Shown piece by piece: positions 1 through 64,000 of a stretch of 64,000 nt of DNA (the first letter of the stretch is position 1; every line of letters starts with the position of its first letter). Under the pieces are notes generated by a model, which worked only from the letters and a program-made list of their open reading frames with translations, was not told where the DNA came from and searched no databases. The position numbers and the translations under genes are program-made. This DNA is from Puniceicoccaceae bacterium K14 (GTDB taxonomy: Bacteria > Verrucomicrobiota > Verrucomicrobiia > Opitutales > Opitutaceae). Where the stretch lies: NCBI GenBank assembly GCA_022538095.1, contig JAKYXN010000004.1, forward strand, positions 62,001 through 126,000, in the 5' to 3' direction.

Positions 1-87
1 TATTCACTTTCGCAATTCAGAGACGCTATCGCCCACGCCAACAAAACAGGGAAGACAGGAAAAGTTCTCTTTAAACCCAATTTGTGA
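1..87 (+). CDS. 3' end of zinc-type alcohol dehydrogenase/quinone oxidoreductase family gene (partial)
   Basis: Frame 1 is open from the window edge to a TGA at 85-87 and encodes 28 residues. The peptide has the pattern 'YSLSQFRDAIAHA' followed by 'GKTGKVLFKP'. That resembles the C-terminus of medium-chain dehydrogenases, where a 'PL...eA..h....g..GKV' tail is common. The start and catalytic part lie outside the window, so substrate and cofactor cannot be judged. It converges on the channel gene that ends at position 100. Confidence 0.55.
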   Translation, partial: YSLSQFRDAIAHANKTGKTGKVLFKPNL

Positions 88-99
88 CTTAAGAGAAAA

Positions 100-903
100 T
101 CACAAAGAAAGATCATCTTTTTCGATCTTCTTCTGACAATGCGGACACGTCAACCCATGCTCCTGGTCTATTCGTATCCGGCGCAAAAACGCCGCTCCCA
201 ATATCCCGCTTGGCAAAGCGAACATGCCAATCCCGATTAAGGATACAAACGAAGCGACAATCTTGCCCAATGCAGTCACCGGATAAGCATCTCCATATCC
301 TACCGTTGTCATCGTCATCACCGCCCACCACATTGCTGCCGGTATGCTCGAAAACACTTCAGGCTGAGCTTCATGCTCCACAAAATACATAGCGCCTGAG
401 CCTACGACCAACAATAAAAGCATAGTCAGAAATGTTAGCATCATCTCCGACCGCGTATCTACCGCAACTTCGGAAAATTTACGCAAAGTATTACTATATC
501 TCCCAATTTTGAATACACGCAACAAGCGGAACAGACGAGCAATCCTTAAAAATCTCAGATCTACAAATCCCATCGAAAGCACAAACGGCAAAATAGAAAA
601 AAGATCAATCAAGGCGAGTGGTGAAAAAACGTACCTCAACCTTCCCCAAGCCCCACGGTATTTTTCCCCGGCATTAATCGCCCAGATTCTCACAAGGTAC
701 TCAATTCCAAAAATAACGACGGAAAAGAGCTCAAAATAATAAAATGACTGGCTATATCGATCGTTGATCGATTCCACGCTCTGCAATACAACGAAAAACA
801 CGTTGAGCAAAATCAAGGTTAACAACACAATGCGAATCCACCGCCCCGCGGCCAATTCCTCACCTTGCTCTTCCAAAGCATTGTAAACCGTCTTCTTATT
901 CAT
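100..903 (-). CDS. Voltage-gated potassium channel (6TM, Kv type)
   Basis: An inner-membrane ion channel of 267 residues. Six hydrophobic segments can be traced: S1 about 22-42, S2 54-75, S3 94-110, S5 153-175 and S6 213-239. The S4 voltage-sensor segment, about 116-132, has arginines spaced roughly every third residue (RFLRIARLFRLLR). The pore loop holds the K+ selectivity filter TVGYGD at about 200-205. A short cytoplasmic tail follows with a CPHC motif, possibly half of a metal site. Length and order match bacterial KvAP-like channels. It begins with ATG at 903 and stands alone, convergent with the partial dehydrogenase. K+ selectivity is secure from the filter; gating behaviour and physiological role are inferred. 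Confidence 0.93.
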   Translation of the reverse strand: MNKKTVYNALEEQGEELAAGRWIRIVLLTLILLNVFFVVLQSVESINDRYSQSFYYFELFSVVIFGIEYLVRIWAINAGEKYRGAWGRLRYVFSPLALIDLFSILPFVLSMGFVDLRFLRIARLFRLLRVFKIGRYSNTLRKFSEVAVDTRSEMMLTFLTMLLLLVVGSGAMYFVEHEAQPEVFSSIPAAMWWAVMTMTTVGYGDAYPVTALGKIVASFVSLIGIGMFALPSGILGAAFLRRIRIDQEHGLTCPHCQKKIEKDDLSL

Positions 904-1089
904 TTAATCTACACACTAGATGAGAAAAGCGCTCACAATCCATCCTCAAATTTTTCATAAACAAGACGAGACTCAGGAATGCACCAAAGACGATTGGAAA
1001 ACTAGCGAAATATAATAGTTTGATATCCACCTCATCCAACGCTTTGAATTAAACAGGTACCCAATTAAAATATTCCTCCTCCCTCTTGC

Positions 1090-2730
1090 ATGAAGTATTT
1101 AAAGTCCCTCAGCAGCCTCTCATCCTTTCAAAGCGTTCGCCAAACTAGCATCGTTACCTCAGGTTGGCTTTGTACAGTTGGTGGACTGGTAGCCGACGTT
1201 TTACAGCCGCTCGCTCCCTTCGCTTTTTACGTTTTCCTCCTATCTCTAGTAACAACCGCGACTCTTAGCTTTCTGTGCTTCAAAGGCAGGAAGGGACTCG
1301 TTGGAGCCCTCGTTTTATCTGCTATTGCCTGCTTAGTCATGGGATTTTTCACGCTTTTACAACAAGGCGACGAATCTGAAGAGCGTGGCATTGTAGCGAC
1401 AACGATTCCCACAATCGCCACCTTGCAAGATAAGCTTGGCCTGATCGAAGAAAAGATCGATGCCATCAAAGAAGATACTGAAACGATCAAAGATACAACT
1501 TCCCGAATTGAATCAAAGTCCGATCAAGTGATCGAGTCACTCGATACGATTAAAGAAACAATCGCTAGTTTCAAAACAGACGGTATAATCAACACCCCAA
1601 GCTCGCCTGAAGAACACTACCACAACGCCCGTATTCATGAACTTGGGGGCGATTACAGCGCGGCCCGTCGATCTTACCTCGAGTATTTCAAGAGCGACCT
1701 CCCGAAGCTCGATCCTCATCTCAGGTTCATCACCTTCTTAAAAGTGCAAGAGGGAACCGCAGGAGCGCGCGAGACTTACAACGCCATCGCTACCCGCAGT
1801 CCAAGCAAAATGGCTCCCTACGCAAAAATCCTGCTTTTGCCTACCGAAAGCCGGAAACAAAACCTCAAAGACTACTTCGACGAAAATCCAAGCTTCGCAC
1901 CGGCTGCATACCACCTGAGTCTCGAATTCTCCGAGCTTCGACTAGGAAGCCAGACCATCGCCAACAAACGCGACGAACTCCGCTACATCTCGGCTTTCCA
2001 GCAAGCAGATGAGCAAGGAGGTTTGCTGCGGCACCTCATCGACCAAGAACTCGCACAAGAATGGCGCACAGATGCAAATAGCAGAAAACGGACAATCGAA
2101 AACACAACGGGAATAGACGCACTAGAAAATCCGGTATCGATTAGTTGGATGAATACCAATTCTGGAGCTCAAGCCAATATACAGATCATCGAGCAAGCTC
2201 TCGATATTTTTTGGAATATAAAAGGACAGTCTTCCCCAGAAAGCGTAGGACAAAGCACATATAATAACCCACAAACAGGCAAGCCTGCTCCTAACCAATT
2301 CTTTTACCTTCCGACCAACCAGCAAGACTGCACGATTGAAATCAGTTACACAGATGCAGCCGGCCAAAAACACGGCCCCTACGATTTTGAATACGCTGCT
2401 CAAAAGGAAAGCAACAGCTCCGATATTCGCATCCTTGAAATGACGAAAAACAGTTGGGGCAGTTTCCGTGACTACGACGGAAAGGTCTTTTTCTATTTTT
2501 CCCACTTGATGGCCTATCGAGGCACCTTGAGTAAAATCGAATACGGTGCAAATGAAGAAACACCCAATCGAGAATTCAAATTCCCCGCATGGAACAAAGC
2601 CGGAATCGCCTTGATCGATGAAACCGTGCCGACCCATATAATCGCCCCAAGCTCCACCCAATACATCACAGTCCAATTGACTTACAAATCGGGCGAAAAA
2701 TCCACAATCGCTCGCATAACTCGCCACTAA
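1090..2730 (+). CDS. Membrane-anchored protein with coiled coil and TPR-like region, unknown function
   Basis: This 546-residue protein matches no family I can name. Residues about 20-95 contain two or three hydrophobic segments. Residues about 110-165 form a regular heptad-like coiled coil rich in I, D, E, K and T (EEKIDAIKEDTETIKD and similar). Around 175-260 is a helical stretch resembling tetratricopeptide repeats (EEHYHNARIHELGGDYSAAR). The C-terminal 200 residues look beta-rich and soluble. The architecture, membrane anchor then coiled-coil spacer then TPR-like and beta domains, suggests a scaffold or sensor. It may be co-transcribed with the DUF721 gene 18 bases downstream. The start is ATG at 1090 with no clear ribosome-binding site. 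Confidence 0.75.
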   Translation: MKYLKSLSSLSSFQSVRQTSIVTSGWLCTVGGLVADVLQPLAPFAFYVFLLSLVTTATLSFLCFKGRKGLVGALVLSAIACLVMGFFTLLQQGDESEERGIVATTIPTIATLQDKLGLIEEKIDAIKEDTETIKDTTSRIESKSDQVIESLDTIKETIASFKTDGIINTPSSPEEHYHNARIHELGGDYSAARRSYLEYFKSDLPKLDPHLRFITFLKVQEGTAGARETYNAIATRSPSKMAPYAKILLLPTESRKQNLKDYFDENPSFAPAAYHLSLEFSELRLGSQTIANKRDELRYISAFQQADEQGGLLRHLIDQELAQEWRTDANSRKRTIENTTGIDALENPVSISWMNTNSGAQANIQIIEQALDIFWNIKGQSSPESVGQSTYNNPQTGKPAPNQFFYLPTNQQDCTIEISYTDAAGQKHGPYDFEYAAQKESNSSDIRILEMTKNSWGSFRDYDGKVFFYFSHLMAYRGTLSKIEYGANEETPNREFKFPAWNKAGIALIDETVPTHIIAPSSTQYITVQLTYKSGEKSTIARITRH

Positions 2731-2748
2731 ACTCATAACTAGCAAGCA

Positions 2749-3132
2749 ATGGCAGGCAAACCACATAAATTCTCTCGTAAGGTAGAAAACCTAATCGCGA
2801 ACTTCCGTGGGATTCCTGAAAACTACAAACCGGAAGCAAAATCCCGCGAAAAAGGAATTGATTCGATTATCGATCGAATTGAACGGAAGTACAAAATTGG
2901 TATCGAATCCGTAGAAGACTTAATCAACGAGAATTGGACTCAAATCGTAGGAGCCGCCAATGCTCGCTCCTGTTCTCCTAGTCGTATCGAACGAGAAAAC
3001 ACACTCATCGTATCGGTAGCCAACCCAATTCTCCGTCAAGAACTTCAGTTCAACAAAGCGATCCTCTTAAAGAACTTGCATAAAATTTCTGGCACTCGAA
3101 AAATACGATACCTTGTATTCAAGACAGGGTGA
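2749..3132 (+). CDS. DUF721 (DciA-like) protein
   Basis: A 127-residue protein with the DUF721 pattern: 'NENWTQIVGAANARS' at about 63-77, then 'ENTLIVSVANPILRQEL' and a C-terminal 'TRKIRYLVFKTG'. DUF721 includes DciA, the loader or partner of the replicative helicase DnaB in many bacteria that lack DnaC. The KH-like core is visible; the N-terminal part (residues 1-55) is lysine/arginine-rich and probably flexible. It lies 18 bases after the membrane protein gene. A helicase-loading role is possible from the family, but DUF721 is broad, so I do not assign a symbol. Confidence 0.75.
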   Translation: MAGKPHKFSRKVENLIANFRGIPENYKPEAKSREKGIDSIIDRIERKYKIGIESVEDLINENWTQIVGAANARSCSPSRIERENTLIVSVANPILRQELQFNKAILLKNLHKISGTRKIRYLVFKTG

Positions 3133-3141
3133 CTAATAAAA

Positions 3142-3159
3142 TTTTGTAAGCTTACAAAA
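3142..3159. promoter_or_regulatory. 18-bp perfect palindrome between genes
   Basis: The sequence TTTTGTAAGCTTACAAAA is perfectly self-complementary. It sits 9 bases after the DUF721 stop codon and 50 bases before the ATG of the next small gene. With no central loop it suits a dimeric repressor site better than an RNA hairpin. It might still act as a weak terminator for the upstream operon, as it is followed by an AT-rich stretch. No cognate regulator is obvious nearby. Confidence 0.4.
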
Positions 3160-3209
3160 AATTCAATCAATCTTTTAGCGAGGGTTTGATAAAAAGCAGC
3201 CGACACAAG

Positions 3210-3575
3210 ATGGGAAGCGTAGCAAAAACGAAGCAAGAGCTTCTAATAGAGTACATAACCCAAAACAGCCTTACTCCATCTGAGACTGAATTTGGAATTT
3301 TCGGTACAGCCTACGCTGACATTCATTTCCTGTTTACCCCAATCGATGATGTTAATTGCGAAGTATACCTCGTGCATGGCTTTATCGAGAATTTGGGAAA
3401 GATGGTCTCCTTCAAGAAGAGGAAAAGAGAGTTACTCGTTAAAACGATTCCACTCCATATTCTGTCAATGGCCATAGTCCCCTTCTATACGTTTTCTTTC
3501 CTATACTGGATTCTTTTCCTCGGCCTATTCGGCGACCTACTCATTCCCTATTGGGAGAGGAAAAAAAATCATTAG
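3210..3575 (+). CDS. Small membrane-associated hypothetical protein
   Basis: No family recognised. From the ATG at 3210 the protein has 121 residues; a TTG at 3186 would add eight. The first 70 residues are soluble and include two acidic/aromatic beta-like stretches. A basic block (KKRKRE) precedes a hydrophobic C-terminal region, about residues 85-115, long enough for one or two membrane spans, ending in a charged tail WERKKNH. It lies downstream of the palindrome at 3142-3159, which could control it. It is convergent with fcl. Confidence 0.55.
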   Translation: MGSVAKTKQELLIEYITQNSLTPSETEFGIFGTAYADIHFLFTPIDDVNCEVYLVHGFIENLGKMVSFKKRKRELLVKTIPLHILSMAIVPFYTFSFLYWILFLGLFGDLLIPYWERKKNH

Positions 3576-3698
3576 AATGATCCCTAAAATCGAAGAGTAT
3601 ACAGGCCTGAAACTGAGCTTTTGCGATCTGAAGACCATCGTGTTTGAACCAAAAAAAGCAGAGACTGACGCCCAACGGCGCCAGCCTGAATAGAAAAA

Positions 3699-4649
3699 CT
3701 ACTTCGCCCTCAAGCTCCCTTGAGATTGCTCTGCTAGGAATATTGGATACGTGAGTTCGATTCCTTTTTCCAGAGGCACCTTCGCCGACCACCCCGCATC
3801 GCGCAAACGAGACACGTCCATAATCTTTCGAGGCGTGCCATCCGACTTGCTTGAATCAAACGCAAGTTCGCCCTCAAAACCGACTACCTTTTTGACGAGC
3901 TCAGCAATCTCACGAATCGTGTGCTCCACTCCCGTACCGGCATTCAATATGCTCGGGGGATTCTCCATTTGAAGAGCGAAAAGCACAGATTCCGCCAAAT
4001 CATCAGCATACATAAGCTCACGCTTCGGCATTCCTGTGCCCCAAACGAGAACTTCGCTTAGCCCTGCTTCCTTCGCTTCATGAAATCGGCGAATTAACGC
4101 CGGTAACAAGTGGGAATTCTCGGGATGATAATTGTCGCCAGGGCCATACAAATTAGTCGGCATCAGGGAATGAAACAAGACACCGTATTGACTACGATAA
4201 TACTCGCAGAGCTTCAAACCTGCAATCTTGGCGATCGCATACGCTTCATTTGTAGGCTCCAATCCGCTTGTAAGCAAAGCACCTTCCTGTAACGGCTGTG
4301 GAGCCATCTTAGGATAGATACAAGAACTTCCAAGAAACAAAAACCGAGATACCCCCGACCTATAGGCCGAATGAATCGTATTAGTTGCGATCACAAGATT
4401 CTCGTATCCGAATTCAGCCGGATAAGTCGCATTCGCATGAATGCCTCCTACTTTAGCTGCAGCCATTACGACTACGTCTGGGTTTTCCTCTTGAAAAAAG
4501 GCTCCCACATCCGATTGGCAAGTTAGATCAAGCTCCGAACTAGTTCGCGTAACGATGTTTTCGAAACCCTTCGATTGAAGGGCTCGCACTACGGCAGAAC
4601 CCACCATCCCTCTATGACCAGCTACATAAATTTTAGCTTCAGAGTTCAT
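3699..4649 (-). CDS. fcl: GDP-L-fucose synthase
   Basis: Catalyses the second step of GDP-L-fucose synthesis: 3,5-epimerisation and NADPH-dependent 4-reduction of GDP-4-keto-6-deoxymannose, in the cytoplasm. The 316-residue SDR-type protein starts with the Rossmann motif [13 protein letters not shown] (about 8-20). It carries [10 protein letters not shown] with the active-site Ser/Cys region, and the Y-x3-K pair in [12 protein letters not shown]. Length is normal for the family. It is 26 bases downstream of gmd on the same strand, so the two form an operon supplying GDP-fucose for surface polysaccharide or glycoprotein. Confidence 0.95.
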
Positions 4650-4675
4650 AAATCGATTTCCTCACCCAGAATCCT

Positions 4676-5689
4676 TTAAGCGAGTGCAGTTTTGATTTTC
4701 TGCTCGTCTTCAGCCAATTTGAGATCCGCATCGACCATAATTTCAACCAATTCCTTGAATTTAACCTTGGGCTCCCACTTCAAAAGCTTTTTGGCTTTTG
4801 CAGGATTGCCAATTAGCAAATCCACTTCAGCCGGGCGCTCATAACGTTCATCGTATTCAACATACTTTTCCCAGTCCAGGTCGAGATACGCAAACGTCTC
4901 CTGTACAAACTCTTTAACCGAGTGCGTCTCATTCGTTGCAATCACATAGTCGTCTGGCTTATCCTGTTGGAGCATCAACCACATCATTTCAACATATTCT
5001 TTAGCATAACCCCAGTCGCGTTTTGCATCCAAATTTCCAAGATAAAGTTTGTCCTGCAGACCTACTTTAATCCGCGTTGCAGCTCGAGTTATCTTACGCG
5101 TAACGAAAGTTTCACCACGACGAGGGGACTCGTGGTTAAAAAGAATTCCACTACAGGCGTACATACCGTAGGATTCACGATAGTTAACACTTAGCCAGTG
5201 AGCATACAGCTTTGCACAAGCGTAGGGCGAGCGCGGCCAGAAAGGTGTTGTTTCCGTTTGTGGGACTTCCTGCACTTTTCCATACATTTCAGATGAAGAA
5301 GCTTGGTAATAGCGGACCTTTTCCACCAAATTTGCCTCTCGAATTGCTTCCAAAATGCGTTGAGCTCCGAGGCCGTCGACATCACCTGTGTATTCGGGAA
5401 CGTCAAATGATACACGCACATGGCTTTGAGCGCCCAAATTATAGATTTCATCAGGTTGAAGCCTATACAACAACTTCACCAAATTAACAGAATCAGTCAA
5501 ATCTCCGTAATGAAGAAACAGCTGAACTCCATTAACATGAGGATCCTGATACAGATGATCAATTCTCGAAGTATTAAACGTAGAAGATCTACGAATGATT
5601 CCATGGACTTCATACCCTTTGGACAGTAAAAATTCTGCCAAGTATGAGCCATCTTGGCCGGTTATTCCGGTAATGAGAGCTTTTTTCAT
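4676..5689 (-). CDS. gmd: GDP-mannose 4,6-dehydratase
   Basis: Converts GDP-D-mannose to GDP-4-keto-6-deoxy-D-mannose, the first committed step to GDP-L-fucose. The 337-residue protein shows the extended-SDR nucleotide motif [17 protein letters not shown] (about 7-23) and the family-specific [17 protein letters not shown]. It also has the active-site SSSEMYGK, the [10 protein letters not shown] catalytic Tyr/Lys and the substrate loop [16 protein letters not shown]. It is the first gene of the gmd-fcl operon, starting with ATG at 5689, with a good sigma-70-like promoter about 35-60 bases upstream. Confidence 0.96.
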
Positions 5690-5722
5690 AAAATTGCGCG
5701 ACTAATCTTTTAGGTTTATATT

Positions 5723-5751
5723 ATTTTATAGAACACGCGTAAATGCACCAA
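5723..5751 (-). promoter_or_regulatory. Putative sigma-70 promoter for gmd-fcl
   Basis: Read on the minus strand, TTGGTG (5751-5746) and TAAAAT (5728-5723) are separated by 17 bases. The -10 element lies about 35 bases before the gmd ATG. The match to the consensus is good at the -10 and fair at the -35. Confidence 0.5.
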
Positions 5752-5827
5752 ACGAGCTGACATTTGAACTTGTTTGCCGCTCAATACTCAACCATTTAGT
5801 TAACAACACCAACGACTTTTATAAAAA

Positions 5828-6352
5828 ATTAAGACAATACTCATAGCAGCACAATCCTTAGATGGCTTCATCACGAAACACCAAATAGAGGGTACCTCTT
5901 TTTGCTCCAAGGAAGACTTTCAATTTTTCGTCCACGCACTGAAAGAATTCGACTGTATGATCATGGGTAGGCTCACATACAATTTAAATAAAAGTGCCAT
6001 ACAAAAAGGAATACAACTCAAACGTCTGCGTAAAATAGTAACACATGACCCGGATAAGTGGACCCACGAGACTGTTACAAATTGTATAGAATTTTCAAAC
6101 GCGACTCCCCAAGACCTTATCAACGAACTCGAAAATAGAGGCTTTGAGCGATGCGCACTGCTGGGAGGAACTCAGATATATTCCGAATATCTCTCCGCCA
6201 ACCTTATAGACGAACTCTGGCTAACACTTGAGCCACGCCTCTTCGGCTCTGGGAAACCACTTGCAACGGGGGAAATCGACCTGTCATTCAAACTCAAATC
6301 TTTAGAAAAGCTATCTGAAGACACGGCTTTGCTCAAATATAGTCGAGCTTAA
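5828..6352 (+). CDS. RibD C-terminal/dihydrofolate reductase-like protein with apparent ATT start
   Basis: A pyrimidine reductase/DHFR-fold protein of about 174 residues. The N-terminal strand KTILIAAQSLDGFI is the classic first strand and loop of the RibD-C/DHFR family. Later come CMIMGRLTYN and the strongly conserved CALLGGTQIYSEYL with LWLTLEPRLFGSGKPL, which bind NADPH and shape the active site. The first ATG in frame (5957) would delete the first 43 residues, including the essential N-terminal strand. Between the in-frame stop at 5822-5824 and that strand the only near-canonical start is ATT at 5828. The exact substrate (pteridine, pyrimidine or other) is unknown. It overlaps the convergent gene end by 4 bases. 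Confidence 0.75.
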   Translation: MKTILIAAQSLDGFITKHQIEGTSFCSKEDFQFFVHALKEFDCMIMGRLTYNLNKSAIQKGIQLKRLRKIVTHDPDKWTHETVTNCIEFSNATPQDLINELENRGFERCALLGGTQIYSEYLSANLIDELWLTLEPRLFGSGKPLATGEIDLSFKLKSLEKLSEDTALLKYSRA

Positions 6353-6831
6353 GAATTCATATCTTTGAGCTCATCCGAAAACAATCGCAAAAGCCTGTCG
6401 ATTGCATCGTAAATCGCCGCAGGGCGATTGGCGACACCCAAGGTCTTGCGTTCCCATGTGCTCAATGCAACTACCACAACGCTTGATTTAGGCCGCTGCA
6501 ATTGCGCCAGTTCACGCAACTCAAGCTCAACCGTGTATAAATGACTCGGCCCTTGAGCATGAGCGATATCAACGACAACTTCCAAATATGGCTGACCTGG
6601 CATTACATCCAACTCGATGGCACTCAAGAGGCGGATGTCATACTCCTCCATTTTCTCCATCATGAAATCCTCGATTCCCTGCTCATCGATTTCAAATGCA
6701 TCAGACTGGAGGTTCAGGTTTCGAATCTCCAAGCCAACTCCAGGCAATTCAGTCAAAACGCTGATACTGTACTCCGATTTGGCCAAACCTGTAAAAAACA
6801 ACGCAACCAAGCATAAAAAGAGAATCTTCAT
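6349..6831 (-). CDS. Secreted hypothetical protein
   Basis: A 160-residue protein with a short signal peptide (hydrophobic 2-16, likely cut near AKS/E). The mature part alternates beta-like strands (VELELRELAQL, SSVVVVALSTWER) and ends in an amphipathic helix. The pattern, a secreted alpha/beta protein with a 'reported activity'-like strand SSVVVVAL, resembles small periplasmic or outer-membrane-associated proteins, but I cannot name a family. It starts with ATG at 6831, divergent from the helicase gene with about 110 bases between them, and is convergent with the reductase gene. Confidence 0.6.
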   Translation of the reverse strand: MKILFLCLVALFFTGLAKSEYSISVLTELPGVGLEIRNLNLQSDAFEIDEQGIEDFMMEKMEEYDIRLLSAIELDVMPGQPYLEVVVDIAHAQGPSHLYTVELELRELAQLQRPKSSVVVVALSTWERKTLGVANRPAAIYDAIDRLLRLFSDELKDMNS

Positions 6832-6942
6832 GACTAAACAATTAACGGCAATTTACGAAAAATCTCAACCCAATCATTTAAGCGGGTAAAATCAACGCTT
6901 GCCTGCACTGTCGGACCAACATTCGATCACACCCGATTTTAA

Positions 6943-9309
6943 ATGAATATAGATGCTTGGAAAAAGACTGTAACAATGAGCGTTGGCGAATTCGCCCGTT
7001 TTTCCCTCGTCTCGTCAGTTTCAACATCGGCTTCCAATTCGCTGCTTCGCGCTCAAGCAGGGCAAATCTGGCATAGCAAAATTCAATCCGAATTTAAGTT
7101 GGCCCCGGACGAACCAAACTGGCTCAACGAGCAATCCGTCAGTGGAAGCATCGATTGGATGTCTTGGAAATTCAACCTCAAAGGAAGAATCGATCAACTA
7201 GCCAATGATAGCGAATGCATCACTCTTCGCGAAATAAAAACGACAACAACACCTCTCCCGTTTTTAAGCGAGGAAATCAAATCTCTAAACCCCGAACACC
7301 TCATCCAATTATTAACCTATCGCGAGCTTCTACTACGCAACCAAGAGTATAAAGACAAACGCTTCACACTCGAATTACTTTACGTAAACATTGGGACCGG
7401 CGAGCGACAAATCCACACCCTACCCCAAAGTGCAGAGAGTCTTCTACACGACCAATTCACCAAACTGCACGAATACCTAGAAGCCAACCGAGAACGACTT
7501 CTCGCTCTTCGCACGCTAAAACACAATCCCGCTTACGAAGTACCCAGACAAGGCCAAGAATCAATTCAAGATGATTTGTCCGAATCCTTTACAAAATCAA
7601 AGCTCACCTGCTTAGTCGCACCCACTGGATACGGAAAAACTGGCGTCGCTTGGGAAGCTGGACTGAAGAAACTCGCAAGCGGTGAAGTTGATCGAATCAT
7701 CTACTTAACGAGTAAGACCACCGGCCAAATAGAAGCGGTGCACCGACTTCAAGCGCTCCTGGAGGACAACGAATCCGCTTCCTTTTGGAACATCCGAAAC
7801 AAGCAAGAGCACTGCATCAATGGAGAATTTCGCTGTTCCCTTTCAAGCTGTCGCTTCCTCAGTAATATAAAGCAAAAATGGGATGCTAAAGGCATGGAGC
7901 GATTGTACCTATTTTCCAACGACGACATCAACATCGATGAGATTCGGGACGAAGGCAAACGAGAAGAAATCTGCCCTTATGAGCTTATGCGAGCGGGTAT
8001 CGGTTTTCGCGATATTTGGTTAGCCGATTACAATTATTTATTTTCACCTAAAGCCTCCAAACTCTTTTCAGATCAACCCAACTTTGACCCGAAACGCACT
8101 TTTCTCATTATCGACGAGGCCCACAACCTAGCCGATCGGGTACGCTCCATATATTCACTGAAACTGGAGAGGGAAGTAGTAGAGTATGCGATCCAGGAGA
8201 TTCAATCCGTTTCTCACACCGCCCGTATACAACTTTTTGCTACTATTCTCCTTCAAGAAATATCTCCAATCAGAAAAGGGCAAAAATTGGGGCCTCATGG
8301 TTTAGAAAAAATACTCGATGCGATCGATTCGCTCGCAAAAATCGTTCTTGAAGAAATTATCGACTACGAAAGCTTTGCTCCCTCGACAAACGAACTCCTC
8401 TGGGCGATAGCGCATTTAAGCCAATACCGAAAGAAACTCGACTTAAAACTTACCGGGTGGGCTCCCTCAGACGGCACAGTAGCCCTATCTTGCCTCGATG
8501 CTTCTGAAGTCATCAGGAAAACGTTATCCCCCTTCTCAAACACTCTTTTTCTCACTGCGACATTGCCCCCATTTGATAGCTTTTGCCAATCAATCGGGTT
8601 CGATGATTCAGACGAAAAACGAAGCGCACCCATTTTGCTCACACCGCCTGCCCCTTGGCGGGATACAGCATACGATGTCGCTATCGACCTTAGGATCGAC
8701 ACAAGACTTCGCAGCCGACAAGAAAGTACACCGATACTTGCTCAAACAATTGCGAAACTAGCCGAATCTCAGGGGCCAATCGTCGTATTTTTTCCTTCCT
8801 ATGCCTACGCTAACGCTACTATGGAAGCATTGGGAGCCAGCAGCCCTTTCCTTCGAGTGGAAATACAAACCAACCAAGGGAGCCCGCAAGAGCGACGTGA
8901 GTACATCGAATCTTCATTAATGCTCAACGATGCCCTTTTTCTTGTACTAGGCAGCAGCTACTCCGAGGGGATAGATCTTCTAGGCGGAAAACTAAAACTC
9001 GCAATTGTTGTGAGTCCTGCTCTACCCGAAGTTAACCCGCTCAGAGACGCAGAGATGGAGCAGTATAAAGGAAATAGAAAACTCGCATTTGAACGCGTTT
9101 ATCAGCAGCCTGGCATTCAAAAAGTAAACCAAGCCCTCGGTCGGCTCGTCCGAGCTCCGGGTCAACATGTCAAAGTGCTACTTGCGTGCAATCGATTTGC
9201 TGAGCCCAAGACACAAAAACTCCTCGATACGCCTTATCGCGGAGGGCACTGGATAATGGAAGGCGATGAACTCGAAGACTGGCTCAGCTCCGAATCTACA
9301 ACCGGTTAA
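6943..9309 (+). CDS. PD-(D/E)XK nuclease-XPD/DinG-type Fe-S helicase fusion
   Basis: A 788-residue DNA-processing enzyme. Residues about 1-200 carry RecB/Cas4-type nuclease signatures: GRID at 81-84 and LREIK at 95-99, the D...ExK metal-binding motif. The rest is a superfamily 2 helicase of the Rad3/XPD/DinG group. It has Walker A APTGYGKTG (about 226-234), then cysteines near 290, 297, 302 and 344 in the place of the Fe-S domain. The DEAH box (LIIDEAHNLADR) is near 391, and motif VI, QALGRLVRAPGQ, near 730. The likely role is 5'-3' unwinding of damaged or flapped DNA coupled to cleavage in repair or replication. It starts at ATG 6943 and is followed by the pyr genes after 103 bases. Confidence 0.85.
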   Translation: MNIDAWKKTVTMSVGEFARFSLVSSVSTSASNSLLRAQAGQIWHSKIQSEFKLAPDEPNWLNEQSVSGSIDWMSWKFNLKGRIDQLANDSECITLREIKTTTTPLPFLSEEIKSLNPEHLIQLLTYRELLLRNQEYKDKRFTLELLYVNIGTGERQIHTLPQSAESLLHDQFTKLHEYLEANRERLLALRTLKHNPAYEVPRQGQESIQDDLSESFTKSKLTCLVAPTGYGKTGVAWEAGLKKLASGEVDRIIYLTSKTTGQIEAVHRLQALLEDNESASFWNIRNKQEHCINGEFRCSLSSCRFLSNIKQKWDAKGMERLYLFSNDDINIDEIRDEGKREEICPYELMRAGIGFRDIWLADYNYLFSPKASKLFSDQPNFDPKRTFLIIDEAHNLADRVRSIYSLKLEREVVEYAIQEIQSVSHTARIQLFATILLQEISPIRKGQKLGPHGLEKILDAIDSLAKIVLEEIIDYESFAPSTNELLWAIAHLSQYRKKLDLKLTGWAPSDGTVALSCLDASEVIRKTLSPFSNTLFLTATLPPFDSFCQSIGFDDSDEKRSAPILLTPPAPWRDTAYDVAIDLRIDTRLRSRQESTPILAQTIAKLAESQGPIVVFFPSYAYANATMEALGASSPFLRVEIQTNQGSPQERREYIESSLMLNDALFLVLGSSYSEGIDLLGGKLKLAIVVSPALPEVNPLRDAEMEQYKGNRKLAFERVYQQPGIQKVNQALGRLVRAPGQHVKVLLACNRFAEPKTQKLLDTPYRGGHWIMEGDELEDWLSSESTTG

Positions 9310-9412
9310 ACAAACCCACTTGCTATTAAATAAAATCATTGCAGTCCTAAGACACATGTCGTTTAAGCAGCCCTGCCTTTTTGTTACTGCTGATTCAATA
9401 CCTTGCTTTTAA

Positions 9413-9934
9413 ATGAGAACAATCAATTCAAACGAAATAGACAGTGCGATCACTTCCCTCGCCCATCAGATCTCAGAAACTCACAGCAATACTCCCAACA
9501 TCGTTCTTGCTGGCATTGCCAATGGAGGAATCGCTTTCAGCAACAGGCTATTCACCGAACTTAAAAAATCGTACAAGGGCCAATTAAGCACTGGTACAAT
9601 CGATATATCTTTCCACCGCGATGACGTGGGGCAAAAACCTATTTTGAAAGACATTGTGCCCACGCACGTCTTACAAGACCCTGAAGAGTCATTAATTATT
9701 TTAGTAGACGATGTGATTTTTTCCGGAAGAAGCGTACGTGCCGCCATCGCCGAAATTCACACAATTGGACGCCCGTGCAAAGTGGAACTCGCCGTACTCG
9801 TTGATCGCGGCAATCGACGCCTTCCTATCGCGCCTGATTACAGTGGCTTCACAATCGAAACGACCCTTGAAGAGAACGTTGAGGTTCACATCGATTTAGA
9901 TCGTTCTACCGAGAGCAAAATCGAAATTAAATAA
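9413..9934 (+). CDS. pyrR: PyrR-type uracil phosphoribosyltransferase/pyrimidine regulator
   Basis: A 173-residue type I phosphoribosyltransferase. The PRPP-binding loop is IILVDDVIFSGRSVRAAI (about 99-116). The flexible-hood region TIDISFHRDDVGQKP and the N-terminal GIANGGIAFSNRL are also in family order. PyrR proteins bind pyr mRNA leaders in response to UMP and have uracil phosphoribosyltransferase activity. Its place directly before pyrB (11 bases) supports the name. I see no convincing PyrR-type attenuator in the short 103-base upstream region, so RNA-binding control is not shown here. Confidence 0.88.
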   Translation: MRTINSNEIDSAITSLAHQISETHSNTPNIVLAGIANGGIAFSNRLFTELKKSYKGQLSTGTIDISFHRDDVGQKPILKDIVPTHVLQDPEESLIILVDDVIFSGRSVRAAIAEIHTIGRPCKVELAVLVDRGNRRLPIAPDYSGFTIETTLEENVEVHIDLDRSTESKIEIK

Positions 9935-9945
9935 TAAATACGACA

Positions 9946-10884
9946 ATGGGTTGGCATAGAAAAGATCTTATCGGAATTGAAGAACTCTCGGTCGAAGAGA
10001 TTAACACTGTATTCAAAACAGCAGAAGCCTTCAAAGGTCTCTTAACAAGAAACGTAGCCAAAACTCCAGTACTTCGAGGAAAAACCGTCGTAAATCTGTT
10101 TTTCGAGCCCAGTACTCGCACGCGTGTCGCGTTCGAAATGGCCGCCAAGCGACTCTCGGCCGACGTAATTTCGCTCGACATGAAAATCAGCAGCACGTCT
10201 AAAGGAGAAACGCTCCGAGATACTGTTGAAAATATTCGAGCTCTCTCTGCTGATATCATCATCATGCGTCACTCCGCTCCTGGGGCAGCCCGCTATATCG
10301 CCGATGTACTCGACATTCCAGTTCTAAACGCCGGAGACGGAGCCCACGAGCATCCTACACAAGCGTTACTCGACTGCTTCACGCTTAGAGAAAAATTTGG
10401 CAGTCTCGAAGGGCGGAAAATTGCGATTCTTGGAGATATTCAATACAGTCGTGTGGCTCGATCTAATATCTGGGCGATGACGAAACTAGGAGCAGAGGTT
10501 ACTCTCGTTGGCCCCTCCACTCTCGTCCCCCGTCATTTCGAAAAAATGGGCGTATCCGTTTCACATGATCTTAGATCCGCATTGGCCGACAAAGATGCAG
10601 TCATGCTTTTACGCATCCAGCATGAGCGACAGAATGCATCCGCATTCCCTTCCCTGAATGAGTATACTAGCATGTTCGGCCTAAACAAAGAAAGACTTTC
10701 GTGGTTAAAGAAAGATGCCGTGATCATGCATCCAGGACCGATTAATCGCGGCGTGGAAATCGACTCGGAACTAGCCGACTCCGAACAATCAGTAATCCTC
10801 CAACAAGTGACCAACGGACTCGCAGTCAGGATGGGCGCCCTCTACCTATGCACAGGAGGAAATGCAGACGCTGTATCCGCTTAG
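9946..10884 (+). CDS. pyrB: Aspartate carbamoyltransferase catalytic chain
   Basis: Condenses carbamoyl phosphate and aspartate to N-carbamoyl-aspartate, the committed step of UMP synthesis, in the cytoplasm. The 312-residue chain has the carbamoyl-phosphate loop FFEPSTRTRVAFE (about 52-64), RHSAPGAARY, HPTQALLDCF and the aspartate-binding MHPGPINRGVE. Length is typical. It lies between pyrR and pyrC, both very close, so the three are co-transcribed. No pyrI regulatory chain is present in the window, consistent with PyrR-type regulation. Confidence 0.96.
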   Translation: MGWHRKDLIGIEELSVEEINTVFKTAEAFKGLLTRNVAKTPVLRGKTVVNLFFEPSTRTRVAFEMAAKRLSADVISLDMKISSTSKGETLRDTVENIRALSADIIIMRHSAPGAARYIADVLDIPVLNAGDGAHEHPTQALLDCFTLREKFGSLEGRKIAILGDIQYSRVARSNIWAMTKLGAEVTLVGPSTLVPRHFEKMGVSVSHDLRSALADKDAVMLLRIQHERQNASAFPSLNEYTSMFGLNKERLSWLKKDAVIMHPGPINRGVEIDSELADSEQSVILQQVTNGLAVRMGALYLCTGGNADAVSA

Positions 10885-10908
10885 GAATAACACTTTACAA
10901 CTAGAGAA

Positions 10909-12219
10909 ATGGCAACAATCACTTGGATAAAAGGCGGACGTCTAATCGATCCCAAAAGCAAACAAGACGAAATAGCTGATTTGTTTATTCGCGACGGAAA
11001 AATTGCAACGAAGCCGGACAGCACTGAACTCGCAGACGCCACTATCATAGACGCTACTGGTCTGGTTGTGGCCCCCGGGCTAGTCGATTTACACGTCCAT
11101 TTTCGAGTTCCCGGTCAAACACACAAAGAGACGATTCTTTCTGGAACCAGCGCGGCAGCTGCCGGTGGATACACCAGCGTGGTATGCATGCCCAACACAA
11201 GTCCCAACGCCGACAATCCCGGTACGATAAAACAAATACAAGCTGCCATTCGTCGTGAAGCGTTGGTAAACGTTTTTCCAACCGGTTGCATCACCAAAGC
11301 TACCGAAGGCGAATCCCTCTCACCAACAGGCTCTCTTAGCAAGGAAGGCATCGTCGCAATTTCCGAAGGAGGTAGGTGTGTCCAAAATAATAGCTTGATG
11401 CGGCGAGCTGTCCAGTATGCTCACATGTTCAACATCCCGGTAATCGACCACTGTGAAGACTATTCGCTTACCGAGGGTGGAGTTATGAACGAAGGCTTCA
11501 TATCCACAAAACTAGGTCTACGCGGAATGCCGAGAGAAGCAGAAGAGATTATTGTATCGCGTAACATAATACTTTCGAGTCACTCCGGGGCTCATATCCA
11601 CCTACAACATATCAGCTCAAAAAACGCCATCGACATCATTCGTAGAGCAAAGGCTCGTGGAATCAATATTACCGCAGAGGCAACTCCTCACCACCTTGCA
11701 CTGAATGATAGCGAGCTCGAAACATTCGATCCCAATTTCAAGATGCGTCCTCCTCTGCGAACGGAGGAAGATCGCTTAGCGATCCTCGATGCCATGGAAG
11801 ACGGAACAATCGATTGCATCGCAACTGGGCACGCTCCGCATACCGATTACGAAAAAGACGTCGAGCTCGACAATGCCCCTTTTGGTATTATTGGGCTAGA
11901 GACAGCTCTAAGCATAACGTTAGAGCAATTTTACCATAGCAAACGGCTTTCTCTTCTAGGAACCCTTGCTCTTATGACCTATCGCCCATCCGATGTTCTG
12001 AACCTTGGAAAAGGGGCATTGGAAATCGGAAAAAACGCAGATGTTATGATTTTTGACCCGAACGAAGAATGGACTCCAAGAAATAAAGAATTCCACTCCA
12101 AATCGTCTAATTCTCCATGGATCGGAAGAACGCTTAAAGGCAGGGTTAAAAAGACTCTGGTTAACGGGAAACTTGTATTCGACAATGGTGAGATTGTAGG
12201 GGAACCACTTCCTTACTAG
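10909..12219 (+). CDS. pyrC: Dihydroorotase
   Basis: A zinc amidohydrolase that closes carbamoyl-aspartate to dihydroorotate. The 436-residue class I type protein has the metal-binding HVHFRVPGQTHKE motif (about 62-74). Also present are the histidine regions DHCED, LQHISSKNAID and ITAEATPHH, the substrate-binding FKMRPPLR, and the catalytic aspartate segment ATGHAPHTDYEK. It is 24 bases after pyrB and closes the pyrR-pyrB-pyrC set. Its stop overlaps the convergent coiled-coil gene by 4 bases. Confidence 0.95.
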   Translation: MATITWIKGGRLIDPKSKQDEIADLFIRDGKIATKPDSTELADATIIDATGLVVAPGLVDLHVHFRVPGQTHKETILSGTSAAAAGGYTSVVCMPNTSPNADNPGTIKQIQAAIRREALVNVFPTGCITKATEGESLSPTGSLSKEGIVAISEGGRCVQNNSLMRRAVQYAHMFNIPVIDHCEDYSLTEGGVMNEGFISTKLGLRGMPREAEEIIVSRNIILSSHSGAHIHLQHISSKNAIDIIRRAKARGINITAEATPHHLALNDSELETFDPNFKMRPPLRTEEDRLAILDAMEDGTIDCIATGHAPHTDYEKDVELDNAPFGIIGLETALSITLEQFYHSKRLSLLGTLALMTYRPSDVLNLGKGALEIGKNADVMIFDPNEEWTPRNKEFHSKSSNSPWIGRTLKGRVKKTLVNGKLVFDNGEIVGEPLPY

Positions 12220-13181
12220 CGAAAACGACCGCCGCCTGGCCCGCCTTCAACTCTGCGCTGCAAACTTTCCCGTTCAGAAACCTGCTGCTCTACGAATATC
12301 GCTAGCTGCTCGTCATCCAATACTTCCCTGGCATTAGCTATCAACAGCTGCTCGTAAGCTTCTCTCTCCTGAAAATAAGTTGAGATTTCTTCTTCAGAAT
12401 AATTATTAATAAATCGGCCGCGTGCATTTGAAAGATCGTTGGAATATTCAAAAGAATCTGCTGCCGAAGCCATAATTCCAACAAGTGCCTCCGATTGCTC
12501 TTCGCTAATCGGACTTGAGGTGTAGCTTAGCGATTGAGACAAAGAGTCAACACTGCGGCGGTAAGGCTCAGTTTCGTTGTAGACCTCTAGTGATTCCGCT
12601 AAATCTTCGCCAATTAAACTAGCGATTTCCGAATCAATAATCGAATTCTTCTGGGCCATGGACGCAGCGAGAGCTTCCCGTTCAGCATCGGTATAAGCAG
12701 CTCTGCGCTTAAGCTGCCCCTCCATTCGCAAAACATCACGCTCCGCTAGCATAGTCTTCAAAATTCCAATTTGATCGCTGCTCAGCCCTGAACGTTTAAA
12801 GAAATCGCTATATCTCCCATCAACTCGATTCAAGCGATCGTCGATCATATTCAAACGAGATTCTGGATCATCGAATCGAGCCACAAACTCCATCATCCGC
12901 TCACGGCGAATTTCGTCGCGAGTCCGCTCACGTTCGGCTTCTTCAAGCTCATCAGGAACTACTTCAGTCGCAGTCGCTACGTATTCTTGCCCAGCCTTTT
13001 CATCCGCAGTTTTGTCTTCCTCGACTGTTTCTGCAATTTCTTCTGCCTGTGCCTTTTGGATTAGAAGCTCTGCGTGAGACCTATCGGCCTCGAGCGAAGA
13101 AATATCACTTTTTAATTTGATAGAATAGGCGCCAAGCCCGACGCAACAAATTCCAAGTACCGCAATAATTCCGTTTTTCAT
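12216..13181 (-). CDS. Membrane-anchored coiled-coil hypothetical protein
   Basis: About 321 residues from the ATG at 13181; a TTG at 13244 would add 21 residues before the hydrophobic segment and is less likely. After a start of MKNG comes one membrane span (about 4-20), then long, charged, helical sequence rich in E, R and A. Examples are 'EEAERERTRDEIRRERMMEF' and a repeat-like 'LLIANAREVLDDEQLAIFVE'. The C-terminus is glycine-rich (GGPGGGRFR). The helical charged pattern resembles Spy/CpxP-like periplasmic helical proteins or verrucomicrobial hypothetical proteins, but I cannot assign a function. It is convergent with pyrC and divergent from uppS. Confidence 0.6.
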   Translation of the reverse strand: MKNGIIAVLGICCVGLGAYSIKLKSDISSLEADRSHAELLIQKAQAEEIAETVEEDKTADEKAGQEYVATATEVVPDELEEAERERTRDEIRRERMMEFVARFDDPESRLNMIDDRLNRVDGRYSDFFKRSGLSSDQIGILKTMLAERDVLRMEGQLKRRAAYTDAEREALAASMAQKNSIIDSEIASLIGEDLAESLEVYNETEPYRRSVDSLSQSLSYTSSPISEEQSEALVGIMASAADSFEYSNDLSNARGRFINNYSEEEISTYFQEREAYEQLLIANAREVLDDEQLAIFVEQQVSERESLQRRVEGGPGGGRFR

Positions 13182-13353
13182 AATATCTGTCGCCTTTAAA
13201 AGATAGCCTTTCGATGGGGTTCGGAAACGCAATATGAATTCCAATTATGACATCAAAATCAAACCTACAATTAGAGCTTATTATGCAAGATAAACCCTTG
13301 CAAATTGCTAGAGTGCTGTGGATTCTCCGCCTTTTCGATTTTCGCGTAAGAAT

Positions 13354-14106
13354 ATGAGCGTTATAAATCCTGATAAAAGCATTCCTAGACACATTGGCAT
13401 CATAATGGACGGCAACGGTCGCTGGGCGAAGCAGCAAGGCCTATCCCGAATCAAAGGTCACCGCCAAGGCGCAGAGACAACAAGGTCCATAATCGACGCC
13501 TGCCAAGATATTGGTATCGAGCACCTCACCCTATACGCCTTCTCAGCCGAAAACTGGAACCGCCCCGAGACCGAGGTAAACGCCTTGATGGAATTGCTCG
13601 AGTTTTTCATCGAAAAGGAACTAAAAACACTAAGTAAGAAAAACGTTCGACTACGTGCCATAGGAAGAATCGACGAATTGCCCAATCGAACACGCAAAGC
13701 GCTTAAGTCTGCAATCGAGAAGACAAAAAATAATGATTCATGGAATCTTACCCTTGCCCTCAATTACAGCTCACGGGACGAGGTTATCGATGCGGTCAAA
13801 GCGTTCTCTACAGCTGCGGTCAAAGGTACGCGCAAAATTGAGAACCTCGATTGGGAAAGATTTTCAAAGTATCTCTACACAAAAGATATTCCTGACCCTG
13901 ACCTCATAATAAGAACTTCCGGTGAAACGCGCTTAAGCAATTTCTTGCTTATGCAAAGTGCCTACTCCGAGTTTTACTTCACTCAAACTCATTGGCCAGA
14001 TTTCACAAAAACGCACCTGGAGGAAGCGGTTGCGTCCTACCAGAGACGAGAACGACGTTTCGGCCTCACGGGCGAGCAAATTGAAAAGACACCTGCAAGT
14101 ACTTAA
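13354..14106 (+). CDS. uppS: Isoprenyl transferase (undecaprenyl diphosphate synthase)
   Basis: Makes the C55 undecaprenyl diphosphate carrier lipid by cis-prenyl chain extension. From the ATG at 13354 the protein has 250 residues, the usual length; a GTG at 13318 would add 12. Motifs: HIGIIMDGNGRWAK with the catalytic Asp, GHRQGAETTRSII, LYAFSAENWNRPE, and the C-terminal LIIRTSGETRLSNFLLMQ plus YSEFYFTQTHWPDF. It is the first gene of a uppS-cdsA-dxr-rseP-ispG operon that is strongly conserved in order among bacteria. Confidence 0.95.
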   Translation: MSVINPDKSIPRHIGIIMDGNGRWAKQQGLSRIKGHRQGAETTRSIIDACQDIGIEHLTLYAFSAENWNRPETEVNALMELLEFFIEKELKTLSKKNVRLRAIGRIDELPNRTRKALKSAIEKTKNNDSWNLTLALNYSSRDEVIDAVKAFSTAAVKGTRKIENLDWERFSKYLYTKDIPDPDLIIRTSGETRLSNFLLMQSAYSEFYFTQTHWPDFTKTHLEEAVASYQRRERRFGLTGEQIEKTPAST

Positions 14107-14115
14107 TCAGTTCAC

Positions 14116-14952
14116 GTGATACGTCGATTTTTCAGCACGCTCGCGATCTGGGTACTGACCGGATTGATTCTCTACTTTCTCGGTGGCCAAGGGTCCGTTT
14201 GGCTTCTGACAGTCATGTGCGTAGCAACGCAATGGGAATTTTATAGCCTCCTGGAAAAAATGGGCCGGCGCCCATTCAAAATTTTCGGGACGTCACTTGG
14301 GGTCATCATGCTCCTTACTCCCTACTATGCTGAAAAGATTGCAGGCGTTCCGGTCGAAGGAATCCAAACAGGAGTTATCGCAGTGACCATTGTTGCCTGC
14401 TGCCTTAGAATTTTATCAGAGCGTAAGATTAGCGAACGCATCGAGACTCTCGGCGCTACCACCCTCGGGCTCATCTATATCCCGTTCATGTTAACTTTCA
14501 TGGTGCGTATTCTCACTTTGCCAGGAAATGACGATCAAGGACTCTTGTTGATCCTATGGTTTGTCATAACTACAAAGTTTTGTGATGTTGGAGCTTTGGT
14601 TTTTGGTAGAATATTCGGCCGTCATCAGATGTCTCCCAATACAAGTCCTAAGAAAACCTGGGAAGGAGCGATCGGCGGTTGCTTAACTTCCATCGTTCTT
14701 GGATTCGTATTCACATACCTTTTGCAAGATCAACTCCCAGATAACTTCACACCACTTTGGGGTGCGCTATTTGCTCTTCCGCTCTCAATAATCTCAATCA
14801 TATCGGACTTGGTTGAAAGCATGATTAAACGTCAGGCAGACCAAAAAGATTCAGGGGCATTTATTCCTGGCATTGGCGGCGCCTTCGACCTGACCGACAG
14901 CTTCATCCTGACTGCTCCGACAGCGTTCTTGCTACTGCAGTTGGTAATCTAG
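14116..14952 (+). CDS. cdsA: Phosphatidate cytidylyltransferase
   Basis: Synthesises CDP-diacylglycerol, the precursor of membrane phospholipids, in the inner membrane. The 278-residue protein begins with GTG and has about seven or eight membrane segments. It carries the CDP-alcohol signature SPKKTWEGAIGG and the following SIISDLVESMIKRQADQKDSG, including the metal-binding Asp. It lies 9 bases after uppS and 17 bases before the dxr ATG. Confidence 0.94.
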   Translation: MIRRFFSTLAIWVLTGLILYFLGGQGSVWLLTVMCVATQWEFYSLLEKMGRRPFKIFGTSLGVIMLLTPYYAEKIAGVPVEGIQTGVIAVTIVACCLRILSERKISERIETLGATTLGLIYIPFMLTFMVRILTLPGNDDQGLLLILWFVITTKFCDVGALVFGRIFGRHQMSPNTSPKKTWEGAIGGCLTSIVLGFVFTYLLQDQLPDNFTPLWGALFALPLSIISIISDLVESMIKRQADQKDSGAFIPGIGGAFDLTDSFILTAPTAFLLLQLVI

Positions 14953-14969
14953 TTTTGGGTTCACTTCAA

Positions 14970-16133
14970 ATGATAACTAGGAAAAAAGTCGTACTCCTGG
15001 GAGCGACCGGCTCTATCGGAGAAAGCACCTTAAAGGTCATCCGAACACACAGCGATAAACTTGAGCTCGTCGGAATAGCAGCCAATAAAAACTTAAAAAA
15101 ACTAAGCGAAATCGCGAGCGAATTCGACGTCGCAAACATCGCTCTTTTCGACAACGACGCATTCGTCGAAGCAAAAACCAGCGGAGCATTTCGCCCGGGA
15201 ACTCATCTCCTCCAAGGAATGGATGGTCTTGAGGAGCTCGCGTCTCTTCCTGAGTGCGATACAGTCCTCGTCGCTGTTGTTGGCACACTTGGACTCAAAC
15301 CAGCTCTCGCATGCATTGAAGCGGGAAAAACTCTCGCCGTGGCCAGCAAGGAGATCCTAGTGCTCGCAGGAAAATTCGTCATGGCCAAAGCACGAGAAAA
15401 GGGAGTATCTGTTCTCCCCGTAGACAGCGAGCACAATGCAATCTTCCAGTGTGTTCACGGCGAACAATCAAGGCATATCGAAAAACTCATTTTGACGGCA
15501 TCTGGCGGGAGCTTTCGTGACTTGCCGTTAAATCAATTTGCTAATGTAACCTTAGAAGAGGCTCTCAAACATCCCAACTGGGACATGGGTCCCAAAGTAA
15601 CACTCGATTCCGCGACAATGGCGAACAAAGGGCTCGAAATGATCGAAGCCCGCTGGTTGTTTGATATGGATCCGAGCCAAATCGACGTTGTAATCCACCC
15701 CCAAAGCATTGCACACTCGATGGCCCAATTTGTAGATGGTTCAATACTAGCTCACTTGAGCCCACCAGACATGACTTTCGCCATCCAGCATTGCCTTCTC
15801 TATCCAGAAAGAGACGCTGGAGTTGTGGATGCATTGGATTTTTCACAAGCGATGCAGCTCGATTTTCGGCCACCTGAAAAAGAACGCTACCCCTGTTTAG
15901 GCCTCGCCAAACAAGCAATGCAGGCGGGTGGAATTGCAACCGGTGTTTTCAACGCAGCCAATGAAGTCGCCGTGGACGCGTTTGTGAATCACCAGATCGG
16001 ATTTATTGAAATTCCACAAATTATTGAGAAAACTCTAGAAAGCATCGATAATATAGAACCAAACTCTATCGAAGAAGTCTTGGAGTATGATCGCCAAGCA
16101 CGCCTCCGGGCATCACAAGTTTTAGCTAAGTAG
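14970..16133 (+). CDS. dxr: 1-deoxy-D-xylulose 5-phosphate reductoisomerase
   Basis: Second step of the MEP isoprenoid pathway: converts DXP to MEP with NADPH. From the ATG at 14970 (387 residues; a TTG at 14955 is the alternative) it has the NADPH-binding LLGATGSIGESTLKVI. It also has the metal and substrate motifs PVDSEHNAIFQC, ILTASGGSFRD, KVTLDSATMANKGLE and VVIHPQSIAHSM, plus a C-terminal helical domain. With ispG two genes downstream, the operon carries two MEP enzymes. Confidence 0.96.
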   Translation: MITRKKVVLLGATGSIGESTLKVIRTHSDKLELVGIAANKNLKKLSEIASEFDVANIALFDNDAFVEAKTSGAFRPGTHLLQGMDGLEELASLPECDTVLVAVVGTLGLKPALACIEAGKTLAVASKEILVLAGKFVMAKAREKGVSVLPVDSEHNAIFQCVHGEQSRHIEKLILTASGGSFRDLPLNQFANVTLEEALKHPNWDMGPKVTLDSATMANKGLEMIEARWLFDMDPSQIDVVIHPQSIAHSMAQFVDGSILAHLSPPDMTFAIQHCLLYPERDAGVVDALDFSQAMQLDFRPPEKERYPCLGLAKQAMQAGGIATGVFNAANEVAVDAFVNHQIGFIEIPQIIEKTLESIDNIEPNSIEEVLEYDRQARLRASQVLAK

Positions 16134-16144
16134 CCTCCAATTTC

Positions 16145-17620
16145 ATGCCAATTATTCAGCAACTTTTTTCCAGCACCTGGTCCATCATAATGATTATCCT
16201 CCTTTTCGGCGGATCAATCTTCATCCATGAGCTAGGACATTTCTTAGCGGCCAAAAAAAGAGGCCTTCAAATTGACCGCTTCTCCATTGGATTCGGACCA
16301 AAGCTGTTTTCCTGGAACCGAGACGGAGTGGAATATCGCATATCTCTCCTCCCTTTCGGCGGGTACGTCGCCCTGCCACAATTGGCAGATATGAAAGGAA
16401 TCGAAGGCCAAAGCGAGCTTTCGGTAAATGAACTTCCTCCGATCAATTACGCTTCAAAAATGATCGTTTCTGTGATGGGAGCTGTCTTCAATGTAATATT
16501 TGCTCTTATACTCGCGACTGTAATTTGGTTGATCGGTTATCCAACCAACGTCGCTGAAACAAGCCACACAATCGGCTACATTGTAGATGAAATTCAAACC
16601 GAGAACGGCAACTTCATCGAAAGTCCGGCAAAACGAGAAGGCTTACAACTGGGCGACACCATTCTAAAAATTGACGGTGTCAAAATCGAAAATTGGTCTC
16701 AACTTTCGCAAGCTCTCATCTCCGGAAGCGGCCGAACAGACGATGGCCGACGCACAGCCGAATTAGAGATCGAGCGAAATGGAGAGATCATTCAAAAACT
16801 GATTTATCCTGAGATTTCAGGAGACACAAAATTTCGGCAAATCGGAATCGCGCCGGCTCTACCAGTTGTCATAAACGAACTTTTCCTCGACCCGAGCTCA
16901 CCGGCAAACCTCGCAAGTTTACAACAGTACGATGAGCTAGTATCCGTCGACAGCATCAAGCTCCATTCGCCAACACAGTTTCGTGAATACATCCTCAACA
17001 ACGCGGATAAAGAAATCGAACTCGGAATAAAACGAGGCAACGAACTTTTAAGTAAAAAGATAACAGTCGCCACTGTTAAGATCACAACTGCAGGAGATGA
17101 AACAGCTTCCATAGGCATAAAGAGTTTCTTTTACCAAAAGACTGAAATCAACCCGAGTCCTCTCAAGCAGATAGAGCAACACATAACAAGCACTGTTAGC
17201 ACGCTCTCCGCACTGATAAATCCAAAATCAGATGTTGGAATTCAGCACATGTCCGGACCTCCAGGAATCGCTCGAATCTTATACGTTACCTCGCAAATTG
17301 ATTACCGTATCGCTCTTTGGTTTACAGTATTGATCAATATCAATCTAGCGATTTTCAACCTCTTACCTATCCCGGTCCTAGACGGCGGCCACATGGCATT
17401 CGCTACGATCGCTAAAATTCGCCGCAAGCCATTGCCAATCAATTTTGTGGCATCTGTGCAAGGCACCTTCATGATATTACTTTTCGGGTTGATGATTTAC
17501 GTTAGTAGCAACGATATTAGTCGTTGGGTCGGAGACTCAAAAGCGAGTAATGCAACGCAAATCGAGTACATAGAGCCTAATTTTTCAGTAACTGGGGAGC
17601 CGAAGGTAGAAGCCGAGTAA
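16145..17620 (+). CDS. rseP: RseP-like M50 site-2 protease
   Basis: An inner-membrane zinc metalloprotease of 491 residues. The first membrane span holds HELGH at about 28-32, two zinc ligands and the catalytic Glu. A second metal-binding motif, LDGGH, sits near 412-416 next to a late membrane span. The middle has two PDZ-like regions (about 140-230 and 240-320), as in RseP. RseP cleaves anti-sigma factors and clears signal peptides. Place in the dxr operon is the classic one. The membrane topology with three to four spans is as expected. Confidence 0.92.
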   Translation: MPIIQQLFSSTWSIIMIILLFGGSIFIHELGHFLAAKKRGLQIDRFSIGFGPKLFSWNRDGVEYRISLLPFGGYVALPQLADMKGIEGQSELSVNELPPINYASKMIVSVMGAVFNVIFALILATVIWLIGYPTNVAETSHTIGYIVDEIQTENGNFIESPAKREGLQLGDTILKIDGVKIENWSQLSQALISGSGRTDDGRRTAELEIERNGEIIQKLIYPEISGDTKFRQIGIAPALPVVINELFLDPSSPANLASLQQYDELVSVDSIKLHSPTQFREYILNNADKEIELGIKRGNELLSKKITVATVKITTAGDETASIGIKSFFYQKTEINPSPLKQIEQHITSTVSTLSALINPKSDVGIQHMSGPPGIARILYVTSQIDYRIALWFTVLININLAIFNLLPIPVLDGGHMAFATIAKIRRKPLPINFVASVQGTFMILLFGLMIYVSSNDISRWVGDSKASNATQIEYIEPNFSVTGEPKVEAE

Positions 17621-17636
17621 TTTTCGCGAGCGACAG

Positions 17637-19667
17637 ATGAATCATCGATACTGTAATTCTCGATACAAGACGATTCGTAGAGCGAGTCGAGAAATCAACG
17701 TAGGCAACGTTAGTGTTGGCGGAAACAACCCTATTCGCATTCAGTCCATGACAACGACGAATGCGCAAGATGTCGATGCCACCGTAAAACAAACGATTAG
17801 TCTCGTAAATGCTGGCTGCGAGATCGTTAGAATCACAGCTCCAAATAAGGCCGCCGCAGAAGCGCTCAAGGACGTCAGAGCAAAACTTGATGCCCAAAAT
17901 ATTCATGTCCCTTTAGTTGCCGATATCCATTTTCTTCCTTCTGCCGCCATGGTTGCAGTCGAGCACGTGGAAAAAATCAGAGTCAATCCAGGCAATTATG
18001 CTGATAGAAAGAAATTCGCGACCCGCGAGTATAGCGATTCTCAATACGACGAAGAACTTGATCGAATTCACGAGACCTTCAGTCCACTTGTCTTAAGAGC
18101 AAAAGAGCTCGGTCGAGCAATGCGCATAGGAACCAACCATGGTTCTCTTTCAGACCGCATCATGAACAGATACGGCGACACACCTTTGGGCATGGTCGAA
18201 TCTGCCCTCGAATTTCTACGAATCGCGGAAAGCCATTCCTACTACAACATCGCTCTTTCCATGAAAGCGAGCAACCCGAAGGTAATGATCGCTGCTTATC
18301 GGATGCTCGTCGAACGCATGGAACAAGAAAGCATGTTCTATCCTCTCCATTTAGGAGTAACTGAAGCAGGAGACGGAGAAGACGGCAGAATTAAAAGCGC
18401 GATAGGCATTGGCAGCCTGCTTGCTGACGGATTAGGCGATACTATCCGAGTTTCCCTTACCGAAGATCCCGAATTCGAAATTCCAGTCGCTGACGCCCTC
18501 GCGAAAAAAGTAATGACGCTATGGGACCAAGAAGATGGTGATGAACGGCGAGACCAAGACGCAATAGACCCGTACGATTTCAACAAGCGAGCAATCGACG
18601 CCATTGAAATATCCTCTCGAACCCTAGTCGGACCTGACTCCCCTCCACGTGTAATTTTAAATACGCACCAAGCAGTTTCCGAGGCTATTGATTCCACCGA
18701 GGATTCCCTCAAAAACATCCAAAACAAATTGGTAGACACACCAATCGAAGGGATTTTCCTAAAAGCAAACAACCAAGAGGATTTGGATACACTTACTCAA
18801 TTGGGAACGAATGACACTTCAAGTTATGAGTTCCTTGTAATTGAGCTTTCCAAAAATTTAGATTTCTCTGAGCTGCCTAAAACGCGATCTTCAGTCGCCT
18901 TTTTAAAGGATTTCAGTCTATCAAATCTGACAGAGCTTAAATCGTTTTTGAATTCCTGCGAGGAAGCCAATGCAACGCCGATAATTTCATTAGAGCACAA
19001 AGACGTCTCAAAATTTAGAGAGATCCTTCGAGACTCGAAAACCATCATAACTCTTTCCTCAAACGAGACCACCTCTGATCATGCAATTGGTAGATATCGA
19101 CAACTCTTTGATTCTCTAAAAGCAGCGGACATAAATGCTCCTGTCTGGCTTAGAAACACCTCCTCTTCATCCATCAAAGAAGATGTGTCATTTCTCAACC
19201 GCTTATTAGAAGCAAGCATCTTAACGGGTTCACTGCTATGCGATGGATTAGGCGACATCGTTAGTATAGAAACCGAAAAAGACTTCACGACTTCTATTAA
19301 ACTCACCTACAATGTCCTACAAGGAGCCGGAGCTAGAATTACAAAAACAGAATACGTTGCTTGCCCAAGCTGCGGGCGAACCCTTTTCGATCTCCAATCG
19401 ACAACGCAACGCATTCGAGCCCAGACCGGGCACCTAAAAGGGGTAAAAATAGCCATCATGGGATGCATTGTCAACGGCCCCGGGGAAATGGCGGATGCAG
19501 ACTTTGGATACGTCGGTGGAGCGCCAGGAAAGATCAATCTATACGTTGGCAAAGAGTGTGTGCAATACAACATCCCCGCAGCGGATGCGGATCAGAGATT
19601 GATCGACTTAATAAAGGAACACGATAAGTGGACTGACGTCCCAACTGAAATTAGTAGCGTTTCCTAA
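17637..19667 (+). CDS. ispG: 4-hydroxy-3-methylbut-2-enyl diphosphate synthase, large type
   Basis: The Fe-S enzyme that converts MEcPP to HMBPP, the penultimate MEP step. At 676 residues it is far longer than the about 370-residue form of Proteobacteria. The N-terminal TIM-barrel part starts with IQSMTTTNAQDVDATVKQ and includes LVADIHFLP and KIRVNPGNYA. The C-terminal Fe-S domain has CPSCGR and GCIVNGPGE. Between them, about 300-560, is a long insertion as in Chlamydiae, Bacteroidetes, Verrucomicrobia and plants. It begins 16 bases after rseP and ends the operon. Its stop overlaps the convergent sensor kinase gene by 4 bases. Confidence 0.94.
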   Translation: MNHRYCNSRYKTIRRASREINVGNVSVGGNNPIRIQSMTTTNAQDVDATVKQTISLVNAGCEIVRITAPNKAAAEALKDVRAKLDAQNIHVPLVADIHFLPSAAMVAVEHVEKIRVNPGNYADRKKFATREYSDSQYDEELDRIHETFSPLVLRAKELGRAMRIGTNHGSLSDRIMNRYGDTPLGMVESALEFLRIAESHSYYNIALSMKASNPKVMIAAYRMLVERMEQESMFYPLHLGVTEAGDGEDGRIKSAIGIGSLLADGLGDTIRVSLTEDPEFEIPVADALAKKVMTLWDQEDGDERRDQDAIDPYDFNKRAIDAIEISSRTLVGPDSPPRVILNTHQAVSEAIDSTEDSLKNIQNKLVDTPIEGIFLKANNQEDLDTLTQLGTNDTSSYEFLVIELSKNLDFSELPKTRSSVAFLKDFSLSNLTELKSFLNSCEEANATPIISLEHKDVSKFREILRDSKTIITLSSNETTSDHAIGRYRQLFDSLKAADINAPVWLRNTSSSSIKEDVSFLNRLLEASILTGSLLCDGLGDIVSIETEKDFTTSIKLTYNVLQGAGARITKTEYVACPSCGRTLFDLQSTTQRIRAQTGHLKGVKIAIMGCIVNGPGEMADADFGYVGGAPGKINLYVGKECVQYNIPAADADQRLIDLIKEHDKWTDVPTEISSVS

Positions 19668-21961
19668 AACCAGTCTTTAACGAGGTTATTCAGTTTTTCG
19701 ATACTTAATGGCTTCGGCATGTAATCATCCATACCCGCATCGAAGCACTTTCTTTTGTCACGCTCAGTTGCATGAGCGCTCACGGCGACGATCGGCACCC
19801 GCTTCCCATTACTCTCTAATTTCCTGATCTCGCGGGTTGCCTCCAAACCGTCCATACGCGGCATCCTCACATCCATTATTATCAATGAGAATTCGCCCTT
19901 CGATGCTTTCTCAACTGCCTCCACACCGTCTTTTGCACAAACAACATCCTGACTAATTCTTGACAAGAGAGATTTAGCTAACTCCAGATTGATTGGCTCA
20001 TCTTCAACTAAGAGAATAGGATGCTGAGGTTTACTACCAACGTTTTCTCTCTTTTTAGATCCCAAAATCTCCTGGTTTGCTTTTTTCTCAACCAGGTCCA
20101 CCGGAATTTCAAAGTAGAAAAGGCTACCGACTCCCTTTTGACTTTTAAAAAGAATCTTCCCTCCGAAGGCCTCTACAATTTTCTTTGAAATAGCCAAGCC
20201 TAACCCCATTCCACCATGGCGTCTTGTCAAACTGCTATCTATCTGAGAAAATGGCTTTAAAACGCGATCAAAATCAGACTCGTCGATTCCAATCCCTGTA
20301 TCTTCAATTTCGACCTTTAAAGAGCTGCTCCCATCAGCCTCTTTATTTAGTCCCGTTCTTAATTCTACGAATCCTGTGTTGGTAAATTTCAGAGCGTTAG
20401 ATACAAGATTGAGTACGACTTGCTGGAATTTCACGCCATCAATCGCAATATCGCACAATTTTGCTTCATCAAACGCGACAGTATGCTGGCAGCTAATTCT
20501 TAAATCCGATGAGTTGGCATTTTGGGTCATTAGCTCGACTATGCCATTACACACACCTTGATAATCTACCGCTTCTTTATTAAGAGAAATGACGCCTCGC
20601 TCAATCCGGCTATAATGCAAGACATCATCAATCAAATCCAATAAATGCTCTGCCGATTTTTTGATTAGCCTAAGTCTTTTTGGATCCTTTTGCACATCTC
20701 TCTCTTCAATCAGTAGGTCTACATATCCAATGATTGGATTCAAAGGCGTCCTCAACTCGTGACTAATCACCGATAAAAATTCATCTTTCGCCTTACTCGA
20801 AGCCTCAGCTTCTTCTTTCGCCTTCAAGATCCCTTCTTCATAGCGCTTACGATTGGTAATATCCTGAGCCATCATGACAATATGCTCCGATTGATATTTG
20901 GTCGAAGGTACATATCTCATCGAGATCAAAACATAGATCATTAGTCCGTCGAACCGGCGTAACCAAAATTCCCGATTAGCAATCCGATCCCCGCTACCCT
21001 CGACCTTCTTGTTAAATTGCTCGAGCGTTAGTCCTACGCCTCCTTTCGGCAATAAACTCCAAAGAGAAACGCCTTCAATGGACTCTATCGAGCATTTAAG
21101 CATTTCCAAGATCCTGTCATTTGCCTCGATCCATTTAAACTCAATATCCAAAATAGCAGCGCCAACAACACTCAAATCGAAATAGTCGCGAAAGCGCTTT
21201 TCGCTCGACCGTATGACATCGTCTCGAGCGTTTATTTGCGTCATCATTTCATTAAAGGCGTCTACCAACTGCCCAGTCTCATCATCAGTCGTGCTAACGG
21301 GTCGTGCGGAAAAATCATGGTTTTTCGCGATACGATTCGCTGTTTGAGTTAACTCAACAATGGGTAAAGCCACCACTCGTCCAAGCCGCCAAGCCAGCAA
21401 TAATGTAAAAGCAAATACAAATAACAACAGAATTGCAAATATTCCAATCCTTGCTGAGAGATAAGCCCAAACTTCCCCTAAATTGGCTTCCAAAACGATA
21501 CGCCCCATAGGAGTGCCAGTCTCATCATAGATCGCTTCGTTTACTACGATTCGATTATAATTAATCAGAGTGTCAACATCTGGCTCTAAAACAGCTCGAT
21601 CTAACTGGGCGCCCTCCTTAATGTAAGTCGCCAACAATCGACTATCTTCCACGTACAAACCAGCAGACTCCACATTCACGTAACGATCAAGTTTCCCGAG
21701 AACTTCTCTCGAATCCCTTGCGTCATTGAAAATTATAGCTGCCTCAAGATTGCTTCCCACCATTCGAGCAGTCGCAGTATATTCGTCTACCAGCCTATTT
21801 CTAAAAAAGTAAAATTCGATAGCGAAGGAAGCGGCCATCGAAATGAAGACTACCACAATGCTGACACCTGAGATTAGATAAACAAGCTTCTCCCTCAAAG
21901 AAAGCGACCCTTTCCACTTCAGATAAAGAGCGGTTAACCTGCCTGTAGCCCTATTCATCAT
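19664..21961 (-). CDS. Hybrid sensor histidine kinase with HAMP, PAS and receiver domains
   Basis: A 765-residue membrane sensor. A first span (about 28-52) and a second (about 175-195) bracket a periplasmic domain resembling CHASE8-type sensors. HAMP follows (about 195-250), then a PAS domain (about 255-375), HisKA with FLSVISHELRTPLNPII (His near 400), and HATPase with QVVLNLVSNALKFT and DTGIGI. The C-terminal receiver has LLVEDEPINLELA and the phospho-acceptor Asp in LIIMDVRMPRMDG (near 697). It is translated with the upstream YfiR-like gene, with an 11-base overlap. The periplasmic signal is probably delivered by that protein. Output partner unknown. Confidence 0.92.
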   Translation of the reverse strand: MMNRATGRLTALYLKWKGSLSLREKLVYLISGVSIVVVFISMAASFAIEFYFFRNRLVDEYTATARMVGSNLEAAIIFNDARDSREVLGKLDRYVNVESAGLYVEDSRLLATYIKEGAQLDRAVLEPDVDTLINYNRIVVNEAIYDETGTPMGRIVLEANLGEVWAYLSARIGIFAILLLFVFAFTLLLAWRLGRVVALPIVELTQTANRIAKNHDFSARPVSTTDDETGQLVDAFNEMMTQINARDDVIRSSEKRFRDYFDLSVVGAAILDIEFKWIEANDRILEMLKCSIESIEGVSLWSLLPKGGVGLTLEQFNKKVEGSGDRIANREFWLRRFDGLMIYVLISMRYVPSTKYQSEHIVMMAQDITNRKRYEEGILKAKEEAEASSKAKDEFLSVISHELRTPLNPIIGYVDLLIEERDVQKDPKRLRLIKKSAEHLLDLIDDVLHYSRIERGVISLNKEAVDYQGVCNGIVELMTQNANSSDLRISCQHTVAFDEAKLCDIAIDGVKFQQVVLNLVSNALKFTNTGFVELRTGLNKEADGSSSLKVEIEDTGIGIDESDFDRVLKPFSQIDSSLTRRHGGMGLGLAISKKIVEAFGGKILFKSQKGVGSLFYFEIPVDLVEKKANQEILGSKKRENVGSKPQHPILLVEDEPINLELAKSLLSRISQDVVCAKDGVEAVEKASKGEFSLIIMDVRMPRMDGLEATREIRKLESNGKRVPIVAVSAHATERDKRKCFDAGMDDYMPKPLSIEKLNNLVKDWF

Positions 21962-22493
21962 TCACCACCCTATCAGCGAGTCTGAGTAATTTCGCTCTAA
22001 ACCCTATACCTTTTTTCCTGGAATTGGATAAATCTATATCAAAAGTCAGCCGACTTTGCTTCGAGTGAAAATACACCATTCCCCCCATCTCTAAGAACTC
22101 TTCAATATCCCCCATCAACAATACGGGGAGCCCTTCCACCTTCGCCATCAAACGAGCGGATAGTCCCAAATTTTCTCCAGAAAAAAAGACCACGTCAAAA
22201 CGAGACAAATCACTGGTTGCGAATGAATCTTCGACAACCTCCACTTCACAGTCATTGGCTACTGCAATTGCAGCAAACTCCTTTGCTAGCCCTTTTGAAC
22301 CATGCACGCCAATCAGAATAGTCGAACCTTCCTTTTCCCAAGTCTCCCAAGCAGTAAATTTGAGCACCTGGAGGCTCATAGCTGCAACAAGCCGCTCTTC
22401 CTTAATCGATCTCGCGTCTAAGCTCGCCACAAGGAAGATTCCTAAAAAAGGCACGCATAGCATGCGCACCAATATCTGCCATCTAGCAAACAT
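21951..22493 (-). CDS. YfiR-like periplasmic protein (DUF4154 type)
   Basis: A 180-residue exported protein; a GTG three bases upstream is an alternative start. The hydrophobic signal (about 10-28) ends near SLDARS. The mature part has the YfiR/DUF4154 pattern: FTAWETWEKEGSTILIGVHG, a middle RFDVVFFSGENL and a C-terminal GGMVYFHSKQSRLTFDIDLSNSRK-like segment ending in KLLRLADRV. YfiR is known as a periplasmic repressor of the diguanylate cyclase YfiN. Here the partner is clearly the overlapping hybrid kinase, so it probably senses an envelope or redox state and controls that kinase. Confidence 0.82.
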   Translation of the reverse strand: MFARWQILVRMLCVPFLGIFLVASLDARSIKEERLVAAMSLQVLKFTAWETWEKEGSTILIGVHGSKGLAKEFAAIAVANDCEVEVVEDSFATSDLSRFDVVFFSGENLGLSARLMAKVEGLPVLLMGDIEEFLEMGGMVYFHSKQSRLTFDIDLSNSRKKGIGFRAKLLRLADRVVNDE

Positions 22494-22908
22494 CACCTAG
22501 AATACCCCAAAGTGCAATAGGAGTTTCTCAAGATCATCAACCATCATGATCACCCAATACTTCCTTTTAGAATAATCAAACTAATACCTAACGAATATTC
22601 ACACCCTAGTAAATGGCAATGCTTAAAGAACTACAAACCCTCGAAATGAGTTAAATGGAACGCCTTCCATAATCTTTTGATTATTATCGCTTCCAATCCT
22701 CCCAACGAAATCGGTCGAGGTGCTTAAAGCACATGAGGCTTTTGTGACAGTTTCCACAATGCGAATACACCGTAAAAATTGTATCAATCAAATTTGAGAA
22801 TTTAACGTAAAATCACTATGATACGATAAGTAATTTGACTGTTAATAAAAAAAGCGGATTCTCGAAACAACAGATTTGAATAACTATACCAATTGAAATC
22901 CTAACTAA
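22494..22908. other. Intergenic region with rfb operon promoter
   Basis: About 415 bases between divergent units with no credible ORF. The YfiR-like gene must be promoted from the left part and the sugar operon from the right part. Apart from the promoter at 22794-22822 I see nothing distinct in it. Confidence 0.6.
22794..22822 (+). promoter_or_regulatory. Putative sigma-70 promoter of the CDP-sugar operon
   Basis: TTGAGA (22794-22799) and TATGAT (22817-22822) are exactly 17 bases apart. This is a close match to the housekeeping promoter consensus. It would give a leader of about 80 bases before the rfbF ATG at 22909. Confidence 0.6.
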
Positions 22909-23685
22909 ATGAAAGCTGTAATACTAGCAGGAGGTTTCGGAACAAGAATTAGCGAAGAAAGCTCCGTCAAACCAAAGCCAATGATTGAGGTCGGAACCAA
23001 ACCCATTCTCTGGCACATTATGAAAATGTACGCCCACCACGGCATAACAGAGTTTATTATATGCTGCGGTTACAAAGGACATATAATAAAACAATATTTT
23101 GCCAATTATTATTTAAATCGTTCCGACATAACCTTTGATCTAAAAAATCAAGACATTCAAATTCATAACAACGCTTCAGAGCCATGGAAAGTCACGTGCG
23201 CTGACACTGGAGAAAGCACAATGACCGGCGGTCGAATAAGACGTGCTGCGAAGTATATAGGAGACGAGACGTTTTGCTTAACATATGGGGACGGTGTATC
23301 TAACGTTAACATAACCGAATTGGTAGCTCACCATAAGCGCCAACAATCGCTTGCCACTCTCACCGCAGTGCAACCTCCAGGTCGATTTGGCGCATTTACC
23401 CTCGACGAAGGAAATTCAAAAGTATCCAGCTTCAGCGAAAAGCCAGCAGGAGATGGGGCTTGGATCAATGGCGGTTTTTTCGTTGTTGAGCCGGAAGCTA
23501 TTGATTATATAGATGATGACGATACAGTTTGGGAGAAAGATCCCCTCGAAAGAATCTCCAATGAAGGCAAGCTTTCAGCCTTCAGGCACAGTGGATTCTG
23601 GCAACCAATGGATACTTTAAGAGATAAGATGCTTCTTGAAGAACTCTGGAAAAATGGTGACGCTCCATGGAAAATTGATAAATGA
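22909..23685 (+). CDS. rfbF: Glucose-1-phosphate cytidylyltransferase
   Basis: Makes CDP-glucose from CTP and glucose-1-phosphate, opening CDP-deoxysugar pathways. The 258-residue protein begins with the nucleotide-binding [15 protein letters not shown] and [19 protein letters not shown], typical of RfbF rather than dTDP- or UDP-glucose enzymes. Further motifs are [24 protein letters not shown] and the substrate-binding [12 protein letters not shown]. It overlaps rfbG by 4 bases (ATGA). Confidence 0.95.
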
Positions 23686-24746
23686 ATAAGTCTTTTTGGA
23701 AAAACAAAACCGTATTTATCACGGGCCATACTGGCTTCAAAGGAAGCTGGCTTAGTATCTGGCTAGCTAAGATAGGATGCAATGTAATTGGTTATTCACT
23801 ACCATCTCCAACAACCCCTAGTTTATATCAATCTTCTAATATAGAGGACTCGATAACAAATATAGAAGGTGATATCCGCGATCTAGACACTCTAAAAACC
23901 TCGATCGCCAAATATAAACCAGACATCGTCTTGCATATGGCAGCCCAAGCGCTGGTTCGAGAATCTTACGACAATCCGATCGAGACCTATATGGTTAATG
24001 TGATTGGCACTGCCAATGTGCTCGAAGCCATTCGAGGGTCCGAGAGCGTCAAAGTTTTTGTTGGTATCACAACTGACAAATGTTACAAAAAGCAAGATGG
24101 TCCCTGGGGATACAAAGAAACTGACCCCCTTGGAGGGAACGACCCTTACGCAAGCAGTAAAGCCGGATCAGAGCTAGTCATTCATTCTTACAGAAAATCG
24201 TTCTTTCAAAAACAAAACACCGCAATTGCAAGCGTAAGAGCTGGCAACGTAATAGGTGGGGGGGACTGGGCAAAAGATCGTATCATCCCTGATGCGATGA
24301 GGGCATTTCAAACCAATAAAATGCTACACATTCGAAACCCTCATGCCGTTCGCCCTTGGCAATTTGTGATGGAACCAATTCGCGGCTACTTAATGTTAGC
24401 AGAAAAGCTCTGGGACAACCCTGCAGGCTATGAAGACGGTTGGAATTTTGGCCCCAACGAAGATAGCTCCAAAGAAGTTGGCTATATAGTTAAATTTTTG
24501 GTCAACAAATGGGATGGATCGACAAACTGGAAATTGGATACACTCGAGAATCCTCCTGAAGATGGGTTCCTCCGACTAGATAGTTCAAAAGCTCGATGGA
24601 AATTAGGTTGGAAACCGATGATTCATTTGGACGAGTGCCTGGAATGGATCGTCGAATGGTACCAAAAACAAAACAATGGAGAGAACATTCTAGAAATAAC
24701 GGAAAATCAATTGTCGCGATACGAAGCAATTTGCAAAATTCAATAA
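23682..24746 (+). CDS. rfbG: CDP-glucose 4,6-dehydratase
   Basis: Turns CDP-glucose into CDP-4-keto-6-deoxyglucose. The 354-residue extended-SDR protein has the NAD motif [16 protein letters not shown] (about 13-28), [23 protein letters not shown] and the YASSKAGSE catalytic Tyr/Lys. It also has the family-specific [19 protein letters not shown]. Start overlaps rfbF; the next gene follows after one base. The product is a branch point to several 3,6-dideoxy or 6-deoxy sugars. Confidence 0.95.
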
Positions 24747-24747
24747 T

Positions 24748-25296
24748 ATGATCTTCAACAAGACAAAAATCGAAGGAGCGTACCTAATCGACCTGGAGCC
24801 GATAAAAGATGACAGAGGATTTTTCTCTCGAGCGTGGTCTAAAGCAGAATTTCAAAAGCACGGGCTAGTTACTGATTACCCAGAATGGAACCTTTCTTAC
24901 AACAATAAAGAAGGTACCACCCGTGGAATGCACTTCCAAAAGAATCCACACGCGGAAGTTAAACTGGTTCGATGTACCCGTGGGTCGCTTGTGGATATAT
25001 TTATAGACTTACGAAAGGATTCACCGACCAGGTACGAATGGGCTTCAATCGAGCTCAGACCAGAAAAATATCAATTCCTATACATCCCAGCTGGTTGTGC
25101 CCACGGCTACCAAACCCTTGAAGATGAAACTGAAATAACCTACTCGGTAAGCTCTAGCTACGCTAGCGATTCTGAGGGGAGCATTCGATGGAACGATCCG
25201 TTCTTTTCCATAAAATGGCCGAAAAACGAAGATGTGATCATATCAGAAAAAGACGGAAATTGTCCTGACTTTGATCCAACGAATTGCCCCTTTTAA
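24748..25296 (+). CDS. dTDP-4-dehydrorhamnose 3,5-epimerase-like sugar epimerase
   Basis: A 182-residue cupin-type protein of the RmlC/RfbC family. It shows the pattern GAYLIDLEPIKDDRGFFSRAW at about 9-29 (family start), RGMHFQKNPHAEVKLVRC with the catalytic His, LVDIFIDLRKDSPT and YIPAGCAHGYQTLEDETE. Because it follows rfbF and rfbG, the likely substrate is the CDP-4-keto-6-deoxy sugar rather than the dTDP form. The normal rmlA, rmlB and rmlD partners are absent from the window. Confidence 0.85.
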   Translation: MIFNKTKIEGAYLIDLEPIKDDRGFFSRAWSKAEFQKHGLVTDYPEWNLSYNNKEGTTRGMHFQKNPHAEVKLVRCTRGSLVDIFIDLRKDSPTRYEWASIELRPEKYQFLYIPAGCAHGYQTLEDETEITYSVSSSYASDSEGSIRWNDPFFSIKWPKNEDVIISEKDGNCPDFDPTNCPF

Positions 25297-25328
25297 CAGG
25301 GATTATTAATTAAAGTTTCGATACGACC

Positions 25329-26630
25329 ATGGTACTTGTTGATAACGAATTAAGAAAGAGAGAAGAAAGTGGAAATCCAGTGCGAGTTGCCCTCGTTGGA
25401 GCGGGAGCGATGGGTAAAGGCATCGCAAACCAGATAATTAATTACACTCCCGGAGTGTGTCTCGTAGCAATCGCATCTAGGACAATTAAAAGTGCCAAAG
25501 AAGCCTATAAAAAATGCGGAATCGAAAACGCGAAGGAAGCCACTTCTCTAAACGACTTAGAGGATTGTATACAAAACAACACCCCCGCAATTACAAGCGA
25601 TGCCTTCCTCGTATGCCAATCTGAAAATATCGACTTGATTTTGGAAGCGGTTGGACTGGTAGAATTTGGCATCGAACTAGCGCTTAAAGCATTCGAAAAC
25701 GGGAAAGACCTCCTAACCATGAATGCGGAAATGGACGCTACAGTGGGCTTAGCCATAAAAGAGCGAGCCCAGAAGGCTGGAGTTGTTTACTCTGTCGCAG
25801 ATGGTGATCAACCAGGTGTTCAAATGACCTTATTTCGACAAGTGAGAACCTACGGTCTCACGCCACTAGTCTGCGGTAACATAAAGGGACTACAAGACAA
25901 ACGTCGCACGCCAGAAACCCAAGCAGCTTTCGCGAAGAAATGGAACCAAGACCCGTACATGGTCACTAGCTTTGCCGATGGTACTAAAATATCCTTTGAG
26001 CAAGCATGCGTTGCAAATGCAACCGGAATGAAGGTAGAAATGCGTGGGATGCGAGGCGGTGATTTCGAAGGACATATCGATGAATTGTGCCATAATAATA
26101 GATACGACCTTGAAAGAATCAACAAGCTCGGAGGCGTGGTCGACTATGTTGTAAAGTCAAGGCCGGCTCCCGGCGTTTTCGTTTTCGGAGCAGTTCAAAA
26201 CGATGATTTCGAGCAAAGGCACCACTTAAATTTATATAAATTAGGAGAAGGCCCCTTGTATTCATTCTACATCCCATACCACCTTTGTATTTTTGAAGCG
26301 GCTTCATCGATCGGCAGAGTTGCTTGCTTTAAAGATAGCGTACTTAAAGCAAGCACTTTCAACGTTGACGTGATCAGTCTCGCCAAAAAAAGCCTAAAAG
26401 CTGGTGAGACGCTAGATGCTCTCGGAGGGTTTGCCACCTATGGCGAATGTGAAAATTACAACATTAGCAAATCTCAAAACTTATTGCCGATCGGCGCAGC
26501 TCAGGGTTGCAGGCTGAAGAATGACATTCCTGAGGACCAAGCCATTACCTACGACGATGTAATACTACCGAAAGATCGATTGGTCGACCAGCTCCGGCAG
26601 GAACAAGAACAAATACTTTCGCAGATTTGA
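25329..26630 (+). CDS. SAF-domain NAD(P)-dependent oxidoreductase (homoserine dehydrogenase-like, COG4091 type)
   Basis: A 433-residue protein with an N-terminal Rossmann domain: VALVGAGAMGKGIANQII at about 20-37. The central part resembles homoserine dehydrogenase (SENIDLILEAVGLVEFG, YSVADGDQPGVQMTL). The C-terminal part, from about 345, looks like an SAF-type domain (KAGETLDALGGFATYGECEN). Proteins of this type appear in surface-sugar clusters with RfbF/RfbG-like genes but have no settled reaction known to me. Here it is the last gene of the operon, 32 bases after the epimerase, and could reduce or rearrange the CDP-keto sugar. No homoserine pathway genes are near. Confidence 0.78.
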   Translation: MVLVDNELRKREESGNPVRVALVGAGAMGKGIANQIINYTPGVCLVAIASRTIKSAKEAYKKCGIENAKEATSLNDLEDCIQNNTPAITSDAFLVCQSENIDLILEAVGLVEFGIELALKAFENGKDLLTMNAEMDATVGLAIKERAQKAGVVYSVADGDQPGVQMTLFRQVRTYGLTPLVCGNIKGLQDKRRTPETQAAFAKKWNQDPYMVTSFADGTKISFEQACVANATGMKVEMRGMRGGDFEGHIDELCHNNRYDLERINKLGGVVDYVVKSRPAPGVFVFGAVQNDDFEQRHHLNLYKLGEGPLYSFYIPYHLCIFEAASSIGRVACFKDSVLKASTFNVDVISLAKKSLKAGETLDALGGFATYGECENYNISKSQNLLPIGAAQGCRLKNDIPEDQAITYDDVILPKDRLVDQLRQEQEQILSQI

Positions 26631-26774
26631 AGGAACCCTTCTTTAGCCACTCGTTCCAAACAACAATCTCCCGCAAAATGCTCTTTGCTTTTCACTTCCT
26701 ATTTCAGAAAAACTATCCTAAACAAGGTGAATTAGAAATTTGGGCGAAAACTTAAAGTCCCTCTAAAAGATAGC

Positions 26775-28013
26775 ATGGAAAACAAAATGATCAAACTACT
26801 CACTTTCACCAGCTTCTTGGCATGCTCCTCGCTCGCTTGGTCACAATCAGCGACGGCTCCAACGACGCGTAAGCCTACGAGCCCAACTGCTCTCCAAAAA
26901 TACCAGAGCCAAAAAAAGGGAATCACACTACCAAACGTTACAGCGATCCTTCAATGGGGCCCTGTTTCCCTCCGACCTCACGTCGACTATGAATACTCAT
27001 CGGTTAATGGGCTCAATTCGAACAACGAAGAATCTAACGATACGGATATCCAAAAATTCTCCGCTGGGATAAATTTTCTATTGGGAGAACATTGGACCCT
27101 AGACTATACGTCCACATGGACACGTCACTCGAATGACGCATTTGAGGATACTCGCGACGACCGTCTCAACCTCAATGGCTGGGCTCAAACTGCAAATTGG
27201 ATACTAAACTTTAGTCAAAGCTACACAATTGACTCAAGCACCCAAATCGAAAGTGCCAGCCAATCTGAAAGTGAGAGCTTTACTACTAACATACAAGGCA
27301 CAAGGCAGCTGGGAAGACGAACTGGTCTAGATCTTAGTTTGAACTACAACCAACGCGACGCCGAAGACTTCAGCGGAGACAATGATTACAACAATACCGC
27401 TGCAATATCGACCATGAACTGGTTTAGATACGAAAACTCCCAAAGGTTGAATACAGCAATTGGCGCAGGAATCGGCTACACTGATGTCGAAGATGGAATC
27501 GATAGCTCCTACCAAACAGCCCAAGTTCAGGCAAACTTTCAGCTCACTCAAAAAATTAGCTTATCAGCAAGTGCAGGGGTTGAAACTAGGCAAATAAAAA
27601 TTGAAGGCAGCGACACCCTAACAAACCCGGTTTTTGACGCAGCAATCAACTATGACCCCTTTGAGCAGACTCAACTAAGATTCTCAGCAGGAAAAACGGT
27701 AAATTACTCGATATTTCGTGACGATATCGCAGAAAGAGTATCTTGGACCTTTGACTTTAGTCAGAGATTTTTGGGACGCTATTTTTTCGATTTTTCGACA
27801 TCTCAAAGAGAGTCAGACTTCATCGATTCGACCAACGGCAATAGCGTGGCGGAGTCTGATACTTATAAGTCGTTTAGCTACCGATTGAGTACCAATTTTT
27901 TAAATAAAGGAAAAATCGGAGTTTTCTATCACAGTAGCGATAATGAATCTACAATTGGCAGCTTCGAGCAAAACAGCTACCAAACTGGAGTCGATGTGTC
28001 CTACGATTTTTAA
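26775..28013 (+). CDS. Outer-membrane beta-barrel protein of exosortase/EPS locus
   Basis: A 412-residue protein with a signal peptide (about 5-23, ending SLAWSQ). The mature part consists of many alternating strands with aromatic residues and ends in a Phe (VDVSYDF), as beta-barrels do. It contains strands such as LNLNGWAQTANWILNFSQSY and many S/T/N/D turns. Its place, just before the exosortase, matches the outer-membrane proteins that accompany PEP-CTERM/exosortase EPS loci. A role in polysaccharide export or assembly is inferred. ATG at 26775 or 26787 are both possible. Confidence 0.75.
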   Translation: MENKMIKLLTFTSFLACSSLAWSQSATAPTTRKPTSPTALQKYQSQKKGITLPNVTAILQWGPVSLRPHVDYEYSSVNGLNSNNEESNDTDIQKFSAGINFLLGEHWTLDYTSTWTRHSNDAFEDTRDDRLNLNGWAQTANWILNFSQSYTIDSSTQIESASQSESESFTTNIQGTRQLGRRTGLDLSLNYNQRDAEDFSGDNDYNNTAAISTMNWFRYENSQRLNTAIGAGIGYTDVEDGIDSSYQTAQVQANFQLTQKISLSASAGVETRQIKIEGSDTLTNPVFDAAINYDPFEQTQLRFSAGKTVNYSIFRDDIAERVSWTFDFSQRFLGRYFFDFSTSQRESDFIDSTNGNSVAESDTYKSFSYRLSTNFLNKGKIGVFYHSSDNESTIGSFEQNSYQTGVDVSYDF

Positions 28014-28032
28014 TACATTTATTTTTTAGCTT

Positions 28033-28920
28033 TTGGAAACTAAATCCACATTCGCTAGCACAGAAACACGGGCATTTATAGTGTCCGTTTTTTTGGTCTC
28101 CATCGGGTTCTTTGTACCACTAGAAGAACTATATTTCTTTGCTTCTAACAGCAATCTTTACTCGCATACAATAATTATTCCATTCGCGAGCATTGTATTC
28201 ATATTTCTTGAAGAAAAGGATACTCCGCTAAAACCTGCTCTCCCTTCTTGGTCAGGTATCATCCCCCTTGGCTTGGGCGTATGTTTATTGTATCTATTTT
28301 TGACTGGGGGATACAGCACCGAACCGCAATTCGTAGAGGACTACCTTGCAATCAGTGTTGGTGCCTTCGTCTTTTTAGTCATCGCAGCGGCCTTATTTAC
28401 ACTCGATACAAAAACGGCCTCCAAACATTCCTTTTCCCTAATATTCCTGTTTTTTATGATTCCAATGCCCATCGCGATGCGACAATGGGTCGAGGAAGCT
28501 CTCCAATACGCATCTGCCGATGCTGCCGAAATGATTTTCGCCTTATCGAGCACTCCACTTTACCGCGATGGACTAATATTTAATCTACCAGGTCTCGCAC
28601 TCGAAGTTGCACCTCAATGCAGTGGAATTCACTCAAGCTTAGTCTTATTCATTGTGAGCATTGCAGCTACCAAACTATTTTTAAAAAGCTGGTGGAAGCG
28701 CATTTTACTCGTTGGATTTATTATACCTCTCGCTGTAATTCGTAATGGGTTTCGCGTATTCGTCTTAGGCGAATTAGCTGTAAGATACGACCCAGCAATC
28801 CTTCATTCTTGGCTGCACAAAAAAGGGGGGCCAATATTCTTCGCACTTTCCTTAATCCCCCTTTTCATTCTTCTATTCGTACTTTACCGATCTGAATATA
28901 AAAAGAAGCTACAACCCTAG
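28033..28920 (+). CDS. Exosortase (EpsH/XrtA-like transpeptidase)
   Basis: A multi-spanning membrane protein of 295 residues with about eight hydrophobic segments. The exosortase signature is present: catalytic Cys in APQCSGIHSSL (near 196), the Arg in VIRNGFRVF (near 238) and the His in WLHKKGGPIFF. The N-terminal YSHTIIIPFASIVFIF is also typical. Exosortases sort PEP-CTERM-type proteins and are linked to EPS production. It begins with TTG at 28033, 19 bases after the beta-barrel gene; no ATG gives a full-length protein. The subtype (XrtA or other) cannot be set by eye. Confidence 0.9.
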   Translation: METKSTFASTETRAFIVSVFLVSIGFFVPLEELYFFASNSNLYSHTIIIPFASIVFIFLEEKDTPLKPALPSWSGIIPLGLGVCLLYLFLTGGYSTEPQFVEDYLAISVGAFVFLVIAAALFTLDTKTASKHSFSLIFLFFMIPMPIAMRQWVEEALQYASADAAEMIFALSSTPLYRDGLIFNLPGLALEVAPQCSGIHSSLVLFIVSIAATKLFLKSWWKRILLVGFIIPLAVIRNGFRVFVLGELAVRYDPAILHSWLHKKGGPIFFALSLIPLFILLFVLYRSEYKKKLQP

Positions 28921-28992
28921 GCTCACAAGTCGATTGAACGAAGACTCGTCTCAAATATTACCTTCTGACAGAATTTGCTACTCGAGCTAACT

Positions 28993-31900
28993 ATGACTAA
29001 TCCAATCAACTCTGTACTAAAGCACGCTTTAACACTGGCATTCTGTTTATTGGCTGGATGTTCTTCTGAAAAAAAAGTCGAGAAATTTACAGCTCAGGCA
29101 GACGATTATTTCGACCAATTTAAATACAGCGAGGCCGAGATTACCTATCTCAACGTTTTAAAAATCGACGAAGACAACGCGAACGCCCAAGAAAAATTCG
29201 CCCACATATACTTCAACAGAGGTCAATATCTTCAAGCAGAACAGTTCATAAAAGAACATTTGGATGATAGCCCAAAAAGCGAAGACCTAAGCATAAAATA
29301 CGCATATTGCCTATTCGCATTAAACAAGTGGCAAGAAGCTTATTCTCAAGCGATTCAAAACTTTGAACAATTCCCCAACAACCCAGAGACCGCGATTTTC
29401 CTAGCCGACACTTCGAGATCTCCAGAGCAAATTTCCGACTCAAAAACCAAAATACAAAACACAATTGATAAACAAGGTGAGTCAGCCTCGCTTCGCATTT
29501 CCCTAGGTTATTTAGAACTTAAGAGTGAAAATATAGAAGCGGCCGAGAAAGAATATACAAAAGCAGAGGCCCTAGATCGCAATTCCCCTTCTATTTTATC
29601 ATCCCTAGGAACGTACTACTGGTTCAAAAAAGAGTTCGAAAAAGCAGAACAATCCTTTTTCAAAGCAAGCTCAAATGCCCCTCTTTACTCTCCAAGAAAA
29701 ATGCTCTTGGCACAATTTGAACTTCGATCAGGTAAAACCGAAGAGGCTATCAGCACCGCAAAAGGTATAGAAAGTCAAATGCCGGACTTCATTCCCGTAC
29801 TTCACTTTTTAGCAGAAGCGCACGCATCGCAAAATGATCTAAAATCCGCCTTCAGCTACACAGAAAAAACGTTAAAACTCTCTCCCTATAAGATTGAAAC
29901 CCTAATCCTGAAGGGACGAATCCAACAACAACAAGAGAAGCTAGATAAAGCGATAGAGACATTCTCAAAACTCACGGAATACTATCCAGCATTCCCAGAA
30001 GGCTATAATCTCTTAGCACAGGCATTATTAGCTTCCGGCAGAGAACAAGATGTCATCAAAACCTTAGATACAGCGGAAGACAACAATGCCTTAACAAATT
30101 ACGGCTTGAAGATTTTAGCGGAAACATATGCTAAAAGAGAGCAACACATTGAAGCTGAAGACACCTTACTGAAACTCGTCGAACTCGAACCACAATCTCC
30201 TCAAGTTTGGTTTGCCTTGGCAAAGGTCCAGTTAGAAATCGGGGAACCTGACAAGGCTATGGAGACTTACAAAAAGATCTCTGAAATCTTCCCAAACAAT
30301 CCACAGTCCGAATACTTAATTGGCAGAATCCGCCTAGAACAGCGAAACATTGACGCCGCAGAAGAATCATTCAACGAAGCACTCAAACGCGACCCTGACT
30401 TCCCACCAGCTATTGAAGAGTTGGCCAAAATTGACTTCGCCAACAAACGCTTCCCCCAAGCTCTCGAGCGTGTCGAAACAAGCATTTCCGAGGCTCCCGA
30501 GTCCGCTCCCCTACACTACCTAAAGGGTATGATTCATACTAATCTCAATAGCGACGAGGATGCCCGCAAATCATTTGAAAGAGCGATAGAATTAGAGCCA
30601 AAAAACGCGAAAGCCCATCTCGCCATCGCTCAGAGCTACTCGAAAACCGGAAACCTGGATCAAGCGATCGAAGCCTACCTAACCACTCTAAAAATCGCCC
30701 CAGATTTAATCATCGCCAAATTCCAACTGGCAAACCACTATGAATTCCGGAAAGAATATGAAGCGGCACAGGAGCAGTACTTGGAGATTTTAGAAGACAC
30801 TCCCAATAGCCCTGTCGTCTATAACAATCTAGCTTATTTGCTTTCCGAATACTTAAACCAAAAAGAAAAAGCGTTTGAATACGCGAAGCAAGCAAGAGAA
30901 CTTGCCCCAGAAGACCCGATGATTGCAGACACACTGGGATGGATCGCGTATCAAAGAAAAGAATACAAATGGTCATACGATTTAATATCTGAAGCTCACA
31001 AACAATTACCAAACGCTGGCGAAATCACCTACCACCTTGGTATGGCAGCATTTCGTTTAGGATACCAAGAAGAAGCACAAGAAAAACTCACAGTCGCTCG
31101 AACTGCTAACGAATCGGAGGCAATCAATTCTGAGATTGATAAAGCACTCTCGATCCTCACAATGGATGAAAACGATGTAACCCCGGAAAACATCGCTGCA
31201 CTTGAAGACGCGTTAAAAGCGAACGCGGAAGACTCTGTATTACTTTACAAGCTAGCGAAACTCTACCTCGCCACAAACAAACTAGAAGAATCCGCAAGCT
31301 TGGTTGAAAAAATTATCGAACTCGACAGCAGCCATGCGGATGCCTCTTTCCTTTTAGTCGACATATACCAGAAATCCTCGCAAAGCGAACGTGCTCTCGA
31401 GGTCGCAAAATCCAACTACAACAAATATCCCGATAACTTTAGGGCTAGCTTCCAGTTAGGAAAACTTGTACTCAAAATGAGGGACTTCGACTGGTCGTAT
31501 ACACTTCTCTCAAGAGCTTACCAAGCCGAACCAAGCCTTGAAGATTTAGCTTACAATTTTTCTATCGCAGCATTTGCTATTGGCGATTTAGAAAACGCCA
31601 GCGAGGCTGCCAGCCAAGCGATCTCGACTTCAAGTGAAAAAATCGAATCCAAGGCAATTCAGCTAGAAAAATCTCTCGCGTATTTCCTGAATGAAAACAC
31701 TGAATTTGAAGAAACTGAAGCCAGTATTTTGGATACAGAAGACGGTATCGAAAATGCTCCATCAAAATTAGCACATGCATGGGCACTCGAAGTGGTAGGT
31801 CAAAATGAAGAAGCGCTGAGCCTCTACGAAAACCTACTTTCGCTATTTCCAAACCACACGCCTGCGCTTTCTCGAATTCTACGCATAAAGGCTCGAACCA

Positions 31901-32211
31901 ATGTTTTCAGTGAGACGCAATTAGCCATCGCCAATAAAATTCGCCAAGACAATCCAGATAGATACGATTTCATTGTAGCATTAGCCTGCTACAGTTATAT
32001 TGGTGAGGAATATGAACGTACGCTTCAATACTTCGAAGGTTCGCGCAATTTCATTTCCGTTGATGCCGAGGCTCTCTTCTTCTGGGGTATGGCCTACCAA
32101 AAGAGCGAATTAACAGAGGATGCGATCGAAACGCTAAGCAGAGCAATCGACGAAGGCTTGAAAGAACCTTTCCTTACCGAAGCTAAAAGTATTGTTTCCC
32201 AAGATTCGTAG
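28993..32211 (+). CDS. Large TPR-repeat lipoprotein of exosortase/PEP-CTERM system
   Basis: A lipoprotein of 1072 residues from the ATG at 28993; a TTG at 28975 adds six. The lipobox LLAGC at about 17-21 predicts a lipid anchor at Cys21. Nearly the whole mature protein is made of TPR units (for example SAPLHYLKGMIHTNLNSDED and NAKAHLAIAQSYSKTGNLDQ), at least 15 to 20 repeats. Length, lipobox and position after an exosortase match the TPR-repeat lipoprotein of PEP-CTERM systems. The likely role is a periplasmic scaffold for EPS or sorting machinery. It follows the exosortase after 72 bases and is probably cotranscribed. Confidence 0.88.
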   Translation: MTNPINSVLKHALTLAFCLLAGCSSEKKVEKFTAQADDYFDQFKYSEAEITYLNVLKIDEDNANAQEKFAHIYFNRGQYLQAEQFIKEHLDDSPKSEDLSIKYAYCLFALNKWQEAYSQAIQNFEQFPNNPETAIFLADTSRSPEQISDSKTKIQNTIDKQGESASLRISLGYLELKSENIEAAEKEYTKAEALDRNSPSILSSLGTYYWFKKEFEKAEQSFFKASSNAPLYSPRKMLLAQFELRSGKTEEAISTAKGIESQMPDFIPVLHFLAEAHASQNDLKSAFSYTEKTLKLSPYKIETLILKGRIQQQQEKLDKAIETFSKLTEYYPAFPEGYNLLAQALLASGREQDVIKTLDTAEDNNALTNYGLKILAETYAKREQHIEAEDTLLKLVELEPQSPQVWFALAKVQLEIGEPDKAMETYKKISEIFPNNPQSEYLIGRIRLEQRNIDAAEESFNEALKRDPDFPPAIEELAKIDFANKRFPQALERVETSISEAPESAPLHYLKGMIHTNLNSDEDARKSFERAIELEPKNAKAHLAIAQSYSKTGNLDQAIEAYLTTLKIAPDLIIAKFQLANHYEFRKEYEAAQEQYLEILEDTPNSPVVYNNLAYLLSEYLNQKEKAFEYAKQARELAPEDPMIADTLGWIAYQRKEYKWSYDLISEAHKQLPNAGEITYHLGMAAFRLGYQEEAQEKLTVARTANESEAINSEIDKALSILTMDENDVTPENIAALEDALKANAEDSVLLYKLAKLYLATNKLEESASLVEKIIELDSSHADASFLLVDIYQKSSQSERALEVAKSNYNKYPDNFRASFQLGKLVLKMRDFDWSYTLLSRAYQAEPSLEDLAYNFSIAAFAIGDLENASEAASQAISTSSEKIESKAIQLEKSLAYFLNENTEFEETEASILDTEDGIENAPSKLAHAWALEVVGQNEEALSLYENLLSLFPNHTPALSRILRIKARTNVFSETQLAIANKIRQDNPDRYDFIVALACYSYIGEEYERTLQYFEGSRNFISVDAEALFFWGMAYQKSELTEDAIETLSRAIDEGLKEPFLTEAKSIVSQDS

Positions 32212-32226
32212 ACTATTACGAATCGC

Positions 32227-32553
32227 ATGAAGTTAAAAACGCTCCAACGATTCCGGATAACAGCACTGCTCGAAGGACTCTCCTACGTGTTCCTCGTGTT
32301 CATTGCGATGCCCTTGAAATACCTCGCTGACATACCGATATACGTTCGAATCAGCGGAATGATTCACGGCATCTTATTCATCTTCTTTTGCCTATTTTTG
32401 CTTCTTGCATTGATCAAATTAAAGTGGCCCTTGAAGCGAGCAATCATTGCGTTCGTCGCTTCACTCATTCCGCTGGGTGCCTTTTGGTTCGACAAAAGTC
32501 TCAAGCGAGAAGAAGTCCTCCTAAAACAGGCGCAATACGAATACGACGCGTAA
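32227..32553 (+). CDS. DUF3817 integral membrane protein
   Basis: A 108-residue membrane protein with three hydrophobic segments (about 13-30, 42-62, 68-88). Features typical of DUF3817 are RITALLEGLSYVFLVFIAMP and the conserved short helix around GMIHGILFIFF. Function is unknown. It begins 15 bases after the TPR lipoprotein and may be cotranscribed, but need not share its function. Confidence 0.8.
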   Translation: MKLKTLQRFRITALLEGLSYVFLVFIAMPLKYLADIPIYVRISGMIHGILFIFFCLFLLLALIKLKWPLKRAIIAFVASLIPLGAFWFDKSLKREEVLLKQAQYEYDA

Positions 32554-32633
32554 AAACACCCCATGAAGTAATCAGCTAACTTACAAGTTGGCAAAATCCG
32601 ACTTCTACTCGCACATCTGTAGTCGATTCTGCT

Positions 32634-32647
32634 TGCGGAAAACCGCA
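32634..32647. terminator. Weak hairpin after DUF3817 gene
   Basis: TGCGGAAAACCGCA forms a 5-bp stem with a 4-base A-loop and is followed by only a short T-rich stretch. It may end the transcript from the exosortase locus, but it lacks a strong T-tract. Confidence 0.3.
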
Positions 32648-32708
32648 CTTTCTCAAGCCTAAGAATTTTTAATTAAATTATTACTAACAAGTGATCCCAC
32701 ACAATTAG

Positions 32709-34265
32709 ATGAGCTTCATTAACTCAAAGAAACTGTCCCTCGTTCTTTTCGCTTTGGCCATGCTGTTTGGCAGTGCGAATTCTTTCGCCGCAGGCGGTGG
32801 AGGTCACGACGTAGACCTAAATTTTCCTCTAAACGCAGAGCACTACGACGAGGTTGAATCACATCATGAAGAAGAATTAGGGCACGAGCTTAGCCTTGTA
32901 GAAAAACTAAAAATCCGTGCCGGTGAAGACCCGATGAACATCATCGCTACGGTGATTTTCTTGCTTGCTATTAGCCACACGTTCGTCGCTGGCAAGTTCA
33001 TGAACATGGCTCACAAGTACGAGCACGAACACGCTGAGAAACTCAAAAATGGAGAGATCGTTTGGGTTGGCGAAAAAAAGCCAGTCAGCTTCAAAGGAAC
33101 GCTCTTTCACTTCCTAGGAGAGGTTGAGGCAATCTTTGGTTTGTGGCTAATTCCATTAATGGTCTGCATCTCATTCAGTAAGGACTGGTATACAGCAAAA
33201 ACATACGTCGCCACTCAGAATTTCACCGAAGCAATCGTAATTGTGATCCTTATGGCGATCGCGGGATCCAAACCAATCATTCAAACTGCTGAACGCGGCA
33301 TCAGCATGGTTGCGTCACTCGGCAAAAAAACACCTGGAGCCTACTGGTTCGCAGTTTTGACGGTCGCTCCACTCTTGGGTTCATTCATTACGGAACCTGC
33401 TGCGATGACAATCGCCGCAATTCTTCTTGGCCAGCAATTTTATAAGTATTCGCCGTCCAACACACTTAAATACGCTACCATCGGTATTCTCTTCGTGAAC
33501 GTTTCTGTTGGCGGAACACTCACCCACTTCGCTGCACCGCCTGTACTCATGGTTGCAGGAACTTGGGGCTGGGACATGCCCTTCATGTTCTCAAATTACG
33601 GATGGAAAGCAGTCATAGGTATTCTAATCGCAAATGTCATTTATTTCTCCCTCTTCAAAAAAGAATTCGCTCGACTTACTGGTGAAGCAAAAAAGGCGGG
33701 CGAGGAAAAGAAAGAAGCCTATGCTCCAGCTTGGATCGCCGGCGTACATGGTTTGTTTCTCGTGTGGACGATCGTAACCCTGCATGAGCCACCCCTAATC
33801 ATTGGCGGGTTCCTATTCTTCCTCGCATTCACAATGGCAACAAATCACCACCAAGAGGCCATTCAGCTCAAAAGTCCAATTCTCGTAGGTTTCTTCCTCG
33901 CCGGACTCGTTACTCATGGAGGCCTCCAAGGATGGTGGATTTCTCCAGTCCTAAGCGCTCTCGGCGAATTACCGCTATTTATCGGCTCCACGGTTTTAAC
34001 TGCTTTCAATGACAACGCGGCAATCACCTACTTAGCTTCTCAAGTTCCATTATTCAGCGAACCAGAATCTGCAGGGCTTCGATACGCTGTTGTAGCTGGC
34101 GCAGTTACCGGAGGAGGTCTTACTGTTATCGCTAATGCGCCCAATCCAGCAGGACAATCTCTGCTTTCTAAGTATTTCGAAGGCGGTGTTTCTCCCCTTC
34201 ATCTAATGCTTGGCGCACTTTTTCCAACCGTAATCATGGCGCTCTGCTTCATGCTATTGGGTTAA
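32709..34265 (+). CDS. Putative Na+/H+ antiporter (PF07399 type)
   Basis: A 518-residue inner-membrane transporter with about 12 hydrophobic segments. A signal-like segment at 9-27 precedes a periplasmic stretch (about 28-75) rich in His, Asp and Glu (GGGHDVDL, AEHYDEVESHHEEELGHE). The core contains PLLGSFITEPAAMTIAA and TAFNDNAAITYLASQV, whose Asp and acidic residues suit cation exchange. Family PF07399 is annotated as Na+/H+ antiporter, and marine lifestyle would fit, but ion specificity is inferred. A terminator follows at 34293-34327. Confidence 0.82.
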   Translation: MSFINSKKLSLVLFALAMLFGSANSFAAGGGGHDVDLNFPLNAEHYDEVESHHEEELGHELSLVEKLKIRAGEDPMNIIATVIFLLAISHTFVAGKFMNMAHKYEHEHAEKLKNGEIVWVGEKKPVSFKGTLFHFLGEVEAIFGLWLIPLMVCISFSKDWYTAKTYVATQNFTEAIVIVILMAIAGSKPIIQTAERGISMVASLGKKTPGAYWFAVLTVAPLLGSFITEPAAMTIAAILLGQQFYKYSPSNTLKYATIGILFVNVSVGGTLTHFAAPPVLMVAGTWGWDMPFMFSNYGWKAVIGILIANVIYFSLFKKEFARLTGEAKKAGEEKKEAYAPAWIAGVHGLFLVWTIVTLHEPPLIIGGFLFFLAFTMATNHHQEAIQLKSPILVGFFLAGLVTHGGLQGWWISPVLSALGELPLFIGSTVLTAFNDNAAITYLASQVPLFSEPESAGLRYAVVAGAVTGGGLTVIANAPNPAGQSLLSKYFEGGVSPLHLMLGALFPTVIMALCFMLLG

Positions 34266-34292
34266 AGACAAATCCGAACTTTTAGCAAATTT

Positions 34293-34327
34293 GGCGGTCA
34301 GCGTAAAAACGTGGCCGCCTTCTTTTT
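34293..34327 (+). terminator. Rho-independent terminator after antiporter gene
   Basis: GGCGGTCA pairs with TGGCCGCC (8 bp, one G-T wobble) around an 11-base loop, and the stem is followed by TTCTTTTT. Placed 27 bases after the antiporter stop codon. Confidence 0.8.
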
Positions 34328-34354
34328 ATAACAATTCCGCGACTCGTATTTCAA

Positions 34355-35008
34355 ATGCTTACCTTCAACCTATTCCGCATACCCGTCAGTGTCCATTGGA
34401 TGTTCTTTTTGCTAACGGCCTTCTTAGGCGGTTTGTTCGGAGCATTGGAAGTTGGAACTCCAGAAGCATTCAAAGGGGTTCTGGTTTTTATGATCGCGGC
34501 TTTTATTTCGATCATGGTCCATGAATTGGGCCACGCATTAACGGGTTTGGCCATGGGAGCAAAGTTTACTCAAATACATCTCGGCGGCATGGGAGGAGTA
34601 GCAATCTTTCCAGGGGCATCCTTTACTCGACCGAAGAGCATTTTAGTCACTGCAGCTGGACCAGCCGCTAGCATTATACTAGCGTTAATCTTCTCAGCCG
34701 TCGCTGCAAACACCGAAAATCAAACGCTAAGCAATTATCCATTGCGTGCTCAATTCATCGGTACTATGGTATTCATCAATATCTTTTGGTCCGCATTCAA
34801 TCTTTGCCCGATCATGCCACTAGACGGCGGGCAAATCCTTCGAGATACACTCGGCCCCAAACGCATCAAAGTTAGTTCCATAATAAGCCTTGTATTTGTC
34901 GCCATATTATCCGTTGTCATCTGGAATTGGACGCACTCAATCTACAATATCTTCATAATGTTCCTCCTTGGCATGCATAACTGGCAATTACTAAAGGAAC
35001 AAAGATAA
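34355..35008 (+). CDS. M50-type integral-membrane metalloprotease (site-2 protease family)
   Basis: A compact 217-residue membrane protein. HELGHALTG (about 55-63) gives the zinc ligands and catalytic Glu, and NLCPIMPLDGGQILRD (about 150-165) holds the second metal-binding motif (LDGG). There is no PDZ domain. About five hydrophobic segments are visible, matching SpoIVFB/YdiL-like short site-2 proteases. Substrate unknown. It starts with ATG at 34355, 28 bases after the antiporter terminator, so it probably has its own promoter. Confidence 0.88.
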   Translation: MLTFNLFRIPVSVHWMFFLLTAFLGGLFGALEVGTPEAFKGVLVFMIAAFISIMVHELGHALTGLAMGAKFTQIHLGGMGGVAIFPGASFTRPKSILVTAAGPAASIILALIFSAVAANTENQTLSNYPLRAQFIGTMVFINIFWSAFNLCPIMPLDGGQILRDTLGPKRIKVSSIISLVFVAILSVVIWNWTHSIYNIFIMFLLGMHNWQLLKEQR

Positions 35009-35132
35009 GCTTTCCGAGCCGTAATACCCCACATATATAGTTAACCACTAACGGCAATTCATGATATTTCCCCCAATCAATTGTCTTAACGAATTCATAT
35101 TAATGATTGTGAAAGATTCATCGTATAGACTC

Positions 35133-36014
35133 ATGCGGTTTATCCCAATCTTATGCCTATTAAGTAGTACATTTCAAACTGCAGAGTGTATTGCCAAACT
35201 CCTAGAGGAAGACTTCTCAGAAGGCTTCGGTATTTTTTCGCCTTTAACCGATAGCAGTTGGACAAACGAGGATGAGGGTCAAGTTGGTATTGCAGCCTTG
35301 ATAACAGAAGGTATAGACCGTCCTCCAGTAAGACGCCCTCGGGAATTCATGCTACTAGAAAAAATGGTATGGAAGGATTACGACTATAGCATCAAAGCTC
35401 AAACACGGGAAAGCAGCTCCATTCAAGGTCGAGATATTGTAATTATTTTTGGATACGAAGATTACTCACATTTCTACTATGCACACATTAGTAGCGACAA
35501 CATAGGTAGCTATCACAACGTCATTGTAAAAGTAACTGGTGAAACACGGTCGTTGATAAACGTTCCGGATTTTCCAGAAACTCGTCTTACTGATGACTGG
35601 CACGACATTCGTGTAACCCATCTATCCAACGGCGAAATAAGTATTTATGTTGACGATATGGATGTGCCTCTAATGCAAGCTTTCGACACCACCTACTCGA
35701 CAGGAGCCATCGGCTTTGGTTCATTCGATGATACAGCGTGGTTCGACGATGCTCGCATTGAAGGAGAGTTGGTAAACACACAGTTAGCGATTTACCCAGA
35801 TAAAGGTGATAACAGTTTCCTTCAAATCAGCGGCTCCCAAGAAGAAACAGTAATGATTGAGTCATCCACCGACCTTCTGAATTGGAGTTTTTTTCAAGCA
35901 ATTACGATTCCTAAAAGCGGAGAACCGTTATTCCTTATCCGAAATAAAACAGAACAAAAAGAAATTTTCTATAGGGCCTATTCAAAATATCCACTAATTC
36001 CGTTATTCGATTAA
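35133..36014 (+). CDS. Secreted concanavalin-like (DUF1080/LamG-like) domain protein
   Basis: From the ATG at 35133 the protein has about 293 residues and begins with a signal peptide (MRFIPILCLLSSTFQTAEC); ATGs at 35061 and 35103 give longer N-termini. Residues after the signal form a jelly-roll-like domain with FGYEDYSHFYYAHISSD, DDWHDIRVTHLSNGEISIYV and STGAIGFGSFDDTAWFDD. This pattern is typical of DUF1080/3-keto-disaccharide hydrolase and LamG folds. A C-terminal MIESSTDLLNWSFFQ ... FYRAYSK segment resembles the tail domain common in secreted verrucomicrobial proteins. Likely carbohydrate-binding or hydrolytic. No PEP-CTERM motif. Confidence 0.65.
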   Translation: MRFIPILCLLSSTFQTAECIAKLLEEDFSEGFGIFSPLTDSSWTNEDEGQVGIAALITEGIDRPPVRRPREFMLLEKMVWKDYDYSIKAQTRESSSIQGRDIVIIFGYEDYSHFYYAHISSDNIGSYHNVIVKVTGETRSLINVPDFPETRLTDDWHDIRVTHLSNGEISIYVDDMDVPLMQAFDTTYSTGAIGFGSFDDTAWFDDARIEGELVNTQLAIYPDKGDNSFLQISGSQEETVMIESSTDLLNWSFFQAITIPKSGEPLFLIRNKTEQKEIFYRAYSKYPLIPLFD

Positions 36015-36196
36015 TATCCTCATCGTCGAATAAAATTGATTTTGGAGCGTCCAAATGACCACCTTCAAAGCGAGTTCCGAACACCCTCGCCGTTCAATTG
36101 ATAGTCATAGTGTCCACGGAGCAGCAATAATAACTCGCAGCTCCGTACAGTACTGAATAGCCTTCGTGCCAAGTAATCGCTCGACTAGCGAATTGC
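36015..36196. other. Intergenic, nothing recognised
   Basis: About 180 bases between the lectin-like gene and the transposase remnant. No convincing ORF, terminator or promoter. A minus-strand ORF here is antisense to the remnant and was rejected. Confidence 0.5.
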
Positions 36197-36585
36197 CACA
36201 ATAGAGCGATCCACTTAGACGAGAGTTCGAAACTTGGAAAAACCACGGAAGATGGGAACTCCAAGCTTTCAGTTGAACTGAACTGCGCTCGCCTAACAGT
36301 GTCTATTCGTTTAGTTCCCGGCAACAAGCATGATAGTATTTAAAAACTCGATATATTAAAACCTGTAGACGACAACACGGTTCCTCCAGCAAAAGCTACG
36401 ACCGTGAGAGTATTCACAAGTTCATTAAGAATCGTGGCAGCATCGCAGCTATACCGCCAAGAAAGGAATCGCAAAGCATGAACCGAGTACATTGCAGCCA
36501 CTGACTACACGGCCGCAAAGTGGAGAATTTCGCCGCTCTTACAAAAGCTAGACATGTGTACACAATACAACAAAAGATCTTAAAT
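36197..36585 (+). pseudogene. Decayed IS5-like (DDE) transposase remnant
   Basis: Three separated stretches of recognisable transposase-like sequence occur in different frames. At 36221-36343 the frame reads ESSKLGKTTEDGNSKL then VSIRLVPGNKHDSI followed by a stop. At 36385-36480 the frame reads SKSYDRESIHKFIKNRGS and IAAIPPRKESQSM, close to the 'YDS..iR......g....IPpr' region. At about 36509-36580 GRKVENFAALTKARHVYT resembles the 'VENFFaxLK..RhvaTRYdK' end. Frameshifts and stops show the gene is dead. No terminal inverted repeats were found. Evidence is by pattern, not by alignment. Confidence 0.6.
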
Positions 36586-36870
36586 TCACACGGGGCTCAT
36601 ACGCCCCTCATTACTAATTAATTGGATAAAAATTGATTCTTATTCACTCCGTTTAAACCCTGCCAAAGCAAGCGTTTTAAAGTCTCTGAATCTAAATTTT
36701 AAAAAAAATATGAGATCAGGGTTCCACTTAAGGTTTCATTCAGAAAATTTAACGGCACTCATTGCTGAAATCATCTATTTATATTCGAGACTTGCCATCA
36801 TACCTTCACCAACAATATCACCCCTTCGCCTAAGAGGTGCCATTCCAACTTTAGTACAATATTCATCAAT
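36586..36870. other. Intergenic upstream of kinase fusion gene
   Basis: About 285 AT-rich bases. It must contain the promoter of the 36871 gene, but I see no strong -35/-10 pair. No gene or repeat recognised. Confidence 0.5.
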
Positions 36871-37956
36871 ATGAAAAAGATCTTCGTCTCGGGCTGCTAC
36901 GACATTTTGCACGGTGGCCATATTCAATTTTTCAAAGAAGCTAGATCCCTCGGTGACCACCTTACAGTATCTTTTGCTTCAGACAAAGTATTATGGGCAC
37001 ACAAAAAGCGGCGGACATCCCTCCCCCAAGATCACAAGCTCGCCTTGATGACAAGTTTAGATGTAGTAGACGAAGTTGTTATTGGTGACTCCCACGAAAT
37101 TGGCTTAGACTTCAAAGATCATTTTCTAAAAATCAGGCCTGATGTGCTTGCCGTTACTGACGACGATAAATACAGCAAAGTAAAACGCAAACTGTGCGAA
37201 CAAATTGGAGCAGAGTACACCATACTCCCCAAAACTCCACCGCAATTCACGCCCGTTTCAACAAGTTCTATAGTCCGAAATATTCGAACGCCTGTTTACG
37301 CTCCACTGCGAGTCGATTTCGGAGGCGGCTGGCTAGATGTGCCACGCTACTCCCAAAACGGAGAATACATCGTAAACTGTTCAGTCTCCCCACTCGTATC
37401 ACTATCAAACTGGAACTATGAGAAGAACTCAGGGTTAGGCGGCAGTGGAGCGTGGGCTTTGCTCAATGGACAAGATGGCGTAGAAAGCGAACTCAACCTT
37501 GGAGTAGGTTGGCAAGATCCTGCGATCATTCGCGAAACAGGCCTGTGTGTGTGGCGAAGTGGCAACAAACCAATCTTAGACTTCAAGCGAAATGGTGATT
37601 TCCTATATGGGCATATGGCATTGCATTACACCGACCTCCCCCATAACACGCCATCAAACGCAGATAACAGTCGCGATTATGACTTGATTGCTCAAGCTGG
37701 AAGGACAGCTCGAGAAGGAGTGCTAAATGCTAGCTTACCAATTTTAGGCGAAGCAATAACAGCAAGTTACAATGCTCAACTAAAAGAAGGAATGCGCGAG
37801 CTTGAGAACGAAGCTGGATGCTTGGGTCGGAAATACTGCGGAGGCGGATGGGGAGGTTATGCACTCTACCTTTTCGAAACTAGAGAAGACCGAGACATTT
37901 TCGTTGGGTCCGCGAGTTGCAATCGGCCGATTGAACCCTACATCACTATTAGATGA
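36871..37956 (+). CDS. Bifunctional nucleotidyltransferase-GHMP sugar kinase fusion
   Basis: A 361-residue cytoplasmic fusion. Residues 1-130 are a cytidylyltransferase-like domain with SGCYDILHGGHIQFFKEA (HxGH-type motif 14-17), similar to the adenylyl/cytidylyl part of RfaE/TagD proteins. Residues about 140-361 are a GHMP kinase: DFGGGWLDVP (149-158), the ATP loop SGLGGSGAWALL (about 188-199) and the C-terminal CGGGWGGYALYLF. The protein would first phosphorylate a free sugar, then activate it as a nucleotide sugar, or the reverse domain use. The nearest relatives by logic are heptose or fucose salvage enzymes, but the substrate is not known. It stands alone between the IS remnant and a sulfatase. 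Confidence 0.8.
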   Translation: MKKIFVSGCYDILHGGHIQFFKEARSLGDHLTVSFASDKVLWAHKKRRTSLPQDHKLALMTSLDVVDEVVIGDSHEIGLDFKDHFLKIRPDVLAVTDDDKYSKVKRKLCEQIGAEYTILPKTPPQFTPVSTSSIVRNIRTPVYAPLRVDFGGGWLDVPRYSQNGEYIVNCSVSPLVSLSNWNYEKNSGLGGSGAWALLNGQDGVESELNLGVGWQDPAIIRETGLCVWRSGNKPILDFKRNGDFLYGHMALHYTDLPHNTPSNADNSRDYDLIAQAGRTAREGVLNASLPILGEAITASYNAQLKEGMRELENEAGCLGRKYCGGGWGGYALYLFETREDRDIFVGSASCNRPIEPYITIR

Positions 37957-38084
37957 GAAACAATCAACAGCCGATAGTATCTAAGCAATAAATACAAAAC
38001 TTCATTAACTGAATTTTCATTCAAAAATAACACACAACCCATATTTTTATTGCGACTCGCTCAACTAAGGATTTCCATTGGGGA

Positions 38085-39668
38085 ATGGAAAAAATACCTT
38101 TTCTAAACTTGGGTCGTTTTTTGGGTATCATCGTTTTGCTCTTAACGACGCCCCTTTTGCAGGGTTCAGAATCCAGCAAAGCTCCAAACATCATCATCAT
38201 CTATACGGATGACCAAGGCTTTGGCGATTCTAGTGCTCAAAACCCTGACTCAAAATTTCAAACCCCTAACATAGATCGACTCGCTCACGAAGGAATCGCC
38301 TTTACGAATGCTCACAGTCCTGACGCTGTTTGTACTCCTTCACGCTACGGATTGCTTACTGGGAGATACGCTTGGCGGACGACGCTTAAGAATAATGTCC
38401 TACATGCCGATGTACCCTGCCTCATCGCAGACGGCAGAATGACGATTGCATCCATGCTAAGAGATAATGGATACAGAACAGCCATGGTTGGCAAGTGGCA
38501 CCTCGGCATGGATATCCCTGGTGAATTTGGCAATCGAGATTGGACCCAACCAGTCAAGGATATGCCACTGGATAAAGGCTTCGAATACTTTTATGGCATT
38601 CCAGCTTCTCTCAATTACGGAGTCCTCGCTTGGTTCGAAGGCCGTTACGCCGAAGTCCCACCAACACTTTATACAGCAAAGAGGCCAAATGATCGCCATT
38701 TGGATTACCGAATCGAACCATCTTACCAAAAGACAGCAGATGAAGCTCGCGAACTTTTAGAACGCACACCTCTAGAGGTGGCCCCCGATTTCGAAGACAA
38801 TCAATGCCTCACCCGCTTCACGAACAAAGCAATCGAGTGGATAGAAGACCACACTAAATCAGACGAAAACGAGAAGCCCTTTTTTCTATACTTACCATAT
38901 ACCTCGCCTCACTATCCAGTTTGCCCACTTCCAGAATTCTGGGGACAAGGCGATGCCGGTGGTTACGGCGAATTTATGATCGAAACCGATTACCATGTTG
39001 GTCAAATCCTGGAATACTTGGAAAATATGGGATTGGATGACAATACAATCATCGTATACTCCAGCGACAACGGAGCGGAAAACTCTTGGAAGCAACGCAT
39101 CGAAGAATTCGGCCACTACAGCAATTATGAATACAGAGGCGGCAAACGAGATATTTACGAAGGTGGCCACCGGGTCCCATTCTTTGTTCGTTGGCCAAAC
39201 GGTATTAAAAACCCAGGTCGAAGTAGCGATGCTCTCGTGGGTCAAGTTGACATTTTAGCAACCATTGCAGAGCTAATCGACGTCGAGATTCCCGAGAACG
39301 CTGGAGAAGACAGTCAAAGCTTCCTAACGATCATGGAATCCGCCCAAAAGGAGACCAAGCGCGTTCCTCTTATCAACCACGCCTTTGACGGGCAAATGTC
39401 CATCACTGATGGAAACTGGAAACTTATACTCCCTCATAGCGACAAAGACATCGAACTCTACGATTTAGCCAAAGACCCATCCGAAGCGGAAAACCTAGCA
39501 GACGCCCGCCCTAAGAAGGTAAAACGCCTCTTACAAAAAGCGACAGACATCGTTGTCAACGGACGCAGCACTCCAGGAGTCAATCAGTCGAACGATACTG
39601 GATACTGGGATCACCTCAAATGGATGGACGAATCCGAATACGAAGAAAAGCACAGCAACGTGAATTGA
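38085..39668 (+). CDS. Secreted sulfatase (Cys-type)
   Basis: A 527-residue exported hydrolase that removes sulfate esters. A signal peptide covers about 10-28. The N-terminal metal-binding IIIIYTDDQGFGDSS (Asp42, Asp43) is followed by the formylglycine site CTPSRYGLLTGR with Cys83. GMVGKWHLG-like AMVGKWHLGM, the mid-sequence IVYSSDNGAEN and the C-terminal SITDGNWKLILP match arylsulfatase A-like proteins. The likely targets are sulfated marine polysaccharides. A maturase (FGE or anSME) is required and is not in the window. A terminator follows. Confidence 0.93.
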   Translation: MEKIPFLNLGRFLGIIVLLLTTPLLQGSESSKAPNIIIIYTDDQGFGDSSAQNPDSKFQTPNIDRLAHEGIAFTNAHSPDAVCTPSRYGLLTGRYAWRTTLKNNVLHADVPCLIADGRMTIASMLRDNGYRTAMVGKWHLGMDIPGEFGNRDWTQPVKDMPLDKGFEYFYGIPASLNYGVLAWFEGRYAEVPPTLYTAKRPNDRHLDYRIEPSYQKTADEARELLERTPLEVAPDFEDNQCLTRFTNKAIEWIEDHTKSDENEKPFFLYLPYTSPHYPVCPLPEFWGQGDAGGYGEFMIETDYHVGQILEYLENMGLDDNTIIVYSSDNGAENSWKQRIEEFGHYSNYEYRGGKRDIYEGGHRVPFFVRWPNGIKNPGRSSDALVGQVDILATIAELIDVEIPENAGEDSQSFLTIMESAQKETKRVPLINHAFDGQMSITDGNWKLILPHSDKDIELYDLAKDPSEAENLADARPKKVKRLLQKATDIVVNGRSTPGVNQSNDTGYWDHLKWMDESEYEEKHSNVN

Positions 39669-39684
39669 GTTTTGAAATAACTGA

Positions 39685-39709
39685 GGGCGCTGGCAATAGC
39701 GTCCTTTTT
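39685..39709 (+). terminator. Rho-independent terminator after sulfatase
   Basis: GGGCGCT pairs with AGCGTCC (7 bp, one wobble) around a 6-base loop GGCAAT, followed by TTTTTA. It starts 17 bases after the sulfatase stop. Confidence 0.78.
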
Positions 39710-39712
39710 ACT

Positions 39713-40323
39713 GAAAGATCTCCGTCAACTTTTACCATTCCCCCCAGGGCACTCATCCCCCACAGTTATTTCAAAACCGTGGCAAATGCTTTTCGTTCGG
39801 GATCGTAGCAAGAAACAGCACTCACTCTGAGTGCCTGTGCCTTTCGTGAAAAACCGCATCACCAACTGCGCTGCATAAAAAAGTAACCGTATTTTGGCAA
39901 CGTATCACCTTGTTCTAAAACTCCCCCTCTTCCTACTCCGACAAGTTCATAATGGGGGCGATTTTTTAACTCGGGTTAACGACTATCAAACTTAACTTTG
40001 GCAGTAGGCCGAGCAATGAAGTTCAAAGAGTATAAAGCGATTCGTGATGCGGTATCCGCAGCCACCTACAATCGAGCAATCACTTTGAACCAATTTCATA
40101 GAACCCCCTCCAGAACCAAGTAAAAAGTTACCCCCTAATCCATCGTTAAAATATAGTAAATAAGCTGCCCTCTATTGATAAAATAGCCATACTAAACGAA
40201 TGATTCCTTCGATAAAAGAAAACCCTTTCTTTTTATTTGATAAACACGGATATGTTTCCAATTTTTTATGGATAATATTTCGTTTAAAACGATCAACAAA
40301 CAGGAACTAATACCCCCACAATA
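39713..40323. other. Intergenic region with one small unsupported ORF
   Basis: About 610 bases with no convincing gene. A 35-residue ORF, 40016-40123 (plus strand, starting MKFKEYKAIRDAVSAA), looks protein-like but is too short to identify; it could be the front of a decayed gene. AT-rich sequence before 40323 should hold the carbonic anhydrase promoter. Confidence 0.4.
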
Positions 40324-41031
40324 ATGAGTATGATTAAAAAAACTATTTTCATTCTAGTTACATCGATCTTAACACCATTTGCACTCACAGGCGAACACCA
40401 CGAAGAAAAATTACCAGTAACTGCTGAAGAGCAAAGTCAGCTTACTCCTGACAATGTCCTTTCAGATCTCATTGCTGGCAATGAGAGATTTGTGGAAGGT
40501 CATTTACCGAAGTACGATGTAGCCTCTAACCGAGAGGCAGCCGTAAGCGGTCAATTTCCTAAAGCATACGTTCTCTCATGCGTCGATTCTAGAGTACCTG
40601 TAGAGCATGTGTTCAATCAAGGACTTGGAGATATTTTTGTTGGCCGTGTTGCTGGCAATGTAGAAAACGTTGATCAGCTCGGCTCAATAGAGTATGCGAC
40701 GAAGTACGCTGGCGTGAAACTCGTGATTGTTCTAGGACACGAGTCATGCGGGGCTGTCAAAGGAACAATTGCCGGAGTCGAAGATGGCAACCTTTCACTA
40801 TTGTTGGAAAAAATAAGTCCTGCGGTAGCGATGACCACGAATCATTCACATCATGATTCAAATACGAAGAACAAAGCCTATGTTAAAGACGTTGTAACGA
40901 ATAACGTCATCAAAACGGTCAAAGATATTAGAGCACGCAGCTCTATTCTATCAGGGCTTGAAGCCGAAGGAAAAATAAAGATCGTAGGTGCAGTGTATTC
41001 CTTGGAAACAGGACAGGTCAAAATACTATAG
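40324..41031 (+). CDS. Beta-carbonic anhydrase, exported
   Basis: A 235-residue zinc enzyme that interconverts CO2 and bicarbonate. A signal peptide (about 4-22, ending ALTGEH) predicts a periplasmic location, unlike most beta-class enzymes, which are cytosolic. The class signature is complete: CVDSRVP with zinc ligand Cys86 and the Asp88/Arg90 dyad, and GHESCGAVK with His139 and Cys142. The linker between them and the length are normal. Start ATG at 40324. A bidirectional terminator follows at 41058-41090. Confidence 0.93.
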   Translation: MSMIKKTIFILVTSILTPFALTGEHHEEKLPVTAEEQSQLTPDNVLSDLIAGNERFVEGHLPKYDVASNREAAVSGQFPKAYVLSCVDSRVPVEHVFNQGLGDIFVGRVAGNVENVDQLGSIEYATKYAGVKLVIVLGHESCGAVKGTIAGVEDGNLSLLLEKISPAVAMTTNHSHHDSNTKNKAYVKDVVTNNVIKTVKDIRARSSILSGLEAEGKIKIVGAVYSLETGQVKIL

Positions 41032-41057
41032 TTAATTTTCAACTACATAAAACAAAC

Positions 41058-41090
41058 AAGCGGCTTTCACTAAATTGAAGCCGCTTTTTT
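41058..41090. terminator. Rho-independent terminator, likely bidirectional
   Basis: AAGCGGCTT and AAGCCGCTT form a 9-bp perfect stem around an 11-base loop, followed by TTTT on the plus strand. The complement also ends in a T-run after the stem. It follows the carbonic anhydrase gene by 26 bases. Confidence 0.88.
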
Positions 41091-41368
41091 AGTGCCCTCG
41101 TGATTACAGAACAAAGCCCAAGTTAGAAAATCTCCTAACTCCATTGCTCAAGTCATCAAAAGCCACCTTCATCTGTATCCAAGCTTCACCAATAGCCACA
41201 TAAACTTCAGCCCCAATTATTCGACTTGTTGTCTAAAACTACATTTCCAACAACTCTCAAACCACACTATCTAAGATAGCATTATGAATAGCCCCAAAAA
41301 TAGCGAGAGCTCATTGAGCATTCACTATCTAATAATTGAATACCGATTTCTTAAAATGAGGTGCCCAA
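41091..41368. other. Intergenic with possible minus-strand coding remnant
   Basis: No intact gene. On the minus strand, 41104 to about 41235 stays open and reads IIGAEVYVAIGEAWIQMKVA ... FSNLGFVL before a stop. It has no good start and a stop just upstream. It looks like the tail of a decayed gene, but cannot be identified. Confidence 0.3.
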
Positions 41369-41962
41369 TCAGTCGGACAGTGCACCATTGATTTCGCGAA
41401 CTGGGTATTCTTCAGCAAACCCAACAACCTTATCCAAGGTAGCATTGCGCGAGCTAAACGCCAACAAAGCATCACCAGCTAGACCTAAGGTAATGGTCGT
41501 TTCACTTCCCTGAGCTATGGCAGAGCCTTTGCAGCCTCCAATGCGGACAGGCTCTCCCTGCATCAAACCCATCTTTGCTATATTCCCTAAACCTTGCATG
41601 AAGCCACCATCGCTATCAGCGGTCTGACGAGTTAAAGTTACTTTGATCGTCACGCCATCGAAAGTATAAGTTCGTTCAGTCACCGACATTCCCATCATCT
41701 TATTTTTAGTAACCTCGCCGCCAACGAAATCTCCTACTTCATCGATCATATGGTTATCGATCTCGCCTTGCTTGGCCTTGTCTATAAGATCCAAGCCCCA
41801 GCGAACCTCCGCAGAGCCATCGTCCAAATTTCCAGCTTCTATTAACTCGATGCCTTCTTTGAGGGATTTAACCGCTTTTTCGATCGTTTCTTCACGGTTG
41901 CTGGCAGCAAGAGAAGTTGAAAGCGCTAGAGTGCAAATAAGTGCGGAGTGGATTAATTTCAT
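41369..41962 (-). CDS. Secreted hypothetical protein
   Basis: A 197-residue protein with a signal peptide (about 4-19, cut near SLAAS). The first mature part is helical (EETIEKAVKSLKEGIELIEAG), then comes a beta-rich part (VTERTYTFDGVTIKVTLTRQ). A glycine-rich middle (GGFMQGLGNIAKMGLMQGEP) follows. There are no recognised catalytic residues. It is divergent from the protease gene across about 240 bases and convergent with the carbonic anhydrase terminator. Function unknown. Confidence 0.55.
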   Translation of the reverse strand: MKLIHSALICTLALSTSLAASNREETIEKAVKSLKEGIELIEAGNLDDGSAEVRWGLDLIDKAKQGEIDNHMIDEVGDFVGGEVTKNKMMGMSVTERTYTFDGVTIKVTLTRQTADSDGGFMQGLGNIAKMGLMQGEPVRIGGCKGSAIAQGSETTITLGLAGDALLAFSSRNATLDKVVGFAEEYPVREINGALSD

Positions 41963-42205
41963 TGGAAGTGTAGGTTTTATGGTTACAAGAATTCCTTCCT
42001 AAAATCACAGTCTTCATTCGAAATGTCAACCGAGCTGTGGTCGAGTTTTCGCCGTCAACCGATAATTCATTTCAGAGGAAAACAATCGGAAGTTCACCAG
42101 GTTAAAGCTTCGTACATATCCAGTATTTTTAAAATCATAAAAATACAATGCTTGCTAGAAACGGCAACGTGCAATCAATATATTCAAATTCATAATTTGC
42201 CCTTA

Positions 42206-44470
42206 ATGATTCGACATACCCTCATCCTTTTATTTCTGATAACGACATCTCTTACTTCAGTCGCCGAGGACCTTATAACCCCCTCAATCGTCGGGGGAAG
42301 ACAGGCAAATCTCGGAGACTACCCTTGGGTCGTCGCTTTAATTAGAAGCGATAATGGATCAATTAGCGAAGGGCATTTCTGTGGAGGCACACTGATACAC
42401 CCTCAATGGATTCTCACCGCCGCCCATTGTGTTTCAGATTACTCAACCGACACCTTCGAAGTCGTTATAAGCAACGGGGACCTTGATGGTGAAGTCTTTT
42501 TATATGAACCCGCAGCCGTATTCATTCATCCAGAAGCCCATATTAAGCGCTTTATCCGAGGCTGCGACCTCGCATTGATTCGATTAGTAAATCCAATCGA
42601 AAATGTCACACCAATACCGATTCACAGGGCTGTCTCCATCCTCACACCCGGACGAGAGACAAAGACGCTCGGGTGGGGACAAACCGAATACAATCCTGAT
42701 GAGGATACGAGTCCATCAATCTTAAGAGAAATAGACAGTGCATTGGTCGAAATCGAAGAATACTCCGATAATCACCCTGCTCGAGACTATTTCATAAAAA
42801 CCGACGAAAACTACCCTATTGGGGGTATCGGAGCAGGAGACAGCGGCGGCCCCCTACTCATTAGGCAAGAGAACAATGGACCGTGGGCAGTTGCCGGCGT
42901 TAATAGCTTTTCACTCTTCGCCGCTGGCGAAAATCTCGATCGCTCCTTCTATACCAACGTACCGGTAGCGAGTGAGTGGATCGACTCTATGATCACACCG
43001 AAATATTCGGAAAGACCTGCCGTATCACCGCAGGACAGGTTTGTGTACGACTTACAAATTGATGGTGAACAAAAAATAGGATACAAAATCTGGCCATTTG
43101 CAAACGGCCCTACTGAAGATTTGAGATGGTTTAACGGTTTAGAGTTTGCCCCCCCAATCTCTTTCGCTCTCTATCAATCGGAATTAAGCCCCTCGCGGTT
43201 TAACTATCTAAAAAGCGGAGACGATGATTTTACAATAATCTACGTGCCGAAACTATTCGATTCTCCCCACACGACCCCAGGGGTTGATGACGCTTTCATT
43301 TTAGAGCTTAGCAATAAAGCAACACTTACATATGGCAACGCTGCTCTTCCTTTCAGACCGTTCGATCGTTATAGAAGTATAGAAATCTCATCTCCATTTT
43401 CTTATAAACGAGAACAAGCAATTTTTCGGCTCGAAGGCCTTCAAGCAAATACCGAGTATACATTGAAAGAAGATTACTTAAATTTCTTTGAAACTAGCCA
43501 AGGTGAATTCATTCCTTTAGAATCATCCTACTCCCCTACTAGAGAGGCCAACGAGTACCGTTTCATTGCCGATGAAGAAAAGGAGTATTGGATACAGGTT
43601 AACTTATTTCGCCCCAATTATGATTTAGGCATCTTACCGGGTGATCTTATTATGCTTGAAGACACCGGAAAAGCCACAGGGACACTTAGCGAAAGCTCTC
43701 ATCGATTTCGTGGGGAGCAAACTCGTGCTGCGTTGATTGAATATCAAGGCGTAGCGAACAATGAACTACGACTATCTGTTTTTTCAGAATTTGATGCAGA
43801 AATATCGCTTATTAACAAAAATAACAATGCACTAGTCGGTTACCTCGATTCTGAAGCAGAAAACGCTACGGAGAAATTTATAGTTTCTGCAGACAGCTTG
43901 AGAGAAAGCGTAATCGCAATCCACAATTTTGACAAAGACACCTTCGGCGCTTTCAACGCGAGTGTGACTCCACACGTCAATGCACCGCTTGAGTTCAATA
44001 TCAAACAACAACGAGCAATAAGCCTACACGATGAAAGCTCATACAATAGCTCACTCGGAAGAGAAGTTTACTATGAAAGATTAGCCATCACGAGCCGCTC
44101 AACCGACAACTTTATTAAACTTTCAGTCGACGCTCTACAATTTGAACCATATGTTGCAATATTCCAGGATGGAGAGTTTCTAGAAGTGCGTAACGGAGGA
44201 CGCAGTATTGATTACGAATTTCCTTCGCAGCCGGATTCTGAATACGGTTTCTTAGTCTACGATTTCGACAGTCCGCAAAATGCAAACTTCAAGATAGTTG
44301 TCACGGGATCCGAGGTTCAAACCACAGCTAACGACAATCCGCCTATCGAAACTTCGAGCAAAAAAAGTGACCCACACATCCGATTCACGACACCTCGCTC
44401 AAGCCAAGCCCGAGCCCAATTCTTACGAGACCTTTTCTCCCCATCAGGCAATCACCTTTCTAATCATTAG
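42206..44470 (+). CDS. Secreted trypsin-like serine protease with C-terminal domains
   Basis: From the ATG at 42206 the precursor has 754 residues with a signal peptide (about 4-20). A longer reading from 42023 would place 61 unrelated residues before the signal and is rejected. A chymotrypsin-fold S1 domain covers about 28-250, with the activation-like start SIVGGRQANLGDYPWVV. The triad is His74 (TAAHC), Asp121 (DLALIRL) and Ser213 (GAGDSGGP). The C-terminal 500 residues form several beta-rich units without a name I can give; some segments resemble pre-peptidase-like PPC domains. Likely a secreted protein-degrading enzyme. Confidence 0.9.
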   Translation: MIRHTLILLFLITTSLTSVAEDLITPSIVGGRQANLGDYPWVVALIRSDNGSISEGHFCGGTLIHPQWILTAAHCVSDYSTDTFEVVISNGDLDGEVFLYEPAAVFIHPEAHIKRFIRGCDLALIRLVNPIENVTPIPIHRAVSILTPGRETKTLGWGQTEYNPDEDTSPSILREIDSALVEIEEYSDNHPARDYFIKTDENYPIGGIGAGDSGGPLLIRQENNGPWAVAGVNSFSLFAAGENLDRSFYTNVPVASEWIDSMITPKYSERPAVSPQDRFVYDLQIDGEQKIGYKIWPFANGPTEDLRWFNGLEFAPPISFALYQSELSPSRFNYLKSGDDDFTIIYVPKLFDSPHTTPGVDDAFILELSNKATLTYGNAALPFRPFDRYRSIEISSPFSYKREQAIFRLEGLQANTEYTLKEDYLNFFETSQGEFIPLESSYSPTREANEYRFIADEEKEYWIQVNLFRPNYDLGILPGDLIMLEDTGKATGTLSESSHRFRGEQTRAALIEYQGVANNELRLSVFSEFDAEISLINKNNNALVGYLDSEAENATEKFIVSADSLRESVIAIHNFDKDTFGAFNASVTPHVNAPLEFNIKQQRAISLHDESSYNSSLGREVYYERLAITSRSTDNFIKLSVDALQFEPYVAIFQDGEFLEVRNGGRSIDYEFPSQPDSEYGFLVYDFDSPQNANFKIVVTGSEVQTTANDNPPIETSSKKSDPHIRFTTPRSSQARAQFLRDLFSPSGNHLSNH

Positions 44471-44564
44471 ACTGAGACAGGCCCAGACCAAAATGCGTAT
44501 TCCGCCCCCCTTCTCACATCAAAAATATCGCTTTACCCCGCACCCCAGTAAGAAGCGTAATCCA

Positions 44565-44580
44565 TGACTTTCGGCACATG
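44565..44580 (+). promoter_or_regulatory. Candidate operator motif TGACTTNNGGCACATG upstream of sensor kinase
   Basis: This 16-base element differs at only two positions from the one at 46591-46606, and both lie about 30 bases before a start codon of the same transcription unit set. It is a candidate binding site, perhaps for the adjacent response regulator. Not proven. Confidence 0.35.
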
Positions 44581-44609
44581 CGCAAAGGTCAAAACTAGAG
44601 TACCTTGTC

Positions 44610-45899
44610 ATGATGACTACACCGGAGGAAACAACACGTTCAAAGGATTTGCCAATACAGCCTCTACTCAATCGAAAGAGAATAGAAAAATGGTGGGATT
44701 GGCTGTGCTATTTCGTTTGCGGTAGCTGCATTGTCCTCACTCCCTTACAAGGCATTCGCAGTCCTAACTGGCTCGTCGAACTAGTAATTTACTCAATCGC
44801 CGTAATCTCCTTCACTCTCTTGTGGTTATACTATGGGCGATTGACAGAAACACAGGCAGAGGCGAGCCAAGAAGAAAGCGCAACACTCCTCAACTCCTGG
44901 GGAAGCCCTCGCGAGCTAGTCGTGCTTCTGGTAGGAATCGCCCCGCTTACCTACATCGTAATTTTTTACAGCATAACCCGATTTGATTATTTTGGCTTTA
45001 ATCATGTATTGCTCTTTGTCCTAGCGGCCTTGTCTACCTACGCCATGCCATCCTGGGCCGTTGCCGCAACAATTGGAGTCGAACTACTTTTGTTTCAGCT
45101 ACTCGCTGTTGGCTTCATGGATCGAGGATTGCGCATAGATGAGGCTCTTGGTCTTGGCTCCGGAATAGCCTTCACTTGCATCCTATCCTATTCTCTAAGA
45201 AATGAAGCCCGAGCCCGCAGTCTGGTAGAGCGATTAGCCGGCGATCTGGAAGAAGCTAACAATCGCCTGCGCCACTATAGTGTCAAAATTGAAGACCTCG
45301 CTAGCACAGAAGAACGAAACCGCATAGCCCGCGATTACCACGACACAATCGGTCATTGCCTCACAGTCGTAAATGTTCAGTTGGAAGCGGCAGACGCTCT
45401 ATTCGAGAAAAACCCCGCGAAAGCTCGGTCATTCATGCGAAAGGCTCGAGAACTGACTCAAAAAGGGTTACAAAGTGTGCGCTCCTCCGTCTCCTCCATG
45501 AGAAAATCGCCACTGGATGGGACAACACTCATTGAAGCATTGAATAATCTAACTGAGCAAATGCGGCAATCCAACATTCCCTGCCATTTCAAACTCTCTG
45601 GGCATGAACGAACACTCGAACAAGCAACAGCTCTCGCCTTATTTCGCACAGCCCAAGAAGCCTTTACCAATATTCATAAATACGCTGAAGCGAGCGCTGT
45701 AGAAATTGAATTAGACTTCAGCAATACGCAGCAAATTAGGCTCGTCATTAACGACGATGGGCTCGGTTGCGAAAACCCAATAGATGGATACGGTTTAATC
45801 GGCATTCGGGAACGTATTCATTTTTTAAAAGGTCGGGTGATAATTGAGACCGAAAAGAATAAAGGGTTTACGATCGAAACAATAATCCCCATTTTATGA
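44610..45899 (+). CDS. Sensor histidine kinase, NarL/DesK type (HisKA_3)
   Basis: A 429-residue membrane sensor. About six membrane segments are visible in residues 30-200, with no clear periplasmic domain. The dimerisation helix has RIARDYHDTIGHCLTVVNV with the phospho-acceptor His. A HATPase domain follows with NDDGLGCENPIDGYGLIG and IRERIHFLKGRVIIETE. The signal is probably membrane-derived, as in DesK. The gene overlaps the response regulator by 4 bases, making a standard two-component operon. Confidence 0.92.
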   Translation: MMTTPEETTRSKDLPIQPLLNRKRIEKWWDWLCYFVCGSCIVLTPLQGIRSPNWLVELVIYSIAVISFTLLWLYYGRLTETQAEASQEESATLLNSWGSPRELVVLLVGIAPLTYIVIFYSITRFDYFGFNHVLLFVLAALSTYAMPSWAVAATIGVELLLFQLLAVGFMDRGLRIDEALGLGSGIAFTCILSYSLRNEARARSLVERLAGDLEEANNRLRHYSVKIEDLASTEERNRIARDYHDTIGHCLTVVNVQLEAADALFEKNPAKARSFMRKARELTQKGLQSVRSSVSSMRKSPLDGTTLIEALNNLTEQMRQSNIPCHFKLSGHERTLEQATALALFRTAQEAFTNIHKYAEASAVEIELDFSNTQQIRLVINDDGLGCENPIDGYGLIGIRERIHFLKGRVIIETEKNKGFTIETIIPIL

Positions 45900-46552
45900 G
45901 CGATCGAATACGTTTAATGTTAGTGGACGATCAAGCCCTCTTTCGCGAAGGTATTAAAGCCTTACTCGAGCTAGAAGAACAACTTGATATCGTCGCAGAA
46001 GTCGGAAATGGCAGAGAAGCCTTGAACGCCATAGAATACAGTCGGCCCAACGTCATATTGATGGATCTTGATATGCCAGTTATGAATGGCATCGCAGCAA
46101 TTAAAGAAATCAAGCAAGTTGACCAGTCGATTCAAATTCTAGCTCTCACCACCTTCGACGAAGACGAACGCATATTTGACGCTCTCAACGCGGGCGCCTC
46201 TGGTTATGTGCTAAAAGATACCCCCTCATCGCGTTTAGTGGAAGCAATCAAGACCATACATTCCGGAGAATCCTTCTTGCAGCCCTCTATCGCATCCAAA
46301 GTAGTCGCAGAGCTCAGCCGCCTTTCAAACCCAAGCAAACCTCGAGCAAAGCCGCTTATAGAGCCCCTTTCCTCGCGCGAAGAAGAAGTCCTTAGATGGC
46401 TAGCTCAAGGAATGAGCAATAAGGAAATCGCCGCCCAACTGGACTTAGCCGAAGGCACCGTGAAAAACCATATCTCCAATATCCTAGGCAAGATGGGCGC
46501 ACTGGACCGAACCCAAGCAGCACTAAAAGCTCGAGAGCTAGGCTTCCTCTAA
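45896..46552 (+). CDS. Response regulator, NarL/FixJ family (receiver plus LuxR HTH)
   Basis: A 218-residue DNA-binding regulator. The receiver begins MLVDDQALFREGI (acidic pocket) and has its phospho-acceptor Asp in VILMDLDMPVMNG (near 55) and Lys in YVLKDT. The LuxR-type helix-turn-helix at the C-terminus reads LSSREEEVLRWLAQGMSN and KEIAAQLDLAEGTVKNHIS. Start is in a 4-base overlap with the kinase. Candidate targets are its own operon and the Lnt-like gene, which share an upstream motif. Confidence 0.94.
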   Translation: MSDRIRLMLVDDQALFREGIKALLELEEQLDIVAEVGNGREALNAIEYSRPNVILMDLDMPVMNGIAAIKEIKQVDQSIQILALTTFDEDERIFDALNAGASGYVLKDTPSSRLVEAIKTIHSGESFLQPSIASKVVAELSRLSNPSKPRAKPLIEPLSSREEEVLRWLAQGMSNKEIAAQLDLAEGTVKNHISNILGKMGALDRTQAALKARELGFL

Positions 46553-46575
46553 GCCTTCGTTTTTCATCATCCAAA

Positions 46576-46606
46576 CCGTGACGGTCACGGTGACTTCTGG
46601 CACATG
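46576..46606 (+). promoter_or_regulatory. Palindrome and shared motif upstream of Lnt-like gene
   Basis: CCGTGAC-G-GTCACGG (46576-46590) is a perfect 15-base odd palindrome, directly followed by TGACTTCTGGCACATG (46591-46606), the same motif as at 44565-44580 with two changes. A likely operator and promoter region for the 46639 gene. TGGCAC-N5-ACGCA also weakly resembles a sigma-54 element, but the sister site does not, so I do not call it one. Confidence 0.4.
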
Positions 46607-46638
46607 ACACGCAAGCGCAAGAGCGCTAGTCTAGGAGG

Positions 46639-48174
46639 ATGAATTCACAACAAAAAATCACCCCCTCATCAACAAGCCAACGCAGGTGGTCATGGCTATG
46701 GCTGGCACTAGGCGCATTAGGAACTGGCCTCTGTTCCGGTAAATACACTCTCATTGTCGGCCCATGGTTGCTAGGGATTTTTCTACTACGATTCGTAATT
46801 ATTCAGCGCCCATGGATTCGCTGGGGAGCGTTTGTTGGCACTGTCTCAGTCGCCTTTTTCATAAGTCAATTGAACTTTAATCCACTTCCGATAAAAATCT
46901 TTTCAGTATCCTCATTGATAAATGGATTACTCATGTATTTGCCATTTTTCCTGCACGTAAAACTGTCTCACCGCTTACCCACACTCTTCTCTACGTTAGT
47001 ATTTCCCTCTGCTACGGTAGCTCTCGAGCTATTATTTTCCGCAGGACCATTTGGAAGTTGGGGATCATTCGCTTATACGCAGTATGCCAATTTGCCCTTC
47101 GTCCAACTAGCCTCCATCACAGGGATTTGGGGCATCACATTCCTAATCACCTGGAGCACATCCGTTATAAACCTACTTTGGGAACACGATTGGAAAACAC
47201 CGACCCTGCGCCCAACCCTCATGGCCCTAGGTTTATCACTCGCCTCCGTGCACGTATACGGGATCGTCCAACTAACGATTACTCCGAAGAATGGGGAAGA
47301 AATACGAATATCTGGGGTCGCTCGATCGAAGTCAGAAGACAAACCCCAACGCAAAGCACTCCGTAGCTGGAGGGCGCTCGATGAAAAAAGCGAAGCCGAA
47401 CGCGAAGAAATTTGGCAAGAGCAAAACAATTCATACAACACTCTTTTCGAACGTAGTCACGCCGAGGCACTTGCCGGATCAAAAATCATCGTTTGGAATG
47501 AATGGGCCGCCTTGGTATCCAAAGAATATGAACAGCGATTAATCAAACGCGGCGCAGAGTTCGCCAAAAAGCATAGCATCTACCTAGGCATGGGTATCGC
47601 GAACATTCTGCCACAAAATAAATTACTTCTAGAAAATAAGCTCGTCCTAATCAGTCCATCAGGAGAAATCGCTTCAGAATATTTGAAAACCAAAATTGTC
47701 CCGGGCGAGCCTTGCGTAGCAGGAACGGAAGGACTCCAATACTCGGATACTGAGTTTGGGAGAATTTCCTCATCCGTCTGCTTTGACAACGATTTCCAAG
47801 ATCTCATCCGCAACGCAGGAGCCAACCAAACGAACTTACACTTAGCCCCGAGTAACGACTGGTTGGAAATTCAATCCGAACACAACATCATGGCGGCTTT
47901 CCGCGCCATCGAAAACGGTTTTACAGTTCTCCGTCCAACTTCAAATGGTATCTCATCCATAATAGATCCGAACGGAAGAGTTAAGAACCAAGCAAGTGCC
48001 TTCGATCACGAATGGCCAACCACAAGCGCAATAGTATCCCTTGCTCGTAAATCCACTTTATATTCAAAATATGGCGACTGGTTCTCTTATGTTTCAGTCG
48101 CCATGATTATTGCCTTAACAGCGATTGCTCTTCTGAAAAAGAAGCATCGATGGAATTCTGTTAACGACATCTAA
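46639..48174 (+). CDS. Apolipoprotein N-acyltransferase-like nitrilase-superfamily protein
   Basis: A 511-residue membrane protein. The N-terminal half has about six membrane segments (SWLWLALGALGTGLCSG and following). The C-terminal half is a carbon-nitrogen hydrolase domain with the Glu-Lys-Cys triad: Glu in VWNEWAALV (near 287), Lys in LKTKIVPGEP (near 352) and Cys in SSVCFDNDF (near 380). Overall order is that of Lnt, which N-acylates lipoproteins. The sequence diverges enough from typical Lnt that I give no symbol; it may be a second, specialised copy. It follows the two-component pair by 86 bases and may be its target. Confidence 0.82.
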   Translation: MNSQQKITPSSTSQRRWSWLWLALGALGTGLCSGKYTLIVGPWLLGIFLLRFVIIQRPWIRWGAFVGTVSVAFFISQLNFNPLPIKIFSVSSLINGLLMYLPFFLHVKLSHRLPTLFSTLVFPSATVALELLFSAGPFGSWGSFAYTQYANLPFVQLASITGIWGITFLITWSTSVINLLWEHDWKTPTLRPTLMALGLSLASVHVYGIVQLTITPKNGEEIRISGVARSKSEDKPQRKALRSWRALDEKSEAEREEIWQEQNNSYNTLFERSHAEALAGSKIIVWNEWAALVSKEYEQRLIKRGAEFAKKHSIYLGMGIANILPQNKLLLENKLVLISPSGEIASEYLKTKIVPGEPCVAGTEGLQYSDTEFGRISSSVCFDNDFQDLIRNAGANQTNLHLAPSNDWLEIQSEHNIMAAFRAIENGFTVLRPTSNGISSIIDPNGRVKNQASAFDHEWPTTSAIVSLARKSTLYSKYGDWFSYVSVAMIIALTAIALLKKKHRWNSVNDI

Positions 48175-48186
48175 GACAGTCAACAC

Positions 48187-50667
48187 TTACCACTTATAGC
48201 GTGCCGTTACCGTATAGTTGCGTGGATCTCCATAAGCTTCATTCGCACCCCAATAATAATGATCTCCGATAGTACGATAATACGTTTTATCGAGAACGTT
48301 ATTAATATTGGCTTGGATCGTAATATTATCCGTCGCTTTAAAATCAACCATCATTCCCAAAAGACCATATCCTGATTGTTCGTTGCGGACCACTGCATCC
48401 CCGATATCAATATCATAGTAAAATTCGCTCTGATAACTATAGCTCGCACCAACTCTCCATTTACCTGATTCGCCTGGCAGCGTATAGCTCGTATTGAGCT
48501 TAAACAGATGTTCAGGAAGCCCTGTATCAAACTGCTCTCCTACATTGGAAGGATTTGCGTCTTTCCTGTATTCAGTTCTTGTATAAGTATAACCAAATCC
48601 AAGCTGCCAATCCTGTGTAATGGCACCCTGTATTTCGAAATCGATCCCACTACTGCGAACGAGACCAGTCGCCTCAAAACTAGTGTGATCAGGATAGTAT
48701 GGACTCAGTGTTTGGTCAGCAATTTGCTGAGCTCGATTTGTTTGGTCTACTTGAAACAGAGCAATACTTCCATTGAGAGTACCGTCGTAATAGGCCCCTT
48801 TTAAACCAATCTCATAATTTTCGCCTACAATCGGTACCAATGTCTGACGGTTCAAATCCTGTTCTTGCTGCGGAGTGAAAATATCCGTGTAACTTGCATA
48901 GACAGAATAAGTAGTATTCAGATCATAGATCAAACCACCGTAAATCGTAGGATTGCCATCCTCTTTCGTTTGCGACCATCTCCCGATATTTTCATACCAA
49001 TCGAAACGGATTCCCGTAATCGCCTTCAGAGAATTCGACAAGTTAAACTGAGACACTCCGTACAAGCTGTTCTGAATAATGCTTCCCTCTTCGGTAAAGC
49101 GACCAGGGTGATCGAGCCCTAAAGCCGGCTTCGGAATCGAATCAGCCTGCCAAGTAAACAGATCAACACCTTCGGTAAGCAATCCAGTCCTGCTCCCATA
49201 AAATTGAATGCTGTCTCTATTTTCATCATTTACAGTGCCTCCTAAAACCACCTTGTGACTACGCCCAAACAGCTCGAAATTGCCGGAAAAATGCGCATCG
49301 AAACCGACTTGATCAAAGTCGTTTACCCCTGACCAATAACCGTGCGAAAAGCCATCGACTTCCGAACTCGGACGCAACCAGGTCCCCAATACATCCGTAT
49401 ACGTTTCAACATACTTCCCGTTAAAATGAAAGCTCCAGTCATCCGAAAAATTGTGATCAAACGATACAAAAAACGTATCCATATTTTGATCAAGAAACTC
49501 CCAGTCAGCTCCCACAAATGTCGAGCGAGGCAGATCCAAGTGAGTCCCAGTCGTCACAGAAAGAGGCATTCCTCCCCAAACGAAATTCGTATCGCTCTCG
49601 AAATGCGAAAAGCCAAAATTCAAGAGAGAATTATCCGAAAGGTCGATATCGAGCGTCGCATAAAACAATTGGCTATTCTCTTTTTCAAAGTCACGAAAAC
49701 TCTCTCCATCCTGCACGTAAGCAACCACGCGCCCTCTAATAGTTCCATCCTGGTTAAGCGCCCCGCTGACATCTCCTGTTAAGCTGAGATCGTTCCACGA
49801 ACCAATATTCGTAGAAACTTCCGCGCGAAAATCCACCGTTGGACGTTTTCTCAATAGATTTATGGCAGCGGAAGGATTTCCCGCTCCTTGCGTCAATCCT
49901 GTAGAGCCACGTACAACTTCAACCCTGTCGTACATAGATAGATTCGCCAGTGGACTCGGAATATAACTGTCAAACGCGGTTGGAATCCCGTCTTCAATTA
50001 TATTATCAATCATAAAACCACGGGCATAAAAAGTTGGACGCCCAACACCATAGCTATTCATCGATAGACCGGGAGCATTTGTGACAACATCCAATATATC
50101 GACCATCGCTTGGTCATCCATACGCTGCCGCGTCATAACAGTGATCGCTTGCGGCGTTTCGCGCGGAGAAAGGTTCAGCTTCGTCGCGGTCGCCATAGAC
50201 GGGGTTGTATAAGATCCACTGCCTTCTGTCTGTCCAGGTCTTTGCATCCTATTTCCTTTTAGCTTCACAGGAGCTAGATTGATAACATCCTCCTCGCTTT
50301 CTAAAATTTTCGTCACCGACAGCATTCTGCCGTTGATGCGATATTGGAGCCCGGTACCGTCCAATAATATGTCCAGAGCATCATGCAAACTCATCGATCC
50401 CTGAACACCCGATGTGTCTTTTCCAGCGACATCTGCCGTATCCACAGATACCTGCAACCCGGACTGCATTCCAAATTCCAACAAGGCCTCGCCAAGAGAC
50501 TGAGCTGCTATATTAAAATCATACTTAACGACCTCAATAATATCACTCTCTGGCAATGGTTCTGGCATTGCTTGAGCAAAGGCAGGCATTGTCGTCATCA
50601 AACCAATGCACGTCAACGCAGCTAAAGAACAACGCTTAGGGGAGTCTTCTTTTAAGAATATATTCAT
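48187..50667 (-). CDS. TonB-dependent siderophore receptor with STN signalling domain
   Basis: From the ATG at 50667 the precursor has 826 residues; an ATG 45 bases upstream is less likely. A signal peptide (about 14-32) precedes an STN domain (about 47-110) with FNIAAQSLGEALLEFGMQSG and DALDILLDGTGLQYRI, used to signal to a FecR-type anti-sigma factor. A plug with TPSMATATKLNLSPRETPQA and ITVMTRQRMDD follows, then a 22-strand-like barrel ending in YTVTARYKW. It is downstream of the sigma factor and FecR genes, forming the FecA part of a cell-surface signalling set. Likely substrate is a ferric siderophore. Confidence 0.93.
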   Translation of the reverse strand: MNIFLKEDSPKRCSLAALTCIGLMTTMPAFAQAMPEPLPESDIIEVVKYDFNIAAQSLGEALLEFGMQSGLQVSVDTADVAGKDTSGVQGSMSLHDALDILLDGTGLQYRINGRMLSVTKILESEEDVINLAPVKLKGNRMQRPGQTEGSGSYTTPSMATATKLNLSPRETPQAITVMTRQRMDDQAMVDILDVVTNAPGLSMNSYGVGRPTFYARGFMIDNIIEDGIPTAFDSYIPSPLANLSMYDRVEVVRGSTGLTQGAGNPSAAINLLRKRPTVDFRAEVSTNIGSWNDLSLTGDVSGALNQDGTIRGRVVAYVQDGESFRDFEKENSQLFYATLDIDLSDNSLLNFGFSHFESDTNFVWGGMPLSVTTGTHLDLPRSTFVGADWEFLDQNMDTFFVSFDHNFSDDWSFHFNGKYVETYTDVLGTWLRPSSEVDGFSHGYWSGVNDFDQVGFDAHFSGNFELFGRSHKVVLGGTVNDENRDSIQFYGSRTGLLTEGVDLFTWQADSIPKPALGLDHPGRFTEEGSIIQNSLYGVSQFNLSNSLKAITGIRFDWYENIGRWSQTKEDGNPTIYGGLIYDLNTTYSVYASYTDIFTPQQEQDLNRQTLVPIVGENYEIGLKGAYYDGTLNGSIALFQVDQTNRAQQIADQTLSPYYPDHTSFEATGLVRSSGIDFEIQGAITQDWQLGFGYTYTRTEYRKDANPSNVGEQFDTGLPEHLFKLNTSYTLPGESGKWRVGASYSYQSEFYYDIDIGDAVVRNEQSGYGLLGMMVDFKATDNITIQANINNVLDKTYYRTIGDHYYWGANEAYGDPRNYTVTARYKW

Positions 50668-50829
50668 AGTTTTCCAAGCTAGCGACGAATCAAATCCAAT
50701 TTTTTCCAGCAATATTTTTAAAAAAATTAAAGCTTTTGGAAAAGGTTCCCTCCCTTGGTAAGAGTCTTCTCGCCAACGCAGCTATTTAGCTGCCTATCTG
50801 GCAAAAACTCTGCTGGCCAGAGCAGGAGT

Positions 50830-51831
50830 CTACTTCTCGCTAACTCGCAGCACCCAAGGAGTCATTGCGCTTACACGCGCGCCATGTGAAGCAGCAAGAT
50901 CTCTCAGCGTTTCTTCGGGCGTATCCAAACGATACAACCCCGTAACCCGCCGCTGGGCAAAGCTGCCTGGAATCACAATTGCGCCACTGTGATAATCTCG
51001 AAGAGCATCAACGATATCAGCTATTGGAACGTCGCGAGCAATTAGCTCGCCCTGACGCCATAGCCCGATTTCATGAGGCGAAACTTCGCTACGCACGGTG
51101 ATACCTCCCTTAACGACAGCCAATTTCTGACCCTTTGTTAAAATTTCTGTGTCAAATAAGTCAGAGCTATCGCCCTCAACTTTAACGCGACCATAAGCCA
51201 CACACACCACTGGGCCTTCCTCCGATCGATGCACATTAAAAGAGGTCCCCAATACCGTCACTCGAGCGCCATCCACATCGACAATAAAAGGGCGATCCGG
51301 GTCCGTACTCACCTCAAAAAAAGCGTCGCCTTTTAAAAGCCGAACTTGACGTTCGTTCATGGAAAAATCAACCGCGATCGCACTCTCAGGAGCAAGATAA
51401 ACTCGGCTACCATCCTCTAAATCGATCGTTCGCTGCTCAGCGGTTTCCGTTATAAAATCCGCAGATAAGCGTAGCTTTAGAGATGGAAAAAGCACCAGCG
51501 CGACACAAGCTGCCAATGCCAATACGGGTATCATATTTCGGATACAAAATAGATTTTTCTTCTCAGTGTTAGTCCGAAGCTCGTCTTGATTTGTCGAGGT
51601 CTCCCCCATCGAATCCAATTTCCGCTGCGGCCAAAGAGCTTCCGTCGTCGGCTTTACTTCCGCTATGCGAGCATACACAAACTCCGTTCGAGCCCACGCC
51701 TCGGCATTGATCGCACTCGCGGAGAGCCATGCCTCAAAACGCTCTTGCTGGCTAAGATCGTTTGGGCTTTCTGAGAGCGCAATGACCCAATTTGCCGCCT
51801 CATCTTCAGCTATATCATACTCGTTCGACAT
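50830..51831 (-). CDS. FecR-family anti-sigma/sigma regulator
   Basis: A 333-residue inner-membrane protein. The N-terminal cytoplasmic helical region (AANWVIALSESPNDLSQQER, WARTEFVYARI) is typical of DUF4880 and binds the ECF sigma factor. One membrane span is at about 97-116 (PVLALAACVALVLFPSL). The periplasmic FecR domain includes TIDLEDGSRVYLAPESAIAV, RQVRLLKGDAFFEV and ARVTVLGTSFNVH. It relays the TonB receptor signal to the sigma factor. It lies between the sigma gene and the receptor gene on the same strand. Confidence 0.92.
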   Translation of the reverse strand: MSNEYDIAEDEAANWVIALSESPNDLSQQERFEAWLSASAINAEAWARTEFVYARIAEVKPTTEALWPQRKLDSMGETSTNQDELRTNTEKKNLFCIRNMIPVLALAACVALVLFPSLKLRLSADFITETAEQRTIDLEDGSRVYLAPESAIAVDFSMNERQVRLLKGDAFFEVSTDPDRPFIVDVDGARVTVLGTSFNVHRSEEGPVVCVAYGRVKVEGDSSDLFDTEILTKGQKLAVVKGGITVRSEVSPHEIGLWRQGELIARDVPIADIVDALRDYHSGAIVIPGSFAQRRVTGLYRLDTPEETLRDLAASHGARVSAMTPWVLRVSEK

Positions 51832-51957
51832 CTACTCTCTACCGTAAAGGGAAGCGTTCTACGATCTCCCACGATGTAAGCTTCCTATCTAAAGGACGAC
51901 TCAACAACTTTTTTTTCCAGCATTTTTTCGAATTTAAATTCATCGTAGTAGTGGCAC

Positions 51958-52464
51958 TCAAAAACCAGCCTCACGGGCACTCCTTTGGCAATGCTTGATT
52001 CCTTCCTTGACCAAGAGATGAGCCATAGAGGACGAGATGTCCAAATGTTCGGCAATTTCTTTTAACTTAAACCCACCCAAACGATGCATCTCCAATGCCA
52101 TACGCGTACGCTCGGGAAGCTCTCCCAAAACCTTCTGTAACGCATCGTTGGTTTCAGCAGACGATTGCGGAGATGGAAAATTCACCGCCATTTTATTGAC
52201 TTGGTTATCTACGTCATTCGGGAATAACTGAGACTCAAAGCCACTCCTTCGCTTGAAATCCAAAGCCAAATTACGAACGATACGATAGAAATAGGCAACC
52301 GGATTAACCGGAGTCTCCAATGCCATAACCTCATCAAAACGAATGTACGCTTCTTGCACAATATCCTCAGCCTGGATACTATCGCTAGCAATGCTACTGG
52401 CATAATTCACCAGGGCCTTGCGATGCGCAATATAAAGGGCGAGCGTTTTAGAGTTACAATTCAC
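51958..52464 (-). CDS. ECF RNA polymerase sigma factor (FecI type)
   Basis: A 168-residue sigma-70 family protein starting with GTG. Region 2 holds AEDIVQEAYIRFDEVMAL and VAYFYRIVRNLALDFKRR; region 4 holds RTRMALEMHRLGGFKLKEIA and a helix-turn-helix (EHLDISSSMAHLLVKEGI). FecI-type factors with FecR and a TonB receptor activate iron-siderophore genes. Here it is the first gene of that set. The gap of 126 bases to fecR-like allows a second promoter. Confidence 0.93.
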   Translation of the reverse strand: MNCNSKTLALYIAHRKALVNYASSIASDSIQAEDIVQEAYIRFDEVMALETPVNPVAYFYRIVRNLALDFKRRSGFESQLFPNDVDNQVNKMAVNFPSPQSSAETNDALQKVLGELPERTRMALEMHRLGGFKLKEIAEHLDISSSMAHLLVKEGIKHCQRSAREAGF

Positions 52465-52824
52465 TTACTGCATTTAACAGTCTATTGCCCCTCGCATGAG
52501 CGACTGGCTAAAGTTGAGGGAATCGCACAACCATATTCTAGGTTACACAAACACGCCACCTGACATCCCTCAAAAAAATTCAGTCCCTCGCAATAACAAG
52601 GGAGTATTTCGTCTACGATTTTACTGGAGGAAGATAGTTTCACAATAAGGCAGCTTTAATACTAGCGATTAAAATGAAAGCTCTCTACCCCAAGCCGGAT
52701 TATGAACACCCCAAGAAGGATATTCTGGTTAATCCAATAGAAGATTCAAGCAACAGCGCTACATGCCAAAACTAGCTTCCTGCCTCAGAAAGAAGTTCAT
52801 TCGCTGAAAGCAACTAATCAACGC
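52465..52824. other. Intergenic upstream of sigma factor gene
   Basis: About 360 bases without a supported ORF. It should contain the promoter of the sigma/FecR/receptor set. A Fur-like site might be expected, but I do not see a clear 19-bp Fur box by eye. Confidence 0.5.
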
Positions 52825-53250
52825 CTACCTATCGTAGCTCGGGATTTGCGTAAGATTCGGCTCAACAAATTCCTTGCGAGCTTTCTCAGAAAAAAGAACC
52901 TCAGCCGAATAGTGGCTTAACATAATTTCCGCATCAAGCATCTCAGGATGTGCATCGATCAATTCATCGGCAGAGCTCGAACTCCCGCTTTGATTCATAA
53001 AATGGTAGACAGCGAAAATCCATGACTTTGTTAAAGTCTCATGGTATTTGGAAGGATCTACTCCATTGTGTTGGAGCAATCGGCTCAGTGCTCTACGCAT
53101 CTGTTCGACCGAATACTCCGAATCACTGATGGACAGGTAAACGTAGGCCAAACGCAAATGCGCTCGGTGGTTAAACGCAGCAATTGGGTATTCACACGAC
53201 TCAACCAACCTCTTGAATTCCAAATCTTTTTCCGAATGAGTCCATTTCAT
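52825..53250 (-). CDS. Small cytoplasmic hypothetical protein
   Basis: About 141 residues from the ATG at 53250; a TTG adds three. The sequence is mostly helical. A conserved-looking block is AFNHRAHLRLAYVYLSISDS, with further aromatic pairs such as SWIFAVYHFMNQ. Similar 'FNHRAHLRLA' proteins occur in many bacteria without known function. It has no signal peptide. It lies between the sigma factor set and the esterase-like gene on the same strand. Confidence 0.6.
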   Translation of the reverse strand: MKWTHSEKDLEFKRLVESCEYPIAAFNHRAHLRLAYVYLSISDSEYSVEQMRRALSRLLQHNGVDPSKYHETLTKSWIFAVYHFMNQSGSSSSADELIDAHPEMLDAEIMLSHYSAEVLFSEKARKEFVEPNLTQIPSYDR

Positions 53251-53340
53251 TTTTTCCAAACTGATTTTTAAGCCGAAGGCACGAATAGGATATTCTAGAT
53301 GTATCCATTGTTTCGGATACTATTCAAACCTAAAAGTCGC

Positions 53341-54453
53341 TCACCCTCCCAAATGCTTGCTGAAGAATTTCACGATAACATCGTAGGCATCTCTGGATTC
53401 CGGGATCTCGGCATTGTTTAGGAAAACATGCCCCATCCCCTCCCACACGTGAAGATCGGTCTCCACGCCCAATTTCACCAATTCAGCATGCATGTGCACA
53501 ATAGAGCTGAGATGAAAATCGCGTGTCGAGCCTACCAAAAGCGATGGCGGAAATCGGGACAATATACTCTCGGAATTCTGGGGAACCAAGAGCGGGTCTT
53601 CGAAATCCGGCGAGCTCGTATAATAGGGCTCAAAGACATCAAAGGGAGCAATGCCCTCGTATCCCAAAATTGCTGACACCATGTACATTGAATCGGATTT
53701 TGGCCGAGGCTCTGCCGCTGCCATACAAATCATCCCAACCGCGCCAGGCAAAGGTAGCCCCTCATTCAGTAACCATGCGACAGACTGGGCCGTTAGAGCT
53801 CCTCCTCCCGCAACACCATAGATGCCGATATTTTCGGGCTTATGCGTCTTCAGCAATGCCCTGTAAACAATCGCAACATCTTCGCTGGCTGCAGGAAATT
53901 GGTGATCAGGTCCCTGCCGGTAATCTACGCTAACAACTTTGATTCCTCCGAGCGAAGCGATGGGGATTGACTCTAGATGACTGGCCGTACGCGATCCGTA
54001 AAAGAAGGCACCTGAATGAAGATTAATCAAAACACGATCGCGATTCTCTTCCCTGATGCCATCCGCCGGAACGAAGACTTCTGTATACACCCCGTCGATC
54101 ATTTCCACCTCCATACTCACATCGTAGCGCTCTTGCATGTCGATATACTTCCGAGTCTGGTAAAACAATAATCGAGAGCATTGCCTCGCAGCATCAATCT
54201 GTTCCTTCGTTGGATTCTCGGGAAGCGAGCACTCAGACCACCGGGCGGATTCGATCTTCTCCGCCTCCCTTTGCCTCTTCAGCGCCGCACGTGTCTCGTC
54301 ACTTAAGAATACTGATTCAGGCAAGACGTACGCCGGAACGTGAACAAGCCCATCGTCTTCAGCCGTACCTTCTTGAGCGAACCCAACTAGGTTAAAACAT
54401 GCGAAAAAAGCAATCAACAGAAGGAGCCATATTTTATCTACACTGTACTTCAT
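53341..54453 (-). CDS. Secreted alpha/beta hydrolase homologue lacking the nucleophile Ser
   Basis: A 370-residue exported protein of the hormone-sensitive-lipase/esterase type. A signal peptide covers about 8-27. The oxyanion-hole region appears as LHSGAFFYGS in place of the usual HGGGF. The nucleophile elbow reads IYGVAGGGAL: the position normally held by Ser in GDSAGG is Ala215 (codon GCG). The acid and His regions (TRDFHLSS; GMGHVF) are partly present. It is probably inactive as a hydrolase, or uses different chemistry. A binding role is one alternative. The two neighbouring secreted genes hint at a carbohydrate or polymer use cluster. Confidence 0.75.
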   Translation of the reverse strand: MKYSVDKIWLLLLIAFFACFNLVGFAQEGTAEDDGLVHVPAYVLPESVFLSDETRAALKRQREAEKIESARWSECSLPENPTKEQIDAARQCSRLLFYQTRKYIDMQERYDVSMEVEMIDGVYTEVFVPADGIREENRDRVLINLHSGAFFYGSRTASHLESIPIASLGGIKVVSVDYRQGPDHQFPAASEDVAIVYRALLKTHKPENIGIYGVAGGGALTAQSVAWLLNEGLPLPGAVGMICMAAAEPRPKSDSMYMVSAILGYEGIAPFDVFEPYYTSSPDFEDPLLVPQNSESILSRFPPSLLVGSTRDFHLSSIVHMHAELVKLGVETDLHVWEGMGHVFLNNAEIPESRDAYDVIVKFFSKHLGG

Positions 54454-54488
54454 ATAATCGGGGTTAAAATGTATTCATATTTAGATAA

Positions 54489-55745
54489 CTAAGATTCGTC
54501 CGCATAGCTCACCTTCAACGGATTGCATAATCGTTCGCGGTAGTATTCAATTTGGCCTGCCAAATCATTCTCATCCACTTTGAAAACGATGTAGGCAGTG
54601 GTCTCTCGGTACCTACTTCCCTTGGGCACATACAGGCTTTTGCCATAAATCAGTTTTCGATCCCAATACCTGCCATCATTCTTCGTAGTGGTGATACTCG
54701 TGTATTTTCCTTGAGTAGGCGATTCCCCTCCGGCCCTATTTCGATTATCGTAGCTTACTCGAATTGAGCCAAACGCATAGGACTCATTTTTGTTATAGAA
54801 ATACAACCAAGGCGCATCATAGGCAATTGGTTCCTTCTCTAGAGCCTCTGAAGACGCATCATCATAAAGCGGCAAATCAACGACTTCCCCATCTGGTCTA
54901 GGGAACACAACATGCGTGAACAACCGATCCATGGTCATTTCATCATTCCTCAATAGCTCCAATTCCGAGTCCTCTCGAAACGCCATTTCACTTGAAAACA
55001 CAAAAAAAGGAAGTCCTGCGTAAAAACGATATTCACCTCTCAAGGCTATTTCCTCATACCCCGGAACCCATCCAGATTTGGACAAAGCGACACGCAAAGG
55101 CCCTTTCGAAATGGAAAGCGATTCAATGGAAGTCATATGAGCCATTGTTTTGTAATCATAATCTTCCCTTTTAAAATTCGGCGACCAATGAATTTTAAGC
55201 TTCGGGTCATTCCTCGCCAACCGTATATCTCCAAATTCCTTCAACACAAGATTCCCCAAATGCCCCGCCACTAAACGTTCATCATTAACCCCAACGTATC
55301 CAGAAAAGTCTGCCAAAATAGACTTATTCTCAACAACCAAGTCCAGCTCGCTCCCCGAGGTTTCCAAATCAGAGTTCGCCTCCAAGGCCTGACCCTTTTT
55401 CTTCAGCAAATACTCCTTGCTCTCCAGAGCCCCAATCGAAACTGGAAACACTAACTTCAGCCCCCCAGAATTTTTTTCATCCGTTTCGATTATTTGCGTC
55501 GGGATGCTCGTATTGTTTTCGCCGAAAACAGAGACGCTGCATCTACTTCCACAATCACGCCAGCTAAGTGGCAAATCGACTTCTAGGTATTCAAGGTCCC
55601 TGCTCAAACCTGCAGTTTCCTCAACCTTGATTTTGAGCGTCTCTAATTCCTCCGCGTAACCAGAGCTCAAGATCAAGAAACCTGCGAGAGAGACCATAAA
55701 GCGCTTCCAGATTTGGACGCGTTGATTTTTTGGAATATTGTCCAT
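54489..55745 (-). CDS. Secreted hypothetical protein, possibly polysaccharide-related
   Basis: About 418 residues from the ATG at 55745; a TTG at 55760 adds five. A signal peptide (about 12-31) is followed by a beta-rich mature protein with many aromatic residues, for example KIHWSPNFKREDYDYKT, RGEYRFYAGLPFFVFSSEM and APWLYFYNKNESYAFGSIR. Two close Cys (RDCGSRCS) may bridge. The strand-rich look and 'FFVFSSEM' segments recall accessory domains of rhamnogalacturonan lyase-like proteins, but I cannot confirm this. Same strand as the preceding esterase-like gene, 36 bases apart, so likely one operon. Confidence 0.55.
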   Translation of the reverse strand: MDNIPKNQRVQIWKRFMVSLAGFLILSSGYAEELETLKIKVEETAGLSRDLEYLEVDLPLSWRDCGSRCSVSVFGENNTSIPTQIIETDEKNSGGLKLVFPVSIGALESKEYLLKKKGQALEANSDLETSGSELDLVVENKSILADFSGYVGVNDERLVAGHLGNLVLKEFGDIRLARNDPKLKIHWSPNFKREDYDYKTMAHMTSIESLSISKGPLRVALSKSGWVPGYEEIALRGEYRFYAGLPFFVFSSEMAFREDSELELLRNDEMTMDRLFTHVVFPRPDGEVVDLPLYDDASSEALEKEPIAYDAPWLYFYNKNESYAFGSIRVSYDNRNRAGGESPTQGKYTSITTTKNDGRYWDRKLIYGKSLYVPKGSRYRETTAYIVFKVDENDLAGQIEYYRERLCNPLKVSYADES

Positions 55746-55951
55746 TCTAAATGTATTCAATTTCTAGTTTTCCAATCGAAAGCCCTACCGTCTTCATAAA
55801 GCGACCCTTCAACGCCGATGAATTTCTAGCCCCCTCCCCAGAAATTCGCCAAAGACCTAGTCTGCCCTAGGGAGCCATTGTTCCAAAGGACAGCCCAATA
55901 AAGCACGTTTACATAATACTCAAACCTATGACTCCCAAACGAGATGCTTTT

Positions 55952-56347
55952 TCATTCCCAGTTCGATATCTTCGTAAAAGTAAAAACGCCTTGGCTGGGA
56001 TCCTCAGGATCAAAAGGCTCAATCAGTGAGAAATAGTGTCCGCAGACGTCACTCTGCGGAACCTTCAACGCAGCGTTTTCCGAGTCTTCTTTGCTTTCCC
56101 AATAAATAAGATCCGCCCACTTGCCATTTTCATCCCTCAGCAACTCTCTTTTTATAAACCCCTCTTGCAGTGACAAAAAGCCCTCCTGGAGTTTCTCGGA
56201 TGCTTCTAACAAAGCTCCTTCACGGACATCTTCGAGAGTATGAAAAGGCACGAATTGAACAAACTCTTTGCTCTCTTCCGAATTTGCAATGCTCGCCGTT
56301 GATGAAAATAGCACGATCAGCCCAGTTAAAAATAAGTTTCTTATCAT
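55952..56347 (-). CDS. Exported ABM-like dimeric alpha-beta barrel protein (paralogue)
   Basis: A 131-residue protein with a signal peptide (about 4-22, SIANSEES). The mature part has the ABM-like fold pattern: EFVQFVPFHTLEDV, then LLEASEKLQEGFLSLQEGFI, KRELLRDENGKWADLIYWES, and CGHYFSLIEPFD. The last three match the cytosolic neighbour at 56389-56706 in order and spacing, so they are paralogues. The function is unknown; small ABM-type proteins are often oxygenases or stress proteins. Same strand as its sister and the MerR gene. Confidence 0.6.
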   Translation of the reverse strand: MIRNLFLTGLIVLFSSTASIANSEESKEFVQFVPFHTLEDVREGALLEASEKLQEGFLSLQEGFIKRELLRDENGKWADLIYWESKEDSENAALKVPQSDVCGHYFSLIEPFDPEDPSQGVFTFTKISNWE

Positions 56348-56388
56348 TTTTTCTATCCTAAAATTTGAATGTAATCGAAATTATTGAT

Positions 56389-56706
56389 TTAGTTGTACGT
56401 CTCTAAAGATGGATACACTTGTATTTGAGAGTCATCCATTTCCTCCATGTCCATCACTGCAAAAAAAGCATGACACACAGTAGAGACTTTCTCTTTCTCA
56501 ATCACCTCTTCCATCTCCTTAGCACTTCTAAATTGGACGATATCAAGGTATCTACCTTCTCCCGTACGCACTAGTTCACGTCGCATCACACCTTTTTCGT
56601 GCGCTGCAAATTCCTTTTGGAACACCTCGGATGCTGCAAGCAAGTCAGCTTCCGTCTTCCCTTTTGCCAACTTAATTGGCGCGAGCACTGTAATCGTTTC
56701 GTTCAT
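56389..56706 (-). CDS. Cytosolic ABM-like dimeric alpha-beta barrel protein (paralogue)
   Basis: 105 residues from the ATG at 56706; a longer reading to 56829 adds 41 residues without homology to the family and is less likely. It starts MNETITVLAPIKLAKGKTEA, then LLAASEVFQKEFAAHEKGVM, RRELVRTGEGRYLDIVQFRS and VCHAFFAVMDMEEM. The pattern is close to the exported neighbour but without a signal peptide. Probable small dimeric alpha-beta barrel. It lies between the MerR regulator and the exported paralogue. Confidence 0.6.
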   Translation of the reverse strand: MNETITVLAPIKLAKGKTEADLLAASEVFQKEFAAHEKGVMRRELVRTGEGRYLDIVQFRSAKEMEEVIEKEKVSTVCHAFFAVMDMEEMDDSQIQVYPSLETYN

Positions 56707-56900
56707 AATTGTCTTCTTTGCAATTTGGTTCGGCAAAACAATACCGGTAATCATGCCATTATGTGGCATATTTGATACCGCTCTCAAAACTTTCCAAGAC
56801 AAGCGCCAAACGAACGTATCGAATACCACTCAACACAAAATGCTCGCAACACGGCTCCCCCCAGCGTACTCGCCTGGCAAAGACAAAATTCTAAACCGAT

Positions 56901-57341
56901 TTACTTCGGCTGTTTTTCGATAAATTGTTTTCGCTTTCGGAATACCCCTTTGTTTCCAAGCTTAAGAAGGCGCTTGAATTTAGGGCACTCTAAATGACTC
57001 CGAGCCTTGCAAACAGACGCGTGACGGAGGCCGTCGCGAACAGCCGAGAGTTGCTGAATCTTCTGATCCAACTCATCTGCTTTCTCCGAAAGCAATTTTC
57101 TATCAATATTCGAGCCTGAGGGACTGAGCATACCTGCGATTTCATCAAGCGAGAAACGCGCGATCTGTCCCAAGGAAATCAATGCCAGTCGCTCAACGAC
57201 ATTGGCGTCGAAAAGCCGGCGCAAACCATTGCGGCCCACCGATTGGATTAGTCCTTTTTCCTCGTAATAGCGCAAAGTCGAGACCGGAAGATTCGACATT
57301 TTCGAGACTTTCCCAATATCCATAATTTCGTGTGGCTTCAT
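56901..57341 (-). CDS. MerR-family transcriptional regulator
   Basis: A 146-residue regulator. The N-terminal winged helix reads DIGKVSKMSNLPVSTLRYYE and KGLIQSVGRNGLRRLFDANV, followed by a helical region and a dimerisation coiled coil (KLLSEKADELDQKIQQLSAV). Near the C-terminus are CKARSHLEC and more basic residues; the two Cys seven apart may sense a metal or redox signal, as in related MerR proteins. It starts at 57341 (ATG) and is divergent from the methyltransferase gene, with a MerR/SoxR-like promoter at 57349-57379 in between. Confidence 0.92.
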   Translation of the reverse strand: MKPHEIMDIGKVSKMSNLPVSTLRYYEEKGLIQSVGRNGLRRLFDANVVERLALISLGQIARFSLDEIAGMLSPSGSNIDRKLLSEKADELDQKIQQLSAVRDGLRHASVCKARSHLECPKFKRLLKLGNKGVFRKRKQFIEKQPK

Positions 57342-57348
57342 TTTCTTC

Positions 57349-57379
57349 TTTACCTCAAGTTAACTTGAACTCGTATCAT
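57349..57379 (+). promoter_or_regulatory. MerR/SoxR-type promoter with 19-bp spacer and palindromic operator
   Basis: On the plus strand TTTACC (57349-57354) and TATCAT (57374-57379) are separated by exactly 19 bases, the hallmark of MerR-class promoters. The spacer contains CAAGTTAACTTG (57356-57367), a perfect palindrome, within CCTCAAGTTAACTTGAA, almost the known SoxR box. The site lies between merR and the TPMT gene, so the regulator should bind here and activate the methyltransferase while repressing itself. Confidence 0.8.
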
Positions 57380-57428
57380 CCAATCTACAACCACTCTACT
57401 TGGATTTTGAAGAACACAAGGATTTATT

Positions 57429-58058
57429 ATGGATACGCGTTTTTGGCAGGATAAATGGGAAAGAAATGAAATAGCTTTTCACGAAAAAGAAGGCTCCTTA
57501 TTATTGCTTAGGCATTTTGGAAAACTGAACCTTCAGCAGCAAAGCCGCATCTTTTTGCCTTTATGTGGTAAAACGAAAGATATCGCATGGCTACTTTCCA
57601 AAGGGCATAAAGTCGTTGGCGTCGAGCTAAGCGAGCTCGCAATCTCCCAGTTATTCCAAGATTTGAAAATCGAAGCCACGATAAGCAAACACGACAAACT
57701 GACGCATTACAGTGCAAAGCATATCGATATATTCGTCGGCGACATTTTTGATCTATCCGAAGAAATTCTTGGCCCCGTTGACGCTATCTTCGATAGAGGA
57801 GCCCTCGTCGCCCTGCCAAGTGAAACGCGTGTACGTTACACTCGACTTCTGAATGAACTTACAAAGGTCGCTCCACAATTACTGATAACCCTAGAGTACG
57901 AAGAAGGCCTAATCCAAGGCCCTCCCTTTTCGATAGGTCAAAAGGAAATCGAACAGCACTACGACTGGACACACGATATCATGCTTGTAGAGCGTGCAAC
58001 AATCAACAATCTACGCGGACAAGTCGAAGCGACCGAGACTGCGTGGCTACTTCGCTAA
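57429..58058 (+). CDS. Thiopurine S-methyltransferase (TPMT) family methyltransferase
   Basis: A 209-residue SAM-dependent methyltransferase. Features are FWQDKWERNEIAFHEKEGS at the start, the SAM-binding IFLPLCGKTKDIAWLLSKGH with KVVGVELSELAI, VGDIFDLSEEILGPVDAIFD, and RVRYTRLLNELTKVAPQLLI. TPMT-type enzymes methylate thiol compounds or oxyanions such as tellurite/selenite. It stands opposite a MerR regulator with a 19-bp-spacer promoter, so it is probably induced by a thiol-reactive or redox agent. ATG at 57429. Confidence 0.92.
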   Translation: MDTRFWQDKWERNEIAFHEKEGSLLLLRHFGKLNLQQQSRIFLPLCGKTKDIAWLLSKGHKVVGVELSELAISQLFQDLKIEATISKHDKLTHYSAKHIDIFVGDIFDLSEEILGPVDAIFDRGALVALPSETRVRYTRLLNELTKVAPQLLITLEYEEGLIQGPPFSIGQKEIEQHYDWTHDIMLVERATINNLRGQVEATETAWLLR

Positions 58059-58086
58059 ACGAACAAAATCGATGAATAAAATATCC

Positions 58087-58106
58087 AAAAACACCCAGCT
58101 GTTTTT
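58087..58106. repeat. Inverted repeat before WYL regulator gene
   Basis: AAAAACA and TGTTTTT flank a 6-base centre (58087-58093 and 58100-58106), three bases before the regulator's ATG. It could be an autoregulatory site or a weak terminator for the methyltransferase gene. Short and AT-rich, so only tentative. Confidence 0.3.
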
Positions 58107-58109
58107 CCA

Positions 58110-58841
58110 ATGAAGCGCACCTCAACCGTAGGCAGACTTCAACGACTAGATTTTCTAAAAGCTCGTCTCAATTCGGGTGATCCAACGACCATTAACGATT
58201 TGGCTAATGAACTCGACGTGAGCGTCAGAACCATTAACCGCGACATCAATGTGCTTAGAGATCAAGGAGAGCCAATTGAAACAGAGAGAGGAAAAGGAGG
58301 AGGCATACGCCTACCAGTCTGTTGGGGGGTCGGGAGAGCAAGCTTCAGCTACGCAGAAGCCGTAGACTTACTCATAACTCTGGCAATTGCCGAACAAATG
58401 AGGTCGAGCTTGTTTATGGCAAACTTGAAGGGGATCAGAAACAAATTACTGAGCTCTCTTTCACCTATACTGAAAAACAAGGTAAAGAATCTAAAACAAC
58501 GAATTCTTATAACCCAATCCGCTTCAATTTACGTCCTATCAGAATTCCCCGGTCTTCAAAAAAAGATTGTAGAACCATTGCACCAAGCATTTTTAATGCA
58601 GTCCCGTATCAGCATTAGATATGGCGCAAAAAATGAAAACGTCACAACAAGAACAATACAGCCACACTATTTTCTTTTGTCGTATCCAGTGTGGTATATT
58701 CTCGCTTGGGATGAACTCAGAAATGACATACGCACCTTTCGTTGCGATAGAATCATAAAGGTAACGAAAAAGGAAAATGAGTTTAAACTCCTTCCTATTT
58801 CTCGTTTTCAAAGGGCCTTATCAGACCTCGATACTATCTAG
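58110..58841 (+). CDS. WYL-domain transcriptional regulator (YafY type)
   Basis: A 243-residue regulator. The N-terminal helix-turn-helix (HTH_11) covers about 10-55 with TIDLANELDVSVRTINRD-like NDLANELDVSVRTINRDINV. A wing GKGGGIRLPV follows. The C-terminal WYL domain has PVWYILAWDELRNDIRTFRC and DRIIKVTK. WYL domains bind nucleotide-like or nucleic-acid ligands and are common in defence or stress regulation. It follows the TPMT gene by 51 bases and may share its transcript, or control itself through the inverted repeat before its start. Confidence 0.86.
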   Translation: MKRTSTVGRLQRLDFLKARLNSGDPTTINDLANELDVSVRTINRDINVLRDQGEPIETERGKGGGIRLPVCWGVGRASFSYAEAVDLLITLAIAEQMRSSLFMANLKGIRNKLLSSLSPILKNKVKNLKQRILITQSASIYVLSEFPGLQKKIVEPLHQAFLMQSRISIRYGAKNENVTTRTIQPHYFLLSYPVWYILAWDELRNDIRTFRCDRIIKVTKKENEFKLLPISRFQRALSDLDTI

Positions 58842-59010
58842 TTTCCACGTTGATGATGACCTTCGCTTTACGTGTCATTTGAAATGCTTTGATGTAACAC
58901 TACTCATCCTTAAGTCGCATGTTTCGCATCTACAACTGGCAGTAAAGATACTATTCTCAAAGCTGCTGTTGGATACACTGCTCAAATGAATTTATAATCT
59001 CGAACTCCCC

Positions 59011-60807
59011 TTAGTATACACGCTGGGCGTAGTTATAATACACAGCACCTTCCATCTCGCCAGCGGAATTATAAAACCACGTTTGGATAAAGGCAGGGCC
59101 GGCAGGTAAATCGTTTACGGTAAATGCAATTCCGTCTGCTTCAGGGTTCGCTTTCATTGTTCCATCAAAGTAGACATCCTCTCCGTCCCAAATTTTCATG
59201 CGAGCGCTTGCTATTTCCAACGCCTTCCCAGCCCCAGTGGACGTCAAAGTGGTCTCGTCTTCGATCTCCTTTGGCCAACGACGGAGGTCGAATTGATAAC
59301 TCCCAGAATCATCAAATTCAATCGCAATAAAGCTGCTCCCACTATCTCCTTTAATCACATTGGACTGGCTCCATATCAAGGTTCCATGGAAATCGTGGGC
59401 ATGCAGGATGGTTTCCGGCTCTTCTTCACTCCCAACGATTATCCGTGTGTATTCATGAGCACGTTCCTCGACTAGTTGCCACCACAATTCGTACTCAGCC
59501 TTTAGCTCTCTAATAATCGACTGATTCGCAGGATCTCCGGCGAGGTCATCCTGCTGTCTTTCATCGACCAATACATCGTAAAGTTCCCAATCGTGTTCGC
59601 TACTCTCGCGAAGCAAGCGCCATTTTTTAACAACAATATCCTCTTCCCAAATATCTTTTTTAACCGACAATTTCTTGTACTTCTGCGGATGTTCCGTCCA
59701 CATGTCGTTTATTGTGACCGTGCGACTTTTGTACTCCTCAGGATCATTTGCAGGATCCTCATCCAAGAAAGTCTTAAAGCTTCGTCCGCGAATTTTGAGC
59801 TTATCAGGACGGTTCGCCACATCTTCCAAGCCCAGGACATCCATAAACGTTGGTAGCCAATCGATATGAGCCATCAACGGCACCACATCGCGGCCCTTGC
59901 CTTCTCCACCTAAGTTTCCACCTACCCAGCGAACAAAGCATGGAACACGCGTTCCTCCATCATAGTTCGACCCCTTACCGCCTCGCAGGTGCGTTCCACC
60001 GCCATTGTCGGTCGTGAAGATAAGGATGGTGTTGTCCGCAATTCCTCGATCATCGAGAAAATCCATCAGGCGCCCCATATTCTTATCGATGTTTTCAATC
60101 GTACCCGTTTTGGCGCTGACACCCTCGCGTGCGTCTGGAGGCATCACATGAGGAGCGTGAGCTGTCGCCAAAGGGATGTAAGCAAAAAATGGTTTATTCT
60201 TTTGGATGTTCTCATCCATAAACTCCATCGCCCGATTCATAAAAAAGTTCGTAGTAAAAGCTCCTTCAATGCCGTCATCTTCGTCAGTCATCTTAACCAA
60301 CGTATCATTCACCCACATACTGGCATCCGTATTAGAATTCCCCCAGTAGTCCGGCTGTTGTCCTGTGCCGCCGCCCTTTGTCCAAGCCACATACTCGAAG
60401 CCACGATCCTTAGGACGGAAAGGATAGTTATCGCCCAAATGCCATTTAAAGAAAAGACCGGTAGCATAGCCATTCATTTTAAAAATATCAGCCATAGTAA
60501 TCTCATCAGCTCGCATCATGTTTCGCCCACTGATAGTATGCCAAACGCCTACAACGTCAGCGGGCCGGCCCGTCAACAACGCGCCACGAGTAGGCGAACA
60601 ACTCGGAGAAACATGAAAATCGGTCAAGCGAACACTCTCCGCTCCCAATTTATCGATGTTCGGAGTTCTAGGGCCGTTTTCATTGAAATACGAAAACGCC
60701 TTGTGACTGATATCATCAGGCATCACAAACACTACGTTCGGCCTACTTTGAGAATAAGCCGTTCCTATCAACCAAAAAAACAATACAAATATCAAAAACC
60801 GTTTCAT
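59011..60807 (-). CDS. Secreted sulfatase with C-terminal beta domain (Cys-type)
   Basis: A 598-residue exported sulfatase. A signal peptide covers about 3-19. Metal-binding VVFVMPDDISHKAFSY (Asp31, Asp32) and the formylglycine site CSPTRGALLTGR (Cys70) are present, plus FFKWHLGDNYPFRPKDRGFE and ILIFTTDNGGGTHLRGGKG. Beyond about 480 an extra strand-rich domain follows (FDDSGSYQFDLRRWPKE), unusual for the smallest sulfatases. Likely acts on sulfated polysaccharides. Upstream, 61136-61888 carries an esterase on the same strand but 328 bases away, so they may be separate units. Confidence 0.93.
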   Translation of the reverse strand: MKRFLIFVLFFWLIGTAYSQSRPNVVFVMPDDISHKAFSYFNENGPRTPNIDKLGAESVRLTDFHVSPSCSPTRGALLTGRPADVVGVWHTISGRNMMRADEITMADIFKMNGYATGLFFKWHLGDNYPFRPKDRGFEYVAWTKGGGTGQQPDYWGNSNTDASMWVNDTLVKMTDEDDGIEGAFTTNFFMNRAMEFMDENIQKNKPFFAYIPLATAHAPHVMPPDAREGVSAKTGTIENIDKNMGRLMDFLDDRGIADNTILIFTTDNGGGTHLRGGKGSNYDGGTRVPCFVRWVGGNLGGEGKGRDVVPLMAHIDWLPTFMDVLGLEDVANRPDKLKIRGRSFKTFLDEDPANDPEEYKSRTVTINDMWTEHPQKYKKLSVKKDIWEEDIVVKKWRLLRESSEHDWELYDVLVDERQQDDLAGDPANQSIIRELKAEYELWWQLVEERAHEYTRIIVGSEEEPETILHAHDFHGTLIWSQSNVIKGDSGSSFIAIEFDDSGSYQFDLRRWPKEIEDETTLTSTGAGKALEIASARMKIWDGEDVYFDGTMKANPEADGIAFTVNDLPAGPAFIQTWFYNSAGEMEGAVYYNYAQRVY

Positions 60808-61135
60808 GCTCTTTTATCCTTAGACTGGGTGCAAACTTCGAAAATACCCCATTTCCATTTTTGACTAACCACACGAGTTTCAAGGCAAAATATGAATCGG
60901 GACAGTGTACCAATACACAGGCCCTCAATTCCGAGTAAACAGCGAATTCACTGAAAACTAATTAACCTGTTACGTAAGAGGTAAACCAATTGCAAAATTC
61001 GTATCCAAATACTTGTTATAATTACGGAATCCAAGACCAATTTAATTCCGCCAATTAGAATTGGGAACGAACATTTTATTTCAGTATTTGTTGGTGACCA
61101 CACCTTTGTTTATTTCCCAGATAGATCCTCCCTTC
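60808..61135. other. Intergenic between esterase and sulfatase
   Basis: About 328 bases. No gene. CCAATTAGAATTGG at 61051-61064 is a perfect 6-bp inverted repeat with a 2-base centre, perhaps an operator. The promoter of the sulfatase should be here. Confidence 0.45.
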
Positions 61136-61888
61136 CTAATGTAGGCCGCTGTTTGAATTGTTGCTCGGAGACTCTATGGGTAAAGCCCATTTTAGGGCAG
61201 ACGGTAATGTCGAAGCCCAACCTTCACTTGAATGCCCACCAGAAAACATTGCGAATTGAACTGCGCACCCCTTCTCAGTAAGCACATCTCGAAAACGCTC
61301 CACACCCTCAATCTGCGACACCTCCTGCAGTACGTCTTCCTTGTGTAGCACATTTACATCGGTTTCCTCATCTCCAACATCGAGATAGAAAGAAACATTT
61401 AAACCTCCCTCAAATTTCTCATATTCTTTGGTCAACCAACTGCCGTTCGACCAATAGGAGCCTGACTGCGATATCACTTTGTTAAAAAGTCCATTGCCCT
61501 TGAGCGCGACAAACGATGCCGCCAGTCCCGTATAGCTGAGACCAACAAGGACTCTGTCTCGAGCCTCCCTTAACACAGGCAATCGTGCAAGAATCCAAGG
61601 ATAAAGCTCTTCAATCACAAACGTTGCAAATGGTGAATGACAGGGGCATTCTTTCCATCGAGCGTCAGCATTGCAATAAGACACATAGACGACAACGGCC
61701 TGCCCGATGGCCTCCTGTTCATATAGCTCCTCAATGATCGTTGGCGCGGCTACACGGTCCCGATAAATTTCAGCATCGAGAATCACAAGAAGCTGTGTAA
61801 CTGATTCAAGTCTCGGAGGAATCCGCATCCATATATTTCTTTCATTTCCCAACGCAGTACTGGAAAAAATATGTCGTTCTTCATTCAT
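61136..61888 (-). CDS. Esterase (enterochelin esterase/EstD-like alpha/beta hydrolase)
   Basis: A 250-residue cytosolic hydrolase without a signal peptide. The nucleophile elbow is VGLSYTGLAAS with Ser; upstream ATFVIEELYPWILARLP and the C-terminal GGHSSEGW with the catalytic His fit the esterase D/Fes-like group. It could hydrolyse siderophore esters or acyl groups on sugars. It lies upstream of the second sulfatase. A siderophore role is only suggested by the TonB system 10 kb away. Confidence 0.75.
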   Translation of the reverse strand: MNEERHIFSSTALGNERNIWMRIPPRLESVTQLLVILDAEIYRDRVAAPTIIEELYEQEAIGQAVVVYVSYCNADARWKECPCHSPFATFVIEELYPWILARLPVLREARDRVLVGLSYTGLAASFVALKGNGLFNKVISQSGSYWSNGSWLTKEYEKFEGGLNVSFYLDVGDEETDVNVLHKEDVLQEVSQIEGVERFRDVLTEKGCAVQFAMFSGGHSSEGWASTLPSALKWALPIESPSNNSNSGLH

Positions 61889-61940
61889 CGATACTAAACC
61901 CTAATTCAAGCTAATGTGCACTGCTTCCCGTCACTGATAC

Positions 61941-62390
61941 TCATCCCTCATTTAAATTGATCTCTTTCGCATAGACAGATTGATCTTTAGTTTTTGAAAA
62001 GCCAATTTTCCTATAAAAAACATGACTCTCTTCCCTTAACAGATTACTTCTGACGATTAATCGCTCCAATCCTATTTCTCGAGTCCAATCTTCGATCACC
62101 TTAATCAATTTCTTTCCAATTCCTTTTTGTCTCGATTCTCTACTTACAACTAATCCAAGGATCTCCGAACGGGGCCCCGCCTCAAGCGTTTCGATTCTTG
62201 AAGCTTGAACCCATCCTATTAGTCTATTGGCTTCGTTTTCCGTCAGAATGACGAACACAACCGATGATTTAGCTTCGGATAGACTTTTCAGACGCGACAG
62301 AATATCGCCTTCCGAACAATCGTACCCAAGCTCTTGAGCTAGACGTTGGATCTCGGCAGCATCGCCTATTTTAGCATTACGGATGATCAT
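61941..62390 (-). CDS. GNAT-family N-acetyltransferase
   Basis: A 149-residue acetyltransferase with the GNAT core: MIIRNAKIGDAAEIQRLAQE at the start, EILGLVVSRESRQKGIGKKL with the acetyl-CoA loop, and SNLLREESHVFYRKIGF. The substrate cannot be read from the sequence. It is 52 bases upstream of the esterase gene's start, on the same strand, so they may be cotranscribed. Confidence 0.88.
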   Translation of the reverse strand: MIIRNAKIGDAAEIQRLAQELGYDCSEGDILSRLKSLSEAKSSVVFVILTENEANRLIGWVQASRIETLEAGPRSEILGLVVSRESRQKGIGKKLIKVIEDWTREIGLERLIVRSNLLREESHVFYRKIGFSKTKDQSVYAKEINLNEG

Positions 62391-62456
62391 TTTCTTTCAA
62401 ACGTCGATGTCGAAATCTCTTGGTGTCTTGTATACAGTACAAGGTTCAATTGCAGC

Positions 62457-62915
62457 CTATTTCTCTTCCTTCAGTCTGTTAGCTTCAGCCTGAGCCTTTA
62501 CGGCTTCTGCTTGTGCCTTCAATATTTCAGATTGAATGAGCGGCATCGCATCAGCCATGTATACCCCGATTTTCTTCATTGCACTTTTCCCAATCTCCGA
62601 GCCGTAGAATTCCGCTAGTGCACTCAATTTATTAGCAGTAAAGTGCGTCGCCATCAAATCTATGATCAAGTTGTTCAACGTAGCGACATCAAGGTGCTTT
62701 GTCATTAGGTCAATGAACTCATCTCTTTGTTCTGGCGGTAAATTCAACGATATCTGATAAGTAGAATCTCCAAGCAGCTCCGTTATTGGAGTAATTTTTG
62801 AATACCGAATCGCTTGTTCCATTCGATTCTCCGGTGTATCTTCGAGTGCCTGGCATATACTGCCCAAAATAGTGATAAGAATGGTGAATAGTGTTATTAA
62901 TTTTTTCATACTCAT
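62457..62915 (-). CDS. DUF2059 secreted protein
   Basis: A 152-residue protein with a signal peptide (about 4-22). The mature part is helical with the DUF2059 patterns ATHFTANKLSALAEFYGSEI and GKSAMKKIGVYMADAMPLI. A charged C-terminal helix, KAQAEAVKAQAEANRLKEEK, repeats K-A-Q-A-E. The family is widespread, periplasmic and of unknown function. Same strand as the neighbours. Confidence 0.8.
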   Translation of the reverse strand: MSMKKLITLFTILITILGSICQALEDTPENRMEQAIRYSKITPITELLGDSTYQISLNLPPEQRDEFIDLMTKHLDVATLNNLIIDLMATHFTANKLSALAEFYGSEIGKSAMKKIGVYMADAMPLIQSEILKAQAEAVKAQAEANRLKEEK

Positions 62916-63044
62916 GTTTTTGCGATCGCTCGCACAGACGATTTTAATTGGCCGAGGCTACCGGAACGAAACAACTCGGCTCTTCATTTTTGATTTATGT
63001 CCCCTTGTAGCCTATTAGTTTGAGCACAATCCTGATGCGTTCTT

Positions 63045-63266
63045 CTACTCTAATTTTCTTAAAAATTTAAAAACTCCCGATATAGCTGTTATACCCGTTC
63101 CGAAAAATACCAGCAATAAAGAAGCTAAATTTATCGAGATCCCGCGATCTATTCCAACATTGATTGCCATCGCTAGTGACAATCCAGATAGAAACGCATT
63201 TAGAGTTATTTGCAGTCCATAATTTTCAGGTAATTGGCTAATAATTGTGGCAGGGAACCTGTGCAT
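63045..63266 (-). CDS. Small membrane protein, unknown
   Basis: A 73-residue protein with two hydrophobic segments (about 15-37 and 45-63) and a basic end (KFLRKLE). It overlaps the upstream membrane protein stop by one base (TAATG-type), so the two are translationally coupled and probably act together. No family recognised. Confidence 0.55.
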   Translation of the reverse strand: MHRFPATIISQLPENYGLQITLNAFLSGLSLAMAINVGIDRGISINLASLLLVFFGTGITAISGVFKFLRKLE

Positions 63267-63625
63267 TACTTGTCACTGCTTTGAACTGCCAATCGAGACA
63301 ATTTATTCTTTATCCTCCACGGGACAGTTAACAACAAAGCAAAATATGCAGTAAAAACGAATGCGATTGCTCCAAAGGCTTTGTTGTATCCACCTGGCTT
63401 ATAAAACAATTCAGCATCAAAGTAAGCTAGCAAATCGCTCACGCCATCAATACTCCGACCACCAACAGAAATAATCAAAAATGCTCCAAGCCCCACCCAA
63501 CATAACGGAGCGAATAGAAGAACCCAAGTAATCCAATTAGGAGTTTCATCTTCATTTCTGAAGGCCAACGAAATGATAAACCCAAGCGAAAAGGTCATTC
63601 CATAAAACTGCACATTACTTATCAT
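63266..63625 (-). CDS. Membrane protein, unknown
   Basis: A 119-residue membrane protein with about three hydrophobic segments (5-22, 32-52 and 80-100). The C-terminal part ends in IKNKLSRLAVQSSD. It is the first gene of a two-gene unit with the small protein at 63045-63266. No family recognised. Confidence 0.6.
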   Translation of the reverse strand: MISNVQFYGMTFSLGFIISLAFRNEDETPNWITWVLLFAPLCWVGLGAFLIISVGGRSIDGVSDLLAYFDAELFYKPGGYNKAFGAIAFVFTAYFALLLTVPWRIKNKLSRLAVQSSDK

Positions 63626-63729
63626 CTATTCTACATATTCACTAGCACCCATGATTTTTAAGCACCAATAAGTGCAAGGTTACATTTATTGAAGACAAAG
63701 GGGACTACCTTGGATTCTTTTAAAGAGTC

Positions 63730-63749
63730 ATACCCTGACACTAGGGTAT
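63730..63749. terminator. Possible hairpin
   Basis: ATACCCT-GACACT-AGGGTAT is a perfect 7-bp stem with a 6-base loop. It follows the stop of the broken fragment (minus strand) by about 37 bases. T-tract is poor, so its role as terminator is uncertain. Confidence 0.35.
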
Positions 63750-63785
63750 ACAAGTAAATAATGAATTACTAGAAAACCAAATTTC

Positions 63786-64000
63786 ATAGCCAGTTCGGTC
63801 GATTCCTTACTTTAAGATTAACTTCAGTTCGCCCTCGTTCCACATCGATTTTTTCAGGAAAAATCACCACATACAATGAGGCATTTGACCATCTCCACCC
63901 AAAGCCAAACTGAGAACACTCGTAGATCTCCTTAAAAGCTCCCCCAATCCCCTAGTGGATTCTTGCACTGCCAATTCATCTGGAACAAGAGTAAAACAAC
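63786..64000 (-). pseudogene. Broken or partial coding fragment at the window edge
   Basis: On the minus strand one frame reads FTLVPDELAVQESTR from the window edge and, after a probable frameshift near 63945, another frame reads GIGGAFKEIYECSQFGFGW then WRWSNASLYVVIFPEKIDVE and ends at a TGA (63786-63788). The joined peptide looks like the end of one protein. Either a decayed gene or a sequence error. No family recognised. Confidence 0.35.

Follow-up and report, generated by a model that had tools for sequence, protein, structure and literature searches.

Members of the MerR family activate over-spaced promoters by DNA distortion, and the metal sensors among them keep two loop cysteines, to which CueR adds Ser77 of the other protomer (available sections of PMC9909328). 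An example of the wider regulatory arrangement is the SoxR of S. maltophilia: according to the accessible text of PMC4411124, it activates mfsA, a divergently oriented MFS gene, through a box lodged in a 19-bp spacer and represses itself at the same site. Human TPMT converts tellurium species to dimethyltelluride (accessible part of PMC11742336). In the open-licence literature we found no paper pairing a MerR-family regulator with a divergent thiopurine methyltransferase; in the accessible passages of one paper naming both, thiopurine S-methyltransferase and the MerR family stand in separate table rows. Nor did we find there a study of the regulator family described below, most subscription journals lying outside this scope.

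Here we analyze such a pair in the window, a 64,000-nucleotide stretch of the genome of Puniceicoccaceae bacterium K14. With moderate confidence, we read it as a self-contained, horizontally acquired detoxification cassette, in which the MerR-type regulator senses a soft toxicant and induces the TPMT. Most likely, the regulator reads DNA in the manner of SoxR but has an altered sensor loop, and it would switch on "methylate or export" detoxification directed at a soft toxicant resembling thiols or chalcogens.

The cassette and its promoter

The two genes are divergently oriented with 87 bp between them (Table 1).

Table 1. Features of the MerR–TPMT cassette (positions are those of the window)
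Feature	Position	Strand	Details and basis
MerR-type regulator gene	56901..57341	-	146 aa; ORF, with Pfam MerR_1, MerR and MerR-DNA-bind above their cut-offs
Sensor loop H107-A108-x2-C111-x-A113-x2-H116-x2-C119	56985..57023	-	codons 107-119; residue counts per alignment column, window protein plus 80 relatives
-35 hexamer TTTACC of the TPMT promoter	57349..57354	+	read from the sequence; aligned with 78 family operators
SoxR-like palindromic operator CCTCAAGTTAACTTGAAC	57353..57370	none	predicted from the sequence; CCTCAAGTTAACTTGAA = 57353-57369
Spacer	57355-57373		19 bp, between TTTACC and TATCAT
-10 hexamer TATCAT of the TPMT promoter	57374..57379	+	19 bp from the -35 hexamer
TPMT-family S-methyltransferase gene	57429..58058	+	209 aa; Pfam TPMT 2e-57

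The initial annotation had recognized, in the palindrome set within the spacer, the geometry of MerR-class promoters. The coordinates bear this out: the cassette shows the 19–20-bp spacer enclosing a palindrome that is characteristic of the superfamily. Its resemblance to the E. coli SoxR box, also pointed out there, is equally sound. The site agrees with the soxS box at 16 of 18 bases and qualifies as a SoxR-box operator, and the 21 bases CTTTACCTCAAGTTAACTTGA constitute the longest run shared with the soxR-soxS region of E. coli K-12, where they belong to the soxS promoter. The -35 hexamer is atypical at one base, G being found at this place in 77 of the 78 aligned family operators, and this departure counts against our reading.

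The pattern TTKACYTCAAGTYRACTTGAA has a single perfect match in the 5.7-Mb assembly (97% complete), namely the window site; elsewhere it is approached only at four places with three mismatches, while the backward pattern used as a control comes within three mismatches at one place. Inside the window, the only other match with up to three mismatches is the same palindrome on the opposite strand; after shuffling, such matches averaged 0.25 over 100 trials, 5 of which had two or more. Because there is only one perfect operator match in the assembly, the predicted regulon is the TPMT promoter alone. An RNA element was considered and rejected, as Rfam yielded no match across the window at gathering scores, nor in 56600-58300 at E-values up to 1. 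A generic scan of the region for sigma-70 promoters and terminators gave no more than shuffled sequences yield.

A regulator family with a fixed operator

Scanning genome contigs with a sequence pattern recovered at least 439 relatives of the regulator, of which the best 80 were kept and all analyzed. Along with the window protein, they define a family, which occurs in Pseudomonadota, in Acidobacteriota (Sulfidibacter, where the regulator occurs with a TPMT, and a Bryobacterales bin) and, on a plasmid, in Cyanobacteriota. The initial annotation had suggested searching relatives for the same pair and operator. Among the best 80, the operator occurs directly upstream of the regulator gene in 78, with no more than four mismatches to a degenerate consensus. 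This consensus was built from the same 80 loci; therefore, random 180-bp windows of these loci serve as the control, and none of 1,532 contains the operator. Taken with the shuffles and the genome scan, this leads us to reject a chance match. When the 80 are clustered at 80% identity, every one of the 58 clusters has at least one operator-bearing member. The 78 aligned operators share a hexamer spacing of 19 bp, a -35 that is mostly TTGACC or TTGACT, a -10 of the form YAnnnT, a YR center and the right arm ACTTGA(A/G). Two Pseudomonas relatives (L018 and L037) have the regulator with no operator upstream, and they too weigh against our interpretation.

In a quickly built 70-row tree (the window protein, 36 of the best 80 relatives, 15 other family members, 12 SoxRs and six metal-sensing MerRs), the family lies on one side of a branch whose support is only 69, apart from both the SoxR group (support 99) and the metal MerR branch (support 93). 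V. cholerae MlrA was weighed as a possible studied member; it has no predicted ligand-binding domain according to the available part of PMC9662190, which does not give its loop sequence.

True SoxRs coexist with the family. In a sample of 20 genomes chosen from the 80, SoxR proteins scoring above the cut-off, eleven in all, were found in 10. The best soxS-box matches near these eleven have arms of the CCTCAA/TTGAGG type and a more variable center; some SoxR-adjacent boxes (L088, L092), however, have CAAGT/ACTT arms like those of the regulator family. Since the two types of box overlap, cross-reading between SoxR and the family regulator is possible. In the window's own genome (assembly estimated to be 97% complete), no SoxR scores above the cut-off, and we accordingly reject the idea that a true SoxR of the same genome reads the site. 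Thus, a SoxR box may not be assigned to SoxR from sequence alone.

Divergent partner genes

We typed the partners in the best 80 of the at least 439 relatives by tblastn against seeds taken from the same loci. The nearest divergent gene codes for a DUF2938 protein in 31 loci, a class-I methyltransferase of about 290 aa in 20, a TPMT in 15, a TehB-like methyltransferase in seven, and a sodium-sulfate-symporter type protein and an MFS protein in one each, with five unclassified. "MT290", for the second type, and "TehB-like" are labels coined in this analysis, and the examples of both that we scanned fall below the cut-offs of the NCBIfam methyltransferase models. A DUF2938 gene closely follows the methyltransferase gene in nine of the 20 MT290 loci, and a weak fragment of one is seen in a tenth (L077).

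DUF2938, whose commonest-partner status is exemplified by locus L014 (3430-3930) and 30 further loci, is a family with no assigned function, for which the open-licence literature furnished only a table row. Each of the four DUF2938 proteins examined has at least three strongly hydrophobic stretches, which would fit a membrane protein.

Relatives also occur on plasmids, where 55 records of the plasmid collection carry one, and 12 of these were opened. By annotation, the partner is a TPMT in Calothrix (Cyanobacteriota), DUF2938 in Gluconobacter and also in Octadecabacter, where a small gene intervenes, and an MFS protein in Enterobacter, Sphingobium, two Agrobacterium and Erwinia; the divergent position has no annotated gene in Paracoccus, Acinetobacter and Cupriavidus. 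All 12 loci preserve the loop motif, and 11 have the operator within five mismatches, the exception being Morganella. On this Morganella morganii plasmid (L152), the regulator gene overlaps with a GNAT gene and is followed by an MFS gene in the same orientation. Viral contigs yielded no relative, and carriage by viruses was rejected.

These partners both uphold and revise the initial annotation. The part which stands is that a non-SoxR regulator adjoins a SoxR-like operator (78 of the best 80 loci) and diverges from a TPMT (15) or some other class-I methyltransferase (27, the sum of the MT290 and TehB-like loci). The proposed role in thiol or oxyanion methylation is too narrow: as the commonest partner, DUF2938, is not a methyltransferase and drug-type MFS pumps are further partners on plasmids, the role of the family is wider. 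The prevalence of DUF2938 also counts against our own reading, and the MFS pumps would suit a drug-like inducer equally well.

This raises the alternative of a multidrug or electrophile sensor, induced by an organic toxicant or a thiol adduct through cysteine alkylation or a disulfide, with DUF2938, MFS proteins and methyltransferases as alternative means of disposal. Besides the plasmid-borne MFS genes, it could invoke an MFS partner at locus L080, the drug-efflux model EmrB as the best NCBIfam match of all five MFS proteins tested (each below its cut-off), and the precedent of mfsA, an MFS gene driven from a SoxR box in S. maltophilia (PMC4411124, in its accessible part). Nevertheless, we consider it unlikely: the two conserved histidines beside the cysteines (see below) would suggest a coordination site over thiol chemistry alone, and the TPMT partners scoring above the cut-off of a selenium/tellurium model point to chalcogen or thiol chemistry.

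The TPMT and its relatives

A pseudomonad tellurite-resistance determinant reportedly encodes a TPMT, judging from the title of one paper. The window TPMT attains 239.9 bits against the TMPT_Se_Te model (TIGR03840), above the curated cut-off of 223.2, and phmmer links it to the TPMT structures 1pjz and 2bzg. In a first tree, all 17 regulator-paired TPMTs, including that of the cyanobacterial plasmid, were set apart from 30 unpaired ones with a support of 100. These 30 being the top-scoring matches, we brought in 40 of the other 79. With the resulting 70 unpaired rows, the paired label requires three changes instead of one, and the paired enzymes are no longer a clean group: the smallest set that contains every one of the 17 comprises 20 rows, L169, L170 and L173 among them, and the smallest starred one comprises 21, with four unpaired rows. 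The 70 unpaired loci contain neither the loop motif nor a site of the family form, a form which would miss the TTTACC of the window, in flanks that are short (600 bases for 40 of them).

One class sample has a TPMT in 107 of 274 genomes and the regulator in three, and TPMTs are therefore usually under other control. Of those three genomes, one is the center genome, chosen for its regulator, which carries its TPMT on a different contig; in the remaining two, the search gave no TPMT match at the cut-off applied. On an 81-row regulator tree with weak branch support, partner type is clustered (18 changes against a mean of 43.2 in shuffles), and the rows nearest to the window regulator are of the TPMT and DUF2938 types, so that it does not sit firmly among the TPMT-type regulators. 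The usual control of TPMTs by other means, the blurring of the paired group and this loose placement all weigh against our reading.

Distribution and transfer

The regulator is found in one of 57 relatives (E up to 1e-20) and in one of 387 genomes sampled from the phylum (E up to 1e-22), each time the window's own genome. The TPMT is likewise found in one of the 57 (E up to 1e-15), again the window's own. Some of these genomes are incomplete: completeness is 90% or more in 44 of the 57 and in 311 of the 387. Since the searches of the 56 other relatives turned up neither gene, horizontal acquisition of the cassette is probable. Base composition carries no signal of transfer, the GC of the cassette being 0.453 and the window mean 0.449, which counts against our reading.

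On one side of the cassette, 51 bp past the TPMT stop, begins a gene for a WYL-domain HTH_11 regulator (58110-58841, + strand). On the other, downstream of merR and on the same strand, are genes for two small proteins (55952-56347 and 56389-56829, - strand) that are 28% identical to each other, the first being weakly ABM-like, below the cut-off. A tblastn search of 92 family loci (E-values up to 1e-4) gave a hit for none of the three, and they were rejected as parts of the cassette. Beyond it also lies a gene for a 598-aa protein (59011-60807, - strand), which we take to be sulfatase-like.

The regulator protein and its sensor loop

Both Pfam and fold comparisons identify an N-terminal winged HTH followed by a dimerization helix in the regulator. 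An AF2 model computed from a 41-row alignment has a mean pLDDT of 88.6 (a single-sequence model, at 44.3, was of no use). SoxR ranks first in the comparisons with PDB sequences and folds; the best VIA-align row is SoxR 2zhg (Z 12.2, rmsd 4.6, 120 aligned), although several further MerR chains come within 1 of this Z and count as ties. SoxR is also the best NCBIfam model (TIGR01950), with 61 bits against a cut-off of 116.9, and the CueR model (TIGR02044; 54.2 bits, cut-off 147.4) and the other models listed are below their cut-offs as well.

As the initial annotation stated, the protein has exactly two cysteines, C111 and C119. Across the window protein and the best 80 of the at least 439 relatives, these are invariant (81/81), and they are accompanied by H107 and H116 (80/81 each, the exceptions being L074 and L025) and by A108 and A113 (80/81 each; L074 and L075). 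What is conserved is thus more than two cysteines, namely H-x3-C-x4-H-x2-C, and with this conservation the loop could possibly form a four-ligand site. A gap-free phmmer alignment with SoxR puts A108 and A113 on Cys119 and Cys124, so that alanine occupies these places in 80 of 81 proteins, and puts C111 and C119 on Cys122 and Cys130. The review cited above takes Cys119 and Cys130 of SoxR as the loop-end pair (PMC9909328, available sections), and a one-to-one equivalence of the loops is therefore alignment-dependent.

The loop invites comparison with metal sensors. A CueR-like regulator would bind Cu(I), Ag(I) or Au(I) through its C-x7-C loop, the methyltransferase or pump being a secondary response. 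C111 and C119 do have this spacing and fall on C112 and C120 of CueR in a gap-free loop alignment; two loop cysteines are what the metal MerRs keep; and the window protein itself has a Ser77, at most one residue away from where CueR has its own, in a stretch where alignments differ by one to two residues; this serine weighs against our reading. Family-wide, however, that place (35 residues before the first loop cysteine) is G, R or Q in 63 of 81 members, Ser in one and Cys in none, and the residue after it is Pro in 59 of 81 and Ser in one. H107 and H116 are conserved, unlike in the six metal MerRs compared, which also form their separate branch; the CueR model is missed by a wide score; and no metal pump is a divergent partner in the 75 classifiable loci of the best 80. 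We hold a CueR-like metal sensor to be improbable.

It is possible that the family kept the DNA reading of SoxR and exchanged the sensor, with two cluster cysteines giving way to alanines and two histidines being added, to produce a possible Cys2His2 site. The boldest version of this idea is a long shot: a sensor whose Cys2His2 site holds a [2Fe-2S] cluster, as in Rieske proteins or mitoNEET, or else a mononuclear metal, and which would drive "methylate or export" detoxification from plasmids and chromosomes of at least Pseudomonadota, Acidobacteriota and Cyanobacteriota. That the protein is itself a true redox regulator of the SoxR type, its [2Fe-2S] cluster bound by four cysteines, is scarcely credible, for although the operator is of the same kind and SoxR is the nearest solved structure, this reading is contradicted by the two cysteines, the alanines at two of the four aligned positions and the score below the SoxR cut-off, and the 12 true SoxRs compared, all with four cysteines, form a starred group of their own.

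Proposed mechanism and implications

Under the favored reading, a detoxification cassette responding to a soft toxicant, a dimer of the MerR-type regulator would sit on the one SoxR-like operator that separates the -35 from the -10 in the over-spaced TPMT promoter. In the resting state, the dimer would keep this promoter inactive and cover the region just upstream of merR. A soft toxicant, either thiol-, selenol- or tellurol-forming or thiol-reactive, would then engage the C-terminal loop via C111, C119 and probably H107 and H116, upon which the dimer would distort the 19-bp spacer such that RNA polymerase can use both hexamers. The TPMT thus made would methylate a sulfur, selenium or tellurium center, giving a less toxic, volatile or exportable product. 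From MerR activation by distortion, the mfsA precedent, the tellurium methylation by human TPMT (PMC11742336, as accessible) and the reported TPMT of tellurite resistance, we infer both the sensing of a soft toxicant by the loop and its methylation. The other elements have distinct bases: the geometry and conservation of the operator, the regulator family, the partner identities and the isolated occurrence in the lineage come from comparison, and activation by distortion and autoregulation from known MerR behavior, while the nature of the ligand and of the substrate, like the part played by the loop, is inferred.

New relative to the initial annotation are the family, its conserved histidine pair with the alanine replacements, the partner list and the isolated occurrence in the lineage. 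What had been one promoter resemblance becomes a family of regulators that can be delimited by its fixed operator, by four conserved loop residues and by a handful of detoxification partners, and the inducer of the TPMT, methyltransferase and DUF2938 gene set becomes directly testable.

Comparison with known systems

The operators of CueR, ZntR and CadR are expected to differ in sequence from that of the family. These metal sensors have in common with it the fold and two loop cysteines, spaced C-x7-C as in CueR; the family differs in adding two conserved histidines, in not keeping the partner-protomer Ser/Cys and in having no metal pump among its classified partners. The window TPMT is like the bacterial TPMTs of TIGR03840, and it groups with the regulator-paired enzymes, apart from most of the 70 unpaired ones sampled.

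With SoxR, in both the E. coli soxRS and the S. maltophilia SoxR-mfsA systems, the cassette shares the MerR fold, a SoxR-like operator in a 19-bp spacer and a divergent gene pair. Position 21 in the helix 20-28, which corresponds to SoxR Ser26, is Ser in all 81 family members and all 12 SoxRs but in none of the six metal MerRs. In place of the four cysteines of SoxR, the family has two cysteines and two conserved histidines, with alanine at two of the SoxR cysteine positions, and its wing reads GRxGLRR as against RNSGNQRR in E. coli SoxR. By analogy, the SoxR-mfsA pair of S. maltophilia is a close working model for the cassette.
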